From the NCBI RefSeq assembly GCF_022374875.2, contig NZ_CP092428.2:62001-126000 (forward strand): DNA of 64,000 bases. The letters run 5' to 3'. The number at the start of each line of letters is the position of its first letter. Within the stretch, counting starts at the first letter, position 1. Of the stretch, positions 1 through 64,000 are shown in pieces. This stretch comes from Mycolicibacterium rufum. Lineage in GTDB: Bacteria; Actinomycetota; Actinomycetes; Mycobacteriales; Mycobacteriaceae. The translations under genes were made by a program, and so were the position numbers. A model generated the notes under the pieces. It saw nothing but the letters and a program-made list of their open reading frames with translations, searched no databases and was not told the origin of the DNA.

Positions 1-2
1 CA

Positions 3-566
3 TCGGCCTCGCCCAGCGCTGCCAGCAGCGACGCTACCCATAACGACGCTGATGTGACGTTCGCCCAAGGCATGATTCCTCATCACCAGCAGGCGATCGA
101 GATGAGCGACATGCTTCTCGGCAAGCAGAGCATCGATCCCGAGGTCATCTCACTCGCTGACGAGATCAAGAATGCTCAAGGCCCCGAGATCGAGCAGATG
201 CAGGGTTGGCTCCAGGAGTGGGGGGCGTCGTCCTCGCCTGCACCTGCGACCAGCACCGCTATGCCTGGCCACGACATGCCTGCTCACCAGATGCCCGGCC
301 GCGACATGGGCAAGATGCCTGGTATGGGCGGCAGCGGTCACGGCATGATGTCGGAAGCCGACATGGCTGCGCTGCAGAACGCGCAGGGCGCGGAGGCGAG
401 CCGACTTTTCTTAACGCAGATGATCGCCCATCACAAGGGCGCAATCATGATGGCGCAGCAGGAGATCGACAACGGCCAGTTCCCCGCGGCGGTGGAGATG
501 GCGCGCAACATCGTGTCCTCTCAGCAAGCGGAGATCGACACGATGCAGGGCATGCTGGACAAGTAG
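3..566 (+). CDS. DUF305 family protein, 5' truncated by window edge
   Basis: The reading frame is open from the left edge, so the N-terminus (normally an export signal or lipobox) lies outside the window. The visible part has two DUF305 repeats. The first contains GMIPHHQQAIEMSDM and the second MIAHHKGAIMMAQQEI, separated by a Met/His-rich linker with repeated PGHDMP-like units. DUF305 proteins are secreted or lipid-anchored and often lie beside copper or silver resistance genes; the His/Met content fits metal binding, but the function is inferred. It converges on the kinase gene that follows, with only about 20 bases between the stops. The internal GTG at position 54 is not the true start. 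Confidence 0.85.
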   Translation, partial: SASPSAASSDATHNDADVTFAQGMIPHHQQAIEMSDMLLGKQSIDPEVISLADEIKNAQGPEIEQMQGWLQEWGASSSPAPATSTAMPGHDMPAHQMPGRDMGKMPGMGGSGHGMMSEADMAALQNAQGAEASRLFLTQMIAHHKGAIMMAQQEIDNGQFPAAVEMARNIVSSQQAEIDTMQGMLDK

Positions 567-586
567 CGAGTTGCGGCGCCTGCCGG

Positions 587-1771
587 TCAGATTCGCGCTG
601 AGTCAGCCGTGACAGGGGTTTGCTCGGTGCGCTCCGGGGTGATCGGCATGGCGAGGGTGAATGTTGCGCCGCCGCCGGGGCCCGCGCTCGCTACGGAGAT
701 GGCTCCGCCGTGGGCCTCGACCAGCGCTTTGGCGATGGCGAGCCCTAAACCGGCGCCGCCGTGCTCGCGGTCGCGGGCGGAGTCTGCCCGATAGAACCGC
801 TCGAACACCCGGTTGACGTGCTCGGCGGCAATCCCTTCACCGGTGTCGGCGACGGCGATCCTCAACCGGTCGCCGTCGCGGACACAGTTGACTTCGACCG
901 AGCCGCCGGAAGGCGTGTGCCGCAACGCATTTTCCAGCAGATTGCCCAGGACTTGGGAGAGTCGTTGCTCGTCGGCCCACAACGGCGGTAGCGCCTTCTG
1001 GAGGCGTACGCGTAGTGCGACTCCCTTGTTGTCGTAGCGTTCCTGCGCCGCGGCGACGCATCGGTGTGTCAAGCGGTCGACGTCAATGTTGGCGTACGAC
1101 ATGGAAACTGAACTTTCCTCGGCCTTGGCCAAGGCGGCGACGTCATTGGAGAATCGCACCAGCCGGCGGGTTTGGTCACGCAGCATGGTTGCCGTCTGCG
1201 GCGTCAAAGTGCGCACCCCGTCTTCGAGTGCCTCAATATAGGCCTCTAGCACCGCGACCGGTGTGCGGATCTCGTGCGCCAAGTCTCCAAAGAGCTGCTG
1301 TCTTGTCGAATCCACGGTTTGGAGCCGGGAAGCCATCTGGTTGAAGGCAGTGGAGAGTGCGTCGAAATCGTCGCCGAGGCGCGGCGATGACACGCGGACA
1401 TCGTAATTCCCTTGAGCGACATCGGTGGCAGCGGAGGCAACCTCGGTGACGGACCGTTGGAGCCGTCGACTGACGTAGAAGCTGACGGCAAGCGCAGCCA
1501 GTGCCGACACTGCCAGGGCGCCCCCGATGGACATCACCGTCGCGTAGCCGTAGGCCTCCTCGGCGTGGACTTCCTCTGGCGAGTTCATCGGCACCCCCGC
1601 GCGGTGAAGATGCTCGCGAAACAGCGGAGGTCCGACGACGGCGGCCACCACCGCGGTCGTCACGGCCCCGGCTGCCAGCACAATCGCTTGGGCCGCCAGC
1701 AGCCGCAAGCCGATACCAGGACGGCCCCTCCGTCGACGTCGGCGAGCTGTGGACGCAGGCGGGGGAGTCAC
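587..1771 (-). CDS. HAMP-domain sensor histidine kinase
   Basis: 394-residue membrane sensor kinase. There are two membrane segments (about residues 20-50 and 78-100) with a short extracytoplasmic loop, then HAMP (about 100-152), a HisKA domain with phospho-accepting His166 in DLAHEIRTP, and an ATPase domain with N box NLLENALRH (277-285), G1 DTGEGI and G2 GGAGLGLAI. It should autophosphorylate and pass phosphate to the response regulator just upstream, whose stop overlaps this ATG (ATGA), so the two are probably translationally coupled. The extracytoplasmic loop is short, as in metal- or envelope-sensing kinases; the DUF305 neighbour suggests a metal signal, but this is inference. Confidence 0.93.
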   Translation of the reverse strand: MTPPPASTARRRRRRGRPGIGLRLLAAQAIVLAAGAVTTAVVAAVVGPPLFREHLHRAGVPMNSPEEVHAEEAYGYATVMSIGGALAVSALAALAVSFYVSRRLQRSVTEVASAATDVAQGNYDVRVSSPRLGDDFDALSTAFNQMASRLQTVDSTRQQLFGDLAHEIRTPVAVLEAYIEALEDGVRTLTPQTATMLRDQTRRLVRFSNDVAALAKAEESSVSMSYANIDVDRLTHRCVAAAQERYDNKGVALRVRLQKALPPLWADEQRLSQVLGNLLENALRHTPSGGSVEVNCVRDGDRLRIAVADTGEGIAAEHVNRVFERFYRADSARDREHGGAGLGLAIAKALVEAHGGAISVASAGPGGGATFTLAMPITPERTEQTPVTADSARI

Positions 1772-2523
1772 TGTCCGGTCCCCATCCGATATCCCACACC
1801 TCGCACCGTGGCGATGTAGCGCGGGCGTGCGGCATCATCGCCGAGTTTGCGCCGCAAGTGCCCGATGTGGACGTCGACGAGGTGCTCGTTGCCGACCCAG
1901 GGCCCGTCGCGAACAATTTCGAGAAGTTGACGCCGACTCAGCACAATGCCCGGCCGGCCTGAGAGCGCTTCGAGGATGTCGAACTCTGTGCGGGTCAACA
2001 AGATCTGTTCATCGTCGATGCCAACCTCACGGGCGGCGACGTCGACACTCAGCGCACCGAACCGACGCGGTGGTGCCACCTCACGTTCGGCGGTTGCGGT
2101 GGCCGATTGCAGGACGCGGGGCCGCCGCAGCATGGCCCGCACGCGCGCCACAAGCTCGCGCGGGCTGAAGGGTTTGGTGATGTAGTCGTCGGCGCCGACA
2201 GTGAGACCGAGGACTGTATCGAGTTCGGTATCACGAGCGGTGAGCATGACGACGTAGGCGTCGGAAAACGTGCGCAACTGTCTGCAGACTTCCAGTCCAT
2301 CAATGCCGGGCAGGCCAAGGTCGAGAATGACGACATCGGGATCGAAGTCGCGCGCGACAGCGATAGCGTCGACACCGTTTCCGGCCACCACGGCCTCGAA
2401 CTGATCGCGTTCCAGATAGCTAGCCACCACTTCGGCCAGCGGCAGTTCGTCGTCGACGACCAGCGCGCGGTATCCCTTCGCCTGCTCAGGCGATCTACCC
2501 GGGTGGTGCTCCATGCTCCACAT
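1768..2523 (-). CDS. OmpR/PhoB-family response regulator
   Basis: Receiver domain with the acidic pair in LVVDDE, phospho-Asp in VILDLGLPG (about residue 68 from the chosen start) and Lys in ITKPF, followed by a winged-helix DNA-binding domain ending in HIGHLRRKLG and RYIATVRGVGYR. The open frame reaches further upstream to 2811, but that extension is Arg-rich and unlike the family, so the ATG at 2523 (or 2514, both just before EHHPG) is preferred. It is the first gene of a two-gene operon with the kinase (4-base overlap). Target genes cannot be read from the sequence. Confidence 0.9.
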   Translation of the reverse strand: MWSMEHHPGRSPEQAKGYRALVVDDELPLAEVVASYLERDQFEAVVAGNGVDAIAVARDFDPDVVILDLGLPGIDGLEVCRQLRTFSDAYVVMLTARDTELDTVLGLTVGADDYITKPFSPRELVARVRAMLRRPRVLQSATATAEREVAPPRRFGALSVDVAAREVGIDDEQILLTRTEFDILEALSGRPGIVLSRRQLLEIVRDGPWVGNEHLVDVHIGHLRRKLGDDAARPRYIATVRGVGYRMGTGQ

Positions 2524-2651
2524 GGTGCCCGCCGAAGCGGCCGCGGCGCCGCACGACTGCCGGAACGGCGCAATCTTCAGCAGATCTTTACGAGACTCAT
2601 ACCGATTCCATCCTGCAGCTGAGTGACGCTCACTGTGGAGGAGGGCCTTGC

Positions 2652-2852
2652 ATGCGCTGGCTGATGGACGTCTGCCCGAACAGCCTCGGGTGGCAAACGT
2701 GGCTGATCCTGTGCGCCGTTGTCGTCGTGCTGTGGGCCGCCGCCATCGCCAGCGCGACGGCTCTGTTCCGCGCCGCAGCGCCGCAGCGCCGCAGCGAGCG
2801 GCGTGAGGCATTGGAGGAGCCCGTTCACAGCGGTCACGCTGGGGCGGACTGA
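2652..2852 (+). CDS. Small single-pass membrane protein
   Basis: 66 residues. One hydrophobic helix (about residues 17-44) follows a short N-terminus containing MDVCPNSLGW, and the tail is charged (RRSERREALEE). A strong GGAGGAGG ribosome site at about 2637-2644 supports the ATG at 2652. The gene is divergent from the response regulator and convergent with the ripA-like gene. Short membrane proteins of this layout are common beside mycobacterial metal or envelope regulators, but no function is known to me. Confidence 0.6.
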   Translation: MRWLMDVCPNSLGWQTWLILCAVVVVLWAAAIASATALFRAAAPQRRSERREALEEPVHSGHAGAD

Positions 2853-2872
2853 TGCGTTAACGGTGCAACCGC

Positions 2873-2888
2873 CACAGCGCTCGCTGTG
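2873..2888. terminator. Candidate bidirectional hairpin between convergent genes
   Basis: A 7-base perfect stem (CACAGCG / CGCTGTG) with a 2-base gap lies between the small membrane-protein gene and the oppositely oriented ripA-like gene. There is no T-tract, so only the position and symmetry support it. Confidence 0.35.
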
Positions 2889-2893
2889 AGGTG

Positions 2894-4303
2894 TCAGTAC
2901 TCGATCAAGCGCGTGACGTAGGGTGTCATGCCGGAGGTGCGCACGGGGGAAATCTTGACGACGGACCCGGTGTAGGGAGCTTCGAGCATCATGCCGTCAC
3001 CGAGATACATGGACTCGTGCTGGCTGGCGTTGGGGCCGTAGAAGATTAGATCACCACGTCGCATCTGCGATGACGGAACTTTGCGGCCGGCGTTGTACTG
3101 CGATCCGGAATAGTGGTCGAGCTTGATGCCGACGCCGGCGAAGGCGTACAGCATGAGCCCGGAACAGTCGAAGCCGACGGTGTTGGCTCCCTGATCGATG
3201 CCCCGAGAGGGACCGTTGGCGTTGCCGCCGCCCCACGAGTAGGGAACTCCCAGTTGTGACATGGCGCGTCGGATCACGAACTCAGAGGCCTGCCGGCCGT
3301 TCAGGCTGGGGATGCGTCCATTGGTGATGCCGGGATCTGCGGCGGCGGCCGCCGGGGAGAGAATGCCCAGTTTGGTAAGGAACTTTCGGCCCATGTCGGC
3401 AGTCAGCTGCACCGAGGTCGCCATGATCTTGAGGATCGCGTTGATGATGGCTACCGGGTCGCCGGCCACATTGGCGCTGGGCACCATCGGCAGCGTGGTG
3501 TCCCAGAGGCCGGCGCCAGAATTGTCGGCCGGCAAAGAGTCACTTCGGTCCCACTGGTCGCCGGGTGCCTGCGCGGCGCCGGGTTGAGGAACCGTGGGCG
3601 CAGTCGCGGTCCCTGCTACCGGCGGGATGGCACCGAGTCGGGCTTGCGCCGAGTCACGTTCGGCGGCAAGCCTATTAATTTCGTCCTGCCGTGCCGCGAA
3701 GGTCTGCTGCGCCTCCTGAAGGGCGGTGACCGCGTCGTCCTGGCGGCGCTGCGCCTCGGCGGCGGCGCCCTCAGCGCGCGCCCGGACAGCCGTCGCGGTT
3801 GAGAGCTTGTTGGCGTGATCGGTCTGCCTGCGCACGAGGTCATCCCTGACCTTCTGGAAGCTGATGATCAGGCTCTGTTGCGTCGAGGCTCCAGCAAGGA
3901 TTTCCTCCGGCCCATTTGCCAGTGGCAGCGCACCCGACGGCCCGTTCATATACATCGATGCGGCGAACTGATCGAAGCGTTGTTGCGCGGCGTCGATCGC
4001 CACCTGACTGTCGGCGAGCCCCTGCTCACTGGCGGCAACCTCACGCTGCGCGTCCGCGAGAATGTCGCGAGCAGCAGCAATCTCGACGAGGGCCCTGTTG
4101 ACGCCCTCTTGCTTGATCTGGATATCGGCACCGACATCGGCTACCCGCTGATTCGCCTCGGCGACAGCCGCAACCAGGGACGGAATGTCCTTGCTGTCGC
4201 CGTCAGGTGCGCCGTCATGTTCGGCAGCCGCGATACCTGAAGGGCTGAGCATCAGCGTCGACATCAGTGCGCAGAGAGTGAGAAGTGAAGTGAGGCAACG
4301 CAT
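2894..4303 (-). CDS. ripA: RipA-like NlpC/P60 peptidoglycan endopeptidase
   Basis: 469 residues, close to M. tuberculosis RipA (472). There is a signal peptide (residues 1-27), a long coiled-coil N-terminal domain (about 40-230, many Ala/Gln/Glu), a Pro/Ala/Asp linker, and a C-terminal NlpC/P60 domain. Catalytic residues are visible: Cys380 in FDCSG, His429 in SQHESMYLG and Glu441, each three less than the RipA triad. The family cleaves the D-Glu/meso-DAP bond of peptidoglycan stem peptides outside the membrane during division. In M. tuberculosis ripA and ripB are adjacent; here the ripB-like gene is 2.7 kb away, with a BlaI/M56 pair and a regulator between. A CCTACT...AGTAGG inverted repeat lies upstream. 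Confidence 0.9.
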   Translation of the reverse strand: MRCLTSLLTLCALMSTLMLSPSGIAAAEHDGAPDGDSKDIPSLVAAVAEANQRVADVGADIQIKQEGVNRALVEIAAARDILADAQREVAASEQGLADSQVAIDAAQQRFDQFAASMYMNGPSGALPLANGPEEILAGASTQQSLIISFQKVRDDLVRRQTDHANKLSTATAVRARAEGAAAEAQRRQDDAVTALQEAQQTFAARQDEINRLAAERDSAQARLGAIPPVAGTATAPTVPQPGAAQAPGDQWDRSDSLPADNSGAGLWDTTLPMVPSANVAGDPVAIINAILKIMATSVQLTADMGRKFLTKLGILSPAAAAADPGITNGRIPSLNGRQASEFVIRRAMSQLGVPYSWGGGNANGPSRGIDQGANTVGFDCSGLMLYAFAGVGIKLDHYSGSQYNAGRKVPSSQMRRGDLIFYGPNASQHESMYLGDGMMLEAPYTGSVVKISPVRTSGMTPYVTRLIEY

Positions 4304-4734
4304 CGGATCTCCTCACTTGGGTTGAGCGTCGTCGGGCCACCGAGCGAGGGACAGCGCACGGCATTCTCGGATCGGACCTACTGCCCAGCAAAGTACGGAG
4401 CACGATAGTAGGCAGTTGAAACGTACATCACTTGCGCACCAGGGAAACGCCTGTCACAGTCTCAAGTCGGTAACGACTCTGCAAGGCTCCGTGCACAACC
4501 CGCAGGCGGCCCCTCAATCATCGTCTGTCAGCGCTGCGGCGAAGCTGATGCCCAGTTGACAGCTCCCGTGCGTGATCGGCTCCGCCCGCACGGCGGCGTG
4601 GAATGCACTGACGAGGCCATGAACGCCGGGTGCGGCGAATCGGAACTTTCGAGGTCGGGCGCTACATTGGGGGTCTGGTAGGGGTCGATGGGCAAAGCAC
4701 TCCAGCTCGTCGTGGACAGCAGGAGTGGCGCGGA
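4304..4734. other. Divergent intergenic region, ripA-like / blaI-like
   Basis: About 430 bases without a convincing gene. It must hold the promoters of the leftward ripA-like gene and the rightward blaI-like gene. A CCTACT/AGTAGG inverted repeat (4377-4412) is the only clear symmetry; CTAC and GTAG half-sites occur again near 4660-4680, close to the blaI start. Confidence 0.5.
4377..4412. promoter_or_regulatory. Possible BlaI-type operator upstream of ripA-like gene
   Basis: 6-base perfect inverted repeat CCTACT...AGTAGG with a 24-base spacer, about 75 bases upstream of the ripA-like start. The arms resemble the CTAC/GTAG arms of better palindromes at 6151, 7882 and 32528. The wide spacer makes this the weakest member. 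Confidence 0.3.
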
Positions 4735-5094
4735 ATGGAACAGCGAGGGTTCGGCGACCCCAACGCAGTAGTCATGGATTGCGTGTGGGATTGCGCGGGG
4801 CCCATCACAGTGGGCGACGGCTTCGACGAGATCTCCCGGAAGCGCCAGTCCTGCACCAGTGTGATGCCGACGATGGACAACCTGTACCGCGAGGGTCGGC
4901 TGAGGACTCAGCGCCGTGGGAAAGGCTATATATACCCGGCATCGATGGGCCACGAGGGGTGTTCAGCGCGGTTGATGCGGGCTGCTGTCGACTGCGCCGG
5001 TGATACCAGTGCGGTGTTGGGCTTCGTGGTCGATCAGATGAGCGCGGAGCAGTGGGCGCAACTGAAGGCGGCTACGTGTAGGGGGCGACGATGA
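4735..5094 (+). CDS. blaI: BlaI/MecI-family repressor, cysteine-rich
   Basis: 119 residues from the ATG at 4735, which has an AGGAG-type site about 10 bases upstream; the longer frame from 4630 adds sequence unlike the family. The winged-helix pattern is clear (AVVMDCVWD, SVMPTMDNLYREGRL, GKGYIYPA), followed by the dimerisation helix SARLMRAAVD and SAEQWAQLKAA. BlaI dimers repress target genes until a membrane M56 protease signals cleavage, and that protease gene follows with an ATGA overlap. Odd point: six cysteines (16, 20, 40, 76, 87, 115), including a C-x3-C in the first DNA-binding helix, which is unusual and could allow metal or thiol sensing (inference). Confidence 0.88.
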   Translation: MEQRGFGDPNAVVMDCVWDCAGPITVGDGFDEISRKRQSCTSVMPTMDNLYREGRLRTQRRGKGYIYPASMGHEGCSARLMRAAVDCAGDTSAVLGFVVDQMSAEQWAQLKAATCRGRR

Positions 5095-6014
5095 TGACTA
5101 CGGCGCTGTGGCTGCTGCTCTACGGGGGTGCGCTTGCGTGGTTGGCTCCTCCGGTTCTGCGGCGGATGACCGGCCAGGGAATCAGCCCTCACATGGGAGT
5201 CGCCGCATGGCTAATCACGGTCGCCGCAACCCTGGCGGCTTGGCTGGTCGCGGTCTCGATGGTCATCGGCGCAACGGCGGACAGTATTCGCACCGGCGCG
5301 GTGGTGACGCTGTGTCTTGAACTGTTCGGATTTTCCGAACACACACCGATGGCGGGCAGGATCGGATCTGTTGCCCTCATCGGTATGGGGACCCTGACGT
5401 TGGGGTTCGGAGGACTCCGGATGAGCCGTAGCCTGTCCCGCCTACGCGCGCGGAGTCACGAGCACGCACATGCCGCGCGGATCATTGGCCGGCCCACCGG
5501 TCACCCCAACGTGGTCGTCGTGGACGCCGACCGGCCCGCCGCCTATTGTGTGGGCGGCCGCCTGAACACCATTATCGTCACCTCCGCGGCCATCAAGACG
5601 TTGAACCGGTCGCAACTGAAAGCGGTTCTGGCACACGAAAATGCCCACATCTCGGGGCGCCACCACCACATCCTCATGGGGCTGCGTGCCCTCGCCGTCA
5701 CTTTGCCCCGCCTGCCACTTTTCGCTACGGCACGCCATTCTGTGGCAGAACTGCTGGAGATGTGCGCCGACGATACCGCCGCGCGGCGCGTCGGCACTCG
5801 CCCTCTGCTTGCCGGGCTGATTGCTCTGGCCGGACATCAACCTCCTGTGCACGAAGGCCTCGCCGCAGCGGGAACGGCGGTCGTCGCTCGAGCGGAACGA
5901 TTGGTCACCCCCACGCGCCGCCATGTGCGATGGCGCCACCGTATCTGCTTAGCTGCCGCGATCATCGCCATGCTTGCGACACCAGCTCTCATCCAGCTGC
6001 TCTGCCACCACTGA
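5091..6014 (+). CDS. M56-family membrane metallopeptidase (BlaR1-like)
   Basis: 307 residues with N-terminal membrane helices (about 4-20, 36-60, 92-108), a cytoplasmic zinc protease domain with His182-Glu-x-x-His186 in LAHENAHISG, a downstream acidic segment ELLEMCADD for the third zinc ligand, and a final helix (about 283-302). The penicillin-binding sensor domain of staphylococcal BlaR1 is absent, as in other actinobacterial members. It is probably the protease that inactivates the BlaI-like repressor encoded just upstream (4-base overlap). The signal it senses is unknown. Confidence 0.88.
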   Translation: MMTTALWLLLYGGALAWLAPPVLRRMTGQGISPHMGVAAWLITVAATLAAWLVAVSMVIGATADSIRTGAVVTLCLELFGFSEHTPMAGRIGSVALIGMGTLTLGFGGLRMSRSLSRLRARSHEHAHAARIIGRPTGHPNVVVVDADRPAAYCVGGRLNTIIVTSAAIKTLNRSQLKAVLAHENAHISGRHHHILMGLRALAVTLPRLPLFATARHSVAELLEMCADDTAARRVGTRPLLAGLIALAGHQPPVHEGLAAAGTAVVARAERLVTPTRRHVRWRHRICLAAAIIAMLATPALIQLLCHH

Positions 6015-6150
6015 GGACCTGACGACAGCCGGCACGATTGCGGCGGCGAAGACATCGACGCGGTCGACTGAAACCCAAATAGCCGACATCGGATGTCGCG
6101 AGAACACGCGCTGAAAGCGGATAGTCGACGACATACGGGACGCCCGGGCT

Positions 6151-6179
6151 GTGATCTACGTAGTAACAACGTAGATCAC
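6151..6179. promoter_or_regulatory. Perfect palindrome, candidate BlaI-type operator
   Basis: 10-base arms GTGATCTACG / CGTAGATCAC are perfectly inverted around a 9-base A/T-rich centre. It lies 137 bases after the M56 gene and about 145 bases before the regulator at 6296. The inner CTACG/CGTAG is shared with the palindrome upstream of the ripB-like gene, suggesting one DNA-binding protein acts at both. Confidence 0.65.
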
Positions 6180-6295
6180 GATATGCTGGTTGTCAGAACC
6201 CGCGTACGCAATCCAGTACCCGCGATGCGCGACGTCGACAGGAGGCTGCCACGACCATCGAGTCACACCTCGGACTGGGTAGTGCCGCATCTCCG

Positions 6296-6970
6296 GTGGC
6301 GGCCGCCGGCCGCATCCGCGTTCTGCTCGTTGAGCCGCGACGCATCTACGCCGACATGCTGGCCCACCGTATGCACGCCGGAGATTTCGCCGTTACGGTC
6401 GCATGCTCGGAAACCGCAGCACTCACCGCTTTGCGTGTCGTTGACCCCGACGTGGTAGTGGTCTGCGTAGGGCCAACGGACCAGGGTGCTGCTGTCCTTG
6501 ACCGTGTTCGTCAGGTGGCACACGGTGGCGTAGTCGCGCTTACTGATGCAGAGATGGCGCCGCTGGTGTCACGTGTCGCAGTGGTGGCGATCGGCGACTC
6601 GGAGATGCTGAGTACACGAATTAGACGCGCGCTCAGGCACATCGGCGTGTGCGGTGCGGCCGGCGATACGCAGCGACGGCAGATCGACGACCTCGTGGTC
6701 GATGTGGCGGCTCGGCGGGTGTACCAGCGAGGAAATGTTGTACAGCTCACTCGGACAGAGTTCGCGATCCTGCGGGCACTATCGGACAATCCGGGCGAAC
6801 CCGTGACGTGCCGGCGACTCCAGGAGAGTCTCTGGGGAGCCTCGCATCCCGGCGGTCGGGCTGCTCTGGGGGTGCATGTCGGCAATCTCCGTCGCAAGCT
6901 CGGGGACGACCCCACCTGCCCGCGCTACGTCCGCACTGTCCGCGGCATCGGCTACTGTCTCGTCGGTTGA
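6296..6970 (+). CDS. OmpR-type winged-helix regulator with degenerate receiver domain
   Basis: 224 residues. The N-terminal half has a receiver-like fold (RVLLVEPRR, then DVVVVCVGP), but the phospho-accepting Asp is replaced by Cys57 and the acidic pair reads EP, so classical phosphorylation is unlikely. The C-terminal winged helix is complete (QLTRTEFAILRAL, HVGNLRRKLGDD, RYVRTVRGIGYCL). No kinase gene is adjacent. Start is uncertain: GTG 6296 lacks a good ribosome site, whereas a strong AGGAGG at about 6239-6244 points to an in-frame ACG at 6251 or a CTG at 6275. A long palindrome upstream suggests BlaI-type control. Confidence 0.75.
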   Translation: MAAAGRIRVLLVEPRRIYADMLAHRMHAGDFAVTVACSETAALTALRVVDPDVVVVCVGPTDQGAAVLDRVRQVAHGGVVALTDAEMAPLVSRVAVVAIGDSEMLSTRIRRALRHIGVCGAAGDTQRRQIDDLVVDVAARRVYQRGNVVQLTRTEFAILRALSDNPGEPVTCRRLQESLWGASHPGGRAALGVHVGNLRRKLGDDPTCPRYVRTVRGIGYCLVG

Positions 6971-7025
6971 TTCGGTCACCCGCTGAGGTGAATGGCTCTG
7001 CGGGCGTGCTAATTGGGCCTCGCGG

Positions 7026-7796
7026 TCAGCTCTCGATAATCCGGACGACGTAGGGTGTCATGCCCCCTGTTCGCACTGGGGAGACCTTGATCGGGACGCC
7101 GGTCTGCTGTGCCTCAATCATTTGACCGCCGCCCAGGTAGATAGCTTCGTGCTGACTCCCGCCCGGCCCCCAGAACAGCAAGTCGCCCCGCTTCGCTTGG
7201 GAGGGCGGCACCTTTCGGCCGGCGTCGTACTGGTCACCGGACCATCGCGGGAGCAGAACACCGACGCCGGCGAACGCGAACCGTGTCAGGCCTGAACAGT
7301 CAAAGCCCACGGTGCCTGCTCCCTGGTCGACGCCGCGGCTTGGACCGGTGAGGCTTCCGCCACCCCACGAGTAGGGAACACCGATTTGCGTTCCCGCCCT
7401 GCGAATCACGTACTCGATCGCTTGCGCACCATTGACCCGATTTCCGCGCACGCTCGTCGACGGATCCGCGGCGGGGCTGACGATTCCCAGGCTGCTGAGG
7501 AAGCTGCGACCCATATTCATGGCCGTCTGCGTCGCCATGGCCGTTGCCTGCAGCGATGCGTTCGCGATGGCAACCGGATCGCCGGGAGCGCCCGCGCTCG
7601 GTATCTTCGGAAGTAATGGGTCCCACGGCCCGGCGGCAGGTTGGGCCGACGCGACCGGTGCGCACGCGAGGAAAAGCAAGACGACGATAGCGATCACACC
7701 GGGGAGCCGTCGAACGCGTCCCGCAACAAGGATTGCCGGGTCGCAGCGGTCAGTGCTAGCAATTGCCGCACCCTTGCTCCGGACGTGTAATCCCAT
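7026..7796 (-). CDS. ripB: RipB-like NlpC/P60 peptidoglycan endopeptidase
   Basis: 256 residues from the ATG at 7796, chosen for its GAGGAGA ribosome site. A signal sequence with a hydrophobic stretch ends at VASAQPA, a short linker follows, then an NlpC/P60 domain with Cys167 in FDCSG, His216 in SQHEAIYLG and Glu228 in MIEA. It lacks the coiled coil of RipA, as RipB does. A segment before the catalytic domain (PSAGAPGDPVAI) resembles the matching part of the ripA-like protein, so the two share a common module. Likely role: stem-peptide hydrolysis outside the membrane. A TACGTAG palindrome lies about 85 bases upstream. Confidence 0.88.
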   Translation of the reverse strand: MGLHVRSKGAAIASTDRCDPAILVAGRVRRLPGVIAIVVLLFLACAPVASAQPAAGPWDPLLPKIPSAGAPGDPVAIANASLQATAMATQTAMNMGRSFLSSLGIVSPAADPSTSVRGNRVNGAQAIEYVIRRAGTQIGVPYSWGGGSLTGPSRGVDQGAGTVGFDCSGLTRFAFAGVGVLLPRWSGDQYDAGRKVPPSQAKRGDLLFWGPGGSQHEAIYLGGGQMIEAQQTGVPIKVSPVRTGGMTPYVVRIIES

Positions 7797-7881
7797 GTCT
7801 TCTCCTCGGTGCGCCCGGCGGTGAGTTACTTCACGCACCAATAGCGGGGCTGATCGCATACGTAGGGCGCAGCACCAAAAA

Positions 7882-7898
7882 TACGTAGCTCCTACGTA
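7882..7898. promoter_or_regulatory. Perfect palindrome upstream of ripB-like gene
   Basis: TACGTAG and CTACGTA are perfectly inverted around CTC. Its arms share CTACG/CGTAG with the 6151-6179 palindrome, so it is a candidate operator of the nearby BlaI-like protein. Confidence 0.6.
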
Positions 7899-8311
7899 GA
7901 AAAGCGTAACTCACAAAAGCCCCACCAGTAACACCAGCCACATAATTACAGTGGTGAAATTCGCTGCGGCCGTTCGCTTCGAATGCGGCAAGTATGGACT
8001 TAAACCCGTTTCACGGTCGGGAAGACGCGCGTGAATGGTGCGCGGACTCAAATGTGCGAGCTTCTCGGCAACGAGCTCTATAGGCCGTCGTCGGGCGTCA
8101 GCAACAATTCTGCCCCGAGCGGTTATTCGAAGCCTCGTCGGCGGTACGCGCCGCCATCGGTTATCGGGGAGTCGGTGGCTCCAGTCACGCCGGCAACCGC
8201 CCGTACGGCAACGACGTCTCAGAAATGACCTCAAATGCACTGCGGAGTAATGGTTTTCAGATTCGCCGGGCATTGAAGCCATGTCGGCTCGGTGTCAAGA
8301 ACTTCCGATGC
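7899..8311. other. Intergenic region, no convincing gene
   Basis: About 410 bases between the ripB-like gene and the L,D-transpeptidase gene. A minus-strand open frame (7911-8282, 123 codons) is Arg-rich, has no clear ribosome site and matches no family I recognise. Its segment RLRITARGRIV and hydrophobic end could be a decayed remnant. Confidence 0.35.
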
Positions 8312-9535
8312 TCAGACGTTGGCGTTTCCGGCCTTCCATTGCTCCCAGGGGATGTTCCAGTCGCCGAGGCCGTCGGTTCCCGACAGTGTGGGGCCGGTTG
8401 TGTTGATGACTTCCACGATGTCGCCGCGTCGGGTGTTGTCGTAGAACCAGCGGGCGTTGGCCGGGTTGACGTTGAGGCATCCGTGGCTGACGTTGGCGAT
8501 GCCTTGGCTACCCACCGACCACGGCGCTGAGTGCACGTAGATGCCGCTGTAGGACATTTGGGTGGCCCATTCGACTTCGGTGCGGTACCCGTCGGGTGAG
8601 TTGACGGGGACTCCGTAGGTGGACGAATCCATCACCAGGAATGAGTAGCGGTCGCCGACGATGTAGGCGCCGTTGTCGGTGGGCGTTTTGGCTTTGCCCA
8701 TGGAGATCGGCATGGTTTTGACGACTTCGCCGTTGCGCCGCACGGTCATCGTCTTGGTGGCGTCATCGGCGGTGGCGATGATTTGGTCGCCGATTGTGAA
8801 GCGTGTGGTGACGTCATCCTGGCCGAAGAGCCCGTCGCCGAAGTCGACTCCGTAAGCCTTGACTGACACCTCAACCTTCGTTCCGGGCTCCCAGTACTCG
8901 GCGGGGCGCCAGCGGACTTCACGATTGCTGAGCCAGTAGAAGGCGCCCTCAACCGGTGGGTTCGTGGTCACGGTGATCGCCTGCTGCGCCGCAACCCGGT
9001 TCGTGATGTTCTCGTCAAAGCGAATCGCAATGGGTTGACCCACGCCCACTGTTTCGCCGTCATTGGGCAAGACGTAGGGCATCGTCAGGTTTTCGGGGGA
9101 ATGGGTTTCGAATGTTGCGCTGGTGCTTGTCGTTCCGCCAAGCCCTTGTGCTTGCGCCTGCAGGGTGTACTGCTTGTTGTAGCCCAGCGGTTCCGCCGAT
9201 GACCATGTAACGCCGTCGGGGCCCAGTTGCCCGTCGACAAGTTCGCCCGCCTCGTTGGTCAGCGACACTTGGCCGAGAACACCGTCGCCGGCGGTAACGG
9301 TCACGGGGGCATCGACAGCGACGCCGATGGCACCATCAGTGACGGACGCTTCCAGTTTCGGTACGAGCAAGTCTGCGTAGGGCGTGCCCTTGTCGGTGAT
9401 GACGTCGGGAGTGGGCGCCGCCGTCGGTGATGAGGTGCAGGCGGTCGCGATCAGCAGCACCGCCGCCGCGAGGACGGTCGTGCGCAGCCAGTGCGTCGTC
9501 GCTCGAAACGCTGGGGGGCAGCCTGTCTGCGGCAT
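8312..9535 (-). CDS. L,D-transpeptidase lipoprotein (LdtMt2-like)
   Basis: 407 residues from the ATG at 9535 (GGGAGAG ribosome site), almost the length of LdtMt2 (408). Domains: lipobox with Cys33 (LIATAC), two Ig-like domains (about 55-250), and a YkuD catalytic domain with SHGCLNV holding Cys353, matching LdtMt2 Cys354, plus the upstream His in [14 protein letters not shown]. It makes 3-3 cross-links between meso-DAP residues of peptidoglycan outside the membrane and is linked to beta-lactam tolerance. The frame extends upstream to 9628, but that adds a Pro/Arg-rich stretch before the signal. CsoR-like palindromes lie about 230 bases upstream, suggesting possible copper control. Confidence 0.92.
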
Positions 9536-9767
9536 GAATGGGGCTCTCCCTATCGGGTTGTCGTCATCGGCTAACGGGCGGGGCACCGCCTGGTGCGCCG
9601 CGAGGGCCGGTCGCGGGCGACGGTTCACCGTTCACGGGTATGCCTTTGAGTGTGCTCGTGAGTCGTTTGGCTTTCTTAGTCCTTCGATGAAGATTCGATA
9701 AAGCTGGCACTAAGGGCTGGCGTCTCGGGTTTGCGAGGACATCCGATGGGTCGCACATTGTGCGGGG

Positions 9768-9810
9768 ATACCCCCGAGGGGTACTTTGCGGTTGTATCCG
9801 CGGCGGGTAC
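9768..9810. promoter_or_regulatory. CsoR-type palindromes upstream of L,D-transpeptidase gene
   Basis: ATACCC-5-GGGTAC at 9768-9784 has the 6-5-6 geometry of the copA-cassette boxes at 10913 and 10944. A weaker copy, GTATCC-5-GGGTAC, follows at 9794-9810. The nearest gene start downstream in either direction is the leftward L,D-transpeptidase gene. Confidence 0.55.
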
Positions 9811-9865
9811 CTCGTCGACTGGGAAGGCCCATCGCTTGTGACGGCACAAGAGAAGTTCCGGTGGC

Positions 9866-10832
9866 TCATCGAGAGTTCAACCACGCGGTCGATCGCCACG
9901 TGCATCGCCCTGTGCACGTTGAGCCAAAATCGCCGGCGGGCGCCGCCCCATCAAGGCCGATAGTGGGAAAGCCTGCTACAGCTGACGGCTGGAGCTGCGG
10001 CGCTGTTGTCGATCGCCTTAAGTATCCGGGGTCCGACGTGGTGGCGAGGAACTGTTCGATTGTCGGGCCGAAGGCGTGCGCGATGTCGTCAGCGTTGACG
10101 AGCAGGTCGGACATTGTGGCCTCGGCGAGTACTCCCTGCGGACGGACGTCGACGAGGGTGCACGCGAGTTGCGCGGGGTGACGTGGGTCATCGCCGGCGA
10201 TGATGAGCGTCGGGGTGTTGATGCGCCGGAGTTCCTCGGCTGTGGCGAAGGCCCGATCGTGACCGATTGCCGCTGCGGCAGCGGCGCTTTGGGCGTCAGC
10301 GCGCGGAATGGCCTGGGTGACGAGGTTGGCAATGAGCGGCTGCAGGTGAGGAACACACAGCTCCCAGGCGGCCTGTAGACCGCGGGCGCGGGCGCGGTCG
10401 GCGAAGCGGTCCATCAGCTTTGCGTCTGCGGCCTTGTCGTCGTCGTCCTCGATGGCTTCAGCACTGATGATGACCGCGGACCGGGCGATCCGGGGGTGTT
10501 GGAGGCATGTCCGTAAGGAGCGATCGTGCCGCCGAGGCCGGCGCCGACAAGGTGGGTGGACGTGGCGTCGAGCGCGTGCATGATCGCGACAGTGTCGGTG
10601 ACGTACTGATCCCAGAGGTGCAACGTCGGATCGGGGCATCGCGATGCGCTCCATATCCTCGAATATCGGGCAGCGCAACGCGATACCGGCCAGCAAGGCG
10701 GGTGGCAAGCGGCCGCATGCTGTAGTGATCGGGCCCACCGCCGTGCAGCATGATGATCAGCTCGCCGCGGCCGATGACCTCGCCCATGAGCGGCCAGCCG
10801 TCATCCCCGACGTGCAACGTTCGCATCACCAT
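9866..10832 (-). pseudogene. Alpha/beta hydrolase, broken by two frameshifts
   Basis: The protein is spread over three frames. Frame 1 starts at ATG 10832 (AGGGAGAG site) and gives the oxyanion region MLHGGG and LPDIRGYG. Frame 2 (10414-10623) gives the nucleophile region HLVGAGLGG, with Ala or Gly where Ser would sit. Frame 3 gives TPTLIIAGDDP and continues to a stop at 9866, the last part probably beyond the original gene end. Breaks lie near 10620 and near 10500. Together the pieces resemble a complete alpha/beta hydrolase of about 270 residues. Two indels make decay more likely than one sequencing error. Confidence 0.75.
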
Positions 10833-10912
10833 TCGTCTCTCCCTTCGTCGGGAATGCCTCGGCCTGCGTCGACGCGGCATCAGCAAGAGCCCGAAAAACC
10901 CACCCTTGCAAC

Positions 10913-10960
10913 ATACCCTCTGGGGGTATACCTTGATGTACGCATACCCGGTAGGGGTAC
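10913..10960. promoter_or_regulatory. Tandem CsoR-type operators of the copper operon
   Basis: Two 6-5-6 palindromes, ATACCC-5-GGGTAT (10913-10929) and ATACCC-5-GGGTAC (10944-10960), lie just upstream of the copZ-like start at 10989. CsoR proteins bind G/C-rich boxes flanked by ATAC/GTAT; copper release derepresses transcription. The CsoR encoded at 14835 is the likely ligand. Confidence 0.75.
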
Positions 10961-10988
10961 TACCGAGAGCGAAGATGGGAGTTCGGTC

Positions 10989-11201
10989 ATGAACACGGTC
11001 ACGTACGCCGTCACAGGAATGACCTGCGGGCACTGCGAGCTGTCAGTGCGGGAAGAAGTCAGCGGGGTCGCCGGTGTTCAAGACGTCGAGGTCAGCGCCA
11101 CGGCGGGCACTCTGATCGTGACCTCCAGCGGTCCCGTCGATGACGCCCAGATCTTGCGTGCGGTCGACGAGGCCGGCTATTCGGCGGTGCGGGTCGTATG
11201 A
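10989..11201 (+). CDS. copZ: Heavy-metal-associated domain copper chaperone
   Basis: 70 residues, a single HMA domain with the metal site GMTCGHC (Cys13, Cys16). It probably carries Cu(I) in the cytosol to the CopA ATPase two genes downstream. It starts 29 bases after the second CsoR-like box, and its stop overlaps the next ATG by four bases, so it leads the copper operon. Confidence 0.92.
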   Translation: MNTVTYAVTGMTCGHCELSVREEVSGVAGVQDVEVSATAGTLIVTSSGPVDDAQILRAVDEAGYSAVRVV

Positions 11202-12169
11202 ACGCTGCAGGACGGTTGGCCGCTTTCGGTGCCGGACTGGCGGTGGCGTTCACGGCTGCGTACGTCACCGCCGCGGCGGTCGTCCCCGACACCGCGGTGA
11301 CGGCCACTCAGCACGTTGGCGCTGAGCCCGCGGCTGATCACAGCGCGCCGACCGAGCAGGCGTTGCCGGTATCACCTCTGTCCGCTGATCCGCCGGGGTT
11401 GTCACTCGCCCAAGACGGATACACGCTCAGCGCGGTACGGGGACCCGGAGCACCCAACGATCGTGGCAGGTTGAGCTTCACCATTGCTGGTCCCAGCGGC
11501 ACGCCGCTGCTGGACTACGCGACTGTGCACGACAAGCAGCTGCATCTCATCGTCGTCCGTTCTGATGGTCAGCATTTCGCGCACGTCCACCCGGTCCTGG
11601 ATCGGGCAACCGGCATATGGTCGACGCCCTGGATGTGGAAGGCCGCCGGGGCCTACCGGGTGTTCGCGGACTTTCAGCCCGCCCAGGCCAGCAGCACCAA
11701 ACTCACGCTTACCCGCACGGTCGACCTGGCCGGCGAGTTGGCCCCGTCGCCCCCGATGACCACACGCACCGTGGATGAAATTGCCGGTTACACCGTGGAA
11801 CTCGACGGTGCGCTCACCGCCGGCGTCTCGAAGCAGCTCACAGCGAGAATCATCCGTGACGGCGAGCCGGTGACGACATTGCAGCCCTACCTGGGGGCAT
11901 ACGGGCACCTCGTCGCGCTGCGTGAAGGTGACATGGCGTATCTGCACGTGCACCCTGAGGGCGCTGAACCGGTGGGGGACCGCACTGGCGGGCCTGCGGT
12001 GACGTTCGCAGCGACCGCACCCACCGCCGGTCGCTACCTGCTCTACCTCGACTTCAAGGTCGACGACACCGTGCACACCGCCACGTTCGTCGTCGACGCC
12101 GCACGCGGCGCCACCAATCAGCCCGCGCCAGAACCGTCGCGCGACGCCGGCCATGCCGGCGGGCACTGA
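11198..12169 (+). CDS. Secreted or anchored His-rich protein of copper operon
   Basis: 323 residues. A hydrophobic N-terminal helix (about 5-30) suggests export or anchoring. The rest looks like two beta-rich domains with paired histidine motifs: KQLHLIVV with HFAHVHP (about 118-137), and GHLVALREG with YLHVHPEG (about 230-255). The C-terminus is His-rich (DAGHAGGH). Actinobacterial copper cassettes commonly carry such a protein between CopZ and CopA, but I know of no assigned reaction. The HVHP motifs could bind copper outside the membrane (inference). ATGA overlap with copZ. Confidence 0.75.
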   Translation: MNAAGRLAAFGAGLAVAFTAAYVTAAAVVPDTAVTATQHVGAEPAADHSAPTEQALPVSPLSADPPGLSLAQDGYTLSAVRGPGAPNDRGRLSFTIAGPSGTPLLDYATVHDKQLHLIVVRSDGQHFAHVHPVLDRATGIWSTPWMWKAAGAYRVFADFQPAQASSTKLTLTRTVDLAGELAPSPPMTTRTVDEIAGYTVELDGALTAGVSKQLTARIIRDGEPVTTLQPYLGAYGHLVALREGDMAYLHVHPEGAEPVGDRTGGPAVTFAATAPTAGRYLLYLDFKVDDTVHTATFVVDAARGATNQPAPEPSRDAGHAGGH

Positions 12170-12210
12170 CGACCTCCGTCCACCTAGAAAACTGAAAGGC
12201 ACTGGCACAC

Positions 12211-14484
12211 ATGACGACGTCGACGCCCGTGTCCGGCCCGAGCATTGAGCTCCGCATCGGAGGAATGACCTGCGCCTCCTGCGCCAACCGCATCGAACGC
12301 ACGCTCAACAAGATCGATGGCGTCGCGGCAACAGTCAACTACGCGACCGAGAAGGCCACCGTCACGGTGCCCGACGGATACGATCCCGCGCAGCTGCTCG
12401 CCGAGGTGGAAAATGCCGGCTACAGCGCCGCGCTACCCACACCGGAGAAGCCCGCCCCGCCCGGAGAGACAGGCGAGACCGACGACCCCGACATGGTGTC
12501 CCTGCGCCACCGGCTGACCGGTTCGGTGCTGCTATCGGTGCCGGTCATCGCGATGGCGATGATCCCCACGCTGCAATTCACCTACTGGCAGTGGGCGTCG
12601 CTGGTGTTGGCTGCGCCGGTGATCGTCTGGGCGGCCTGGCCGTTTCACCGCGCTGCCTGGGCCAACCTGCGGCACGCTACGGCGACGATGGACACGCTCA
12701 TCTCCCTGGGCACCTTGTCGGCCTTCCTGTGGTCGCTGTACGCGCTGTTCTTCGGGACCGCCGGCACCCCGGGAATGAAGCATCCGTTCGAACTGACACT
12801 CGCACCGTCTCACGGCGCCGCCAACATCTACCTCGAAGTCGCCGCTGGCGTCACAACATTCATCCTTGCGGGGCGCTATTTCGAGAAGCGGTCCAAACGG
12901 CAGGCCGGTGCGGCGCTGCGCGCCCTCCTAGAGATGGGCGCCAAGGAGGTATCCGTGCTGCGCGACGGCGCGGAAACGAAGATCGCCGTCGAGGACCTGA
13001 TAGTGGGCGACGAGTTCGTCGTGCGACCGGGAGAGAAGATCGCCACCGACGGGGTGGTGGTATCGGGGACATCGGCGGTCGATGTCTCGATGCTGACCGG
13101 CGAATCGGTCCCCGTGGAGGTCGGCCCAGGTGACACCGTGGTCGGTGCAACCGTCAACGCCGGTGGGCGACTGGTGGTACGCGCCACCCGCATCGGTTCC
13201 GACACCCAGTTGGCGCAGATGGCCCAGCTGGTGGAGAACGCCCAGACCGGCAAAGCCCAGGTCCAGCGGCTAGCCGATCGCATCTCCGGTGTCTTCGTGC
13301 CGATCGTCCTCGCGATCGCGGTGATCACACTCGGAGCGTGGTTGGGCGCGGGCTTCCCGGTCGCGGCCGCCTTCACCGCCGCCGTTGCCGTGCTGGTAAT
13401 CGCCTGCCCCTGCGCGCTCGGCTTGGCCACACCGACGGCACTGCTGGTGGGCACCGGTCGCGGCGCGCAAATGGGCGTTCTGATCAAGGGCCCGGAGGTG
13501 CTGGAGTCCACCCGCAAGGTCGACACCGTGGTGCTGGACAAGACCGGCACCGTCACCACCGGCAAGATGACCCTGGTCGACGTCATCACCGCCCCGGGAA
13601 CCGACCGCGGGAACCTGCTCCGGCTGGCAGGGGCGTTGGAGAACGCCTCAGAGCACCCGATCGCCCAAGCAATCGCCGTCGCTGCGACCGAAGAACTCGG
13701 GACGCTGCCCACCCCTGAGGATTTCGCCAATGTCGAAGGCAAGGGTGTGCAGGGCATCGTGGACGGCCACGCCGTGGTCGTGGGGCGCGAATCACTGCTC
13801 GCCGACTGGTCCCAACACCTCAGCCCAGAGTTGGCGCAGGCGAAAGACGCGGCCGAAGCGCGGGGCAAGACGGTGGTCGCCGTCGGCTGGGACGGTGAGG
13901 CTCGCGGCGTACTCGTCGTCGCGGATACCGTTGAACCCACCAGTGCGCAGGCAATCTCACAGATGCGCCAGATGGGCTTGACGCCGGTGCTGCTCACTGG
14001 GGACAACGAAGCCGTCGCCCGCCAGATCGCCGCCGAGGTCGGCATCGACACTGTGATCGCCGAGGTGATGCCGAAAGACAAAGTCGACGTTATTCTCCGG
14101 CTGCAATCCGAGGGCAAGACCGTGGCGATGGTCGGCGATGGCGTCAACGATGCGCCTGCCCTCGCCCAAGCCGACCTCGGCCTGGCTATGGGTACCGGAA
14201 CAGATGTCGCGATCGAAGCCTCCGACATCACCCTGGTACGCGGCGACCTGCGCAGCGCCGTCGACGCGATCCGGCTGTCCCGCAGGACACTATCGACGAT
14301 CAAGACGAACCTGTTCTGGGCGTTCGCCTACAACGTTGCCGCCATACCGGTTGCTGCACTGGGCATGCTCAACCCCATGCTCGCCGGCGCGGCCATGGCG
14401 TTCTCCAGCGTCTTCGTCATGGGCAACAGCCTGCGACTGCGCGGCTTCAAATCCACATCCACATCCTCTGCCCCTACCCACTGA
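12211..14484 (+). CDS. copA: Copper-exporting P1B-type ATPase (CPC motif)
   Basis: 757 residues. An N-terminal HMA domain holds GMTCASC (Cys21, Cys24); membrane helices follow, with the transport motif CPC at 399-401, phosphorylation Asp443 in DKTGT, the nucleotide-domain HP of SEHPIA, and [11 protein letters not shown] near the end. This is the P1B-1 pattern, so it should export Cu(I) across the plasma membrane, fed by CopZ. CsoR-like boxes upstream of copZ should control it with the rest of the operon; 41 bases separate it from the previous gene. Confidence 0.95.
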
Positions 14485-14509
14485 ACCCCTTCTGCATCAA
14501 GGAGAACTC

Positions 14510-14785
14510 ATGTCCGACAACAAGAACCTGACGTCGAGCTGCTGCTGCAGCGGCTCAACACAAGACCTCGACACGACGGTCATCAATCCGGGGACCACGA
14601 ACCTCCTCGACCCCGTAACGGACGAGACAACATGCCCGGTCATGCCCGGCACGCCGGTGAACAAGGCGGCCGCCGAAGCCGCGGGCCTATTCCGCGACTA
14701 CCGAGGCCGACGGTATTGGTTCTGCTGCAAAGGATGTGGACCGCGCTTCGACCGAGACCCCGACAAGTACGCCAGCGCGGCGTGA
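14510..14785 (+). CDS. YHS-like cysteine-rich metal-handling protein
   Basis: 91 residues with an AAGGAGAA ribosome site. The N-terminus carries a Cys run (SSCCCSG). The C-terminal half has TTCPVMPGTPVNK and YWFCCKGCGPRF with FDRDPDKYA, the pattern of YHS/TRASH-type metal-binding domains that accompany copper ATPases. It sits between copA and csoR in the same direction and probably binds copper in the cytosol (inferred). Confidence 0.8.
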   Translation: MSDNKNLTSSCCCSGSTQDLDTTVINPGTTNLLDPVTDETTCPVMPGTPVNKAAAEAAGLFRDYRGRRYWFCCKGCGPRFDRDPDKYASAA

Positions 14786-14834
14786 CTGACCTGCCGAACC
14801 CCGGCCTCCCAACCCACAGACCGAAGGAGTTGCC

Positions 14835-15164
14835 ATGACTCACGTCGACGACGCTGACCACTGCCCGGCATCGGGTTCAGTCCACCACGGCTACATCACC
14901 GATAAGGACAAGTACCTCAAACGCTTGAAACGTATTGAGGGCCAAGCCCGCGGCATCAGTCGGATGATCGAGGGGCAACGCTATTGCATCGACATCCTCA
15001 CCCAAGCTGACGCCCTGACCAAGGCCCTGCAAAGCGTCGCGCTGGCACTGCTCGACGACCATCTCCGACACTGCGTTCGAGACGCTGCTGCCGCCGGGGG
15101 ACCCGCTGCCGATGCCAAACTCACCGAAGCCTCCGATGCCATCGCCCGCCTCGTGCGGTCATGA
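14835..15164 (+). CDS. csoR: CsoR-type copper-sensing repressor
   Basis: 109 residues of the CsoR/RcnR helical family. The Cu(I) ligand set is visible: Cys51 in RYCID, then His76 and Cys80 in DDHLRHC, giving the C-x24-H-x3-C spacing of M. tuberculosis CsoR. A His/Cys-containing N-terminal tail precedes the core. It should bind the ATACCC/GGGTAT boxes at 10913-10960 without copper and release when Cu(I) binds. A GAAGGAG site precedes the ATG. Confidence 0.93.
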   Translation: MTHVDDADHCPASGSVHHGYITDKDKYLKRLKRIEGQARGISRMIEGQRYCIDILTQADALTKALQSVALALLDDHLRHCVRDAAAAGGPAADAKLTEASDAIARLVRS

Positions 15165-15248
15165 CCCGCAACGGCGGTGCACTGACGCCGCCTCGCTCCT
15201 ACGCACCCGCGCGAACGAACACGTGAGACTCCTCAAGGAGAGCACAAC

Positions 15249-17372
15249 ATGACCAGCCACGACGAGCACGCATTAGCGACATCCCACACCGGCGTTCACG
15301 CCGACCATGAGGGCCATGGCGAGCACGCCGTTCACGACTCCGGCCCCCACCACGACGACCATGCCGGCCATGGGGGTCATGCCGGGCACGGCGCCGATCA
15401 TGTGGCTCAGTTCCGGAAGCTCTTCTGGATCAACCTGATCATTGCCGTCCCGGTCATCGCGTTCTCGACCATGTTCGCGATGCTGCTCGGCTACGAAGTA
15501 CCCGACGTCCCCGGTGGCCGCTGGATCGCGCCACTGTTGGGCACGGTCATGTATGTCGTCGGGGGACGTCCCTTCCTTACCGGCGCCGTCAGCGAAATCC
15601 GTTCCCGAAAACCGGGAATGATGCTGCTCATCGGGCTGGCCATCACCGTCGCATTCTTCGCCTCCTGGGGCGCGAGCCTGGGCCTGCTCCACCACGAACT
15701 GGAGTTCTGGTGGGAACTGGCGCTGCTGATCGTCATCATGCTGCTCGGACACTGGGTCGAAATGCGCTCCTTGGCTCAGACCACCTCCGCACTGGACTCC
15801 CTGGCGGCCCTGCTTCCCGACGAGGCCGAAAAGGTCGACGGCGAACGAACCATCACCGTGTCGCCCGCCGACCTAAAAGTCGGTGATCTGGTAGTCGTCC
15901 GACCCGGCGGCAGCATCCCCGCCGACGGCAGAATCGTCGAGGGGCGAGCGGACATGGACGAGTCGATGGTGACCGGTGAATCGCGGCCGGTGGCCCGCGG
16001 CGTCGGAGATGCGGTGACGGCTGGAACTGTCGCCACCGATTCCGGGCTTCGGGTCGAAATCACCGCCACCGGTGACGACACCGCCCTGGCGGGAATCCAG
16101 CGCCTGGTTACCGAAGCGCAGAACTCGTCCTCGCGAGCCCAGCGCCTCGCCGACCGGGCGGCCGGGTGGCTGTTCTGGTTTGCCCTGGGGACTGCTGCCA
16201 TCACAGCCGTGGCGTGGTCGATTGTCGGAGACCCCGACGCCTCGGTCATAAGAGCCATTACCGTGCTCGTCATCGCCTGCCCCCATGCGTTGGGATTAGC
16301 GATACCACTTGTCGTCTCGATCGCCACCGAACGCGCTGCGCGGGGAGGCGTGCTGATCAAGGATCGCCTGGCCCTAGAAGGCATGCGCACCGTCGACGCC
16401 GTTCTCTTCGACAAAACCGGCACCCTGACAAAGGGCGAACCAACCGTGACCGCGATCGAGGTCCGCGGCGACCTCGACGACGACTCCGTGCTCGCCCTCG
16501 CGGCCGCCGCCGAAGCCGACAGTGAACACCCCCTGGCACGAGCGATCGTGAAAGCCGCCGACGAGCGGGGACTGACTGTGCCACGCGCGAAAGGCTTCTC
16601 GTCGTCTCCCGCCGTCGGCGTGACTGCCACGGTCGACGGGCACGAGATCCGCGTGGGCGGCCCCCGCCTGCTCGAAGAGATCGGCGCGCAAGAGGTTCAC
16701 GCGGCGACCTCGTGGCGCGACGAGGGCGCGATCATCCTGCACGTCATCCGAGACGGTGCTGTGGTCGGCGGCCTCCGCCTGGCCGACGAGATCCGCCCCG
16801 AGTCGCGCGACGCCGTCGATGCCTTGCACAAGCTCGGCGTCGAGGTGGTCATGATCACCGGTGACGCCGAAGCGGTCGCGCAGGCGGTAGGTCACGAACT
16901 CGGCATAGATCGGGTGTTCGCCGGAGTACGCCCGGAAGACAAGGCGTCGAAAGTTGCTGCGCTGCAACAGGAGGGCAAGAAGGTCGCGATGGTCGGCGAT
17001 GGCGTCAACGATGCCCCCGCGTTGGCACAGGCCGACGTCGGCATCGCGATCGGCGCCGGCACCGACGTCGCCATCGCCTCTGCCGGTGTGATCCTGGCAA
17101 GCTCCGACCCGCGCTCGGTGCTGTCGGTCATCGAACTGTCGCGAGCCAGCTACCGAAAAATGAAGCAGAACCTCTGGTGGGGCGCCGGATACAACCTCAT
17201 CGCAGTGCCGCTGGCTGCCGGTGTGCTCGCACCGATCGGATTCGTCTTACCGATGTCAGTCGGCGCCATCCTCATGTCACTGTCGACGATCGTCGTGGCG
17301 CTCAACGCGCAACTGTTGCGCCGCCTCGACCTGAGCCCTGAGGCCAGCACACGCGCGGTTCTCAACCGTTAG
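15249..17372 (+). CDS. copB: CPH-type P1B-3 copper ATPase with His-rich N-terminus
   Basis: 707 residues. The first 50 are strongly His-rich (repeats of HDEH, HAGHGGHAGHGADH) and replace an HMA domain. The membrane motif is CPH (344-346), phosphorylation Asp388 lies in DKTGT, and [14 protein letters not shown] is near the end. The CPH signature marks the P1B-3 group, usually assigned to copper efflux. AAGGAG site before the ATG; 84 bases after csoR, with no clear CsoR box of its own, so it may be read from the same transcript. Confidence 0.9.
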   Translation: MTSHDEHALATSHTGVHADHEGHGEHAVHDSGPHHDDHAGHGGHAGHGADHVAQFRKLFWINLIIAVPVIAFSTMFAMLLGYEVPDVPGGRWIAPLLGTVMYVVGGRPFLTGAVSEIRSRKPGMMLLIGLAITVAFFASWGASLGLLHHELEFWWELALLIVIMLLGHWVEMRSLAQTTSALDSLAALLPDEAEKVDGERTITVSPADLKVGDLVVVRPGGSIPADGRIVEGRADMDESMVTGESRPVARGVGDAVTAGTVATDSGLRVEITATGDDTALAGIQRLVTEAQNSSSRAQRLADRAAGWLFWFALGTAAITAVAWSIVGDPDASVIRAITVLVIACPHALGLAIPLVVSIATERAARGGVLIKDRLALEGMRTVDAVLFDKTGTLTKGEPTVTAIEVRGDLDDDSVLALAAAAEADSEHPLARAIVKAADERGLTVPRAKGFSSSPAVGVTATVDGHEIRVGGPRLLEEIGAQEVHAATSWRDEGAIILHVIRDGAVVGGLRLADEIRPESRDAVDALHKLGVEVVMITGDAEAVAQAVGHELGIDRVFAGVRPEDKASKVAALQQEGKKVAMVGDGVNDAPALAQADVGIAIGAGTDVAIASAGVILASSDPRSVLSVIELSRASYRKMKQNLWWGAGYNLIAVPLAAGVLAPIGFVLPMSVGAILMSLSTIVVALNAQLLRRLDLSPEASTRAVLNR

Positions 17373-17584
17373 GACCGGTTAGCGGCGGGCTCGATCCGCG
17401 CAATGCGCGCTGCGGGGCAGGTCGCAGGCACTATGGGCTCACGAATGGGCTGAACGGCATGCGTTGATGGTGACGGGTTGCGGCCTTCCGGCGAGCTGAC
17501 CTCTGGGTGCCGGTCGATCACGATACCTACCGACTGGGCACCTACCAATCGTCTAGGAACCGACTCCAGCGAGAGATCAGATTT

Positions 17585-18418
17585 TCAGTCGCCGTGATCG
17601 TGATCGCCATGGGCGTCGTTCAATGGCGCAGCGGATGGGGCCGGGGCTCCTGCCGGCGCCGCCGTCGGCGGCTCGCCGCCAGGCACGCTCACCGGCGGCG
17701 AGATGACCGACTCTGGACGACCGCCATCGTGGCCATCGGCATGCTCGGCACTCGTCCCACGATCACTACCCTCCTCCGGCTCGGCGCCAGTGCCGTGGTG
17801 GTCACCATCTGCAGCCTCGGCGGCCGTCCCATGGTGACCACCGGCTGCGCCTGCTGGAGCGTGATCACCGTGCCGCAAACCTGAAGCAACTCCCACTGTG
17901 GACGCCAGCGCCACGACACCGACTGCGCCCATGAGGACCATCGCGCTGCCGAACACCGGTACCGGCTCTCCTTGCAGGCCGCGGTACCACACCCAGGCAG
18001 CGCCCATCACAACATAAACCTGAAGCAGCAGCGCACAAAGGTCCGCGGCCTGCACCACTTCGGCTTCCCCCGCATTAGGGCCGAATGGTGCCCCGGCGGT
18101 CCTGGACAGGGCCCAAAGAGCAATGGCTCCGAGGTTGAGCATGATGCCGGCGGCAAGCACGGGGATCGTCGTTCGGGCCAGCACAGCCCGCGCCCATATC
18201 AATTGGAAGAGCGCGACCGCAACGAAGAACAAGCCCGCCGGCATCCACTCCTGCCAGTGAGCAGGCACAACGGCGAAATGGATAAGAGAAGCGCCCAACG
18301 AGGCCAGCGCGGCAAGCCGAGCAGCCAGTCTGCTGTCGGTCTTCCTCGCTGTCCTAGGCGCCACGGAATCAGGATGACAGTGCTTTCCCCGAAGCGGTTG
18401 CCTGACACCACATCTCAA
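17585..18418 (-). CDS. Multi-pass membrane protein with His-rich C-terminal tail
   Basis: Up to 277 residues. Five or six hydrophobic helices lie between about 30 and 185, then a hydrophilic tail rich in His, Asp and Gly (GDHAPAGAAGGHH, DGDHHGTG, ending NDAHGDHDHGD). The start is uncertain: the ATG at 18418 is used, but a GTG at 18364 would also precede all the helices. The His-rich tail beside copper genes suggests metal binding or sensing, but I do not recognise the family. Confidence 0.65.
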   Translation of the reverse strand: MRCGVRQPLRGKHCHPDSVAPRTARKTDSRLAARLAALASLGASLIHFAVVPAHWQEWMPAGLFFVAVALFQLIWARAVLARTTIPVLAAGIMLNLGAIALWALSRTAGAPFGPNAGEAEVVQAADLCALLLQVYVVMGAAWVWYRGLQGEPVPVFGSAMVLMGAVGVVALASTVGVASGLRHGDHAPAGAAGGHHGTAAEAADGDHHGTGAEPEEGSDRGTSAEHADGHDGGRPESVISPPVSVPGGEPPTAAPAGAPAPSAAPLNDAHGDHDHGD

Positions 18419-18612
18419 CCCGAACGAGATTCATCTGTCACCGATAGGTGTGGTCGTGCGCGCATGTCACTTCCTGAGAACCCGCTTGCTAAGTCTCGAC
18501 CACTGCTGATCGGCCCTCAATTATCCGTACTGACCGTGCGACACCTGTTCCGAGCTTCCTTGATCGATGCTTCCGCGTGCAGTTGCTTACCGCGCAGGGG
18601 CGACCGACTACT

Positions 18613-18628
18613 ATCTAGCTCCGTAGAT
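18613..18628. promoter_or_regulatory. Palindrome upstream of MPT63-like gene
   Basis: ATCTA and TAGAT are perfectly inverted around GCTCCG, 64 bases before the ATG of the MPT63-like gene. ATCTA/TAGAT also forms the outer arms of the 6151 palindrome, and the centre resembles that at 7882. Candidate operator of the same repressor. Confidence 0.45.
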
Positions 18629-18691
18629 GTTCGCTATGCTGCGTACGCGCCCGCGACCGCCTACTCACATCGCGCGGAAGGACCACCCAAT

Positions 18692-19255
18692 ATGCGTTTT
18701 CGCGTCATCATGGCGGTACTCGCCTGCGTGACTCTTCTCGGTGCCGGAGCTACTCTCGCGCCGCCCGCTGTGGCGGCGATGCCGTGCGGACATCAGTTCG
18801 GCTCGCCTCAACAGCTCACCGATGCGGGGGGCGCAGTCGTCCAGGAGTGGGTCATCTCGGATCTGCGAGAGTCTTCGGTCGCCTTGCCCGGATACACTGC
18901 CCGCGGTCAAGTCTGGGAAGCTTCGGCCACCGTTCGAGCCGTCACCGGCACGGTGACTCCGATCATTCCGAATCTGTACACGGTTACCGCAGCCGGGCAG
19001 CGTTATCCCGTCTTGTGGCAGATCGCCAGCCCACAGGGCCTTCCGGCTACCACCCTCGGCGAGGGCCAAGCCTCCAGCGGGGCGATCTACTTTGATGCAG
19101 TCGGCCCACAGCCCATGGCGGTGGTTTACGACAACGGCACTCCTACGCAGCTGTTTTGGTGTTGCACGGGCTCCATGATGATGATGCCAATGGAGAAGTG
19201 TCCGATGTGCGCCAACATGCAGCGCGCCTGCCCCCACCGTCCCGGCGGGATGTAG
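18692..19255 (+). CDS. MPT63-family (DUF1942) secreted protein with Met/Cys-rich tail
   Basis: 187 residues from the ATG at 18692; the longer upstream frame is not coding-like. A signal peptide ends near AVAAMPCG. The core matches the MPT63 immunoglobulin-like fold pattern (VVQEWVISDL, PGYTARGQVWEA, GAIYFDAVGP). MPT63 is a small secreted mycobacterial antigen of unknown function. Odd point: after the usual end there is a tail of about 30 residues with FWCCTGSMMMMPM and CPMCANM plus further Cys and His. That is a plausible soft-metal (copper) binding tail and fits the copper neighbourhood. Confidence 0.82.
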   Translation: MRFRVIMAVLACVTLLGAGATLAPPAVAAMPCGHQFGSPQQLTDAGGAVVQEWVISDLRESSVALPGYTARGQVWEASATVRAVTGTVTPIIPNLYTVTAAGQRYPVLWQIASPQGLPATTLGEGQASSGAIYFDAVGPQPMAVVYDNGTPTQLFWCCTGSMMMMPMEKCPMCANMQRACPHRPGGM

Positions 19256-19329
19256 CCCTCGAGGACCTGACAGGGACCCATTAGCCTTCACCGATCGCCG
19301 CTAAGTGTCGAAGCTATCTCCAACCGATC

Positions 19330-19495
19330 CGCCTATCACCCTGGGACGTACTATCCGACCAGCGTGGTGCCCACCAACGATGGTCCTCGACCGCCAGCAC
19401 AAGGTCGCGGCGGTCTTCCGCGTGGCGCTACTAGCCGAAGACATACGGCCTCTGCTAGATCGGCTGACCATCGAGCGCGGACACCTCGCTGGAGA
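19330..19495 (+). pseudogene. Fragment of TlpA-like thioredoxin gene
   Basis: Recognisably homologous to the 3' end of the intact lipoprotein thioredoxin gene at 36387-36983 (shared PTSVVPT, MVLDRQH, LLAEDxRPLLDRLT). A one-base indel near 19375 splits the match over two frames. Similarity continues a few bases past the coding end (CACCTCGCT). The CxxC-encoding part is missing, so this is a dead fragment. Confidence 0.8.
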
Positions 19496-19599
19496 GCTGC
19501 CCTGCGGCGCGTATCGTCTCGGATCGTTCGGTGCGTCGGTGCGCGCAGAGATCCGAGGTTTATGAAGGTGATCGCGGGCCCCGGTGGCGCAGCGGGGTC

Positions 19600-22089
19600 T
19601 CACCGCCGAGCGGCAGCCTGACCTCGAGTGATGGCGGTCGGCGTGTATCGGTGAGCCTTTTTGCGAGTTAGCGTGACCAGCTGGGTCAGCAGGATGCCGA
19701 CGACGATCGCGGCCAGCACGCCGACGAGCTTCTGTTCGCCGAACAGCGGATACACCTGGTAGTGCGTGAGATAGATGAACAGTGACGCCTCGGCGATCAC
19801 GCCTGCGGTGACCGTCAAAGCGGATGGGCACCGGATGGCGGGCAGCCAGATCAGCAGCGCCAGCCCGATGAACACCAAGGCCTCGCGGTTGGGTTGGCCG
19901 AAGTACCCGACGATTCCGACGGCGAGGACCGCGGTCACGGCGATCCGCTGCCACACCGTCGACGACTTCGAGGCGGCCCAGCCGATGGCGAAGAACCAGA
20001 ACGCCAGGATGGTGAACCAGGCGGCCCTGCCGAGCCCGATGCCGAAGACGTCCCATCGCAGGGCCATGCCCAGGGCCAGGAATGCCGCCGCAACGCCGAA
20101 CGGCCACCGGCGTTCGGCGCGGTCGCCCCACCGCGTCGCGCACAGCAGCGCCAACCCCACCAGGACCCACACCAGGACTTCGACGAACCACAGCCGCCCG
20201 GCGGTCATGCTGTCTCCTGGACCGAGGAACTTGTTGGCCAGCAGTAGATTCGAGGCCGCGTAGTCGTCGGTGACGAGTAGCGCGAATGCCACCCACAGAA
20301 AAGCGGGCACGGCGATCCAGCCGATGGTGCTGACCAGGTGGCGCACCCGGGTGGCGCGCGGCAGGGGGGTGAGGCAGAAGCGGCCGAAGTTGTATCCGGC
20401 GACGCCCAGCAGGATGTGCGCGCCGCCCCACAGCACCCACAGCTCCGCGTGCGATCCGGCGACCAGGACGATTGCTGCCGCACGCAGCGCCACGCTGGTC
20501 TCGAGCGTTGTTCCCCACCACCGGCGGGTTTTGCGGGCGGACTCCAGCTCGCTCAGCGGCAGCCGCTGCCAATCCGCGGGCAGGTGCCCGAGCGCGCGTT
20601 CGAGCCGCACCGACATGGCGACGTAAGACAGCGAGTTGCCGCCGAGGTCGACGAAGCTGCTGCGGGGATCGACGTCGGCCGTGTCGATCTGCAGCACGTC
20701 GGCGAACAGACCGCGCAGGTCCAGGCGGGCATCGTCGGTCGTCCGGTCGGCGGCCCGCTCGCGTAGGCTGCGATAGTCCGGCTTGCCGGTGGGCAGGCGG
20801 GGGATCTCGTAGACGTCGACCACCCGGATCGCCGCACCGGGGAGACCCGACGCGTCGGCCGCCGCGGCAGCGACGTCGGTGTCCTCGGGACGGTCGGCGG
20901 CGCCGACGAGCAGCAGGCCGTCGCCGTCGGTGCAGATCGCGGTGACGCCGTCGGCGTGCAGGGCCGACTCGACGCGTTGCAGGTCGATGCGCAGTCCGTA
21001 GAGCTTGACGAACCGGTCGCTGCGCCCGACCACCTCGTAGAGGCCGTCGGGGCGCTGCCGGGAGATGTCGCCTGTGCGCAGTTCCTCGACTCCGGCGTCG
21101 GCGGCGAGATCGGCGGCGGTGTGTGCGTACCCCATCATGACGTTGGGTCCGCGGTAGACGAGTTCGCCGGTTCCGTCGGGCATTCCGTCGACCGGTTCGA
21201 TGCGGAACGACCCGCCGGGGATCGGGATGCCGATCGACTCGGGGTGGTCGTGGGCGAGTTCTGGCGGCAGGTAGGCCATGCGTGCGGTGGCCTCGGTGGC
21301 GCCGTACATGACGAAGAACCGCCACCCCGCGCGGTAGCCGAGGTTTGCGAGCCGGCGCACGCGGTCCGGGTCGAGCCGTCCGCCGGCCTGGGTGACGTAG
21401 CGCAGGTTCGGCAGCGACATCGCCTCGAAGCCGATCCGGTCGAGCAGTTCGAAGGTGTGCGGTACGCCGGCGAACGACGTTGCGCCGCGCTTCCGGAACA
21501 CGTTCCAGAAGTCGTCGTCGACCACGGACAGTTCGGTGAGCACGAGCGCGGCTCCGCGTAGCAGGTGACTGTGGGTCACCGACAGGCCGTAGCAGTACGA
21601 CATCGGCAGAGTCGTTGCGGCCCTGTCGGTTCGGGTGATGTCGAGATAGGTGGCGATCGACTCGGCGTTGGCGGCGAGATTGAACCGGGACAATCGCACC
21701 AGCTTGGGGGAGCCGGTACTGCCGGACGTCGAGAGCAGCAGGGCCAGGTCCGGGTGGAGTTCGGGGGCGGGACGGTGGCGTGTGCCCTCGGTGATGACGC
21801 CGTCGGTGACGATGACGTCGGGGTGGTAGGTGTCGACGACCGACCGGCGGTCGCCGCCCGCGGGCACGGGCAGCACCACGTGGTGGCCGGCGAGCGCACC
21901 GAGGTAGGTCACCAGCGTGGGCAGGTCGTTGCGGGTCTCGAGCAGGACGAGCTTGCGGCAAGTACCCAGTTCCTCGGCGCGGGTCGCGACCTGCGTCGCG
22001 AGTTCGGCGTAGGTAACGGCCTTCTCGGCGGTGAGCACCGCGACGGCGTCGCCGTGGCACGCAAGGTGGTCAACGAGCCGCTCGAACAT
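19600..22089 (-). CDS. Adenylation-carrier-membrane acyltransferase fusion protein
   Basis: 829 residues from the ATG at 22089, 10 bases after the ABC ATPase stop. An AMP-binding adenylation domain covers about 1-440 (STSGSTGSPK; MYGATEATARM; RTGDISR; GRSDRFVKLYGLRID). A carrier-protein domain at about 465-545 has the phosphopantetheine Ser in DLGGNSLSYVAM. A C-terminal block of about ten membrane helices resembles acyltransferase-3 proteins and includes FIYLTHYQVYPLFGEQK. The enzyme should activate an acid, load it on the carrier and pass it to an acceptor at the membrane. Joined to a ferric-iron ABC operon, it may make or modify an iron-related small molecule (inference). Confidence 0.85.
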   Translation of the reverse strand: MFERLVDHLACHGDAVAVLTAEKAVTYAELATQVATRAEELGTCRKLVLLETRNDLPTLVTYLGALAGHHVVLPVPAGGDRRSVVDTYHPDVIVTDGVITEGTRHRPAPELHPDLALLLSTSGSTGSPKLVRLSRFNLAANAESIATYLDITRTDRAATTLPMSYCYGLSVTHSHLLRGAALVLTELSVVDDDFWNVFRKRGATSFAGVPHTFELLDRIGFEAMSLPNLRYVTQAGGRLDPDRVRRLANLGYRAGWRFFVMYGATEATARMAYLPPELAHDHPESIGIPIPGGSFRIEPVDGMPDGTGELVYRGPNVMMGYAHTAADLAADAGVEELRTGDISRQRPDGLYEVVGRSDRFVKLYGLRIDLQRVESALHADGVTAICTDGDGLLLVGAADRPEDTDVAAAAADASGLPGAAIRVVDVYEIPRLPTGKPDYRSLRERAADRTTDDARLDLRGLFADVLQIDTADVDPRSSFVDLGGNSLSYVAMSVRLERALGHLPADWQRLPLSELESARKTRRWWGTTLETSVALRAAAIVLVAGSHAELWVLWGGAHILLGVAGYNFGRFCLTPLPRATRVRHLVSTIGWIAVPAFLWVAFALLVTDDYAASNLLLANKFLGPGDSMTAGRLWFVEVLVWVLVGLALLCATRWGDRAERRWPFGVAAAFLALGMALRWDVFGIGLGRAAWFTILAFWFFAIGWAASKSSTVWQRIAVTAVLAVGIVGYFGQPNREALVFIGLALLIWLPAIRCPSALTVTAGVIAEASLFIYLTHYQVYPLFGEQKLVGVLAAIVVGILLTQLVTLTRKKAHRYTPTAITRGQAAARR

Positions 22090-22099
22090 CACGGCGCGG

Positions 22100-23179
22100 T
22101 CATCGCCCGTCGCGCGGGCGGTCGCCGAACACCACGGCGGCACCGGTGACGTGGATGCGGACCTTTGCATCGACCGCGGGCGGCGCGACACTGTGCTGAC
22201 GGACGGTGATCGGCGCGGCGTCGCCGCCGAGGTCGACGGTGAGCAGGACGTCGTGGCCGCGGAACTCCGACGCCAGAACCGTCGCCATCCCGTCGCTGCG
22301 GTCGTCGTCGGAGACCGCCGCCGCCTCCAATTGCTCCGGGCGGAGCATCAGCGTGCCACCGCCGTCGGGTACGGTGCCGCGGACCGGCAGCCGGCCCAGT
22401 GCCGAGGTGGCGACCCCGCCGGTCACCGTGCACGGCAGCAGCACGCAGTCACCGAGGAATTCGGCGGTGAAACGATCGTTGGGTTCTCGGTAGACCGCCT
22501 GCGGCGTACCGACTTTGGTGAATCGGCCGTCGCGCATCACCGCGACCTGGTCGGCGATCGACAGCGCCTCCTCCTGATCGTGAGTGACGATCAGGGTCGT
22601 GACGCCGGCGTCGGAGAGCAGCGTCGCCACGGCCTTGCGGGTCGACGCCCGCAGTCCGGTGTCCAGGGCGCTGAACGGTTCGTCGAGCAGCATGAGCGCG
22701 GGCTGGCGGGCGAGGGCGCGGGCGAGGGCCACGCGCTGCTGCTGTCCCCCGGAGAGTTCGTGCGGCCGGCGTGCGGCGTAGGACTCGTCGAGGGAGACGG
22801 TAGCGAGGAGTTCGGCGACGCGCGGCTGGACGTTGCGGCGGCCCGACAGCCCGTAGGCGATGTTCTGGCCCACGGTCAGGTGCGGGAACAGCGCGCCGTC
22901 CTGCGCGACGTAGCCCACGTCGCGGCGATGCGCGGGGATACTGCTGCCGGCTGCTGCTACCTGGCGTCCGGCGATGGAAACCGTTCCCGCATCGGGGTTC
23001 TCGAAGCCGGCGACCAGACGCAGCAGCGTGGTCTTGCCGCAGCCGGAGGCGCCGACCACGGCGGTGATCGTGCCCGCGGTGACGCCGAGGTCGATGCCGT
23101 GCAGCACGGTGTGGCTGCCGAAGGCCTTGGTTAGCCCGGTGACGTCGAGCGCGTTGCCGGTAGCCCCGTGGATCGTCAT
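22100..23179 (-). CDS. Iron ABC transporter ATP-binding protein (FbpC-like)
   Basis: 359 residues. Walker A is GASGCGKTT, the signature LSGGQQQRVALARAL, Walker B LMLLDEPFSALD and the switch His in VTHDQEEAL. The C-terminal 120 residues form a TOBE-like regulatory domain, giving the length of FbpC-type subunits. The ATG at 23179 overlaps the permease stop by four bases. It powers the two-domain permease upstream; the binding-protein gene precedes that. Confidence 0.93.
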   Translation of the reverse strand: MTIHGATGNALDVTGLTKAFGSHTVLHGIDLGVTAGTITAVVGASGCGKTTLLRLVAGFENPDAGTVSIAGRQVAAAGSSIPAHRRDVGYVAQDGALFPHLTVGQNIAYGLSGRRNVQPRVAELLATVSLDESYAARRPHELSGGQQQRVALARALARQPALMLLDEPFSALDTGLRASTRKAVATLLSDAGVTTLIVTHDQEEALSIADQVAVMRDGRFTKVGTPQAVYREPNDRFTAEFLGDCVLLPCTVTGGVATSALGRLPVRGTVPDGGGTLMLRPEQLEAAAVSDDDRSDGMATVLASEFRGHDVLLTVDLGGDAAPITVRQHSVAPPAVDAKVRIHVTGAAVVFGDRPRDGR

Positions 23180-24786
23180 AGCGCGGCCGCCCTGCTGGAC
23201 TGCTGGAACAGCACGACTGTCACCGGAACCGCGAGCACGACGAGCAGCAGCGCATACGGTGCGGCGCTGGCGTAGGACAGTTCGCTCGACAGCGACCAGA
23301 ATCGCATCGCCAGGGTGTTGGTGCCCGTCGGCGCCAGCAGCAGGGTGGCGGTCAGCTCGGTGGCCACGGCGACGAATACCAGCGAGGCACCGGCGGCGGC
23401 GGCAGGTGCGGTGAGCCGCAAGGTGACTCGCAGCAGCGTGCGGGTGGGGGAGACACCGAGCGAACGCGACGCCTCCTCCAACGTCGGCGGCACTTGGGCC
23501 AACCCCGACCGCAGGTTGACCATCGCGCGGGGCATGAACATCAGCACATAGGCCGCGAGGACCAGCGTCGCCGTCTGGTACAGAGGCGGTGCGAAGCGGA
23601 TCGCCACGGTGACGAGCGCGAGCGCGGTCACGATGCCTGGCATCGAACTCGTCACGAAGTTCGAGCCCTCGACGAAGCGGGCGAAGAAGCCGCGGTGCCG
23701 CACCGCGATCCAGGCGAAGGGGAACGCCAGCACCGTCGTCAACGCCGCGGCCGCGGCGGCCAGCGCCACAGTCTGCACCGTCGACGGTACGATCTCGCCG
23801 AGCGCCCACACGTCGCTGCCGCCGATCCACAGCCACCGCAGGATCGTCCACACCGGAACGCCGAGGGCGAGCGCGGCCAGTGCGGCGAGGGCGGCAACTG
23901 CGGGAAACGTCATGCTCCCGAGGCGATGGGGCAGCGAGGTGCGCTGGGCGCCGGAACCGAGTCGGGCGTAGCGGGCGTTGCCGCGCACCCCGGCCTCGCC
24001 AACGAGCAACACCAGGCACAGCAGCATCAGAACGCCTGCGAGCGTGCTGCCCGCCGCGCCGTCGAACGTGGCCTGGAACTGTTCGAAGATCGCGGTGGTG
24101 AACGTCGAGAAGCGCAGCATGGCGAACGCGCCGTACTCGGCCAGCAGGTGCACGCCGATGAGCAGTCCGCCGCCGAGGACCGCCAGGCGAAGCTGTGGCA
24201 GCACCACGCGCCGGAATACGGCCGCCGGGCTGGAACCGAGCGTGCGTGCGGATTCCTCGATCGCCGGGTCGAGGCGACGGAGCGTGGCGGCGGCGGGCAC
24301 GTAGACGAACGGGAAGTACGACAGCGAGGCGACGAGAATGCCTGCCCAGAAGCCGTGCAGGGTCGGGACGACGCTGACCCATGCGTAGCTGTTGATGAAG
24401 GCGGGCACCGCCAGGGGAGCGACGAACATCGGTCGCCAGATCGCCCGGCCGGGAATGTCGGAGCGTTCCACCAGCCATGCCGCCCCGATGCCGAGCACGA
24501 TGCAGATCGGGACCGTGACGACGACGAGACCGACGGTGTTGACGAACAATTCGAGCACGCGTGGCCGCGCGAGGAGTTCCCAGACCCGCGTCGGCCCCAG
24601 CGACACCACCGACCAGGCGACGTACCCGATCGGCACGAACGCCGCCACGACCAGCAGCACCACACCGGCGGTGAGGACCGGCCCCGGCCGCGTGGCAGCT
24701 GCCCGGCCGGGCACCTCCGACGGCGGCAAGGCGTCGAGCAGCGCCGCGTCGACGGCCGTCGCGGCGGCGGTACTAACGTCAGCCAC
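23176..24786 (-). CDS. Two-domain iron ABC transporter permease (FbpB-like)
   Basis: 536 residues with about twelve membrane helices in two homologous halves. The ATPase-contact EAA-type loops are seen in each (around EESARTLGSSPAAVFRRVVLPQ and EEASRSLGVSP). Fusion of two permease units is typical of FbpB/SfuB ferric transporters. It starts just after the binding-protein stop and ends in an ATGA overlap with the ATPase gene. Confidence 0.92.
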   Translation of the reverse strand: MADVSTAAATAVDAALLDALPPSEVPGRAAATRPGPVLTAGVVLLVVAAFVPIGYVAWSVVSLGPTRVWELLARPRVLELFVNTVGLVVVTVPICIVLGIGAAWLVERSDIPGRAIWRPMFVAPLAVPAFINSYAWVSVVPTLHGFWAGILVASLSYFPFVYVPAAATLRRLDPAIEESARTLGSSPAAVFRRVVLPQLRLAVLGGGLLIGVHLLAEYGAFAMLRFSTFTTAIFEQFQATFDGAAGSTLAGVLMLLCLVLLVGEAGVRGNARYARLGSGAQRTSLPHRLGSMTFPAVAALAALAALALGVPVWTILRWLWIGGSDVWALGEIVPSTVQTVALAAAAAALTTVLAFPFAWIAVRHRGFFARFVEGSNFVTSSMPGIVTALALVTVAIRFAPPLYQTATLVLAAYVLMFMPRAMVNLRSGLAQVPPTLEEASRSLGVSPTRTLLRVTLRLTAPAAAAGASLVFVAVATELTATLLLAPTGTNTLAMRFWSLSSELSYASAAPYALLLVVLAVPVTVVLFQQSSRAAAL

Positions 24787-24790
24787 CCAT

Positions 24791-25816
24791 CTAAAGCAGG
24801 CCCGCCTTCGTCATCAGGTCGGTGACCTTCTGCGCGTCGAGGTTCGACGGGTTCACGGCGGGTGCCTGCAGGTCGACAAGCGGCACCAGCGCGGGGTTGG
24901 CCGGAACGCCGCTGGCCACGGGGTACTCGAACGACGTGCCCTTCTCGAGCACTTCTTGGCCGGCCTTGCTGGTGATGAAGGTCAAAAACTTCTGGGCGTC
25001 TTCCTTCTTCTTGCTGGAGTTCAAGATGCCGCCGCCGGAGATCGAGACGAAGGCGCCCGGGTCCTGGTTCCGGAAGTAGTGCAGCGCGGTGTTGCCCGAG
25101 ATTTCCTTGGTCTGCGACTGATCGCGGAACCAGTAATAGTGGTAGATGATCCCGCCCTCGACCTGGCCGTCGTTGACGGCGCGCAGCGTGGCGATGTTGT
25201 CGGAGTAAATCTCCGCGCCTGCCTTCATGCCGGCCAGCCACTGGCCGGTGGCCCGTTCACCGGTGAGTTCCAGCATTGCCGCGACGATGGCCTGGAAGTC
25301 GGGCTTGACCGGCGGGGCACCCCAGCGGCCCTTCCACTCTGGCTTTTCCAGATCCATGATCGAAGTCGGCAGCTGAGCCTCGGTGAGCTTGGTCTTGTCG
25401 TAGGCGAACACGGTGGTACGGGCGGCGACGCCGGTCCACTTACTCGTGGCGGGGCGGAACTGTGGTGGCACCTGAGCGATCGTGGCTTCGTCGACGTCGG
25501 TGAACAGGCCGTCCCTCTCGACCGCGGCCATGGCGGGCGAGTTCTCGGTAAGGAACACGTCGGCCGGCGAAGCGTCGCCCTCGGCGATTAACTGGTTGCC
25601 CAACTCGGTGTCGCCGCCCTGGCGATAGGTGACCTTGATGCCGGTCTCCTTGGTGAAGGCGTCGATCCACTCCTTGGTCAGCGACTCGTGCTGCGCGTTG
25701 TAGACCAGCAGGCCGTCCTCCTCCTCGGAGGACGAGCAGGCAGTAAGACCTGCTGCCAGCCCCCCCGCGACAATGAGGGCGACGATGCGATTCCAGCGAG
25801 TGCGACGGGTTGACAT
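24791..25816 (-). CDS. Ferric-iron-binding lipoprotein (FbpA-like)
   Basis: 341 residues from the ATG at 25816; an upstream GTG at 25825 is too close to the GGAG site. The lipobox is GLTACSSS. The class II binding-protein fold begins LLVYNAQHESLTKEW, and the Tyr-Tyr iron site sits in GGIIYHYYWFRD, matching the paired tyrosines of FbpA proteins. It delivers Fe(III) to the permease encoded next. An IdeR-like box overlaps the region just upstream, so low-iron induction is likely. Confidence 0.92.
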   Translation of the reverse strand: MSTRRTRWNRIVALIVAGGLAAGLTACSSSEEEDGLLVYNAQHESLTKEWIDAFTKETGIKVTYRQGGDTELGNQLIAEGDASPADVFLTENSPAMAAVERDGLFTDVDEATIAQVPPQFRPATSKWTGVAARTTVFAYDKTKLTEAQLPTSIMDLEKPEWKGRWGAPPVKPDFQAIVAAMLELTGERATGQWLAGMKAGAEIYSDNIATLRAVNDGQVEGGIIYHYYWFRDQSQTKEISGNTALHYFRNQDPGAFVSISGGGILNSSKKKEDAQKFLTFITSKAGQEVLEKGTSFEYPVASGVPANPALVPLVDLQAPAVNPSNLDAQKVTDLMTKAGLL

Positions 25817-25831
25817 CCACAACACTTTCTC

Positions 25832-25850
25832 CGAGGTGAGCCTTGGCTAA
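25832..25850. promoter_or_regulatory. IdeR-box-like iron operator
   Basis: This 19-base site agrees with the mycobacterial IdeR consensus (TWAGGTWAGSCTWACCTWA) at about 14 positions, including the AGGT and AGCCT core. It lies 16 bases before the start of the iron-binding lipoprotein gene, where a repressor would block transcription or translation. Confidence 0.65.
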
Positions 25851-25960
25851 CGAACATACCCTTCGGCATGGCGCCGTTCTAAGTCGCAGGCCCTTGCTGC
25901 GGACGGGCGCGCCGCTCTGCCTCGCCCCGTCTCACGGAGCCCCCACTTAGAGTTCGCACC

Positions 25961-26917
25961 GTGGTAGACAGCTACGAAGTCGTCGACCTCGCCGACTGGA
26001 CTCGCGGTGAGAGCGAACCAGGAGGTGACGAAGCGAAACGATGGTTCATAGCACCAGAGACCTCGCCGCATGCCGGGCACTGGTTGTTCAAGCCACGCCG
26101 CATCAAAACCCTCGAACTGTCCAAAGAACGTCAGCATCGCGGCGACAAACCCGACGTGCTCGTTCGCGGAGAGGACTGGGCGGAGAAGATCTCCTACGAG
26201 GTCGCCCAGCTGCTGTCTGTGCCTGCAGCGGAAACGGAGTTGGCGACAGTTGTTCAGTTACGCACCCACGAACGCGTCTATGGCTCGATGAGCCGAGACA
26301 TGCGGCCTCGCGCGTGGGCATGGACCCCGGGAGCAGCATTGCTTGCCGAGCGCGACGACGAGTTCGATGCCAAATCCTGCCGCGGCCATACGATTAGCGC
26401 CATTCGCGAAGCATTAGAGGGGCTGCAAGGTCCGGAGGGCACCAGTTACGCCGACTGGCCCGCATTCGATGTCTTCGCGGGCTATCTGCTCCTGGACGCC
26501 TGGATCGCGAACACTGACCGGCATGCGCACAATTGGGGAGTGCTGCAAAACTCCAGGACGGGCGACGTTTGCCTCGGTCCAAGCTTTGATCACGGGTCGG
26601 CCCTCGCCAGCGGTGACGAGGATAGGGTCCGTGCCCAGCGAATTGAGCAGAAAACCGTCGTGCAGTGGTGCGAGCACGGGCGGACAAAACGCTTTAACGC
26701 CGGCGAGGCGATCAGCCTGATAGATGTCGCCGCTGAGGCCCTGTCAGTCTGCGGAGGCGCGGCACGACAACACTGGACAGCTCAAATAACCAACGTTGAC
26801 CTGGATCTATGCTTCGATATCGTTGCAGCGACACCAAATCTGTCGGACCCGACCCGTAGTTTCGTGAGGACAGCACTAGCCACTAATCGAAAGCGAATCC
26901 GTGATGCACTCCGTTGA
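25961..26917 (+). CDS. HipA-like kinase core (stand-alone)
   Basis: 318 residues from a GTG start. It has the HipA/PI-kinase-like core: an ATP-site Lys in HWLFKPRR (Lys44), the catalytic loop LDAWIANTDRHAHNWGVL (Asp186, Asn191) and the metal Asp in GPSFDHGSAL (Asp210). The usual HipA N-terminal subdomain is missing here and appears in the next gene. HipA kinases phosphorylate aminoacyl-tRNA synthetases and slow growth; a HipB-type HTH antitoxin is not present. The ribosome site is weak. The stop overlaps the partner gene by 17 bases, so the two are coupled. Confidence 0.8.
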   Translation: MVDSYEVVDLADWTRGESEPGGDEAKRWFIAPETSPHAGHWLFKPRRIKTLELSKERQHRGDKPDVLVRGEDWAEKISYEVAQLLSVPAAETELATVVQLRTHERVYGSMSRDMRPRAWAWTPGAALLAERDDEFDAKSCRGHTISAIREALEGLQGPEGTSYADWPAFDVFAGYLLLDAWIANTDRHAHNWGVLQNSRTGDVCLGPSFDHGSALASGDEDRVRAQRIEQKTVVQWCEHGRTKRFNAGEAISLIDVAAEALSVCGGAARQHWTAQITNVDLDLCFDIVAATPNLSDPTRSFVRTALATNRKRIRDALR

Positions 26918-27680
26918 TCTCTTAGTCGAGTCGACAGATGCTGACCCAGGTCTTCGTCGGTCGAGGTTGATTGTCACGCGTCGCGGTGCTGACGATGGGG
27001 TGTATCGGGCGATTGGCTACCTCGATAGGTTGACCGGAGGGGCCGAGCGCCCGACGTATCAATTCACGTACTTGGCTCGCGTGGCGGCTGACCCTGCTTT
27101 CGTGCCGGTCGTTGGGTTCCGCGACGTCAGCCGACTTTACCGTTCCGAGAGGCTATTTCCATCGTTCGCCGACCGGGTGATGAGCGCTAAGCGGCCGGAC
27201 CGCCCTCAATACCTTGAGGCTTTGGATCTCGATGCCGACGCTGACGCCTGGGAGATCCTGACCGCCTCCGGCGGGCATCGCGAAGGCGACCCGATCGAAC
27301 TCGTCTCGCTGCCCCGATTCGATCGGACCACAGGCGAAACGTCGGCGCACTTCCTTGCTCACGGCGTCAGACATCGCAGCGTAGAGGCCAGCCACCGAAT
27401 AACCACACTGCCCGCGGGCTATCGCCTCGGGCTGGAGCGCGACCCCGAGAACCCTGTTAACTCAGCGGCGATCAGGGTTGTTGATCGTGGGATGCACTTG
27501 GGGTTTGTGCCCGATCCGCTTCTTGACTACGTCCATTCGGTAATGGCCAGCGGCACTTACGATCTGACAGTCGTGCGCGCCAACCCTGCTGTAACTCATC
27601 CGCACCTGCGGCTACTGCTGCGCTTGGGCGGACATTGCAGTTCTTTTGTGTTCGACAGCCCAGACTGGAATGCGGTCTAA
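26901..27680 (+). CDS. HipA N-subdomain-like plus HIRAN domain protein
   Basis: 259 residues (GTG 26901, or ATG 26904). The first half resembles the N-terminal subdomain of HipA: YLARVAADPAFVPVVGF, then the conserved-type SERLFPSFADRVM, RPQYLEALDLD and an ASGGHREGDPIELV stretch. The second half matches HIRAN domains: GLERDPENPVNSAAIRV followed by GMHLGFVPDPLLDYV. HIRAN domains in eukaryotic HLTF bind 3' DNA ends. With the upstream kinase this makes a split HipA in which one protein carries the kinase core and the other the regulatory lobe plus a DNA-binding module; in HipBST systems a separate HipS resembles the same lobe. The role is inferred. Confidence 0.7.
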   Translation: MMHSVDLLVESTDADPGLRRSRLIVTRRGADDGVYRAIGYLDRLTGGAERPTYQFTYLARVAADPAFVPVVGFRDVSRLYRSERLFPSFADRVMSAKRPDRPQYLEALDLDADADAWEILTASGGHREGDPIELVSLPRFDRTTGETSAHFLAHGVRHRSVEASHRITTLPAGYRLGLERDPENPVNSAAIRVVDRGMHLGFVPDPLLDYVHSVMASGTYDLTVVRANPAVTHPHLRLLLRLGGHCSSFVFDSPDWNAV

Positions 27681-27699
27681 CTCCACTCCCGTTCCACCT

Positions 27700-28214
27700 T
27701 AATAGTTCGAACGGCAAATGCACAGTCAAGCGCTTCAAGGGCATCTTGCCGGGGGTGCCCGGAATTGCTTCTGCGACATCATGTTTGGTGACTGGATTAT
27801 CAGCCCTGCTTATCGCACGCCTCCAAAGGCCAGTAGGAGCTTCGAAGTCCTGGAGGTGGTATAGCGTCCGCCGGTTCTCATTAAGCTGATCAAGGCGCGA
27901 AGCTAGGTCGCCGTCGAACCAATGTCTTTCTCTCCCAATGCGGATAAGGCGGCCAGGCCCCAGCGCTTAGTGTTCGGTGTTGGAGGGTGTTGCCACTTCA
28001 ACGTGCCGGCAAGCTCTCGCTCGCAGCAGGCGTGGGCACACAATATGCAGGCCAGATCAGCCCCGAGATGATAGCAACGGGTTGCCTCGATAATGAGAAA
28101 ACCGTTTTCATAGCCGCCGGCGGACGCTCCATAAAGCCTTGGGCCACCATATGACTCGACGATTCGGTTGACCTCGGCCCGACGAACCGGCTCTTTATCT
28201 ATGTCGGTGCCCAT
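27700..28214 (-). pseudogene. HEPN-like protein, frameshifted
   Basis: The first part from ATG 28214 reads AGGYENGFLIIEATRCY, LACILCAHACCERELAG and NTKRWGLAALSALGEK, then hits a stop at 27903. In the neighbouring frame the sequence continues as LASRLDQLNENRRTLYH and then FEAPTGLWRRA, an Rx4H-type motif typical of HEPN proteins. One indel near 27905-27925 reunites them. HEPN domains are often RNases in toxin or defence systems. It lies just after the HipA-like pair on the opposite strand. Confidence 0.65.
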
Positions 28215-28459
28215 CGACAAACGTCTCTGTGCGTGCAGATGCCAATTTGGCTGATTCCGAATCACGAGGTGCAACTGTAGGGCAACGGGGGATCGAGCCG
28301 CTGTCCGCGCGGATGTCTTCATGGCAGTCCCAAACCGGGATGAGCCACCTGGACTGAAGAGCACTAGAATCGGTACCCCTCCACGCTATTGGCATACTGC
28401 GCTCTATCCGTGCACTATTTCCGGGACAGTCGTAGGGGGGTATGCCGACGGCGCGGCGC

Positions 28460-28800
28460 CTAAGGTGCCAGGGCTGCCCGCAGGTCTTCGGGTATTGGCA
28501 TCGGCGTCGTCAGGCCCGCCGCCGTCCGGCCCGTGTTGCCCTCGGGGTAGCGCCCCGCAAATGAACCGGGTGCGGCGACGACGACCGGACGACCTGACCG
28601 AGGGCCTCACGTCGGTCGCGCTGTCGGACGGCCAGCACGAACATGGCAGCGTGGTTACAGGTGTGTAGCCACGGGTCAGGCTGCGAGACAATGTGCGCCC
28701 GTTCGAGGTGGTGCCAGCGCGCCTCGGCGGTGCCAGCGGCTTTCGCGGCCGTCATCTCGCGTCGGTAGACGTCCCTCCCGTTGTCGGTGATGCGGCTCAT
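28460..28800 (-). pseudogene. DUF3703 gene broken by one-base deletion
   Basis: Paralogue of the intact gene at 44574-44918 (shared ERAHIVSQPDPWLHTCNHAAM). The frame is lost near 28590, within codons for GQV; reading on in the next frame gives VVVAAPGSFAGRYPEGN and a normal end at 28460. DUF3703 proteins travel with metal-efflux genes; the role is unknown. It follows the CDF remnant. Confidence 0.85.
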
Positions 28801-28825
28801 GTCGCGCTCCGTTCAGTCGTCGTCG

Positions 28826-29060
28826 TCATTGTCCTCGACCAGTTTCGACCTCCCAGGCTTCTTTGCCTTCGTAGATGGCGAACGCGGAGATGACGAAGCC
28901 AGCGACGGGGTCGGGCCACGCCGTGCCGGTAAGCTCGACCAGCCCGACGCCGACCAGCGTGAGATGCTGAGCAGCACACAACGTGGTCTCGGCGGTGTTG
29001 ACCAGGATGAGGTTGTCTTTGCGGCGGGCGCTGACCTCTTTTTGCTTTTGATCTGCCGGC
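28826..29060 (-). pseudogene. C-terminal remnant of cation diffusion facilitator
   Basis: Reading minus from about 29060 gives EVSARRKDNLILVNTAET, then LTLVGVGLVELTGTAWPDP and VAGFVISAFAIYEGKEAWE, resembling the membrane end of CDF-type metal exporters linked to DUF3703. The N-terminal membrane helices are absent, so the gene is truncated. It sits between a methyltransferase and the broken DUF3703 gene, all on one strand. Confidence 0.6.
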
Positions 29061-29122
29061 GGCCCGCGCCCTTCACCAGGATCATCGAAGTGAAGACAGG
29101 ACCAAGACCGCGATGGTCCTCA

Positions 29123-29752
29123 TCACTCACAGCCGGTGGGCAACGGTTTGGCGGCCACGCCGAGCAGGTAGTCGCCTTGGATGCGGGTCCGTGAACCCAG
29201 TACGACGAGGCCATGGTGGGCGAGTTCGTCGGAGAATTGCTCGGCGCTGAACCGGTCTTCGGTCGGGTGGTCGAACAGCCGCTTGTAGCTGGGGCGGGCG
29301 AGGGCGTGGGCGGTGACTTCATCGAAGTAGAACCGCCCGCCCGGTGCGAGGACTCGCGCGACTTCGGCGACGGCGTTACGCCAGTCGGGAATGTGGTGGA
29401 CGATCCCGAAGTCGAACACCGCCCCGTAGCTTCCGTCGCCGGCATCTAGCGCGGTGGACAGATCGGTGGCGCTGCCTTGGACCAGCCGAACTCGGTTGCC
29501 ATAGCGGGCCAAGCGCTCCCCGGCCCGCCGGATCATCGCCGGGTCCAGGTCGACGGCGTCTACGGTGGCAGCGCCAAACCGCTCCAGGATCAGCTGCGTG
29601 CCGTATCCAGATCCGCAGCCGATTTCCAGAGCCTGGGTGTCCGGGACCAGCCGGCCGCCGAACCGCAGCAGCACCGGAACCTCGTAGACGCGTTGGAGCC
29701 ATCGCCGCGGCGCAGAATTGATCAGCGCGGTCTCCGCCATGTTCATCAACAC
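29123..29752 (-). CDS. Class I SAM-dependent methyltransferase
   Basis: 209 residues (GTG 29752 or ATG 29746, GGAGAGG site upstream). SAM-binding motif I is LEIGCGSGYG, the acidic residue ends the next strand in VDAVDLDP, then FDFGIVHHIPDW and the motif LAPGGRFYFDE. The substrate is unknown; its place in a CDF-DUF3703 metal cassette suggests a role in metal stress. A 20-base palindrome (30014-30033) identical in its arms to the one at the ArsR gene lies upstream. Confidence 0.88.
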   Translation of the reverse strand: MLMNMAETALINSAPRRWLQRVYEVPVLLRFGGRLVPDTQALEIGCGSGYGTQLILERFGAATVDAVDLDPAMIRRAGERLARYGNRVRLVQGSATDLSTALDAGDGSYGAVFDFGIVHHIPDWRNAVAEVARVLAPGGRFYFDEVTAHALARPSYKRLFDHPTEDRFSAEQFSDELAHHGLVVLGSRTRIQGDYLLGVAAKPLPTGCE

Positions 29753-30013
29753 GGTTGGCCCTCTCCAGAGGTGGTCGTATCAGCGGACAGCCCGTGAGAC
29801 TGGTTGCAGTTCAGCTCGATTCAGCTGTGCCAGGCCCCGGGCCGGCGGTGCGTGCCGCGGTGAGCACGGGGCACTGAGCGAGGCATGGTCCCGGTGGCCG
29901 ACAGCGCGGGGTCATGCCGTGCAGGGCGGCGGTTGACGGTTTACGCCGACCCGCACCAATGAACAGACTTCTGCCATCGCCGCCGGTCGGCGATGACGGC
30001 GATCTTTACGCTA

Positions 30014-30033
30014 TCATCGCCTTCGGGCGATGA
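30014..30033. promoter_or_regulatory. Metal-sensor operator, copy 1
   Basis: TCATCGCC and GGCGATGA are perfectly inverted around TTCG. The same arms with a different centre occur at 32839-32858 over the start of the CmtR-like gene. Copy 1 lies upstream of the leftward methyltransferase cassette, so one ArsR protein probably controls both. Confidence 0.75.
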
Positions 30034-30036
30034 AAA

Positions 30037-31824
30037 CTATCGCCGCCGCGGTGCCATTGCAGGCGGCGGCGTGTCGGTACGCGGGGTGCGACGGCGCAGA
30101 CTGATCCGCGGTGATCTGCGCAGAATGATCGCCGCGATGCACGCGAAGATGCCGATGCTGATCAGTAGACACTGCACGACCGGGCCCCACCGGGTGGCGG
30201 GCGTGAGTCCGGTCATCAGCCTGACCGGGGTGTCGAGGTAGCCAGGTTCGAAGAATCCGGTGCGGGCCAGTTCGCGACCGTCTGGCCCGATCACGGAACT
30301 GATGCCCGTCGTCGCGGCGACCACGACGTAGCGGTTGTGCTCGATGGCGCGTAACTTGGCGAAGGCGAGCTGCTGCTCGCTCATCGCCTCACCGAAGGTG
30401 GCGTTGTTGGACGGCACGGTGAGCAGCTGGGCGCCGTTAAGCACCGACTCGCGGGCCGCCCGGTCAAAGATCACTTCCCAGCAGGTCACCACGCCGATCG
30501 GCACCCCGGCTGCGCGCACTACCCCCGACCCGTCGCCGGGCACGAAGTAGCCAGCCCGGTCGGCGGAGGACGAGAAGAGCCGGAAGAAGCCGCGCCACGG
30601 CAGGTACTCGCCGAATGGTTGCACGATCTGCTTGTCGTGACGGTCACTGGGGCCGCCGACCGGATCCCAGACGATCACCGAGTTGAGGGTCACCGGGTTG
30701 GTGCTGCTGTATCCCGGCCCGGCGAGCACGCCGCCGACGAGGATCGGCGCCTCGATCGCCCGCGCGGCGATCGTGATCCGTTCGGCGGCGTCGGGATTGG
30801 CCAACGGGTCGACGTCGGAAGAGTTTTCCGGCCACACGACGATCTGCGGTTGCGCAGCACGCCCGGCGCGCACCTCGTCTGCGAGCCGCAGGGTTTCCTG
30901 AACGTGGTTGTCCAACACGGCGCGACGTTGGGCATTGAAGTCCAGGCCGAGTCGCGGCACATTGCCCTGCACCGCGGCCACGGTGACGACCGGGTCGTTG
31001 GTCGCATTGATTGACGGCTGCCGGACCTGCGGCCAGATCGCGGCGGTAGCCAATAGCACCACACCGATGTACGCACCGGGCAGCACTATCGCGGGAGGGC
31101 ACGCGTGGCCGGCACGGGCGGCGTCACGGCGCCACCAGCGCGTGACCTCGCTCGCCAGGGCGGCCATGCTGACGCCCAGGAGCACGACCGCAAATGACAC
31201 CAGCGGCACCCCGCCGATTTGGGCGGTCGGCAGAAACGGGCCGTCGGTCTGGCCGAACCCGACTGCGCCCCAGGGGAATCCGCCGAACGGAACATTGGAT
31301 TTGGCCCATTCCTGCACGGCCCACACGGCCGCGACCCAGATCGGCCAGCCCGGCAGTCGGCGCACCAGCACTGCCCCCGCGCCGAACAGCGCGGGAAATA
31401 CCGACTCCATGCCCGCCAGCGCCAGCCATGGCCCGACGCCGACGAAGCTGCTCGTCCAGGGCAGCAGCGCAACGTAGAACGCGAGGCCGAACAGAAGTCC
31501 ATATCCGAGCCCGCCGATTTGCGTCGTCGACTTGTGGGTCAGTACCCAGGCCAGCAGTGCGAACGCGACGATGGCGGTGTACCACCACCCGAACGGCGGA
31601 AAGCTGACGCACAACAGCAGGCCCGCAGCGATCGCGACGGCCATCCGGGGCAGTCGGCGCAGCGCCGCAGCACCTAAACCTGCGCCCAGAGGTCTGCTCA
31701 ACGGCGGGGCGGGGGCCCCATCGGAATTGGCGGACCCGTCGGTGAGCGCCGCCATCGCGTCGGTGTCCTCGTCGGGTTGCCCCGCCCCGCGCCTCCCGGT
31801 CAGCCTGGCCAGGGGGCCGGTCAC
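30037..31824 (-). CDS. lnt: Apolipoprotein N-acyltransferase
   Basis: 595 residues. About eight N-terminal helices (60-270) precede a nitrilase-fold domain with the catalytic triad: Glu in VVWPENSSD, Lys in [15 protein letters not shown] and Cys in [10 protein letters not shown], then a final helix. Lnt adds the third acyl chain to bacterial lipoproteins at the membrane. It overlaps the upstream TlpA-like gene by four bases. Mycobacteria normally encode their own lnt (fused or next to ppm1) elsewhere, so this may be an extra copy moved with metal genes. Confidence 0.9.
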
Positions 31825-32462
31825 GGGTTCATTGCCGCGACGGCTGCACGAACTTGCTCGACGTCACGGAACACTGTGGGCGTGGTGACCCGGCGGACGG
31901 TGCCGTCGGTGCCAACGAGGTAGCTCAGCGGCAGGACCGGGGGAGCGCCTAGGACCTGCCCGACGGCGTCGGCGTTGCCGAAGGACGGGTAGTGCACACC
32001 CAGATCCGCCAAAAGGCTCAGCGCCACGGTGTCGGTGTCCTGCACGTTCATCCCGACCACCCGCACCGCGCCCGGCTGCCCGGCGTAGGCGTCCAGCACC
32101 GGAATCTCTTCCCGACACGGGGCGCACCATGACGCCCACAGGTTGATCAGGGTCTGCTCACCGGCGAGCGCCGCGCCGACGTCGAACATGGTCCGCGCCC
32201 CCAGGCACGACGCCAGCGCACCAGCCAAATCACCCTTGGGCGGCGCCCCCTCACGTGGTGTCGGGCACGGCGCCAAGGCCGCACGCGCGGTGAGTCGCGC
32301 CAGTTCGCCGGTATCGGCGTCGCCAACGGCGGCAGCGGGAAGGGTAAGCCCGGGGCCGGAGGTATTAGTGCCGTCGACCTGGGGCGTACGCGGCCAGATC
32401 GCCACCGCCATCGCGGCTATTACCACCAGCGCGAACACCGTCCACCGCAGCCGAGACCGCAC
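31821..32462 (-). CDS. TlpA-like membrane-anchored thioredoxin
   Basis: 213 residues from the GTG at 32462, chosen for its GGGGAGG site. One N-terminal helix (about 7-24) anchors a periplasmic-side thioredoxin domain with [11 protein letters not shown] (Cys113, Cys116) and a cis-Pro region LPLSYLVG. An insert before the domain carries two more Cys. It should reduce extracytoplasmic disulfides or deliver reductant, as TlpA/ResA/CcmG proteins do. Operon with lnt. A CTACTA/TAGTAG palindrome lies about 65 bases upstream. Confidence 0.88.
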
Positions 32463-32527
32463 TTGGCACCTCCCCTGTTGCCGAGTTGACACCGGCTGGG
32501 TCCTGGGCGCTACCGACGGCACCCTTC

Positions 32528-32546
32528 CTACTAGGGGCCATAGTAG
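32528..32546. promoter_or_regulatory. CTACTA/TAGTAG palindrome, candidate BlaI-type operator
   Basis: 6-base arms are perfectly inverted around 7 bases upstream of the TlpA-lnt operon. TACTA...TAGTA is close to the known BlaI/MecI operator style. It is about 28 kb from the only blaI-like gene in the window. Confidence 0.5.
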
Positions 32547-32838
32547 ATTGTTCGAGCCTGCCACCGTTGATGAGCCGCCAACGTTCCGGGAGGGGGGCCG
32601 ATGACTGCCGATGATGTTGGCATTAAATCGATCCGGCACTGAACCGCTCAAGAGGATCGCGTGGACTCAGGGGCACGCAGCAGGTTAGGCCTCCTCTCCC
32701 GTGCCCATCCCAGGAGGCGCCGGCCGCAGCACCGGCCGGTCGTCGTCTTCAGATGCGTTGGAGGTTGCGCCAACCCGCACCAATCAACGAAATTCCCGCT
32801 TTCACCGTCGTTTGGCGATGAGGGCGAAAAATGCGCTA

Positions 32839-32858
32839 TCATCGCCGTATGGCGATGA
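32839..32858. promoter_or_regulatory. Metal-sensor operator, copy 2 (overlaps arsR-type start)
   Basis: TCATCGCC and GGCGATGA are inverted around GTAT; the CmtR-like ATG at 32849 lies inside. This suggests tight autorepression. Arms are identical to the site at 30014. Confidence 0.75.
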
Positions 32859-33247
32859 CAACCGACGATTGCGGCTCTGTGCGGCCGTCCACCAATCTGT
32901 CTCCGGCGGCGGCGCTGTTTCACGGTTTGGCGGATCCGACTCGACTGGCGATCCTGCAGCGGTTGGCTGACGGTGAAGCCCGAGTGGTGGATTTGACGGG
33001 ACTGCTCTCTATGGCGCAGTCCACAGTGTCGGCGCATCTGGCGTGCCTTCGTGACTGCGGGCTCGTAGTCGGGCGGCCCGAGGGCCGGCAGATGTTCTAC
33101 TCCCTGACCCGTCCCGAACTGCTCGATTTGTTGGCCTCAGCCGAGACACTTCTGGCCGCCACCGGCAACGCCGTCGCGCTGTGCCCCAACTACGGAACCC
33201 GCTCCCGCACGGGCGCGACGATCGATGCGGAGGAGACCGGCCGATGA
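32849..33247 (+). CDS. cmtR: CmtR-type ArsR-family Cd/Pb sensor
   Basis: 132 residues from the ATG at 32849 (32855 possible). The winged-helix core reads HGLADPTRLAILQRLADGE and STVSAHLACLRDCGLVVGR. Cys66 and Cys70 in CLRDC plus Cys112 in LCPNYG match the three-Cys site of mycobacterial CmtR (57, 61, 102), which senses Cd(II)/Pb(II). It is followed, with an ATGA overlap, by the metal ATPase gene. It should bind the two TCATCGCC palindromes. Confidence 0.88.
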   Translation: MAMTTDDCGSVRPSTNLSPAAALFHGLADPTRLAILQRLADGEARVVDLTGLLSMAQSTVSAHLACLRDCGLVVGRPEGRQMFYSLTRPELLDLLASAETLLAATGNAVALCPNYGTRSRTGATIDAEETGR

Positions 33248-35211
33248 GCGACGCCTGCGGCTGCGGCAATGACGAACCCCGCGGCGCCGACGAGGAGGAG
33301 CGTGAGCCCGAGCGGCTCTGGCAGATCAAGGAACTGCAGTTCGCCGCCATTTCAGGGGTGTTCCTGCTGGCAGCGGTGAACGCCGGGTTCCTCGACGCCG
33401 CGGAGCCGGTCGTCCTCACGCTGGAGGCGGTGGCGCTGCTGGCCGGCGCCTATACCTTCGTTCCGTTCACCCTCAAACGGCTGGCCAAGGGCAAAATCGG
33501 CGTTGGCACCCTGATGACCATCGCCGCCGTGGGCGCGGTGATCCTCGGCGAGGTGGGTGAGGCCGCCATGCTGGCCTTCCTGTTCTCCATCAGCGAGGGC
33601 CTAGAGGAGTACTCGCTGGCGCGCACTCGACGCGGACTGCGCGCGCTGTTGTCGCTGGTGCCCGACGAAGCGACCGTGCTGCGTGACGGCGGCGAAAAGA
33701 CCGTCGCGCCAGCGGAATTGCGGATCGGCGACCGGATGCTCGTCAAGCCCGGTGAGCGCGTCGCAACCGACGGCATCATCGGCCGAGGCCGCACCGCGCT
33801 GGATGTCTCCGCCATCACCGGTGAGTCGGTCCCCGTGGAAGCCGGGCCCGGTGACGAGGTGTTCGCCGGGTCGATCAACGGCACCGGCGCGCTCGAGGTG
33901 GAAGTCACCACCACCGCCGAGGACAACTCGCTGGCCCGCATCGTGCGCATCGTGGAAGCCGAGCAGTCCCGCAAGGGCGCCTCCCAACGCCTGGCTGACC
34001 GCATCGCCAAACCCCTGGTGCCCGGGGTCATGATCGTGGCGGCACTGATCGCGGTGATCGGCAGTTTGCTCGGGGACTCAGCCACCTGGATCGAACGTGC
34101 GCTGGTGGTGTTGGTCGCCGCCTCGCCGTGCGCCCTGGCGATCTCAGTGCCCGTCACCGTGGTGGCCGCCATCGGCGCCGCCAGCAAGCTCGGAGCCCTG
34201 GTCAAGGGCGGCGCCGCACTGGAAGGGCTGGGCAAGATACGCGGCGTCGCCTTGGACAAGACCGGCACCCTCACCGCAAACCGGCCCGCAGTCATCGACG
34301 TGGCCACCACCAACGGCGCCACCCGCGAAGAGGTGCTGGATCTAGCTGCGGCCCTGGGAGCGCGCAGCGAGCACCCGCTGGCCGCGGCGATCCTCGCCGC
34401 CGTCGACGATGTCCTCCCAGCCACCGACGTGGAGGCGGTGACCGGTGCCGGGCTCACCGGGCGTCGCGACGGGCATACCATCCGCCTCGGCCGCCCCGGC
34501 TGGCTCGACCCGGGCCCGCTCGCCGATGGGGTGGCGCGCATGCAGCACGCCGGGGCCACCGCCGTCCTCGTCGAAGACAACGGCCAGGTAATCGGCGCCA
34601 TCGCCGTGCGCGACGAGCTGCGACCCGAGGCCGCCGAGGTTGTCGCCCGACTGCGCCGCGACGGCTATCACGTGGCAATGCTCACCGGCGACAACCAGGC
34701 CACCGCAGCCGCATTGGCCCGCGACGTCGGGATCGAGGCCGTGCACGCCGAGCTGCGCCCCGAAGGCAAAGCGCGACTGATCGAACAGCTACGTGCCCAG
34801 CGCCCCACGGCGATGGTCGGCGACGGCGTCAACGACGCTCCAGCGCTGGCCACCGCCGACCTGGGTATCGCAATGGGCGCGATGGGCACCGACGTGGCCA
34901 TCGAAACCGCCGACGTGGCGTTGATGGGCGAAGACCTGCGCCACCTGCCTCAGACGTTCACCCACGCGCGGCGGGCGCGGCGGATCATGCTGCAAAACGT
35001 CGGCCTGTCCCTGGGCCTAATCCTCGCGTTGTTGCCGCTGGCACTGTTCGGCATCCTCGGACTGGCCGCCGTCGTGCTGGTCCACGAACTCGCCGAGATT
35101 GTGGTCATCGCCAACGGTGTTTGCGCGGGGCGCACCAAGCCACTGGCCGCCGCGCCGGTCGATGCGGCAGCCAGCCACAACCGCGCGGCGCCAGTGGGCA
35201 CGCCGTCGTGA
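33244..35211 (+). CDS. SPC-motif P1B-type heavy-metal ATPase
   Basis: 655 residues from the ATG at 33244 (overlap with the sensor). A short Cys tail, DACGCGNDE, replaces an HMA domain. The membrane motif is SPC (294-296), the phosphorylated Asp338 is in DKTGTL, and the hinge is [16 protein letters not shown]. The pattern, and the CmtR-type partner, resemble CtpG-like cadmium/lead efflux pumps. It is a clear paralogue of the ATPase at 42405 (shared ERLWQ-KELQFAA start and matching order of motifs). Heads an operon with lspA and cadD. Confidence 0.9.
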   Translation: MSDACGCGNDEPRGADEEEREPERLWQIKELQFAAISGVFLLAAVNAGFLDAAEPVVLTLEAVALLAGAYTFVPFTLKRLAKGKIGVGTLMTIAAVGAVILGEVGEAAMLAFLFSISEGLEEYSLARTRRGLRALLSLVPDEATVLRDGGEKTVAPAELRIGDRMLVKPGERVATDGIIGRGRTALDVSAITGESVPVEAGPGDEVFAGSINGTGALEVEVTTTAEDNSLARIVRIVEAEQSRKGASQRLADRIAKPLVPGVMIVAALIAVIGSLLGDSATWIERALVVLVAASPCALAISVPVTVVAAIGAASKLGALVKGGAALEGLGKIRGVALDKTGTLTANRPAVIDVATTNGATREEVLDLAAALGARSEHPLAAAILAAVDDVLPATDVEAVTGAGLTGRRDGHTIRLGRPGWLDPGPLADGVARMQHAGATAVLVEDNGQVIGAIAVRDELRPEAAEVVARLRRDGYHVAMLTGDNQATAAALARDVGIEAVHAELRPEGKARLIEQLRAQRPTAMVGDGVNDAPALATADLGIAMGAMGTDVAIETADVALMGEDLRHLPQTFTHARRARRIMLQNVGLSLGLILALLPLALFGILGLAAVVLVHELAEIVVIANGVCAGRTKPLAAAPVDAAASHNRAAPVGTPS

Positions 35212-35714
35212 CCGCTGACCACCCCAGCCCCGAGGCCAGGGCGATTCGGGCACGAATCACCCTGGCCGCCACGGCGGTCATCGTCGCGGGACTGAACCTG
35301 GGAGCGAAGACGTGGGCTGCGGGCGCCTTAAATGACGGCAGCTCAACAGATCTCGAGCTGCTACACCTGCGGCTGGCCTTCAACCCCGGTGTGGCATTCA
35401 GTATCGGCGACACCCTGCCCCCCGCGGTCCTGCTCGGCGTCACCGGCGTGATTGTGGTCGCACTCGCGGTGTTCGCGGTCCGCGTCGCTCGCACCGCCGC
35501 GCCGCCGGTCGTGCTGGCACTGGCCGCGATGCTGGGTGGCGCGGTGGCCAACTTAATTGACCGCGCCGGTGATGGGCTGGTCACCGACTACCTGCACACG
35601 GGCTGGTTTCCCACCTTCAACCTCGCCGACGTCTTCGTCGTCACAGGCGCCGCCGTCCTCGTTCTGGCTAGTTGGCGCGCCAGCGACACCGCAGACACCG
35701 GGGCCGACGAATGA
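35208..35714 (+). CDS. lspA: Signal peptidase II (lipoprotein signal peptidase)
   Basis: 168 residues from a GTG that overlaps the ATPase stop. Four membrane helices; catalytic aspartates are Asp118 in NLIDR and Asp141 in FNLADVFV, the LspA signature. It cleaves signal peptides of lipidated prolipoproteins. Cadmium operons in other bacteria also carry lspA beside the metal ATPase, and this island holds lnt and several lipoproteins. ATGA overlap with cadD. Confidence 0.92.
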   Translation: MTADHPSPEARAIRARITLAATAVIVAGLNLGAKTWAAGALNDGSSTDLELLHLRLAFNPGVAFSIGDTLPPAVLLGVTGVIVVALAVFAVRVARTAAPPVVLALAAMLGGAVANLIDRAGDGLVTDYLHTGWFPTFNLADVFVVTGAAVLVLASWRASDTADTGADE

Positions 35715-36319
35715 TCCAGTCGTCGATTCTGCCCGCGATCGGCCTCTTCATCGTCACCAACATCGACGACATCATCGTGCTGTCGCTGTTCTTCGCCCGC
35801 GGCGCAGGGCAGCGCGGGACGACGGCCCGGATCACCGCAGGCCAATACCTGGGGTTTGCGGGGATCCTTGGCGCGGCCGTGCTCGTGACGTTGGGCGCGG
35901 GAGCATTTCTTCCCCCGCAGATCATTCCGTACTTCGGGCTCATACCCCTGGCCCTGGGACTGTGGGCGGCATGGGAAGCCTGGCGTGGAAACAACAACGA
36001 CGACGATGACGACGACGACGACGACGCAAGAGTCGCAGGTAAGAACGTCGGCGTCTGGACCGTCGCGGCAGTCACCTTTGCCAACGGCGGGGACAACATC
36101 GGCGTCTACGTCCCCGTCTTCCTCAGCGTGGGGCCCGCGGCCGTGGTGGCCTACTGCGTCGTCTTCCTCGTGCTCGTCGCGGTCCTCGTCGTCGCCGCCA
36201 AATTCGTCGCCACCCGCCGGCCGATCGCCGAGGTCCTCGAACGCTGGGAACACGTGTTGTTCCCAATCGTGTTGATCGCCCTCGGCATCCTCATCCTGGT
36301 CAGCGGCCTCGCCTTCTAG
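35711..36319 (+). CDS. cadD: CadD-family cadmium resistance transporter
   Basis: 202 residues with five or six membrane helices. Family motifs are TNIDDIIVLSLFFA near the start and FANGGDNIGVYVPVF in the middle. CadD proteins export or sequester Cd(II). The central cytoplasmic loop holds three Asn and nine Asp in a row (about 94-105), an acidic run that may bind metal. The ATG is within the lspA stop; the gene ends the cmtR-ATPase-lspA-cadD operon. Confidence 0.9.
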   Translation: MIQSSILPAIGLFIVTNIDDIIVLSLFFARGAGQRGTTARITAGQYLGFAGILGAAVLVTLGAGAFLPPQIIPYFGLIPLALGLWAAWEAWRGNNNDDDDDDDDDARVAGKNVGVWTVAAVTFANGGDNIGVYVPVFLSVGPAAVVAYCVVFLVLVAVLVVAAKFVATRRPIAEVLERWEHVLFPIVLIALGILILVSGLAF

Positions 36320-36362
36320 CAGCTGGCCAGCGACCCCCGCCCGCACACCAGCTGAACGCCGA

Positions 36363-36374
36363 ACTACTTGTAGT
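36363..36374. promoter_or_regulatory. ACTAC/GTAGT palindrome before TlpA-like lipoprotein gene
   Basis: Perfect 5-base arms around TT, ending just before the AAGGAGG ribosome site. Arms match the centre of BlaI/MecI-type operators, but the spacer is 2 rather than about 4 bases, so it is tentative. Confidence 0.35.
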
Positions 36375-36386
36375 GAAGGAGGTTTC

Positions 36387-36983
36387 ATGCGTAGCGCGAA
36401 GCAATCACTCGCCGTCGTGGCAGCCCTTGTCATCGCGGCAGCCCAAGTCACCGGCTGCACCACTGGCGAGGATGCCGTGGCGCAAGGCGGTACCTTCGAC
36501 TTCGTCTCCCCCGGCGGCAAGACCGCGATCTTCTACGACCCTCCGTCGGCGCGGGGCACGATCGGCGATCTCAGCGGCCCCGACTTGTTCACCAACAAAC
36601 CGATCCGGCTGTCGGATTTCACCGGGAAGGTGGTCCTGATCAACGTGTGGGGCTCTTGGTGTGCGCCATGCCGCACCGAGACTCCAGAACTGGAGACGGT
36701 GTACGCCGAATACCGCGACCGCGGTGTGCAGTTCCTGGGTATCGACGTCCGCGACAACAGAGATACTGCACGCGACTTCGTCACCGACCGCAATGTCGAA
36801 TACCCCTCCATCTTCGACCCGGCGATGCGCAGCCTCATCACCTTGGGACGCACCTACCCGACCAGCGTGGTGCCGACCACGATGGTTCTCGACCGACAAC
36901 ACAGGGTCGCCGCGGTGTACCTCATGGCATTACTGGCCGAGGACCTGCGGCCACTACTAGATCGGCTGACCACCGAGCGCTAA
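36387..36983 (+). CDS. TlpA/ResA-like thioredoxin lipoprotein
   Basis: 198 residues with lipobox QVTGC (Cys24) and a thioredoxin domain with WGSWCAPCRTE (Cys92, Cys95), FLGIDVRDN and VVPTTMVLD (cis-Pro). AAGGAGG ribosome site. It likely reduces disulfides on the outer face of the membrane, for example in cytochrome maturation or metal-stressed proteins. A copy of its last third survives as a fragment at 19330. Confidence 0.9.
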   Translation: MRSAKQSLAVVAALVIAAAQVTGCTTGEDAVAQGGTFDFVSPGGKTAIFYDPPSARGTIGDLSGPDLFTNKPIRLSDFTGKVVLINVWGSWCAPCRTETPELETVYAEYRDRGVQFLGIDVRDNRDTARDFVTDRNVEYPSIFDPAMRSLITLGRTYPTSVVPTTMVLDRQHRVAAVYLMALLAEDLRPLLDRLTTER

Positions 36984-37169
36984 CACCTCGCTCAAGCCGA
37001 CTCGAAGTGTGACCTCGCTGCTGCAGCGTGCAGCGACGTGACTAGCCAGCGTGCGGGGGGTTGGCATACCGAGAGCGGTTCATCTCGTCTCTAGGAACAC
37101 TTTGGCGCCGCCGTGCTGCTGTCCACGACGCCGAAGCCGCGACACGGCAGCGACGACCCGACGTCTTGA

Positions 37170-37553
<384 letters not shown>

Positions 37554-37567
37554 CGAAGGGAATAACC

Positions 37568-37966
37568 ATGACACTGGCCATCTCCACGACACTACGCACA
37601 TCATTCGACGATGCCGTGGCGCGAACCCGAAAGGCATTGTCTGACCAAGGGTTTGGTGTGCTCACCGAGATCGACGTCAAGGCGACGCTCAAGGCCAAGC
37701 TCGACGAGGACATGGAGGACTACCTCATCCTCGGGGCGTGCAACCCGGCCCTGGCTCACCGTGCCATCGGCGTGGACCGTCAGATCGGACTGTTGCTGCC
37801 GTGCAACGTCGTGGTCCGCGCCGATCCTTCCACTGACGGGTTGGTGATCGTCGATGCGATGGATCCGCAGACCATGGTGCAGGTGGCAGACCAGCCGGGC
37901 CTCGCCCAGGTAGCCGACGACGCAGCCGCCAGACTGCGCGCGGCCATCAAGGCGCTGACCGACTGA
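37568..37966 (+). CDS. DUF302 family protein
   Basis: 132 residues matching DUF302: FDDAVARTRKALSDQGFGVLTEIDVKAT in the first half and LGACNPALAHRAI, IGLLLPCNVVV in the middle. The domain is a small alpha/beta fold common in sulfur or metal stress operons; its biochemical role is not known to me. Two conserved-type Cys are visible. Operon with cstR (14-base gap) and the exporter (2-base gap). Confidence 0.85.
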   Translation: MTLAISTTLRTSFDDAVARTRKALSDQGFGVLTEIDVKATLKAKLDEDMEDYLILGACNPALAHRAIGVDRQIGLLLPCNVVVRADPSTDGLVIVDAMDPQTMVQVADQPGLAQVADDAAARLRAAIKALTD

Positions 37967-37968
37967 TC

Positions 37969-38742
37969 ATGGCAGTAACCGTCACGCTGACCCTGGGCGC
38001 CGTCATTGGCGTATTCCTCGGCCTGCTCGGCGGCGGTGGCTCCATCATGGCCGTACCCGCGTTGGTCTTCGTGCTAGCCGTGCCAGTGGAGCAGGCAATT
38101 CCCATGTCGCTCATCGTCATTGCGGCCGCCGCAGCCGTCGGAGCGTTACCCAAGGTGCGGGTGGGCCAAGTCCAATGGCGGCTCGCCGGAGTGTTCACCG
38201 CAGTAGGCATCCCCGCCACGTTCATCGGTAGTGCGATCGGACGGCACCTGCCGCAATCGGTCATTCTCGTCGGCTTCGCCGCCGTGATGGTGATCGCCGG
38301 AATCCGTATGCTGATGGACGCTGCCGACACCGGAACAGCCTGCGAAGTCGGCGATTCCGACATCAACTGGCGTCGATGTGCGCCCCGATCCATCCCGGCG
38401 GGGATCGTGGTCGGCGTGCTCACCGGCTTGTTCGGCGTCGGCGGCGGTTTCCTCATCGTTCCCGCTTTGGTACTACTGCTCGGCGTACAGATGCCCATCG
38501 CCATCGGCACGTCGCTTCTGGTCATCGTCGCCAACTCCGCGGCCGGGGCGCTGACCTACGTGAGTCAAGGAACGATCGACTGGGGCATGACCGCGCTGTT
38601 CGCGGGCACCGCCGTCGTGGCATCGCTGATCGCCGGCCAGATCGGCACACGGCTGGACACCTCCAGACTCCAACACTGGTTCGCCTACCTCGTGTTCGTA
38701 GTCGCGGCGTACGTCCTGATCGACACACTCATCCTGCGCTGA
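37969..38742 (+). CDS. TauE/SafE-family sulfite/sulfur-anion exporter
   Basis: 257 residues, about eight helices in two repeats, with the family's glycine-rich motifs GLLGGGGSIMAVPAL near the start and GLFGVGGGFLIVPAL in the second half. In cst-type operons this protein removes sulfite made by persulfide oxidation. It lies between DUF302 and the MBL-rhodanese gene. Confidence 0.9.
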   Translation: MAVTVTLTLGAVIGVFLGLLGGGGSIMAVPALVFVLAVPVEQAIPMSLIVIAAAAAVGALPKVRVGQVQWRLAGVFTAVGIPATFIGSAIGRHLPQSVILVGFAAVMVIAGIRMLMDAADTGTACEVGDSDINWRRCAPRSIPAGIVVGVLTGLFGVGGGFLIVPALVLLLGVQMPIAIGTSLLVIVANSAAGALTYVSQGTIDWGMTALFAGTAVVASLIAGQIGTRLDTSRLQHWFAYLVFVVAAYVLIDTLILR

Positions 38743-38774
38743 CGCGCGAATCATCAAGAGAGAGGCAATTTTCC

Positions 38775-40112
38775 ATGCGTATCTCCATCATCGACACCTC
38801 CAGTCTGGGCGACCGTAGCTACCTGATCGACGATGGCGGTGTCGCCGTGGTCGTCGACCCGCAGCGCGACATCGACCGCGTGCTGGCGCTCGCCGCCGAA
38901 CGGGACGCCACGATCACCCACGTGCTCGAGACCCACATCCACAACGACTACGTCACGGGTGGCCTCGAACTGTCGCGCCTCGTTGACGCGGAATACGTGG
39001 TGCCTGCCGGCGACGACGTCGCCTACGATCGGCTCCCCGCCCGCGACGGCTACGTCATCGAGGCTGGGCCGATGCGCTTTGAGGTGCTGCACACCCCCGG
39101 CCACACCCACCATCACGTCAGCTATGTGTTGCGCCACGACACCCAGACCGCAGTCTTCACCGGCGGGTCGATGCTTCACGGCACCACCGGGCGCACCGAC
39201 CTCATCGGGGCCGACGACACCGAAACGCTCACCCACGCCCAGTTTCACTCGGTGCGTCGACTGGCCGGCGAACTGCCGGACGACACCGAGGTGTATCCGA
39301 CGCACGGATTCGGGAGCTTCTGCTCGGCAACGCCGGCCAGCGGTGACACGTCCACCATCGGCGAGCAGCGCCACACCAACCCGGCACTCACCTCCGATGA
39401 GGAGGCATACGTCGAGAACCTCCTCGCGGCGCTATCGGCATACCCGGCGTACTACGCACACATGGGAGTGATCAACGCAGCGGGGCCGGCCCCGGTGGAC
39501 CTGACCATGCCCGCGACCGTCGACCCCGACGAACTGCGCCGGCGCATCGACACCGGCGAATGGGTCGTTGACCTCCGCAGCCGAACAGCCTTCGCCGCAG
39601 GGCATCTGGCCGGCACCCTCGGCTTCGAACTCTCGGGCTCATTCGTCACTTATCTGGGCTGGCTGTACCAGTGGGGTGCCCCGCTGACCCTGATCGCGGA
39701 CGACCCGAAGCAGATTGTCGAGGCACGACGCGAATTGGTCCGCATCGGCGTCGACGAGGTGCGCGGCGCCGCGACCGGCGCCATAAACGACGTGAGCGCC
39801 GGCAGCGCCCTGCGCACCTACCGGGTGACCGACTTCACGCAGCTGTCGTCCGGCATTCCCTCCGACGCCACCGTCCTCGACGTTCGGCAGGACAGCGAAT
39901 ACGCCGAGAGCCACGTGCCGGGGGCGGTGAACATCCCGCTGCACGAACTGCTGGCCCGCGCCGAAGAGGTCCCCGCCGGTGAAGTGTGGGTGCACTGCGG
40001 ATCCGGTTACCGGGCGTCCATCGCGGCGTCGATCCTGGATGCGCGGAACCGCACCGTGGTGCTCATCGATGACGCCTTCACCAACGCCGTCGAGCTGGGA
40101 CTCGCGGCGTAG
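38775..40112 (+). CDS. MBL-fold persulfide dioxygenase-like / rhodanese fusion
   Basis: 445 residues from the ATG at 38775 (GAGAGAGG site). A metallo-beta-lactamase domain has the iron ligands in ETHIHNDYVTGG (His54, His56, Asp58; Tyr59 stands where many members have His) and HTPGHTHHHV. Two rhodanese domains follow. The first lacks an active-site Cys; the second has Cys408 in VHCGSGYRAS. It should oxidise glutathione- or mycothiol-type persulfide and move sulfane sulfur. Last gene of the cst operon. Confidence 0.9.
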   Translation: MRISIIDTSSLGDRSYLIDDGGVAVVVDPQRDIDRVLALAAERDATITHVLETHIHNDYVTGGLELSRLVDAEYVVPAGDDVAYDRLPARDGYVIEAGPMRFEVLHTPGHTHHHVSYVLRHDTQTAVFTGGSMLHGTTGRTDLIGADDTETLTHAQFHSVRRLAGELPDDTEVYPTHGFGSFCSATPASGDTSTIGEQRHTNPALTSDEEAYVENLLAALSAYPAYYAHMGVINAAGPAPVDLTMPATVDPDELRRRIDTGEWVVDLRSRTAFAAGHLAGTLGFELSGSFVTYLGWLYQWGAPLTLIADDPKQIVEARRELVRIGVDEVRGAATGAINDVSAGSALRTYRVTDFTQLSSGIPSDATVLDVRQDSEYAESHVPGAVNIPLHELLARAEEVPAGEVWVHCGSGYRASIAASILDARNRTVVLIDDAFTNAVELGLAA

Positions 40113-40123
40113 GCATCACAACG

Positions 40124-40141
40124 GAGGGTGAAGGAACCCTC
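40124..40141 (+). terminator. Weak hairpin after cst operon
   Basis: GAGGGT and ACCCTC form a 6-base stem around GAAGGA, 12 bases after the rhodanese stop. No T-run follows, so it may be a weak terminator. Confidence 0.3.
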
Positions 40142-40409
40142 GCCGCGAGCGCACGCAGCCAGACCCGATGCGGGAAGTGGATGGCATATACAAGCTCAGG
40201 GAAGTCGGCAACTGAGCCGCGAGCTTCAGCTTCAGGTGTGAACGGATTTGTGAACGAAACAGGGTGTAAAGCGCGAGACGAGGCCTAACGAGAATGACGC
40301 TGGAGACGCACTAAGTGACCTGACCTGGGTATTCAGGACACGGTTGACCGCTTGAGACGGCGACTGACCGGCTCATAACTTAGAGGTCGTAGGGGAAGGC
40401 CTCAATCAG

Positions 40410-40583
40410 CGACCCGTCGGGCCCCAGACTGCCCCGAGTTCAGTTGACTCGCGGTGTGCGAATTTCGGGCCGCGGTTGCGACTGGTGTGTGGAGTAGTTC
40501 GACTCCGGGTGAGCCTGCCGAGGGCACGTTGCCGGCAGCATCGGTGGTAGGTCCGCTCGATCCAGGTCACGATCGCGAACCAT
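40410..40583 (-). pseudogene. IS3-family OrfB C-terminal fragment
   Basis: Reading minus from 40583 gives FAIVTWIERTYHRCCRQ and LGRLT, which matches the end of the intact OrfB at 50512-51369 (IAIVTWIERTYHRRRRQ, LGRLT). After a frameshift it continues VELLHTPVATAA. The rest of the element is absent. It marks an old insertion and deletion between the cst and cadC-type cassettes. Confidence 0.75.
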
Positions 40584-40587
40584 TTTT

Positions 40588-40611
40588 CATGGATAATGAC
40601 TATTATCCATG
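40588..40611. promoter_or_regulatory. Perfect 10-base-arm palindrome with no intact target gene
   Basis: CATGGATAAT and ATTATCCATG are perfectly inverted around GACT. The A/T-rich arms resemble operators of ArsR/SmtB or Fur/Zur-type regulators. The only open frame after it (40609-41025, ATG inside the right arm) is not convincingly coding. Confidence 0.6.
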
Positions 40612-40940
40612 AACGTTAGCGAGATGCACTGCGGCGTATGCAGTTTCAGCCCTTTTTGTCACCGCGACTTATCGCGCGATGCAAGCTGGACCTCCGTGGT
40701 GACGCACACCGTCGTTGTCTCGTCGCACACGGGCACCCAGGCTGCGGTTCGTAGGCGCTCGATCCCTGGGGACTCCGCCGAGACGTGCCACAGGCACATG
40801 ATGCGCCTTTTTGGTTCGCTGAGACAGGGGTGCGCGGATCGCGACCGGTCACTTTGGTTGACCATAACGGTCGTTATCGGCTCAATTCTGTTGCACTGCA
40901 ATGTGTTTCATCTTATGCGGTTGCCAGAATCCCGCACACA
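40612..40940. other. Stretch without a recognised gene
   Basis: Lower in GC than its neighbours. A 138-codon plus frame from 40609 begins MNVSEMHCGVC and is rich in Cys, His and Arg, and minus frames of 68-80 codons also exist. None matches a family I know. This may be decayed DNA of a gene once controlled by the palindrome at 40588. Confidence 0.35.
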
Positions 40941-41195
40941 TCATGTGCCGTCTTCATCAGATGTCGGTGCGCGCCGCCCGTCGCAGTTGATGTCAAAGCA
41001 CCGGTCGTGCCGAGGTGGCCGGTAAGTGGTCGAGTCGCAAGCGCGGCAATGAAAGACGCGGTGCATGACGCCGCACGCGCACGCCTGGCTACCGACCAGC
41101 ACCCGACCCGGGCCGAGCGGATGGCCGTTAAGGCACGTCGGCGGCGGTCCCGGTTCGACCCACCCCCGTCGAGTCCACCGCAACCCGCCTGTCAT
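40941..41195 (-). CDS. Small Cys-rich zinc-ribbon-like protein
   Basis: About 84 residues if started at the ATG at 41195 (frame open to 41243). It carries ordered Cys/His pairs: TCLNGHPLGPG, ACACGVM, FHCRACDST and RCFDINCDG, the pattern of a small zinc-binding protein of a type found repeatedly in mycobacteria. Function unknown. It lies alone between the IS remnant and the DsbA-like gene. Confidence 0.55.
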   Translation of the reverse strand: MTGGLRWTRRGWVEPGPPPTCLNGHPLGPGRVLVGSQACACGVMHRVFHCRACDSTTYRPPRHDRCFDINCDGRRAPTSDEDGT

Positions 41196-41320
41196 CATTC
41201 GATCATACGTTCGATACGCGCACGCGGTGCCTTGATTCGTCACGGTGACGAATCATCTGTGCGCCAGTGTGACGCCCTGGTGCAGTGTGATGCCGCCCTA
41301 CGTCGCATCTGGCACGACGT

Positions 41321-41983
41321 CTATCCGCGCGCCAAGGCCTGGTCAAGTGCCGTGGAGAGGTCTTCGTAGCTGCGCGGCTGGATGCGTTCGCCGTTGAGGA
41401 AGAAGGTGGGGGTTCCTTGCACGCCTAGTGCGGTTCCGTCGGCGATGTCGAGTTGGATGCGTTCTAGAGTTGCGGGGTTGGTGTAGGTGGCGTCGAAGGC
41501 GCTCATGTCCAGGCCCATCTGCTGGGCGAACCCCCGGAACACGTCGTCAGCGGGAGTCTGCTTCTCGCCCCATTCCGCTTGTGTGTCATACATTTTGCGG
41601 TACATCGCTTCGAGCTGGCCTTGCTGGGCGGCGGCTTCGACTGCGCGGGCGGCGCGTTCGGCGTTGAAGTGCGAGCGCAGTGGGAAGTAGCGCAGCACGA
41701 AGTTCACCCGGTCGCCGTACTCTGCGCGCAGCTGCTCGATGGCGGGATACACCGCGCGACAGCCTTCGCACTCGAAGTCGAGAAACTCGACGAAGTAGAC
41801 GTCGCTGTCGGGTACGGCGTTGAGCCGGTGGCTGTTGTCCCGGACCGTCTGTCCGGTTGTGCCGTCCAGTTCGATGGTGGGTTCCGAGGCGGTGTCGCGG
41901 GCCGAGAGGAACACCGCGGTCCCGATCGTCGCCACCGCGATGACGAAGACGGTCAGCAGCACGCGGGTGCTGGTCAGGATCAT
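41321..41983 (-). CDS. DsbA-family thioredoxin, membrane anchored
   Basis: 220 residues from the ATG at 41983, preferred over ATGs at 41998 and 42004 because of an AAAGGGG site. One N-terminal helix (about 6-27), then a DsbA-type domain with FECEGC (Cys72, Cys75) and the cis-Pro strand GVQGTPTFFLNGE. It probably oxidises or isomerises thiols outside the membrane. Divergent from the CadC-like sensor with a shared palindromic promoter. Confidence 0.88.
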   Translation of the reverse strand: MILTSTRVLLTVFVIAVATIGTAVFLSARDTASEPTIELDGTTGQTVRDNSHRLNAVPDSDVYFVEFLDFECEGCRAVYPAIEQLRAEYGDRVNFVLRYFPLRSHFNAERAARAVEAAAQQGQLEAMYRKMYDTQAEWGEKQTPADDVFRGFAQQMGLDMSAFDATYTNPATLERIQLDIADGTALGVQGTPTFFLNGERIQPRSYEDLSTALDQALARG

Positions 41984-41999
41984 TCCGACCCCTTTCATG

Positions 42000-42027
42000 T
42001 TCATATCGACGTACTTTAGTATATGAA
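42000..42027. promoter_or_regulatory. Divergent promoter palindrome of DsbA-like and arsR-type genes
   Basis: TTCATAT and ATATGAA are inverted around 14 bases, overlapping the ATG of the ArsR-type gene at 42023. The AT-rich arms are of SmtB/CadC operator style. It could control both directions. Confidence 0.55.
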
Positions 42028-42412
42028 TATGACTGAGCCGGTGGATACCTGCGATCTCCTCTGTTTGGACCTGCCCCACGCGGAGGCCATCCGGGCCACG
42101 GTGCCCGACAGCGCCATCATCCAAGCCGCCGCCGCTGCGGCGCGCGGCCTGAGCGACGAGACCCGGCTGTCAATCGCGGCCGCCCTGGCGGCCGGTGACG
42201 AGTTGTGCGTTTGCGACATGGCCTGGGTGGTCGGACTGCCGCAGGGATTGGTGTCTCATCATCTGCGCCAACTCAAGAACGCGGCGCTGGTGTCCTCACG
42301 GCGCCAAGGCAAGTTGGTCATGTACCAGCTGACCGAACGCGGGCGCCAGCTGACCGACTCGGTACTGACCGGTGCAGGCGCGCGTGCAGGGAAGGAACCC
42401 GACCGTGTCTGA
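42023..42412 (+). CDS. CadC/SmtB-type ArsR-family metal sensor
   Basis: 129 residues. N-terminal Cys10 and Cys14 (DTCDLLC) and the ELCVCD motif (Cys62, Cys64) form the alpha3N site of CadC-type Cd/Pb/Zn sensors. The recognition helix region is LPQGLVSHHLRQLKNAALV. Its stop overlaps the GTG of the ATPase gene. A different sensor class from the CmtR-like one at 32849, so the two ATPases are regulated separately. Confidence 0.88.
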   Translation: MNMTEPVDTCDLLCLDLPHAEAIRATVPDSAIIQAAAAAARGLSDETRLSIAAALAAGDELCVCDMAWVVGLPQGLVSHHLRQLKNAALVSSRRQGKLVMYQLTERGRQLTDSVLTGAGARAGKEPDRV

Positions 42413-44537
42413 TGCATGCTGCGGGCCAAGCAACGACGTCGAACCCGATGCGGGTCCCGAAAGGCTCTGGCAGGTACGGGAATTGCAGTTCGCTGCGCTG
42501 GCTGCGGTCCTGTTGACTGTGGGCTGGGTCGTGGGGCGGGTCGGTTACGAGGGTGTCGCGGTCGGCGTCGAGCTGGCTGCGGTAGCTGCTGGCGCGATCA
42601 CGTTCGTGCCCGATGAGGTCCGCAATCTGCGGCATGGCCGTATCGGGGTCGGCACGTTGATGACCATCGCCGCGATCGGCGCGGTGGTTCTGGGTCAGTT
42701 CGCTGAGGCCGCCCTGCTGGGCATCTTGTTCTCGATTGCCGAAGGTTTGGAGCACTACGCCGTCAGCCGCACCCGCCGCGGGCTGCGCTCCCTGCTGTCG
42801 CTGGTGCCGCCGAAGGCCTCGGTGCTGCGGGATGGCACCGAAATCACCGTGGCTCCTGGTGATCTCGTCGTCGGTGACGTCATGGTGATCCGGCCCGGTG
42901 AACGGGCCGCCACCGATGGCACGATCCGATCCGGTCAGACGAGCCTGGACTTGTCGGCGATCACCGGCGAGTCGGTGCCCGTCGAAGCCGGACCGGGCAG
43001 CGACGTGTTCGCCGGTGCCATCAACGGCGGCGGAGCGATCGAGGTCGAGGTCAACGCCTTGGCCGCTGACAGTTCCTTGGCGCGGATCGTGCACATCGTC
43101 GAGCAAGCCCAGGAACGCAGGGGTGCCGGCCAACGACTGGCGGATCGGATCGCCCGTCCGCTGGTGCCGGCGATCATGGCGTTGGCCGCGGGCATCGCCG
43201 CGGTGGGCGCGGTGTTGGGTGACCCGATGCTGTGGCTGGAACGGGCATTGGTGGTGCTCGTGGCAGCCTCACCGTGCGCGCTGGCGATCGCCGTCCCGCT
43301 GACCGTGGTCGCGGCCATCGGAGCCGCCAGCCGCCACGGCGCCCTGATCAAGGGCGGCGCCGCGGTCGAAGAACTTGGCCGCATCAAGGTCGTCGCTCTG
43401 GATAAGACGGGCACGCTCACCCGCAACCAGCCCCGCGTCATCGAGGTGGTCACCATCGACGACCTGAGCGGGGAGGACGCCTTGCGGTGGGCGGCGGGCC
43501 TGGAAGCGCGCAGCGAACACCCACTGGCCCAAGCGATCCTGACTGCCGCCGGGAAAGCACCGGCCGCTGGCGACGTGACCGCAGTGCCCGGCCACGGCCT
43601 GCATGGTGACCTCGACGGCCACCGGCTGCGCCTCGGGAAACCCTCGTGGGTAGCCCCTGGACAACTCGCCGCCGACGTGGAGCGGTTGCAGGCCGCCGGC
43701 TCCACCGTGGTGGTGCTCGCCCGCGATGACGTGCCGGTTGCCGCCATCGCGGTGCGCGATGAACTTCGCCCCGAAGCCGCCGAGGCCGTCAGCTTGTTGA
43801 AGCGACTGGGGATCACGGTGGCGATGCTCACCGGCGACAACATCCGCACCGCCCACGCGGTGGCCACCGAAGCCGGCATCACCACCGTGCACTCCGAGCT
43901 GCTTCCCGAGGACAAGGCATCTCTCCTGCCGGCCCTCGCGCAGGGCCGACCCATCGCCATGGTCGGCGACGGCATCAACGACGCCCCCGCACTGGCCACC
44001 GCCGACATCGGCATCGCCATGGGCGCCATGGGCACCGACGTCGCCATCGAAACCGCCGACGTCGCCCTAATGGGCGAGGACCTTCGCCACCTACCCCAGG
44101 TGCTGGCCCACTCGCGGCGCGCCCGCCGGATCATGGTGCAGAACATCGCGTTCTCGCTGGCCATCATCGCGGTCCTCATTCCGCTGGCCGCGTTCGGCGT
44201 CCTGGGCCTAGCCACGGTGGTCCTGATTCACGAAGCCGCCGAAGTGTTCGTCATCCTCAACGCCATCCGCGCCGCCCGCATCACCGCCCTACCCGGCGTG
44301 ACAGCGGCGTCACCGCGGTCAGCGCCTCACACCCTCGACATCGGCCCAGCACCCACCCTCGGCGACCCCTGCTGCGGTCCCCAACCGGCCGCGCAGACCC
44401 CAGTCGCCAGCATCACCCTTCCCCTGGTCGCGTCGGCTCCTGCGCAGAGCGACCACGGGTGCGATTGCTGCGCCCCCACCGGATCTGCACCGGACGTCAA
44501 CGACACGTCCGCACCTGCCCGAGTCGACCACCAATAG
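42405..44537 (+). CDS. SPC-motif P1B-type heavy-metal ATPase with Cys-rich ends
   Basis: 710 residues from a GTG at 42405. Motifs: SPC (289-291), DKTGTL with Asp333, MVGDGINDAPALATAD. A Cys-pair CCGP is present at both ends: SDACCGPSND at the N-terminus and GDPCCGPQ in a C-terminal extension of about 75 residues that also has HGCDCCAP. These could bind metal and control pumping. It is paralogous to the pump at 33244, which lacks the C-terminal extension. Likely substrate: Cd, Pb or Zn. Confidence 0.9.
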   Translation: MSDACCGPSNDVEPDAGPERLWQVRELQFAALAAVLLTVGWVVGRVGYEGVAVGVELAAVAAGAITFVPDEVRNLRHGRIGVGTLMTIAAIGAVVLGQFAEAALLGILFSIAEGLEHYAVSRTRRGLRSLLSLVPPKASVLRDGTEITVAPGDLVVGDVMVIRPGERAATDGTIRSGQTSLDLSAITGESVPVEAGPGSDVFAGAINGGGAIEVEVNALAADSSLARIVHIVEQAQERRGAGQRLADRIARPLVPAIMALAAGIAAVGAVLGDPMLWLERALVVLVAASPCALAIAVPLTVVAAIGAASRHGALIKGGAAVEELGRIKVVALDKTGTLTRNQPRVIEVVTIDDLSGEDALRWAAGLEARSEHPLAQAILTAAGKAPAAGDVTAVPGHGLHGDLDGHRLRLGKPSWVAPGQLAADVERLQAAGSTVVVLARDDVPVAAIAVRDELRPEAAEAVSLLKRLGITVAMLTGDNIRTAHAVATEAGITTVHSELLPEDKASLLPALAQGRPIAMVGDGINDAPALATADIGIAMGAMGTDVAIETADVALMGEDLRHLPQVLAHSRRARRIMVQNIAFSLAIIAVLIPLAAFGVLGLATVVLIHEAAEVFVILNAIRAARITALPGVTAASPRSAPHTLDIGPAPTLGDPCCGPQPAAQTPVASITLPLVASAPAQSDHGCDCCAPTGSAPDVNDTSAPARVDHQ

Positions 44538-44573
44538 CCCCCAGCAGCTCGCCGCTCGACAGGAGCCAACTCG

Positions 44574-44918
44574 ATGCCACGGATCACTGAGCAGGCCCGC
44601 CAGGTCTATCGCGGTGAAATGACCGCCGCGAAACACGCCGCAGACCCCGCGTGCCGGTGGCGACATCTGGAGCGGGCCCACATCGTGTCCCAGCCAGATC
44701 CCTGGCTGCACACCTGCAACCACGCCGCCATGCTGACGTTGGCGCTACGCCAGCACGACCGCCGCGAAGCCCTGGGCCAAGTCCTGCGCCTCGTCGTCGC
44801 CGCCCCCGGCTCGATGACCGGTCGTTATCCCGTCGGCAACACCGGCCGCGTCGCAGCCGGCCTGATGACACCCATGCCCATCCCCGCCGACCTCGCCGCG
44901 ACACTCATCCACGCGTGA
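44574..44918 (+). CDS. DUF3703 family protein (intact)
   Basis: 114 residues: ERAHIVSQPDPWLHTCNHAAM, then DRREALGQVLRLVVAAPGS and YPVGNTGR. The conserved His and Cys could bind metal. It is the last gene of the sensor-ATPase-DUF3703 cassette, 36 bases after the pump, and the intact counterpart of the broken copy at 28460. Confidence 0.85.
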   Translation: MPRITEQARQVYRGEMTAAKHAADPACRWRHLERAHIVSQPDPWLHTCNHAAMLTLALRQHDRREALGQVLRLVVAAPGSMTGRYPVGNTGRVAAGLMTPMPIPADLAATLIHA

Positions 44919-45044
44919 AGCCAAGACCACTTCGAGACAACTAGGGCCTTGAAGCGACCCCAGCCTTGGAAAGAATGACGACGAGAACTGATCGGTCTTG
45001 AATCTCCCGAAGACGAGACATCGGAGATCAGCACGGCATGTCCT

Positions 45045-45092
45045 TGTCATACGCGTAATACTGTGTGACACTCTGTCTCAGGTGTCATACAC
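45045..45092. promoter_or_regulatory. Direct and inverted repeats upstream of RHH-YfbU gene
   Basis: TGTCATAC occurs at 45045 and 45083, and GTGTGACAC at 45063 is near-palindromic. Repeated short boxes just before an RHH gene suggest autorepression. Confidence 0.45.
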
Positions 45093-45112
45093 AACACGCT
45101 AAGGAGGGCGGT

Positions 45113-45871
45113 ATGGCCGTCTTGAATATCCGAGTAGATGATCAGGTCCGCGATGAACTCAAGGACATGGCTGACACGGAGGGCGTCACCGTCAGTGAGT
45201 ACGTCCGCGATCTGGTCATGGCGGCGATCGTCCCCGGTTATGAATCGAAAGAGGACCACGGCGACCTGCCGGCGCCGGAGACGATGCGGATTGCCGATCG
45301 GCAGGTGCTCTCCCTGCTTCACCGCATCCTCGCGCGCGTGCTGCCCGAGGATAACGACGACGTGGACGGAGACGCCGGTTATCAGCTGGGGCGTGCGCGG
45401 GTGATCGAGGCGGGCTACACCGGGGAGTACTGGCGCGAAGTCGCTGGGTTCAGTCCCGAGTTGTCCAAGCGCGACTGCGGCCGAGTCCTGGACATTCTCG
45501 ACATGTTCCGGATCATCACCTTCAGCATCCGGCGGCTGGAAAAGGACGGGACCGCCGTCGACGAGGACCTCAAGTACAAGCTGGAATTTCAGGGCTTCGA
45601 CGGCAACGACGGACTCGAAAGCCATATGGCCCGCTACGTCGAGTTCCTCATGAGCGACGGCCGGTGGGCCGAACTGCGCGAACAGTGGAACAGCAACGAC
45701 GAGGGGAACTCTCACTCCCTCATGCTCGACACCTACATGCGCATGGTTGCCGAACATCGCCGCATCAAGGCCAGCCGCGACCGCGGATTCCACCGAGAGG
45801 ACTACCTGCTGTCCCTCGACGAGCTGCAGCAGATCGCAGCCGCTCGGGTTCACCCGTCGCGCCGCGGCTAG
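45113..45871 (+). CDS. RHH-domain YfbU-family protein
   Basis: 252 residues from the ATG at 45113 (AAGGAGG site). A ribbon-helix-helix DNA-binding domain occupies about 1-45 (VLNIRVDDQVRDELKDMAD, VSEYVRDLVMAA). A YfbU-type domain follows (about 60-230), with RQVLSLLHRILARV, VIEAGYTGEYW, CGRVLDILDMFRII and MARYVEFLMSDGRWAEL. E. coli YfbU is reported to be linked to cell-death phenotypes; the fusion to RHH suggests a DNA-binding regulator or a toxin-antitoxin style protein. It stands alone with repeat boxes upstream. Confidence 0.8.
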   Translation: MAVLNIRVDDQVRDELKDMADTEGVTVSEYVRDLVMAAIVPGYESKEDHGDLPAPETMRIADRQVLSLLHRILARVLPEDNDDVDGDAGYQLGRARVIEAGYTGEYWREVAGFSPELSKRDCGRVLDILDMFRIITFSIRRLEKDGTAVDEDLKYKLEFQGFDGNDGLESHMARYVEFLMSDGRWAELREQWNSNDEGNSHSLMLDTYMRMVAEHRRIKASRDRGFHREDYLLSLDELQQIAAARVHPSRRG

Positions 45872-46361
45872 CTCGGGGCCGTCCCCCGGCCGCGCAGAAG
45901 ACACAAGACGGCTCCCGCCCGGCCCGCACGCGGCCCCGTTGGGTCCGAACATTCCGTGCCCCACTGAGGACCGCGCGAGGCCGCCGGGAAAGCTGCGCAG
46001 CAGAGTATTTGGTGTCGAACTACCGTTCTCAGCATGAGAAATCAGATCAGCACCCAGTGGGTGCTCATCGAAGCGATTCAGGCTGACGACGTTCTTTTCG
46101 ACCAGGACTCACAGTCGAGCTGGCAACGGTTCTAAGCTCCCAGCCACATCCGGCGCAGCACTGGCGTCATCTGGTGTCGGGCGAGCCTGGGTCCGGTCGC
46201 TGCCTCGATGCCCCGATCGGTACAACGGTCCGTCGAGTGATGCAGTAGGCCGCCGACTACTGGCCGCTGGTCCGCCGCAGTCCGATCCAGCGTCTACCGC
46301 AGATCAACATTGCTTAGCGCGCGTCGGGGTAGTTTCGGTTTTGTCAGAGAGGGAGGGCGTC
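45872..46361. other. Intergenic region with a possible 33-codon ORF
   Basis: About 490 bases. A short frame (46034-46135, 33 residues) begins MRNQISTQWVLIEAIQ and ends in TAA; it has protein-like composition but no clear ribosome site, so it may be a remnant. Nothing else was recognised. Confidence 0.3.
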
Positions 46362-46997
46362 GTGGCGGCCACGATGGAGATGGCGTGTGATGAGCGGCGC
46401 GACTTCGCGGACTTCCTCGCGGGACTAACACCCGAGCAGTGGGACGAAGACAGCTTGTGCAGCCAATGGCGCGTGCGGGATGTCGTCGCTCATGCCATCG
46501 GCTACGACGAGCTGAGCTTCGCCGATCTAGCCACCCGGTTCGTGCGCGGCGCGTTCCTGGTGAATCGAATCAACGCGATAGGCACGGGCGATCTCGCTGC
46601 TCGCGCCCCCGAAGAACTGGTCCAGCTGGTCCGCGATCACATTCGTCCGCGCGGCTTGACGGCTGGTTTTGGCGGCATGATCGCCCTGGTCGACGGCATG
46701 ATCCACCAGCAAGACATTCGTCGACCGTTGAACATGCCGCGCACCATCCCAACCGAGCGCCTCAAGGCGGTGCTCGACTACGCGCTCTACGTACCACTGG
46801 TCCGCGGTGCCTGGCGTGCACGTGGTGTTCGGCTTGATGCCACCGACTTGGAGTGGTCACACGGTAGAGGACCGGGAGTCCGGGGTCCTGGTGAAGCGTT
46901 GCTGATGGCGATGGCCGGTCGGGCCCACGCCCTTCAACAGCTCGATGGACCGGGGAAAGATCGGCTCGCACAACACATTGCCGTAGATGGGATCTAG
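46362..46997 (+). CDS. DinB/maleylpyruvate-isomerase-fold mycothiol-type enzyme
   Basis: 211 residues from the GTG at 46362 (GAGGGAGGG site). It has the N-terminal helix pattern ERRDFADFLAGLTPEQWD and SLCSQWRVRDVVAHAIG of the maleylpyruvate isomerase N-terminal fold, then GMIALVDGMIHQQDIRRPLN with the His/Asp metal-site region. These enzymes use or move mycothiol. The substrate is not predictable. Confidence 0.8.
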   Translation: MAATMEMACDERRDFADFLAGLTPEQWDEDSLCSQWRVRDVVAHAIGYDELSFADLATRFVRGAFLVNRINAIGTGDLAARAPEELVQLVRDHIRPRGLTAGFGGMIALVDGMIHQQDIRRPLNMPRTIPTERLKAVLDYALYVPLVRGAWRARGVRLDATDLEWSHGRGPGVRGPGEALLMAMAGRAHALQQLDGPGKDRLAQHIAVDGI

Positions 46998-47431
46998 AAG
47001 GCGTGACGAGCGCGTGCGGTGACACCGGGCCGAAGCCGCCTCCGTCCCCGACTTCCCCGCGTCATTTCGGTCAACTCCCCGACCTTGCGGTCGGAGATAA
47101 CCTCGACGACCCACTCCCCGAGACGGAGCTGGACGCATGGGAGGACGCGCCTTCGAGGAGAGTTGAGCGTTGGGCCGCGAGGACGAGCCCGCATTCAGAT
47201 CACGCGGGGGTCGCCGCCCTCGTCGAGCGCGATGTGCCGATCGCCGCGCTGGAGTGCGTTGAGCGCGAGATCAATGTCGTGGACGGCGGGATCGCCTATT
47301 CGGCTGGGGCCGAGGACGATGATGTGCTCAGCCTGATCCGCGCCGACGCCGCCGGCCGCCAGGTGACGAACTCGTGGGCCCGCGACGACGAACTGGTCTC
47401 GACGGCTTCCGTGCACAACACATGTGTCGCT
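46998..47431. other. Region without a recognised gene
   Basis: Overlapping frames exist on both strands (plus 47003-47461 and minus 47195-47416). Neither has a good ribosome site or known family. Given the ligase remnant that follows, this is probably decayed DNA. Confidence 0.35.
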
Positions 47432-47719
47432 TTACTCATAGGCAAGGAACGCGCTGACTAGCGACAAGCGCGTCGGGGACAGAATGACCCCTAGAGAACT
47501 GACGTCGGCGCCGTTTCGCGTGAAGATGGTCACCACGTCTTCGACGAGACAGATCCCGCGCTGCCCGTCGTACTTGATTTCTGTGGCCCAGTCTCCGCGG
47601 CTGGGTGGAGGGCCCAATGTTGCCAGCATTGGCTCGGGCGAGTGCCCGCGCTGACCGAGCCGTCTGCTGGTTTCCACATCGATGACGCTACGCACCTGGC
47701 GGCAGGCCCTACTCCCCAC
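47432..47719 (-). pseudogene. N-terminal fragment of ATP-dependent DNA ligase
   Basis: The frame reads EPMLATLGPPPSRGDWATEI then KYDGQRGICLVE and FTRNGADVS. This is the nucleotidyltransferase start of LigC/LigD-type ligases, with the AMP-accepting Lys in EIKYDGQR. The frame ends after about 95 residues, before the remaining motifs, so it cannot be an active ligase. Confidence 0.7.
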
Positions 47720-47730
47720 GGTGACAGCCG

Positions 47731-48255
47731 CTATGGCCGGCTATAGCGACCCTGGCGCATCAGCGGGCTGCCAGCGGGGCTGAGGAATGACTGTTTGAGG
47801 TCGCGTATCGACCAACCCAGATAGTGCGACAGCGGCACCAGAGCGAGCAGACTCAGGCTGTCGTCCGGCGCGGCGGCCACGGGAACACCGCCAACCCGTC
47901 GAAGCGTCCGGTACCCGCGTTCGGCGGCGGTGAGGTCGTAGCCGTCAGCGAGGTCGGCGGATCGCCAGGGTTGCTCGAGCAGGGGGAGGTCAAGGTCCTC
48001 TCGGATGTCGTCGGCGAAATGCCCGACGAGGTAGTGCTCCAAGACGTCTACCTCGGCGACGAACAGAAGACCACGCTCGCTGGGTGCGTCTTCGTCGTCT
48101 TGTGTGAGCTCGAACCGCTCCAGTCCCCTTCGCCGGATGAAATACCCAGTAGACGGCTGCTTTTGGGAACGTAGGTGGACGTCTCCATCATCGGCAACCA
48201 CGGGATGAAAGCCGGCTGCACGTACCCATCCCAGACAGTCTTCTCCGAGGATCAC
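47731..48255 (-). CDS. Hypothetical protein, possible Imm61-like immunity protein
   Basis: 174 residues. Visible blocks are GWVRAAGFHPVVADDGDVHL, a run FVAEVDVLEHYLVGHFADDIR, and near the end LALVPLSHYLGWSIRDLKQS. The length and order of these blocks recall Imm61-type immunity proteins, the group that includes the M. tuberculosis TNT toxin antitoxin, but I cannot test this. No toxin gene is adjacent, so it would be an orphan. Confidence 0.45.
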   Translation of the reverse strand: MILGEDCLGWVRAAGFHPVVADDGDVHLRSQKQPSTGYFIRRRGLERFELTQDDEDAPSERGLLFVAEVDVLEHYLVGHFADDIREDLDLPLLEQPWRSADLADGYDLTAAERGYRTLRRVGGVPVAAAPDDSLSLLALVPLSHYLGWSIRDLKQSFLSPAGSPLMRQGRYSRP

Positions 48256-48610
48256 ACCCCGCCCCAGGGGCCGGCTCCGCCACGCTCATTAACCACGACA
48301 GTAAGGCTACAAAGCGAAGGCGCTGGTGTGGGCTACGCGCTCGGTTCTGAACGCGTAGCTAGAGCCTCTAGTACCCCGTGGCTAGAGCAGCACTCCTCGC
48401 CGGCCATTCCGAGTCAGGCGGCGCCCTCTACGCCGGCGCACGTCCTTACACAACGAGTCTGGCGAAGCCGTCATCTCCCAACCACACCATCCCCCCTGTG
48501 GTCTACGGATACAAACCGATACTCGTTTAACCTGGCGGCCGAGTCGTTCGAACGCAGCGGTGTTGACAGTCGTTCACGCTGGCACAATCTGGCATGAAGC
48601 GAGCAAATTC
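48256..48610. other. Intergenic region
   Basis: No coding sequence supported. Contains short CTAGAG-type repeats near 48350-48380 but no clear symmetry. Confidence 0.4.
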
Positions 48611-49768
48611 CTAGGAGGGGTCTACCAGGGGCCCCGAGATCTGATGCCGGTGAAAGCCATCACGCCAATCCTCCCGCTGGAGTGCCAGAAGGTAGCCCAC
48701 CGGGTTGGCAAGCGCTTGTTCGGTTCGTTCCGATCTGGCGTCGTAAACCAGCCGTCCAGCTGCGAGAGCAAGCCCAGCGCTGGATACGATGACCTGCGAG
48801 AGCGCTCCGTCGGGCAGGATACTGTTAAGTCCGCCCGCGACCAGCAAGGGCGCGGCCGTATTGAGCGATAGCGCACGCCAGACTGCTCCCACGCCGATCT
48901 TTTGGAGCGATCTTTCCAACGAGCGTAGGGCGGGTGCGACTGACCGTTCGTACTCATTTTGAAGTTGCAGAACAACAGCCCGCGCGTCACTAGGACTGCT
49001 AAGGACCTCCGGCAATGCACTGGAGGTCACGATCCGCTCAATAAAATCTTGAAACGTCGTCAAAGCCAGTCTGTTTCGAGCACGGAAATCGGCTACCTGA
49101 CGAATCGTCATGGCTTTGAGGTCACCCGGAAGTACCGCTTGAATCGAGACCAAGGCGAGTCCCGCAACCCCGGTCGATTCATGCAACTGCACATCGCCCA
49201 CGAAAGTTCCGGTGGTTAGGACCTCTCGTACCGTCTCGGGCCCCCAGTGAGCAGAGCCTGGGAAGGGCCCGTGGTCAACCCCTGTCAGGCTGAACCCTAA
49301 ACGCGAGGCAACGATCTCTGCTAGGCGGCTGTTGTATATCTGAGCTATGCGTGCCGACGTGCGAAGGAAGGGATCGAACGGTGGCTCAGTTTCGTACTTT
49401 AGATAGCCAAGGTTGGCATCGACTAAGCACCCCGCCAGATCTTCGCTGAACCAATGCTCATCTAATGTCGCACGGAGGCCAGTCCTTGGCCTCCATTGAA
49501 CGATTTCGATTGCAGCACGGATCTCTTCGGGCCACCTATGTACGGCCTCTATGATGGGCGCAGCTGCATTCGCGTGGTCTTCCACGCGATATTTCAATAC
49601 GGACAGCATCTGTCGGTCTGCCAACTCCCGCACTGCCGTTTGCCGTTGATAGATTCGGTTTTCGTCCCACACAGCAGGTACAGCAAGAGCCATTTGATCG
49701 AAATACAGTGCGACCGCTTTGTGTCTGTCACTCCACACATCGGAGTTACTGAGCAAACCGATGGGCAC
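48611..49768 (-). CDS. Hypothetical protein, 385 residues (DUF6236-like?)
   Basis: Soluble protein without signal. The start MPIGLLSNSDVWSDRHKAVALYFDQMAL and several Arg/Glu-rich helices in the middle (VADFRARNRLALTTFQDFIE, LQNEYERSVAPALRSLERS) resemble DUF6236-type proteins. Two weakly hydrophobic segments lie near the end (about 300-345). GC is lower than for the metal genes, suggesting separate origin. Function unknown; such proteins occur in mobile regions. Confidence 0.6.
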   Translation of the reverse strand: MPIGLLSNSDVWSDRHKAVALYFDQMALAVPAVWDENRIYQRQTAVRELADRQMLSVLKYRVEDHANAAAPIIEAVHRWPEEIRAAIEIVQWRPRTGLRATLDEHWFSEDLAGCLVDANLGYLKYETEPPFDPFLRTSARIAQIYNSRLAEIVASRLGFSLTGVDHGPFPGSAHWGPETVREVLTTGTFVGDVQLHESTGVAGLALVSIQAVLPGDLKAMTIRQVADFRARNRLALTTFQDFIERIVTSSALPEVLSSPSDARAVVLQLQNEYERSVAPALRSLERSLQKIGVGAVWRALSLNTAAPLLVAGGLNSILPDGALSQVIVSSAGLALAAGRLVYDARSERTEQALANPVGYLLALQREDWRDGFHRHQISGPLVDPS

Positions 49769-50136
49769 GTTCTACTCCTGCCGCTCCCCGTATATGGCTT
49801 GGTGCAGCCGATGTTACCGCTTGATTTGCGGGGTGAGCGCGCGACAGATGTAGGTGGAGGTGGTCCTCAGGCATGATCTCAGCTTGTCACCCCACGGCCA
49901 TCAGAACGGCCGGCCAACTTGACGCCCGCGCGGCCGCGACGGGTACACCGGCAAATTCGCCAGCCAGACGGCGCTGACCCGGCTCGGCCCCACCCTCAGG
50001 ACACCTCGTGTCCATCCTTACCCAGCATCGTCGGAAGGTACCCGATACGAGAACGAACACGGGCAGGATCGCGCATGAGCTGAAGAATATGCAGGAATCG
50101 AATGTGCACGGTTACCAGTAGACGCTGAATATGCTC
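49769..50136. other. Region left of the insertion sequence
   Basis: About 370 bases with no supported gene. It ends at the IS left end with the target base triplet CTC (50134-50136). Confidence 0.4.
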
Positions 50137-50206
50137 GGGTCTGCCGCACGAATAGGTGACATCTGAGTTGGCTTGCCCAGCGCGGGCAGGCTGGAAGGAT
50201 GTCCCC

Positions 50207-50515
50207 ATGGCAAGGCCCTATCCCCGTGAGTTCCGCGACGACGTCGTGCGCGTGGCCCGCAACCGCGATGACGGGGTGACGATCGAGCAGATCGCCACCG
50301 ATTTCGGGGTGCACCCGATGACGCTGCAGAAATGGCTCCGTCAGGCCGACATCGACGAGGGTACCAAGCCCGGCAAAGGTACCGGCGAGTCCGCTGAACT
50401 GCGGGAACTGCGCCGCCGAAACCGTCTGCTGGAACAGGAAAACGAGGTCCTGCGCCGGGCGGCTGCGTATCTATCGCAGGCCAACCTTCCGGGAAAAGGG
50501 TCTACCCGCTCGTGA
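50207..50515 (+). CDS. IS3-family OrfA
   Basis: 102 residues from the ATG at 50207 (GGAAGGA site). An HTH domain (PREFRDDVVRVARNRDD, IEQIATDFGVHPMTLQKWLR) binds the IS ends, followed by a leucine-zipper-like region ELRELRRRNRLLEQENEVLRR. The heptamer GGGAAAA (50491-50497) is in the correct phase for a -1 shift into OrfB, which would read on as GKRVYPLVKELAADG. Confidence 0.92.
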   Translation: MARPYPREFRDDVVRVARNRDDGVTIEQIATDFGVHPMTLQKWLRQADIDEGTKPGKGTGESAELRELRRRNRLLEQENEVLRRAAAYLSQANLPGKGSTRS

Positions 50516-51369
50516 AAGAGCTCGCCGCTGACGGGATCCCCGTCGCGGTGACGTGCCGGGTCCTCAAGCTCGCCCGCCAGCCCTACTACCGCTGGCTGGC
50601 CAACCCCATCACCGACGCCGAGTACGTCGAGGCCTATCGCGCTAATGCCCTGTTCGACGCCCACCGCGACGATCCGGAGTTCGGGTACCGCTACCTGGTC
50701 GAGGAGGCCCGCGACGCCGGCGAGACGATGGCTGAGCGCACCGCCTGGCGCATTTGCTCACAGAATCGGTTGTGGAGCGTGTTCGGTAAGAAGCGCGGCA
50801 AGAACGGCAAGGTCGGCCCGCCGGTGCATGATGATCTTGTCGAACGCGACTTCACCGCCGATGGTCCAAATCAGTTGTGGCTCAGCGATATCACTGAGCA
50901 TCGCGCCGACGAAGGCAAGCTCTATCTCTGCGCCATCAAGGACGTGTTCTCCAACCGCATTGTCGGATACTCGATCGACTCCCGAATGAAGTCCCGGCTG
51001 GCCACCACAGCGCTCAATAGTGCGGTGGCACGCCGCGGTGATGTCGCCGGTTGCATTCTGCACAGCGACCGCGGCAGCCAATTTCGAAGCCGGAAGTTCG
51101 TGCACGCCTTGGGCCGTTACGAGATGGTCGGATCGATGGGCCGCGTCGGGGCGGCCGGCGACAATGCGGCCATGGAGAGCTTCTTTAGCCTGCTGCAGAA
51201 GAACGTGCTCGATCGCCGCCGCTGGCGCACCCGAGAAGAGCTGCGGATCGCGATCGTCACCTGGATCGAACGGACCTACCACCGCCGGCGGCGCCAAGCC
51301 GGACTCGGGCGGTTGACCCCGATCGAGTTCGAAGCCATCATGACCACACCGGCCAGTCAGGCCGCGTGA
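50512..51369 (+). CDS. IS3-family OrfB transposase (DDE)
   Basis: 285 residues. An HTH_21-type region (DAHRDDPEFGYRYLVEEAR) precedes the integrase core with catalytic residues: Asp in LWLSDITEH, Asp in LHSDRGSQF and Glu in DNAAMESFFSLLQ. It ends in IERTYHRRRRQAGLGRLTP. The GTG at 50512 overlaps the OrfA stop, but the functional product is probably the OrfAB fusion. Confidence 0.93.
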   Translation: MKELAADGIPVAVTCRVLKLARQPYYRWLANPITDAEYVEAYRANALFDAHRDDPEFGYRYLVEEARDAGETMAERTAWRICSQNRLWSVFGKKRGKNGKVGPPVHDDLVERDFTADGPNQLWLSDITEHRADEGKLYLCAIKDVFSNRIVGYSIDSRMKSRLATTALNSAVARRGDVAGCILHSDRGSQFRSRKFVHALGRYEMVGSMGRVGAAGDNAAMESFFSLLQKNVLDRRRWRTREELRIAIVTWIERTYHRRRRQAGLGRLTPIEFEAIMTTPASQAA

Positions 51370-51605
51370 CCGAAACTGTCACCTGATCGTGCAGCAGACC
51401 CCTCTTATGCAACGGTATTCGGCTATTGATAACGCCGCCCTACTCATAGTATTGCCAGGCTTGTTCGGGATGTGTCGGCACATGCAATGCAACGACCTTG
51501 AGCCATTCGCGCTGATAGGCCGCTTCTGCCCCGGCGGCGACGCCACGCTACGAAAATCGACCGCCTCTGTAGGTGGCCGGCAGAGCATCAGCGAGAATCG
51601 ATGCC

Positions 51606-54600
51606 GTGCCCGCCAAGCCTGCATCGTCACCACGAATGCCTATTGGTCCCTACTGGTACGAGAACCTCGGCGAGGACGACTTTCAAAAGCTATGTCAGGT
51701 GATCGTCGCCGGCAAATACGACAAGGTCACCTGCTACCCGCTGGGTCAAAAAGACGGCGGCAGGGACATCACGCGCAGATCCGGGTCAGGAGGCGTGATC
51801 TACCAAGTCAAGTGGTCCAAGGATTCGGTGAAGAACCCCATCACCTGGCTCGAGAACGCGATAGCGGGGGAATCCGAGAACATCAAGGCCCTTGTCGAGG
51901 CTGGTGCAACCCAGTACGTGCTGATGACGTCCCTATCGGGCACGGGAGCGGCTGCAACCGATCCCGACGGCCGCGGTGCCGGCACGATCAATAAGCTTGA
52001 GACGGCCCTTGCCCGATATGCGAAGGACTTCAAGCTGGCGTCCATGGAGTGCTGGTGGCGCGATGACATCGATGCGCTTGTGCCCGCATTGCCGAAGTCG
52101 TCGCTCTGGCGGTTTCAAAAGATGCTCGCCGGTCCCGAGGCAATGCGGTTCCTGCTCGACGCTGATCATGAGGAGTCCAGGCAGGCCCGGCTAGCCACGT
52201 TGGTGAGGAAGGCGGTCCAGGCGCAATGGTGGCGCGACGAGAAAGTCAAATTCAAACAAGCTGAACTAGACAAGGACGATCTGGAAGACCTGTTCGTCGA
52301 CGTCAAGACGAACGCGAATCCGACCCACAGAGTTGGTCATCCCGAATCTAATGAGGTCCGTCCAGAGTCGGTCGGTGCGGCGCGGTACCTCTTGTCGTCC
52401 AAGAGCCCCTTCACGCTGGTACGGGGCGAGCCTGGTCAAGGCAAATCCACACTCGGACAGTATCTATCGCAAATCTATCGGTCCGAGTTCGTGCCTGACG
52501 AGCCGGGAACCACCATCAAGCGACCGAGCTTGAGGCCGACATCCTCGCGCGTGCCACTCAGAATCGACTTGCGTGATTACGGGGCGTGGCTGGACGGAGA
52601 CGATCCGTTCGCCGAGGCTCAGTCCGCGCGCGGACCGTCGACCCGCCAGAGACGGATGGGTGGAGTCGAGAGATTCCTCGCTGCCTTTCTGTCAGCGCTC
52701 ACCGAATCCGACGGCGTCGACCTGGAGACGGTAAGTGACCTGCTCGATCGTTTCCCGGTCTTCATCGTGTTCGATGGCTTGGACGAGGTTGCCCAACGTG
52801 ACACACGCCAACGCGTTGTCGACGAGATCGAAAAGTTCATCAGCCGATGGAGGGGCGGCAGTGTCGTTCCGCCCAAGATCATCGTCACGAGTCGCCCGAA
52901 CGTGTCGGGTCTCGCGGAGCCTAATGCCCAACTGTTCGAGCCGATTACGCTGCTTAAGCTCGACCAAGACCTGAGACTGGCCTACCTGGACAAATGGTGT
53001 GCCGCCCGTGGCATCGTCAGTCAATCCCGACGCGACCTTGTCCACAGCTTCGATGCGCGCACCGCTGAGCCCCATATCGCGCAACTCGCAGAGAACCCAA
53101 TGCAGTTGACGATTCTTCTGTATCTGCTTCATCTGCAAGGACAATCAGTCCCGGACAAGCGGACAGCGCTCTACGACGAATACATGAAGACGTTCCTCAA
53201 CCGCGAGGCCGAGAAGAGCGCCTCCGTCCGCGACAACCGGGAGAACCTCGAGGAAGTGACCGCCTTCCTCGGCTGGCATCTGCAGGGCCTAGCGGAACAG
53301 CAGGGAAGCAACGGTCGGCTCAGCACCACCGATCTGAAAACGGAGATTTTTCGGTACCTCACGGCTGCTCAGAAGGACACCGCTCTGGTCGAATCCTTAT
53401 TCACCGATGTGACCGACAGGGTTTGGGCCCTATCGAGTAAGGCTCAGGGAACGTTCGAATTCGATGTACAACCGGTGCGCGAGTTCTTCGCTGCGAAGTA
53501 TCTGTCGCGATATGCGTCCGCGGACAAGGCGACTATGCTGAACGCCCTGATTCGACGGCCTTTCTGGTTCAACACCAGCCGCTTCTTCGCCGGCTTCGCG
53601 CATGCCAACGAGGTCGGAGGATTGGTCGACGGGCTGACCGAGGAAATTAGCGAGGAGAGGCACCCAAAATCCGCACGCGTTGCGACATGGACGCTGCTGT
53701 CAGACGGTGTCTTCTCATCGAAGACAACCGCACAACGACGCGCCGTCGACCTGCTCTGCGATGACCTCGGAACACGATTGCTCCGGCTGAAGAACCAGTC
53801 CTCCGAGCCTCTCCCCGCACTTCCCGGCGATCGCGGATCGCTCATGCTGTGGGAACGGCTCCTAGCGGCGGCAGCTCAAGCACCGTCCACCGCCATCTCG
53901 CGTGAACGCGTTTGGCTGGCGTCTCGGCTCGATGTGGACGCCGCTGCGCTGACGCAATGGTGGCTCGACCAAGCCCGACCGAAGCTCGGCAGTCCGGACG
54001 AGACGGCGTGGTTGCGCTTGGGCGCCTCGCTCACGCTGGGCCGCGTCCTCGGGCCCGACGACGTTCAGAAACTCGCGCTCAACGACGTCACCTCAATCCG
54101 CGCTGCAATCGAGACGGCGATCTCGCCCCCGTCGAACTCGGCGATCGAGCAGTCAATGGTGCGCGCAGTCCTTTCGGGACATGGTTCGGATCTAGCTGTC
54201 GAACACACCGGTTTGGTGCCCGATCTCGTAAATGCCCTCGCTCCACGTGAGTTCATACATCTCGCGGTTCCCGAGGACCGTATGGTGTTCGAGTCCAAGA
54301 CTGCCCATTGCCAGGAACTGATGCAGGCATCATCAAGGCGGGAAGCCTTTCGTCGTCTCAAGGCGATCGATCCGTCCTTCGATAAGGTTCAGACCGCGAT
54401 GAACAAGGCGCGTCGCTCGCCCAACACGGTCGCCCCGTGGAGCGATGCTGCCGAGGCCTTGCGAGACGTCTATGGTCCCTCCTGGTTATCAGCTGACATC
54501 GCGATCATCGGGGCGGCGATCAACCCCAGCACGCGACGCGACCTAGGTCCGATGAATCCGAGCCGCTCGGCCTTCGGCCCAAACATCGATTACGGACGCT

Positions 54601-55253
54601 TGGTGAACGACGTACGGGTCAATCGCGGTCAGACGCAGTGGTGGCTCGACCAGCGCGAAAATCTAACGCTCCCCGATCGCTCAGTGTGGGCGTACGCGCT
54701 CGTCGCCGGCGCGACCCCAGCCGTAGTCGAGGCGTGCCTGCCAATGCTTGCCGACGACATCGAGGCGCTCGAACCAGACCGCGCAGCGGTCCTGCTGAAT
54801 AGCTCCAGTCGTTTGGGTTTGGCCCGAGTTAGCCGCCGACTGCCGAAAGAGCTGATCACGACCGCACTAGAGCTATCTCTACCCTTGGCGCTGCTCATCG
54901 CCCACCACGTTGACATGGACCACGCGACATCAGATTTGGCGACCACGGTCACTCCCGAAGTTGCCTTGGAACTGGCGCAGTATGGACCTGCCGCCTGGCC
55001 CGCGTTGTACGTCGCGGGCCAGGGCCTCTATCAACAGCGTTCGGCAGATTGGCTTGCGGCACTTAAGGCTCACGGCCCAGATGCAGCAGGCGGTGTGGCA
55101 CTAGGGCCGCTCCCCCAAGACATAAGTGCAGAGATTCTGCAATGTCCGGCCAGCTTCCCGTTGCAGTGGGTCGAGGTCGCAGAGACGTCTCGGTCTCAAA
55201 GTCACGTCGAACCCCCGCTGTTGACGCTAGCCGGCACTTGGTTTGCGGACTAG
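51606..55253 (+). CDS. Mrr-type nuclease / NACHT ATPase, defence-like
   Basis: About 1,215 residues (GTG 51606; GTG 51573 or ATG 51636 also possible). The N-terminal 150 residues resemble an Mrr-type PD-(D/E)xK nuclease: NLGEDDFQKLCQ, KDGGRDI and VIYQVKWSK supply Asp and the Q-x-K motif. A NACHT STAND ATPase follows: Walker A GEPGQGKST (about 274), Walker B VFIVFDGLDEV (about 385), a sensor Arg in VTSRPN and FDVQPVREFFAAKYL of the winged-helix end. About 600 C-terminal residues of helical repeats may be the sensor. Bacterial NACHT and Avs proteins of this layout are antiphage systems. It stands alone just right of the IS. Confidence 0.85.
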   Translation: MPAKPASSPRMPIGPYWYENLGEDDFQKLCQVIVAGKYDKVTCYPLGQKDGGRDITRRSGSGGVIYQVKWSKDSVKNPITWLENAIAGESENIKALVEAGATQYVLMTSLSGTGAAATDPDGRGAGTINKLETALARYAKDFKLASMECWWRDDIDALVPALPKSSLWRFQKMLAGPEAMRFLLDADHEESRQARLATLVRKAVQAQWWRDEKVKFKQAELDKDDLEDLFVDVKTNANPTHRVGHPESNEVRPESVGAARYLLSSKSPFTLVRGEPGQGKSTLGQYLSQIYRSEFVPDEPGTTIKRPSLRPTSSRVPLRIDLRDYGAWLDGDDPFAEAQSARGPSTRQRRMGGVERFLAAFLSALTESDGVDLETVSDLLDRFPVFIVFDGLDEVAQRDTRQRVVDEIEKFISRWRGGSVVPPKIIVTSRPNVSGLAEPNAQLFEPITLLKLDQDLRLAYLDKWCAARGIVSQSRRDLVHSFDARTAEPHIAQLAENPMQLTILLYLLHLQGQSVPDKRTALYDEYMKTFLNREAEKSASVRDNRENLEEVTAFLGWHLQGLAEQQGSNGRLSTTDLKTEIFRYLTAAQKDTALVESLFTDVTDRVWALSSKAQGTFEFDVQPVREFFAAKYLSRYASADKATMLNALIRRPFWFNTSRFFAGFAHANEVGGLVDGLTEEISEERHPKSARVATWTLLSDGVFSSKTTAQRRAVDLLCDDLGTRLLRLKNQSSEPLPALPGDRGSLMLWERLLAAAAQAPSTAISRERVWLASRLDVDAAALTQWWLDQARPKLGSPDETAWLRLGASLTLGRVLGPDDVQKLALNDVTSIRAAIETAISPPSNSAIEQSMVRAVLSGHGSDLAVEHTGLVPDLVNALAPREFIHLAVPEDRMVFESKTAHCQELMQASSRREAFRRLKAIDPSFDKVQTAMNKARRSPNTVAPWSDAAEALRDVYGPSWLSADIAIIGAAINPSTRRDLGPMNPSRSAFGPNIDYGRLVNDVRVNRGQTQWWLDQRENLTLPDRSVWAYALVAGATPAVVEACLPMLADDIEALEPDRAAVLLNSSSRLGLARVSRRLPKELITTALELSLPLALLIAHHVDMDHATSDLATTVTPEVALELAQYGPAAWPALYVAGQGLYQQRSADWLAALKAHGPDAAGGVALGPLPQDISAEILQCPASFPLQWVEVAETSRSQSHVEPPLLTLAGTWFAD

Positions 55254-55457
55254 AGACGGCTCTGCGCTCCGATGAACTCACGCTAAAAGCTTCCGCAGCG
55301 AGAAAGTCAAACCCGGAGCACAGCGAAGTCGACTGCGGACTCACGGTTTTGTGGGATATCCACAACGCGCGCACCCGTCTCGCATGTAGAGAAAGTGGAC
55401 ATCTCATGTCCTATCTCGCATAGTGCCGGTGCGCCGATCGACGGTGACGTGGTGGGC

Positions 55458-56540
55458 TCAGATCCCGGCGGCTGCCAGCCATTCGCTGTAGAAGACCGCG
55501 ATTCCGAGTCCGCAGGAGATGGCAGCGATTAGCCAGAACCGAATGGTCAGCGCGGTTTCCGGCCAGTCCATGAGTTCGAAGTGGTGGTGCAGCGGGGAGT
55601 TCCGGAACACGCGTCGGCCGGTAGTACGGAATGAGATGACTTGGATTACAACCGAGCCGACTTCGGCGACGAACAGCGCGCCCAGGATGATGGCCAGAAT
55701 TTCGGTGCGGCTGGTCACCGACAGTCCGGCTATGACGCCGCCCAGGGCCAAAGAACCGGTGTCACCCATGATGATCTTGGCGGGTGCTGCGTTCCACCAC
55801 AGGAAGCCGATGCAGGCTCCGGCGGTCGCGGCGGCGACGAGGGCCAGGTCGAGTGGGTCTCGGACGTGGTAGCACCCAGGCGTGGCAGCCTCAGCGCATT
55901 GGTTTCGGAACTGCCAGAAGGTGATGATGACGTAGGCGGCGCTCACCAAGGCCATGGCGCCCGCAGCCAGCCCGTCGAGTCCGTCAGTGAGGTTCACCGC
56001 GTTCGACCAGGCAGAAACCACCATGATGCAGAACAGCACGAACACCACCGGCGGCAGTGCGAATTCTGCGATGTCGCGGACGTAGGACAGCGCAGGGCTG
56101 CCAGGGGTTAACCCATCCGCGTTGCGGAACTGCAGTGCGAGAACGCCGAAGAGGATGGCCGCGACGAGCTGGCCGGCACTTTTGGCTCGCTTGTTCAAGC
56201 CGAGGTTCCGGCCTCGCCGCACTTTGAGGTAATCGTCGGTGAAACCGACAGCACCTAGTGCGGTTGCTAGTCCAAGGACGAGTAGTCCTGATGTCGTCGG
56301 GCCCTCACCGCCGAGCACGAGTTCGTCGAAAAGGGTGCTGGTCAGGTAGCTGACCCAGATCGCAGCGAGGATCGCCAGCCCGCCCATCGTGGGCGTTCCC
56401 TGCTTGCGTTGATGGCTTTTCGGGGCCTCGGCGCGGATGGGTTGTCCCAACCCAAGCCGAGAGAATGTCCGGATCAACACCGGAGTCAGCAGAACGGCGA
56501 CCACCAGGGCCATACCGGCGGCGACAAGTATCGATTTCAT
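55458..56540 (-). CDS. mraY: MraY, phospho-N-acetylmuramoyl-pentapeptide transferase
   Basis: 360 residues, about ten membrane helices. Family motifs are intact: [48 protein letters not shown] and SPLHHHFEL. It forms lipid I on the inner membrane face. It is not in a division/murein gene cluster: neighbours are a NACHT protein and a cyclase-like protein. It could be a second mraY, possibly giving resistance to MraY inhibitors (inference), or the only copy moved out of place; the window cannot decide. Confidence 0.93.
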
Positions 56541-56797
56541 CGAGCTATACAGGTCTTTCGCCCGCAGATCGATCGATCACAGCGCGACATCGAAACCCAA
56601 GCCCCCACCGCGCCAGTATCGCGCAACATCTTCCGAAGCCCCACCCACAGCGCCCCGGCGCGGCGGCGCCTGTGCCCGAGTTGTTCAGTACCTTTAAATC
56701 GTCCGGCCGTCTCGCATGTAGAGGTTCGAGGCGGCTCAGATTCTGTCTCAGGTAAGGCCCAGGCTCGATCGAGTTGGTGCTGCAGTCAGGTTTGCGC

Positions 56798-57769
56798 TTA
56801 TGCGCTGTCCCACCAGTCGAGCACTCTTGTTCCAATCAGGGTCAGCCACTTCGATGGCGCACCCGGAGGTGCATCTGTTTCGAACCACACTCGTCCGGGC
56901 TGGCGTCCCGCCTGTAGCCAGGTGCCGTCGGGTTGCCTGGCAGCTCTGATCATGTCGATGGCCTCGCTCATTCGATTGTCGGGCGTGACGCCATCGAATA
57001 ATGCGGCCTCGCGGAAGTGATCTGCGGCGTTGAGAGTGCTGTAGGTCCAGCGGAAGGGGTAGGCGAATCGGTCCACCCATGGGCCGACCTGTTTACCGGT
57101 CGATAGGCGACGCCGAAGGTTGCGTTGCCACAGGTATTCCGAACCCGCGTGCCGCGCGTCACGGGTGCCATCGGTGCCCCCGGTTGCAACGTCGTAGGCG
57201 AGCAGTCCCTTTAGCGAGTTCAGCGTCGAGTGGAACGAAGAGCGGGTGGAGCCCTCGGTCCACTCGCAATTCCAGCCGCCGTCGGGCAGTCGGTGCTCGA
57301 GAAACCAGTCAACGAGTTCGGTGACGTCGACGCTCAGCCAGACCCCGTTGGCGAGGGTCCAGGCGTTGATGCAGCAGTCGACTTCGCCGCTCCAATAGGG
57401 CAGGTTCTCGTATTCCCAGCGGCTGTTCTCAGCGAGCAACTCGGCGGTGCGGCGCTCGCTCAGGACGGCAGGATCGAGGCCCCACTCACGCAGTGAATTG
57501 AGCGTCCACGTCGTTGCCGTCCAGGGCATCCCTTCGCCCTCGGCTTCAGGGCCGTCAAAGTCGTAGTCCGCTGGGAAGAACGCACCTCCTGCCCATTGCC
57601 CGTCCAAATCTTGTTGTGCGAGAAGTTGCCTACCCCATCCTTCTGTAGCGACGCGTGCACGTGTCGCTGCCCAGACACCGGCAGGTTCGTGCAACAGGTC
57701 GCGTTCTACCTGCCAACGTAGGGCCGGATCGGAGTCGAGTAGCCACTCGATCGGGGCCTCAGATGTCAT
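56798..57769 (-). CDS. Squalene-cyclase/prenyltransferase-repeat protein
   Basis: 323 residues from the ATG at 57769. It carries alpha/alpha-barrel repeats of terpene-cyclase style: DGQWAGGAFFP, LPDGGWNCEW, QPDGTWLQAG, with WTATTWTLNSLREWG. The catalytic DxDD motif of squalene-hopene cyclases is not visible and the protein is half their length, so it may be a repeat protein with another role. Weak ribosome site. Confidence 0.75.
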   Translation of the reverse strand: MTSEAPIEWLLDSDPALRWQVERDLLHEPAGVWAATRARVATEGWGRQLLAQQDLDGQWAGGAFFPADYDFDGPEAEGEGMPWTATTWTLNSLREWGLDPAVLSERRTAELLAENSRWEYENLPYWSGEVDCCINAWTLANGVWLSVDVTELVDWFLEHRLPDGGWNCEWTEGSTRSSFHSTLNSLKGLLAYDVATGGTDGTRDARHAGSEYLWQRNLRRRLSTGKQVGPWVDRFAYPFRWTYSTLNAADHFREAALFDGVTPDNRMSEAIDMIRAARQPDGTWLQAGRQPGRVWFETDAPPGAPSKWLTLIGTRVLDWWDSA

Positions 57770-58202
57770 GGCAGCGCAGTTTATGGGAGGTATGCGACGC
57801 TCCAAGGGAATCCGGCTCGCTCATCGCCGCGTAGGGATACGGTTACCGCATTCCGGAAGGTACTGCTGATGGCTGTGCTGCTTAGTGCCGCGTCTCCCGC
57901 TGGCTTGGTGTGTCGGTGCCATGGAGTGCCCCGGAATGCGGGTCGAGGACCCGCGGTGGGTGATTGCCCGTCCGCCTGGCTCACGCCCTTGCTGTCCACC
58001 GGGAACGGTTGGCTGACTTGTAGCATGCCGGCGGACGGGCTCTGCTCCCCGCAGCCAACAGCATGGGGAAACACGTGATCATCGTCGGGGTGGATGCGCA
58101 CCCCTCGACCGCGTGGTGGAGCCGACTGTTTCGGATGTCACCGCACGGGGCTTGCAAGATTGGTGCGCGGACCCCCCGCCGCGGCGCTCGATACTTTTCC
58201 TC
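57770..58202. other. Intergenic region
   Basis: About 430 bases between a leftward and a rightward gene. Several short frames exist, none with a ribosome site or known family. Must hold both promoters; no clear operator was seen. Confidence 0.4.
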
Positions 58203-58505
58203 ATGAGCACACCGTTGAATTCGACCAAGACCACCGCCGCGTTTTTCGCCCAGTCCGCTATCGCTTTCGGCGTCAGCTTCCTGGGCCTGCTGTTCGGCAT
58301 CTGCTATTTGCCTCTGGATATGTGGCAGCGCCTGTTTCTGGCGATGGCCGGGCTGTTTCTCGTCTCGAGCACGTTCGGCCTGGCCAAGACCGTGCGCGAT
58401 ATGCAGGAAGCGTCCACAGTGCGCGTCCGCATCGACGAGGCCCGTATCGACCGTCTGCTCAACGAACACGACCCGTTGCGCACGTTCACCGCCGCCTCGA
58501 GCTAA
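58203..58505 (+). CDS. YiaA/YiaB-type two-helix membrane protein
   Basis: 100 residues from the ATG at 58203; the longer frame from 58113 is not family-like. Two hydrophobic helices (about 12-36 and 42-62; FFAQSAIAFGVSFLGLLFG, WQRLFLAMAGLFLVSSTFGL) match the YiaAB pattern, and a charged tail follows. Function unknown. The next small membrane protein starts 11 bases later. Confidence 0.75.
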   Translation: MSTPLNSTKTTAAFFAQSAIAFGVSFLGLLFGICYLPLDMWQRLFLAMAGLFLVSSTFGLAKTVRDMQEASTVRVRIDEARIDRLLNEHDPLRTFTAASS

Positions 58506-58515
58506 CGATTAGTCA

Positions 58516-58848
58516 GTGATTCCGCCGCCGCGGCCCAGAAGCAAATTGGCGCAACGCTATTCAGTCCAGTCGACCGACCGGATGCGGACTCTGTGGCTCA
58601 CCTACCGGTGGATCGTGCCCGCCGCCGTCGCGGTCGTGGTGGTGGCCGCGATCGTCGTCGCGGTAGTCGTGCTGCGGGCCGGCAAGCCCCGCCCGGACTG
58701 GTGCGCGATCAAGGAAAGAATCGACTTTGAAACCACATCACACGTTCTCGCGGTGAACCCACCTGCTGATGCAAACCGAGCCGCCATGGACGATCCGACG
58801 AATCGTCCATTCTGCCCCGGCAACCCGATGCGCTGCTGCCCGCACTAG
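58516..58848 (+). CDS. Small single-pass membrane protein, hypothetical
   Basis: 110 residues, GTG start. One helix (about 32-53, very Val-rich) and an outside tail with Cys in PDWCAIKER and a C-terminal cluster PFCPGNPMRCCPH. The end may have been altered by a frameshift, since the last 15 residues look atypical. Probably co-transcribed with the preceding gene. No family recognised. Confidence 0.5.
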   Translation: MIPPPRPRSKLAQRYSVQSTDRMRTLWLTYRWIVPAAVAVVVVAAIVVAVVVLRAGKPRPDWCAIKERIDFETTSHVLAVNPPADANRAAMDDPTNRPFCPGNPMRCCPH

Positions 58849-59096
58849 TGACAGTTGGGCGACTCTCTTGGCTATCACTCTTCCTCGAAAGCACATGCTG
58901 ATCTGGAACGCTATGAGCGGCAACGGTGTTCGGCTCCGGTGCGACTACGCGGCGAGGACAGGAGCCGGTGGCGCGGCCTCGACACTGGCGCTAAGGAACT
59001 TTGGTAAGCGTTTGAACCGACACGGCGGGAACGTCGATCGCTCCCCACCGACGGGCGATCTGGGCCGGCGCAGTCGTCTCACGCCGCTGGTAGAGG

Positions 59097-60980
59097 TCAT
59101 CGCGAGGACAACGATTCGTGGGAGTGCGCCGAAATGAGGTCGGCCCAGTGGGTGTCGCCGCGTCGTCGAAGAATTTTGACGGCCTCGCCGGGTTCACAGT
59201 CGAGTGCTCGAGCCATGGCCTCGGCGGGGCGGTCTGCGGCAGGGCCGAGCAGGGTACGCAGCTGCACGGGGGCGGGGTCGCTGTAGCGCAGCCGCGTGGT
59301 GGTGAACGTGCGGCTGCTCGGGTGCAGGGTGAGGATCAGGCTGTCGCCTGAGGTGGCATCGGAGGCCTGGGCGTAGGCGCGCAGCGATCCGATGTCGGGG
59401 CCGGCCGAGGAGTAAACGTCCCAGCGCAACGTGACCCGGCCGAGCGGGCCGGTGAATGTGCGCTGTTGGCGTGGCCGCACGCTGGCCGCTGCGGCGACGG
59501 CCCGGTGCACCCGCACACCGGAGCCGCGCAGCAGCTCGTGATCGACGGGGATCACGACGCGAATCTCGTCGTCGGCGGTGCAGAACACCCCGCGCACCGT
59601 GCGTAGGTCGGGGACCTTGGGCCAGCTGTCCCCGCGGCCGCGGCGCCGCACGATTTCGTTGCGTACGACGAACGCCCACGTCGATAGGTAGGCGTCGATG
59701 GATTCCGGGGAGATGTCGGGGTAGGCGGCGACGAGCTCGGTCGTCAGCGTGTCGACGGCGACCCGTCCGCCGTGGGTGTCGATGCAGTCTTTGATAGCGC
59801 GAGCGATTCCCCGGTATACGGTCCGGTTCCAGGCTCTTAGCGCCCAGGTGGTGCGTGAGGCGCGCACGAATCGATCGCCGTCGGACAGGACTTCTTTCAC
59901 CGTCGCCAGCTTCGCGGCGCCGGGCTCGAGGAGGGCGAACAGCGTTTGGGGCGTCGCGGGCTCTCCGAGGGCGTGCAGGAGGTCTTCGATCATGGTGGCC
60001 ACGGTGTCCCCGCGCCACCGCACACATACCCCGCCAATCTGGCGCAGCCGCTCGTGGGTGCGTAGATAGTCCTCGGCGATTTTCGTTGGCATTCCGAGCT
60101 CGCCGAGCGCGTCGATGAGCCGCTGCGGGGGCACCGCGGGATGGTCGGTGAAGAGGCTGTCAATCGCAGCCGCGGCGCGGGACTTCCCGCCCTCGGCGCT
60201 GTTCTGCACCCAGCCCTGTTCCAGCGCATAGGGTCCGGCGATGTCGAGGAGCACGTGGGCGGCCGTGCTGGCTGGCGGGACACCCATGCTGGTGAGCGCG
60301 TCCTGCGCATCGGCGAGGGTGGTGTAGATGCCGAGGCGCTGGCGTAGGTGGGACGCGTGCTGGGTGACGGCGCGGTGGGCGGGGTCGTCGACCAGCTCAG
60401 CGAAGCGCTGGCGCGCGCGAGGGGTGTTGCGGGAGATGGACGCTTCAGAGCAGCCCAGGGTGGGCGCGAGGAGGCGAGTGGGTGTGGGGTGCCACGTCCA
60501 TTGGCGCCCGGCCAGCACGGTGCGGTCGAAATCGTCGAGGCGGCTCAGCAGGGCTTCGACGGCGTCGGCGGCGCTGATCTCCTCCGCATTCGGACTGGTC
60601 CGCGCGGCGCGAACCGACTCACGCGCGGTGGTGATCAGTGCCCGGACCGCGCTCTCCCCTATCCCAGGCAGGGCGAGCAGTGACCCCAGGGATTCGTCAG
60701 CGATGTCGGCCCACCGCTGCACGCGTGTGGCGTGACGACCCCATTTGCGTGGTAACCGCGCGAAGTGAATGGCCTCGCCGGCAATCACATTCAGCCCACT
60801 GACGACATCGGCGAGCGAGGCAGCGACGAGGTCCTCGTCGCGCTCCCAGCCACGAGTCAGCGCGACCTCGGACAGTTGTGAGGGCGACGGGGCGGGTCGC
60901 GCCGGCGGGTCCTGCGCACTCTGCACGCCCATCTGCTCGCGCCGCTCGCGGGCCATTTCCGCATCGTACCGGGCCGCCAC
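59097..60980 (-). CDS. Sigma-like multi-HTH protein, unknown function
   Basis: 627 soluble residues. A helix-hairpin-helix-like motif LLALPGIGESAVRALI lies near 105-120. A sigma-region-4-like HTH follows (LSRLDDFDRTVLAGRQW, LLAPTLGCSEASISRNTPRARQRF, about 145-195). The middle has repeated HARE-HTH-like units (PPQRLIDALGELG and LLHALGEPATPQTLFALL). The C-terminal half has beta-rich parts. It looks like a DNA-binding regulator or accessory transcription factor. I do not know the family. The gene stands alone. Confidence 0.65.
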   Translation of the reverse strand: MAARYDAEMARERREQMGVQSAQDPPARPAPSPSQLSEVALTRGWERDEDLVAASLADVVSGLNVIAGEAIHFARLPRKWGRHATRVQRWADIADESLGSLLALPGIGESAVRALITTARESVRAARTSPNAEEISAADAVEALLSRLDDFDRTVLAGRQWTWHPTPTRLLAPTLGCSEASISRNTPRARQRFAELVDDPAHRAVTQHASHLRQRLGIYTTLADAQDALTSMGVPPASTAAHVLLDIAGPYALEQGWVQNSAEGGKSRAAAAIDSLFTDHPAVPPQRLIDALGELGMPTKIAEDYLRTHERLRQIGGVCVRWRGDTVATMIEDLLHALGEPATPQTLFALLEPGAAKLATVKEVLSDGDRFVRASRTTWALRAWNRTVYRGIARAIKDCIDTHGGRVAVDTLTTELVAAYPDISPESIDAYLSTWAFVVRNEIVRRRGRGDSWPKVPDLRTVRGVFCTADDEIRVVIPVDHELLRGSGVRVHRAVAAAASVRPRQQRTFTGPLGRVTLRWDVYSSAGPDIGSLRAYAQASDATSGDSLILTLHPSSRTFTTTRLRYSDPAPVQLRTLLGPAADRPAEAMARALDCEPGEAVKILRRRGDTHWADLISAHSHESLSSR

Positions 60981-61174
60981 AATGCCCTAGAACGCGTCGG
61001 CGCACCCTCGCCGCGGTCAAGGACAAGATGCTGGCTACCCCGATGGTCCCAGCCAGCACGAGAACCTCTGTCGGTCCCCCCGTGGCCGCGCTCGGGCGCA
61101 TTTTGGCATCATCGTTCGCCCATACCGTGAACTGAGACGAGCTCTTAGGGTCTGGGGTGCCTGATAATGGGTTG

Positions 61175-61660
61175 ATGTCCAAGCCGATCGTGACGCCGGA
61201 GCAGTATTACGCCCAGCTGGCTCGCGTGCGGCAGGGCGCCGGGGCGCTGATCACCACCCCTGATGGACGGGTGCTGATGTACGACGTGGTCTACCGCGAC
61301 TATCTCGAACTGCCCGGGGGTGCGGTCGAAGCGGGTGAGACACCCCCGGACGCGTGTGCGCGGGAATGCCGGGAGGAACTGGGGATTGACGTCGCAGTCG
61401 GGCGGCTGCTGGTTCTGGATCACCAGACCGACGGGGGTGATCGCGGCGACTCCGTGATGTTTGTCTACGACGGCGGGGTCGTCGACCACACTGTTTGTCG
61501 GTCCGTGCCGGCTGGCGAGGAGGGTCGAGGCGTCGTCCTCGTGGAGCCGGCCGAGTTAGGTGAGGCCACAATCCCGCGGCTGGCCAACCGGATTCGCGCC
61601 GCGTTGTCAGCCCGCGAGCGCGCATGTGTCGTCGAAGCAGTCAACGGGCTGCCCCGGTAA
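61175..61660 (+). CDS. Nudix hydrolase
   Basis: 161 residues (ATG 61175; GTG 61157 possible). A complete Nudix box starts at GGAVEAGE and ends RECREELGID, matching Gx5Ex7REUxEExGU. It hydrolyses a nucleoside diphosphate linked to another group; substrate unknown. No operon partner. Confidence 0.9.
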   Translation: MSKPIVTPEQYYAQLARVRQGAGALITTPDGRVLMYDVVYRDYLELPGGAVEAGETPPDACARECREELGIDVAVGRLLVLDHQTDGGDRGDSVMFVYDGGVVDHTVCRSVPAGEEGRGVVLVEPAELGEATIPRLANRIRAALSARERACVVEAVNGLPR

Positions 61661-61923
61661 CCGCCCGGTGATGTTTCGCGGTCTTCTGCTGGTGTGTGTC
61701 GTGGGGTGTGCCCCGTGCCCGCCCTCGTTGTCTGTCGATCTGCACGCGGTGATAAGTGCTGCGGTGTGCGGTGTTACCTGTGCGCGGTGCGGGGCTGCAG
61801 TGTGATGTGGGGAGTCGAACCTCATGCGCTGCCCTTCGCGCGCCAGCAGGTGACCGGGATTGACCCGCCGGTCGCGGGGTTGTGCACGCCTCGAACAGAA
61901 CAATTACCTGCACCAGTCCACGA
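61661..61923. other. Intergenic region between convergent genes
   Basis: About 260 bases, no supported gene. TGTG-rich and repetitive in part; possible terminators were not resolved. Confidence 0.4.
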
Positions 61924-62394
61924 CTAATCGATCAGATCGACCTCCCAGTTGCGCTGTTGGATACGAACGTCGAGCTCACGGTGCTCTTGGGCGACGCGGT
62001 CGGCGTCAGCGCGTAGCTGCGCGACCGGCAGCGCCGACAGCATCTTCAGCTCAGACCGCAGCTGCCGTGGGTAACCCGCACGGTCGGTTCCTGTGGCCGC
62101 ATCGGCGGCGGACTTGAGGACGTGGTGGCGCAGCCGCAGCGCGTCCCGGCGCGCCAGTGCGTCGGTCAGCGTTTCTGCTGGCCCGATGGTGGTGGCCGCG
62201 TTGGTGCGATTGATACGGCGGATCAAGTCTTCGTACTCGTCGATGGCGCCGTCGACCTCAGCGAGCAGCGCAGCGGGGTCCTCGGCGGGTGTGTCGCCCT
62301 CTTGATGTCTCGCGCTACCGATCGCCCGCGTGCGCAGCGCCTCGATACGCCGCGCGGCGGCTGCTCTGCGGGACAACGCTTCTGCCAACTTCAT
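61924..62394 (-). CDS. DIP1984 family protein
   Basis: 156 residues from the ATG at 62394 (GGGGAG site). The start MKLAEALSRRAAAARRIEAL and the middle DLIRRINRTNAAT, LTDALARRDALRLRH with the end RIQQRNWEVDLID fit the DIP1984 (septicolysin-like) family. Mostly coiled helices. Function unknown. Confidence 0.85.
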   Translation of the reverse strand: MKLAEALSRRAAAARRIEALRTRAIGSARHQEGDTPAEDPAALLAEVDGAIDEYEDLIRRINRTNAATTIGPAETLTDALARRDALRLRHHVLKSAADAATGTDRAGYPRQLRSELKMLSALPVAQLRADADRVAQEHRELDVRIQQRNWEVDLID

Positions 62395-62673
62395 CGGCCA
62401 CTCCCCTCTTCTGGCGGAACCAGGTACCGCATTCCCAGTATCAGAGCTCATGGCGGGGGTGGTGCGCACCAACTTTTTCCCGGGTACACGATCCCCCACA
62501 GTCCGGCTCTGACAGACGCGGCCGCGATCAGGTCATGATGTGCGGGCGGTGGCCAGTGCCCGCATGTTCCGCGGAGAAGGGTCATCGCATCGTCAGCCGG
62601 GGGCCCTCGAGCGGAAAGCTGAATCTCCGAAATCTGCTGGACTGCAGCTCCTTCGTTGTGCTCCCCTGGCGGG

Positions 62674-63328
62674 ATGGATGTGTCGGTGTGGCCCCTTGCC
62701 GGGCTTGCGGTGCAGACGCCGCGGCTGAGGCTGCGCTACGTCACCGACGAGCTCGCCGCGGAGCTGGCCGTCCTCGCCGGCCGGGGCATCCATGATCCCG
62801 CGGTGATGCCGTTTTCGACGCCCTGGACTGACGTGCGCTCGCCGGAACTCGAACACAATGTCGTGCGGCACTTTTTGGCGCCAGCGCGCCGACACCTGCG
62901 TCACGCACTGGTGCTTGAGTTTGGCCGCCGATGTCGATGGCACCGTGGTTGGGCTGTGTTCGATTGAGACGGAACACTTTCCGCAGCACCGCAGCGCCGA
63001 AACCGGTTCGTGGCTGGGCATGAGCTATCAGGGCCGCGGCCTGGGTCGTGAGATGCGCCAGGCGGCGCTGCACCTCATCTTCGACGGTTTCGGCGCCCGG
63101 CGCGCCACCACCAAGGTGTGGCACGACAACACCGCGTCGCTGGCGATCACCCGTTCGCTGCCCTACCTGCAGAGCGGGTCGTCGCATCACCGTCGGCGCG
63201 ACCATCCCGATCTGCTTCTGCACTTTGAGATGACGCTTGAGCGCTGGCGCACTGTGCGACGAGACGACATCGCCCTCTGCGGCATTGAACCCGTTCGTCA
63301 CCACCTCCAACTCCCCGCAGACGTGTAG
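62674..63328 (+). pseudogene. GNAT acetyltransferase, frameshifted in a T-run
   Basis: Frame 1 (ATG 62674) gives TPRLRLRYVTDELAAELAVL and PFSTPWTD. Frame 2 continues VVGLCSIETEHF, GSWLGMSYQGRGLGREMRQA (acetyl-CoA loop) and ATTKVWHDNTASL. The break is at TTTTT (62872-62876); one extra T would join the frames as HFFWRQRAD. It may be a real mutation or an assembly error. Confidence 0.75.
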
Positions 63329-63459
63329 CAGCACCGCGCGGCGCCCGCAGTTCGGCCGACACACGCCATGGTCGCGATGTGTGGTGGACAGTGGGGCTTC
63401 GTCATCCTTCTCGCAGTCGTGGGTGACACTGGTCGTGTGCGGACCACGGAAGGCGCGGG

Positions 63460-63864
63460 ATGGTGAGTGACGGCTTCGACCGGGACGCTGACGACGCGTC
63501 GGGGCGGGAGACCACTTTCGCAATGGACCCACAGACAGTCATCTGGGGGTTGGCGCGTCAATTAGTGCAAGGCCAGTCCGATCTGGCCGAATTTCGCCGG
63601 GCCGCGGACACCGCGCGACGGGTGCGCGATTCCGCCCCCGAGGCCATCGAGAAGCACCTCGCCGACTGCGCAGCTCTTGAAAAGAGCTGGTACACAGAAA
63701 CATTACCGATGCTGACCGCGAGTATGCGGCTCGCGATCGAGGTGTACGACACGTTCGGCCCCGGCAGGACCGTCATCGCGGACCCTGTAGAGGCTGCGAT
63801 CTGGAACAACAAACACCATGTGTGGTTCACCGAATACTCGCAGCAGGCGCGTCTGGGCGGGTAG
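63460..63864 (+). CDS. Hypothetical soluble protein, 134 residues
   Basis: Helical protein with DPQTVIWGLARQLVQGQSDL and SMRLAIEVYDTFGPG. No signal or membrane segment. The start is uncertain because the first 20 residues are very polar; an internal ATG at 63523 (MDPQTVIWG) is the more natural start. Unknown family. Confidence 0.5.
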   Translation: MVSDGFDRDADDASGRETTFAMDPQTVIWGLARQLVQGQSDLAEFRRAADTARRVRDSAPEAIEKHLADCAALEKSWYTETLPMLTASMRLAIEVYDTFGPGRTVIADPVEAAIWNNKHHVWFTEYSQQARLGG

Positions 63865-64000
63865 CGGCGGGCACTGCGGTGCGCTGCTTCCTGCGGTGGG
63901 CGCGCGGTGACGGGCTTCTGTCTGTCGAGAGCGCCTACCGGGGAGAGGTCAGAGGCGACGGCGTGCTACCCCGGGTGTTGTGTTCTCCGTGGGAATCCGG

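Follow-up and report, generated by a model that had tools for sequence, protein, structure and literature searches.

A plasmid gene from a mycobacterium, probably built like animal immune sensors, with a DNA-cutting front, a central switch and a helical sensor at the back

A single large gene beside an IS3 element

The window analysed here is a stretch of 64,000 nucleotides from Mycolicibacterium rufum (G000:C2:62001-126000). It lies on C2, a contig of 264,010 bases found beside the 5,750,445-base contig C1. C2 holds the genome's sole match to TrwC relaxase, and from this and its size next to the large C1 it is most likely a mobilisable plasmid. It also looks like a metal-resistance plasmid, since 12211-17372, 32831-35211 and 42372-44537 hold four heavy-metal P-type ATPases (two copper-type and two cadmium-type by best NCBIfam score) and an ArsR/SmtB regulator. 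The features at the center of this study are as follows.

50137..51401, + strand: IS3-family element (ORFs 50156-50515 and 50512-51369; 3-bp CTC target duplication)
51606..55253, + strand: single-gene Mrr-NACHT protein (GTG start at 51606, 1215 aa plus stop; alternative ATG at 51636)
51636..52145, + strand: PD-(D/E)xK (Mrr-type) nuclease domain, about residues 1-170, from motif and model
52179..53615, + strand: NACHT module with helical and winged-helix parts, residues 182-660, from Pfam, fold match and alignment
53616..55250, + strand: all-helical solenoid, putative sensor, residues 661-1205, little conserved, from the model

The open frame, 51573-55253 on the + strand, encodes at most 1226 aa. 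The GTG start agrees with that of P0001 (96% identity) and P0002 (85%), which are the closest relatives, and most other relatives inspected use a position near ATG 51636, which gives the 1205-aa form used for residue numbering throughout. The gene is present in a single copy in its own genome. Searches with the protein gave no NCBIfam match, a weak PADLOC match (E 0.0079) and, against PDB sequences, a best E of 0.0095 with matches to repeat designs; the same PDB search with both profiles returned 0 matches.

An initial sequence-only reading had placed the gene within 210 bases of an intact IS3 element. The adjacency stands, at 204 bp upstream, but the element is an independent insertion rather than part of the system: three similar copies (86%) occur in the organism's own chromosome, and congeners carry copies too. 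A partner gene common to close relatives was likewise ruled out at the level of DNA similarity, as the 8-kb flanks of relatives L018 and L019 share only the Mrr-NACHT gene with the window.

The neighbors in the window (Imm61, DUF6236-like and MraY genes) do not form a recognised defence island. Immunity protein 61 (PF15598, E 1.1e-24) is encoded at 47731-48255 on the - strand, next to a gene at 48611-49768 whose DUF6236 match falls below the cut-off. A second mraY, for the peptidoglycan precursor transferase, lies at 55458-56540 on the - strand (TIGR00445, 280 bits) of this plasmid-sized contig, with the other copy at C1:5311682-5312665; a plasmid copy of an essential cell-wall enzyme seems unusual. 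By eye, the short ORF at 47432-47719 (- strand) is a candidate fragment of an ATP-dependent DNA ligase. C1 holds five more weak matches to NACHT models (L131-L135), one of them over the cut-off together with neighbors in frame.

A nuclease, a NACHT module and a helical C-terminus

One large protein had been proposed to join an Mrr-type nuclease, a NACHT ATPase and a long helical region in the order effector, switch, sensor. Structure predictions of both halves of the protein agree, with a nuclease-like front and an all-helical back, and the exchange of effectors described below supports the same order, with sensing as the presumed role of the C-terminus. This is the tripartite arrangement of bacterial NACHT proteins: N-terminal effector, central NACHT and C-terminal putative sensor.

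The motif alignment and model topology place an Asp ... Gln-x-Lys catalytic motif within an alpha-beta-beta-beta-alpha-beta core, and D40, D44, Q57, K59 and E79 are conserved. The N-terminus of the window protein itself has no Pfam match, and the relative L030 matches Mrr_cat. The sequence-only reading was to be given up if no PD-(D/E)xK match appeared here; instead the motif is present and intact, and together with the topology and the L030 match it identifies an Mrr-type nuclease and a PD-(D/E)XK effector, a feature of bNACHT clade 6. A PD-(D/E)xK pattern, loosened for this count and thus able to fit by chance, covers 96 of 101 locus rows; L113-L124 were set aside, L101 is a copy of L013, and the five misses are the HNH rows.

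The NACHT module carries a Walker A motif, GEPGQGKS, at residues 264-271 and a Walker B motif, VFDGLDE, at residues 378-384, both invariant across 115 alignment rows. In the wider family Walker B varies, as 91 of 110 locus proteins have the DGLDE form. PF24883 scores above its cut-off and PF05729 below its own. The modelled switch appears to have an NLR-like fold, matching NLRC4, NOD2 and NLRP3 at 11-20% identity among the matches listed; this fold match, the Walker motifs and PF24883 bear out the proposed ATPase as a NACHT-type STAND NTPase module. Animal NLRs combine CARD or PYD effectors with leucine-rich repeats, whereas the window protein has a nuclease instead and lacks leucine-rich repeats.

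The C-terminus had been described as long helical repeats matching no familiar sensor, and this description holds: the model is all-helical and has no confident match. A structure search with the C-terminal half gave CAND1 as the best PDB match (E 9.4e-3, TM 0.25) and no Avs- or NCH-type C-terminal folds among the matches listed, although kinship with these may exist. The region has no match in a Pfam copy that holds NCH2 (PF22727) and may lack an NCH1 model. Compared with 17 rows of close relatives, the nuclease is 77% identical, the NACHT domain 78% and residues 501-660 89%, whereas identity falls to 67% in the linker (171-245) and to 65%, 72% and 57% in the three C-terminal parts. The putative sensor therefore changes faster than the effector and the switch.

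A large family with a patchy distribution

At E<=1e-3, 1111 proteins match among 7999 scored candidates. The best 120 of these 1111 reach down to about 40% identity and are mostly near full length; 114 of the 120, with lengths over 1170, were kept as the homologue set. Scanning a single genome from each species gave 144 relatives, and the 80 retrieved come from Actinomycetota, Pseudomonadota, Cyanobacteriota, Chloroflexota, Acidobacteriota and others, including some metagenome bins that are perhaps misassigned. The family is large and spans several phyla. Where sources name them, they appear as 'NACHT domain-containing protein', 'large ATP-binding protein' or 'hypothetical protein', and the short extracts of the literature that we searched (titles and abstract openings) do not name the family.

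Within the genus the distribution is patchy. At least 15 of 198 genomes, the organism's own included, are positive at E<=1e-30, a count that may miss copies because few candidates were scored per genome; three of the 15 match only from query residue 149-189 onward. Across the order, the C-terminal half occurs in 12 of 397 genomes, again counting its own. Within these scans, such rare occurrence rules out a housekeeping gene, and the conservation in all relatives that would have spoken against a defence role gives way to a rare and mobile gene.

A quick tree of 100 NACHT cores, in which several forks are weak, places the genus rows beside Arthrobacter (fork support 90), Nonomuraea (93) and Agromyces (93). 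Its input used seven of the 120 listed proteins, with 18 duplicate rows removed and L001, L054, L063, L070, L088, L089, L103, L110, L113 and L121 left out beforehand. Thirteen effectors on the tree are labelled 'other': nine belong to loci truncated ahead of the N-terminus (L114-L120, L122, L123), and L062 and P0033 are pattern misses. Only L014 and L015 truly differ, and by eye both are still PD-(D/E)xK-like.

Exchange of the effector

The loci L013/L101, L125, L126 and L127 have an HNH-type N-terminus in place of the Mrr type. HNH_2 scores above its cut-off in L013 and below it in L125 and L126, and L127 is HNH by annotation. The NACHT core of L013/L101 is found on a Mycobacterium lentiflavum plasmid, and in the tree L013 groups with Rhodococcus and Arthrobacter plasmid rows (99).

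We compared the groups by hhalign, whose values here are pairwise scores without database background. The C-terminal regions of the HNH group (four rows, one short) and the window group match at 98.8% over 507 columns, whereas their N-termini do not match (0.1%). The window group's C-terminus also matches that of a distant multi-phylum group (99.8%, 529 columns) and that of the shorter 'large ATP-binding protein' group (100%, 401 columns); L014 alone reached only 49.6%. Because the C-termini match and the N-termini do not, one switch-plus-sensor unit is combined with two or more nucleases that are unrelated to each other, which is what NLR-like proteins would be expected to show.

These comparisons bear on a reading akin to type IV restriction, in which the Mrr domain and C-terminus would directly sense modified DNA of foreign origin, with the NTPase powering the reaction. 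Mrr enzymes are modification-dependent, and an Mrr-type domain is present. However, the NTPase is a NACHT/STAND module like that of NLRC4, and the same C-terminal region also stands behind an unrelated HNH domain, which fits a swappable effector better. We consider such direct restriction improbable.

Relatives on plasmids and chromosomes

Relatives occur on 30 plasmid records and also on chromosome-sized contigs (for example, L018 and L075), and none was matched among 50,697 phage records. Two contigs labelled viral carry relatives. One label, that of the IMG/VR contig L016, is doubtful because a Micromonospora genome (L021) has the same NACHT core; the relative on L016 adjoins a type I restriction HsdR gene.

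We opened 11 plasmid records around relatives, and five have annotated defence genes in the displayed flanks: a DNA methyltransferase and helicases in L099, AbiEii/AbiEi in L100, Abi and type I R-M in L125, SIR2 in L126 and Abi in L128. The displayed flanks of the other six (L098, L101, L102, L127, L129 and the remote relative L130) contain no clear defence gene. L128 and L129 have relaxase or transfer genes near the relative. Among 126 neighbor genes of 47 other loci, five have matches to phage integrase, three to resolvase, three to TrwC relaxase and two to type I specificity domains, and no PADLOC family was matched by more than three. Lacking a background control, these counts are suggestive only; the 126 were hand-picked from 210 (short, very long and plasmid-record genes mostly dropped), and the loci are 47 of 54 dereplicated ones. 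On the Rhodococcus plasmids L098 and L099, the NACHT gene precedes the same dnaE - LysR pair, and recombinase genes come after this pair; the genes on the opposite side of the NACHT gene differ. This site may be an integration hot spot.

The protein might kill or limit competing plasmids or conjugation rather than phages. Its place on a relaxase-bearing 264 kb contig, the plasmid-borne relatives, the transfer genes near two of them and the empty phage search all agree with exclusion between elements. Against this, relatives also sit on chromosome-sized contigs, and known PD-(D/E)XK bNACHT proteins respond to phage, according to the extracts of PMC12169576. We regard an exclusively anti-plasmid role as unlikely.

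A probable stand-alone bacterial NLR-related immune protein

The nearest tested precedent appears to be bNACHT25 and bNACHT32 of clade 6, compared here by description rather than by sequence. As the extracts of PMC12169576 describe them, they are single genes with an N-terminal PD-(D/E)XK DNase that is required for defence, a central NACHT and a C-terminal helical domain, and infection leads to DNA degradation. Their C-terminus is NCH1, whereas the one found here has no Pfam match. Avs3 and Avs4 (AVAST) share the order nuclease, STAND ATPase and C-terminal sensor, and Avs1-4 act by nuclease after sensing phage proteins (PMC12931631, in extract). By Foldseek, the N-terminal half of the window protein matches Avs3 8dgc (E 3.7e-8) and Avs4 8dgf (E 1.2e-7). 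Among the matches listed, the Avs chains are longer (1534-2028 residues), and none appears for the C-terminal half. The closest comparison within the family is with the actinobacterial HNH-NACHT proteins above, which have a homologous NACHT module and C-terminal region and differ in their nuclease.

From the domain architecture, the intact active sites, the mobility and the exchange of effectors, all of which fit a single-gene bNACHT protein with a DNase effector, we conclude with a probability of roughly 0.8 that the window protein is a stand-alone bacterial NLR-related (bNACHT/STAND) immune protein. It very likely belongs to a known kind of protein that acts as an alarm against invaders. The analysis itself shows the domain order, the intact catalytic and ATPase motifs, the patchy mobile distribution, the effector exchange and, in a predicted structure, the NLR-like fold of the switch. 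From them we infer an anti-phage activity, with phage rather than plasmid as the target. In the proposed mechanism, ADP and the C-terminal solenoid would hold the resting protein off. During invasion by a phage or a rival mobile element, one of the invader's products, a protein or otherwise, would bind the solenoid, directly or via a host factor, and the NACHT module would then swap its nucleotide and oligomerise. In the oligomer the Mrr-type nuclease domains would meet and cut DNA, and the infection would end with the destruction of phage DNA, host DNA or both.

A role unconnected with defence, as a plasmid-addiction toxin or as a NACHT-type regulator, is very unlikely. In its favor, the gene stands alone on a plasmid-like contig, and work on bacterial STAND proteins has mostly treated them as regulators of transcription (PMC7159879, in extract); against it, the L018 and L019 flanks (8 kb, DNA level) share no partner gene and the catalytic residues are kept.

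For the immune protein favored here, we tentatively raise the idea that the C-terminus of ~545 residues could be a sensor family not yet described, retained in many phyla behind changing effectors (Mrr or HNH). It might recognise one conserved, widespread component of invaders and work for plasmids where mobile elements are in conflict. If so, it would be a further broad solution to pattern recognition besides the Avs and NCH1/SNaCT sensors. The Mrr and HNH forms on a homologous switch and sensor are natural effector swaps with which the target of the sensor could be probed independently of the mode of killing. In the main text of an actinobacterial defence survey (PMC10482375), a term search found no NLR, Avs or STAND. 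With the gene described here, the DNase-armed architecture of bacterial NLRs extends to a mycobacterium, on what is probably a mobile plasmid.
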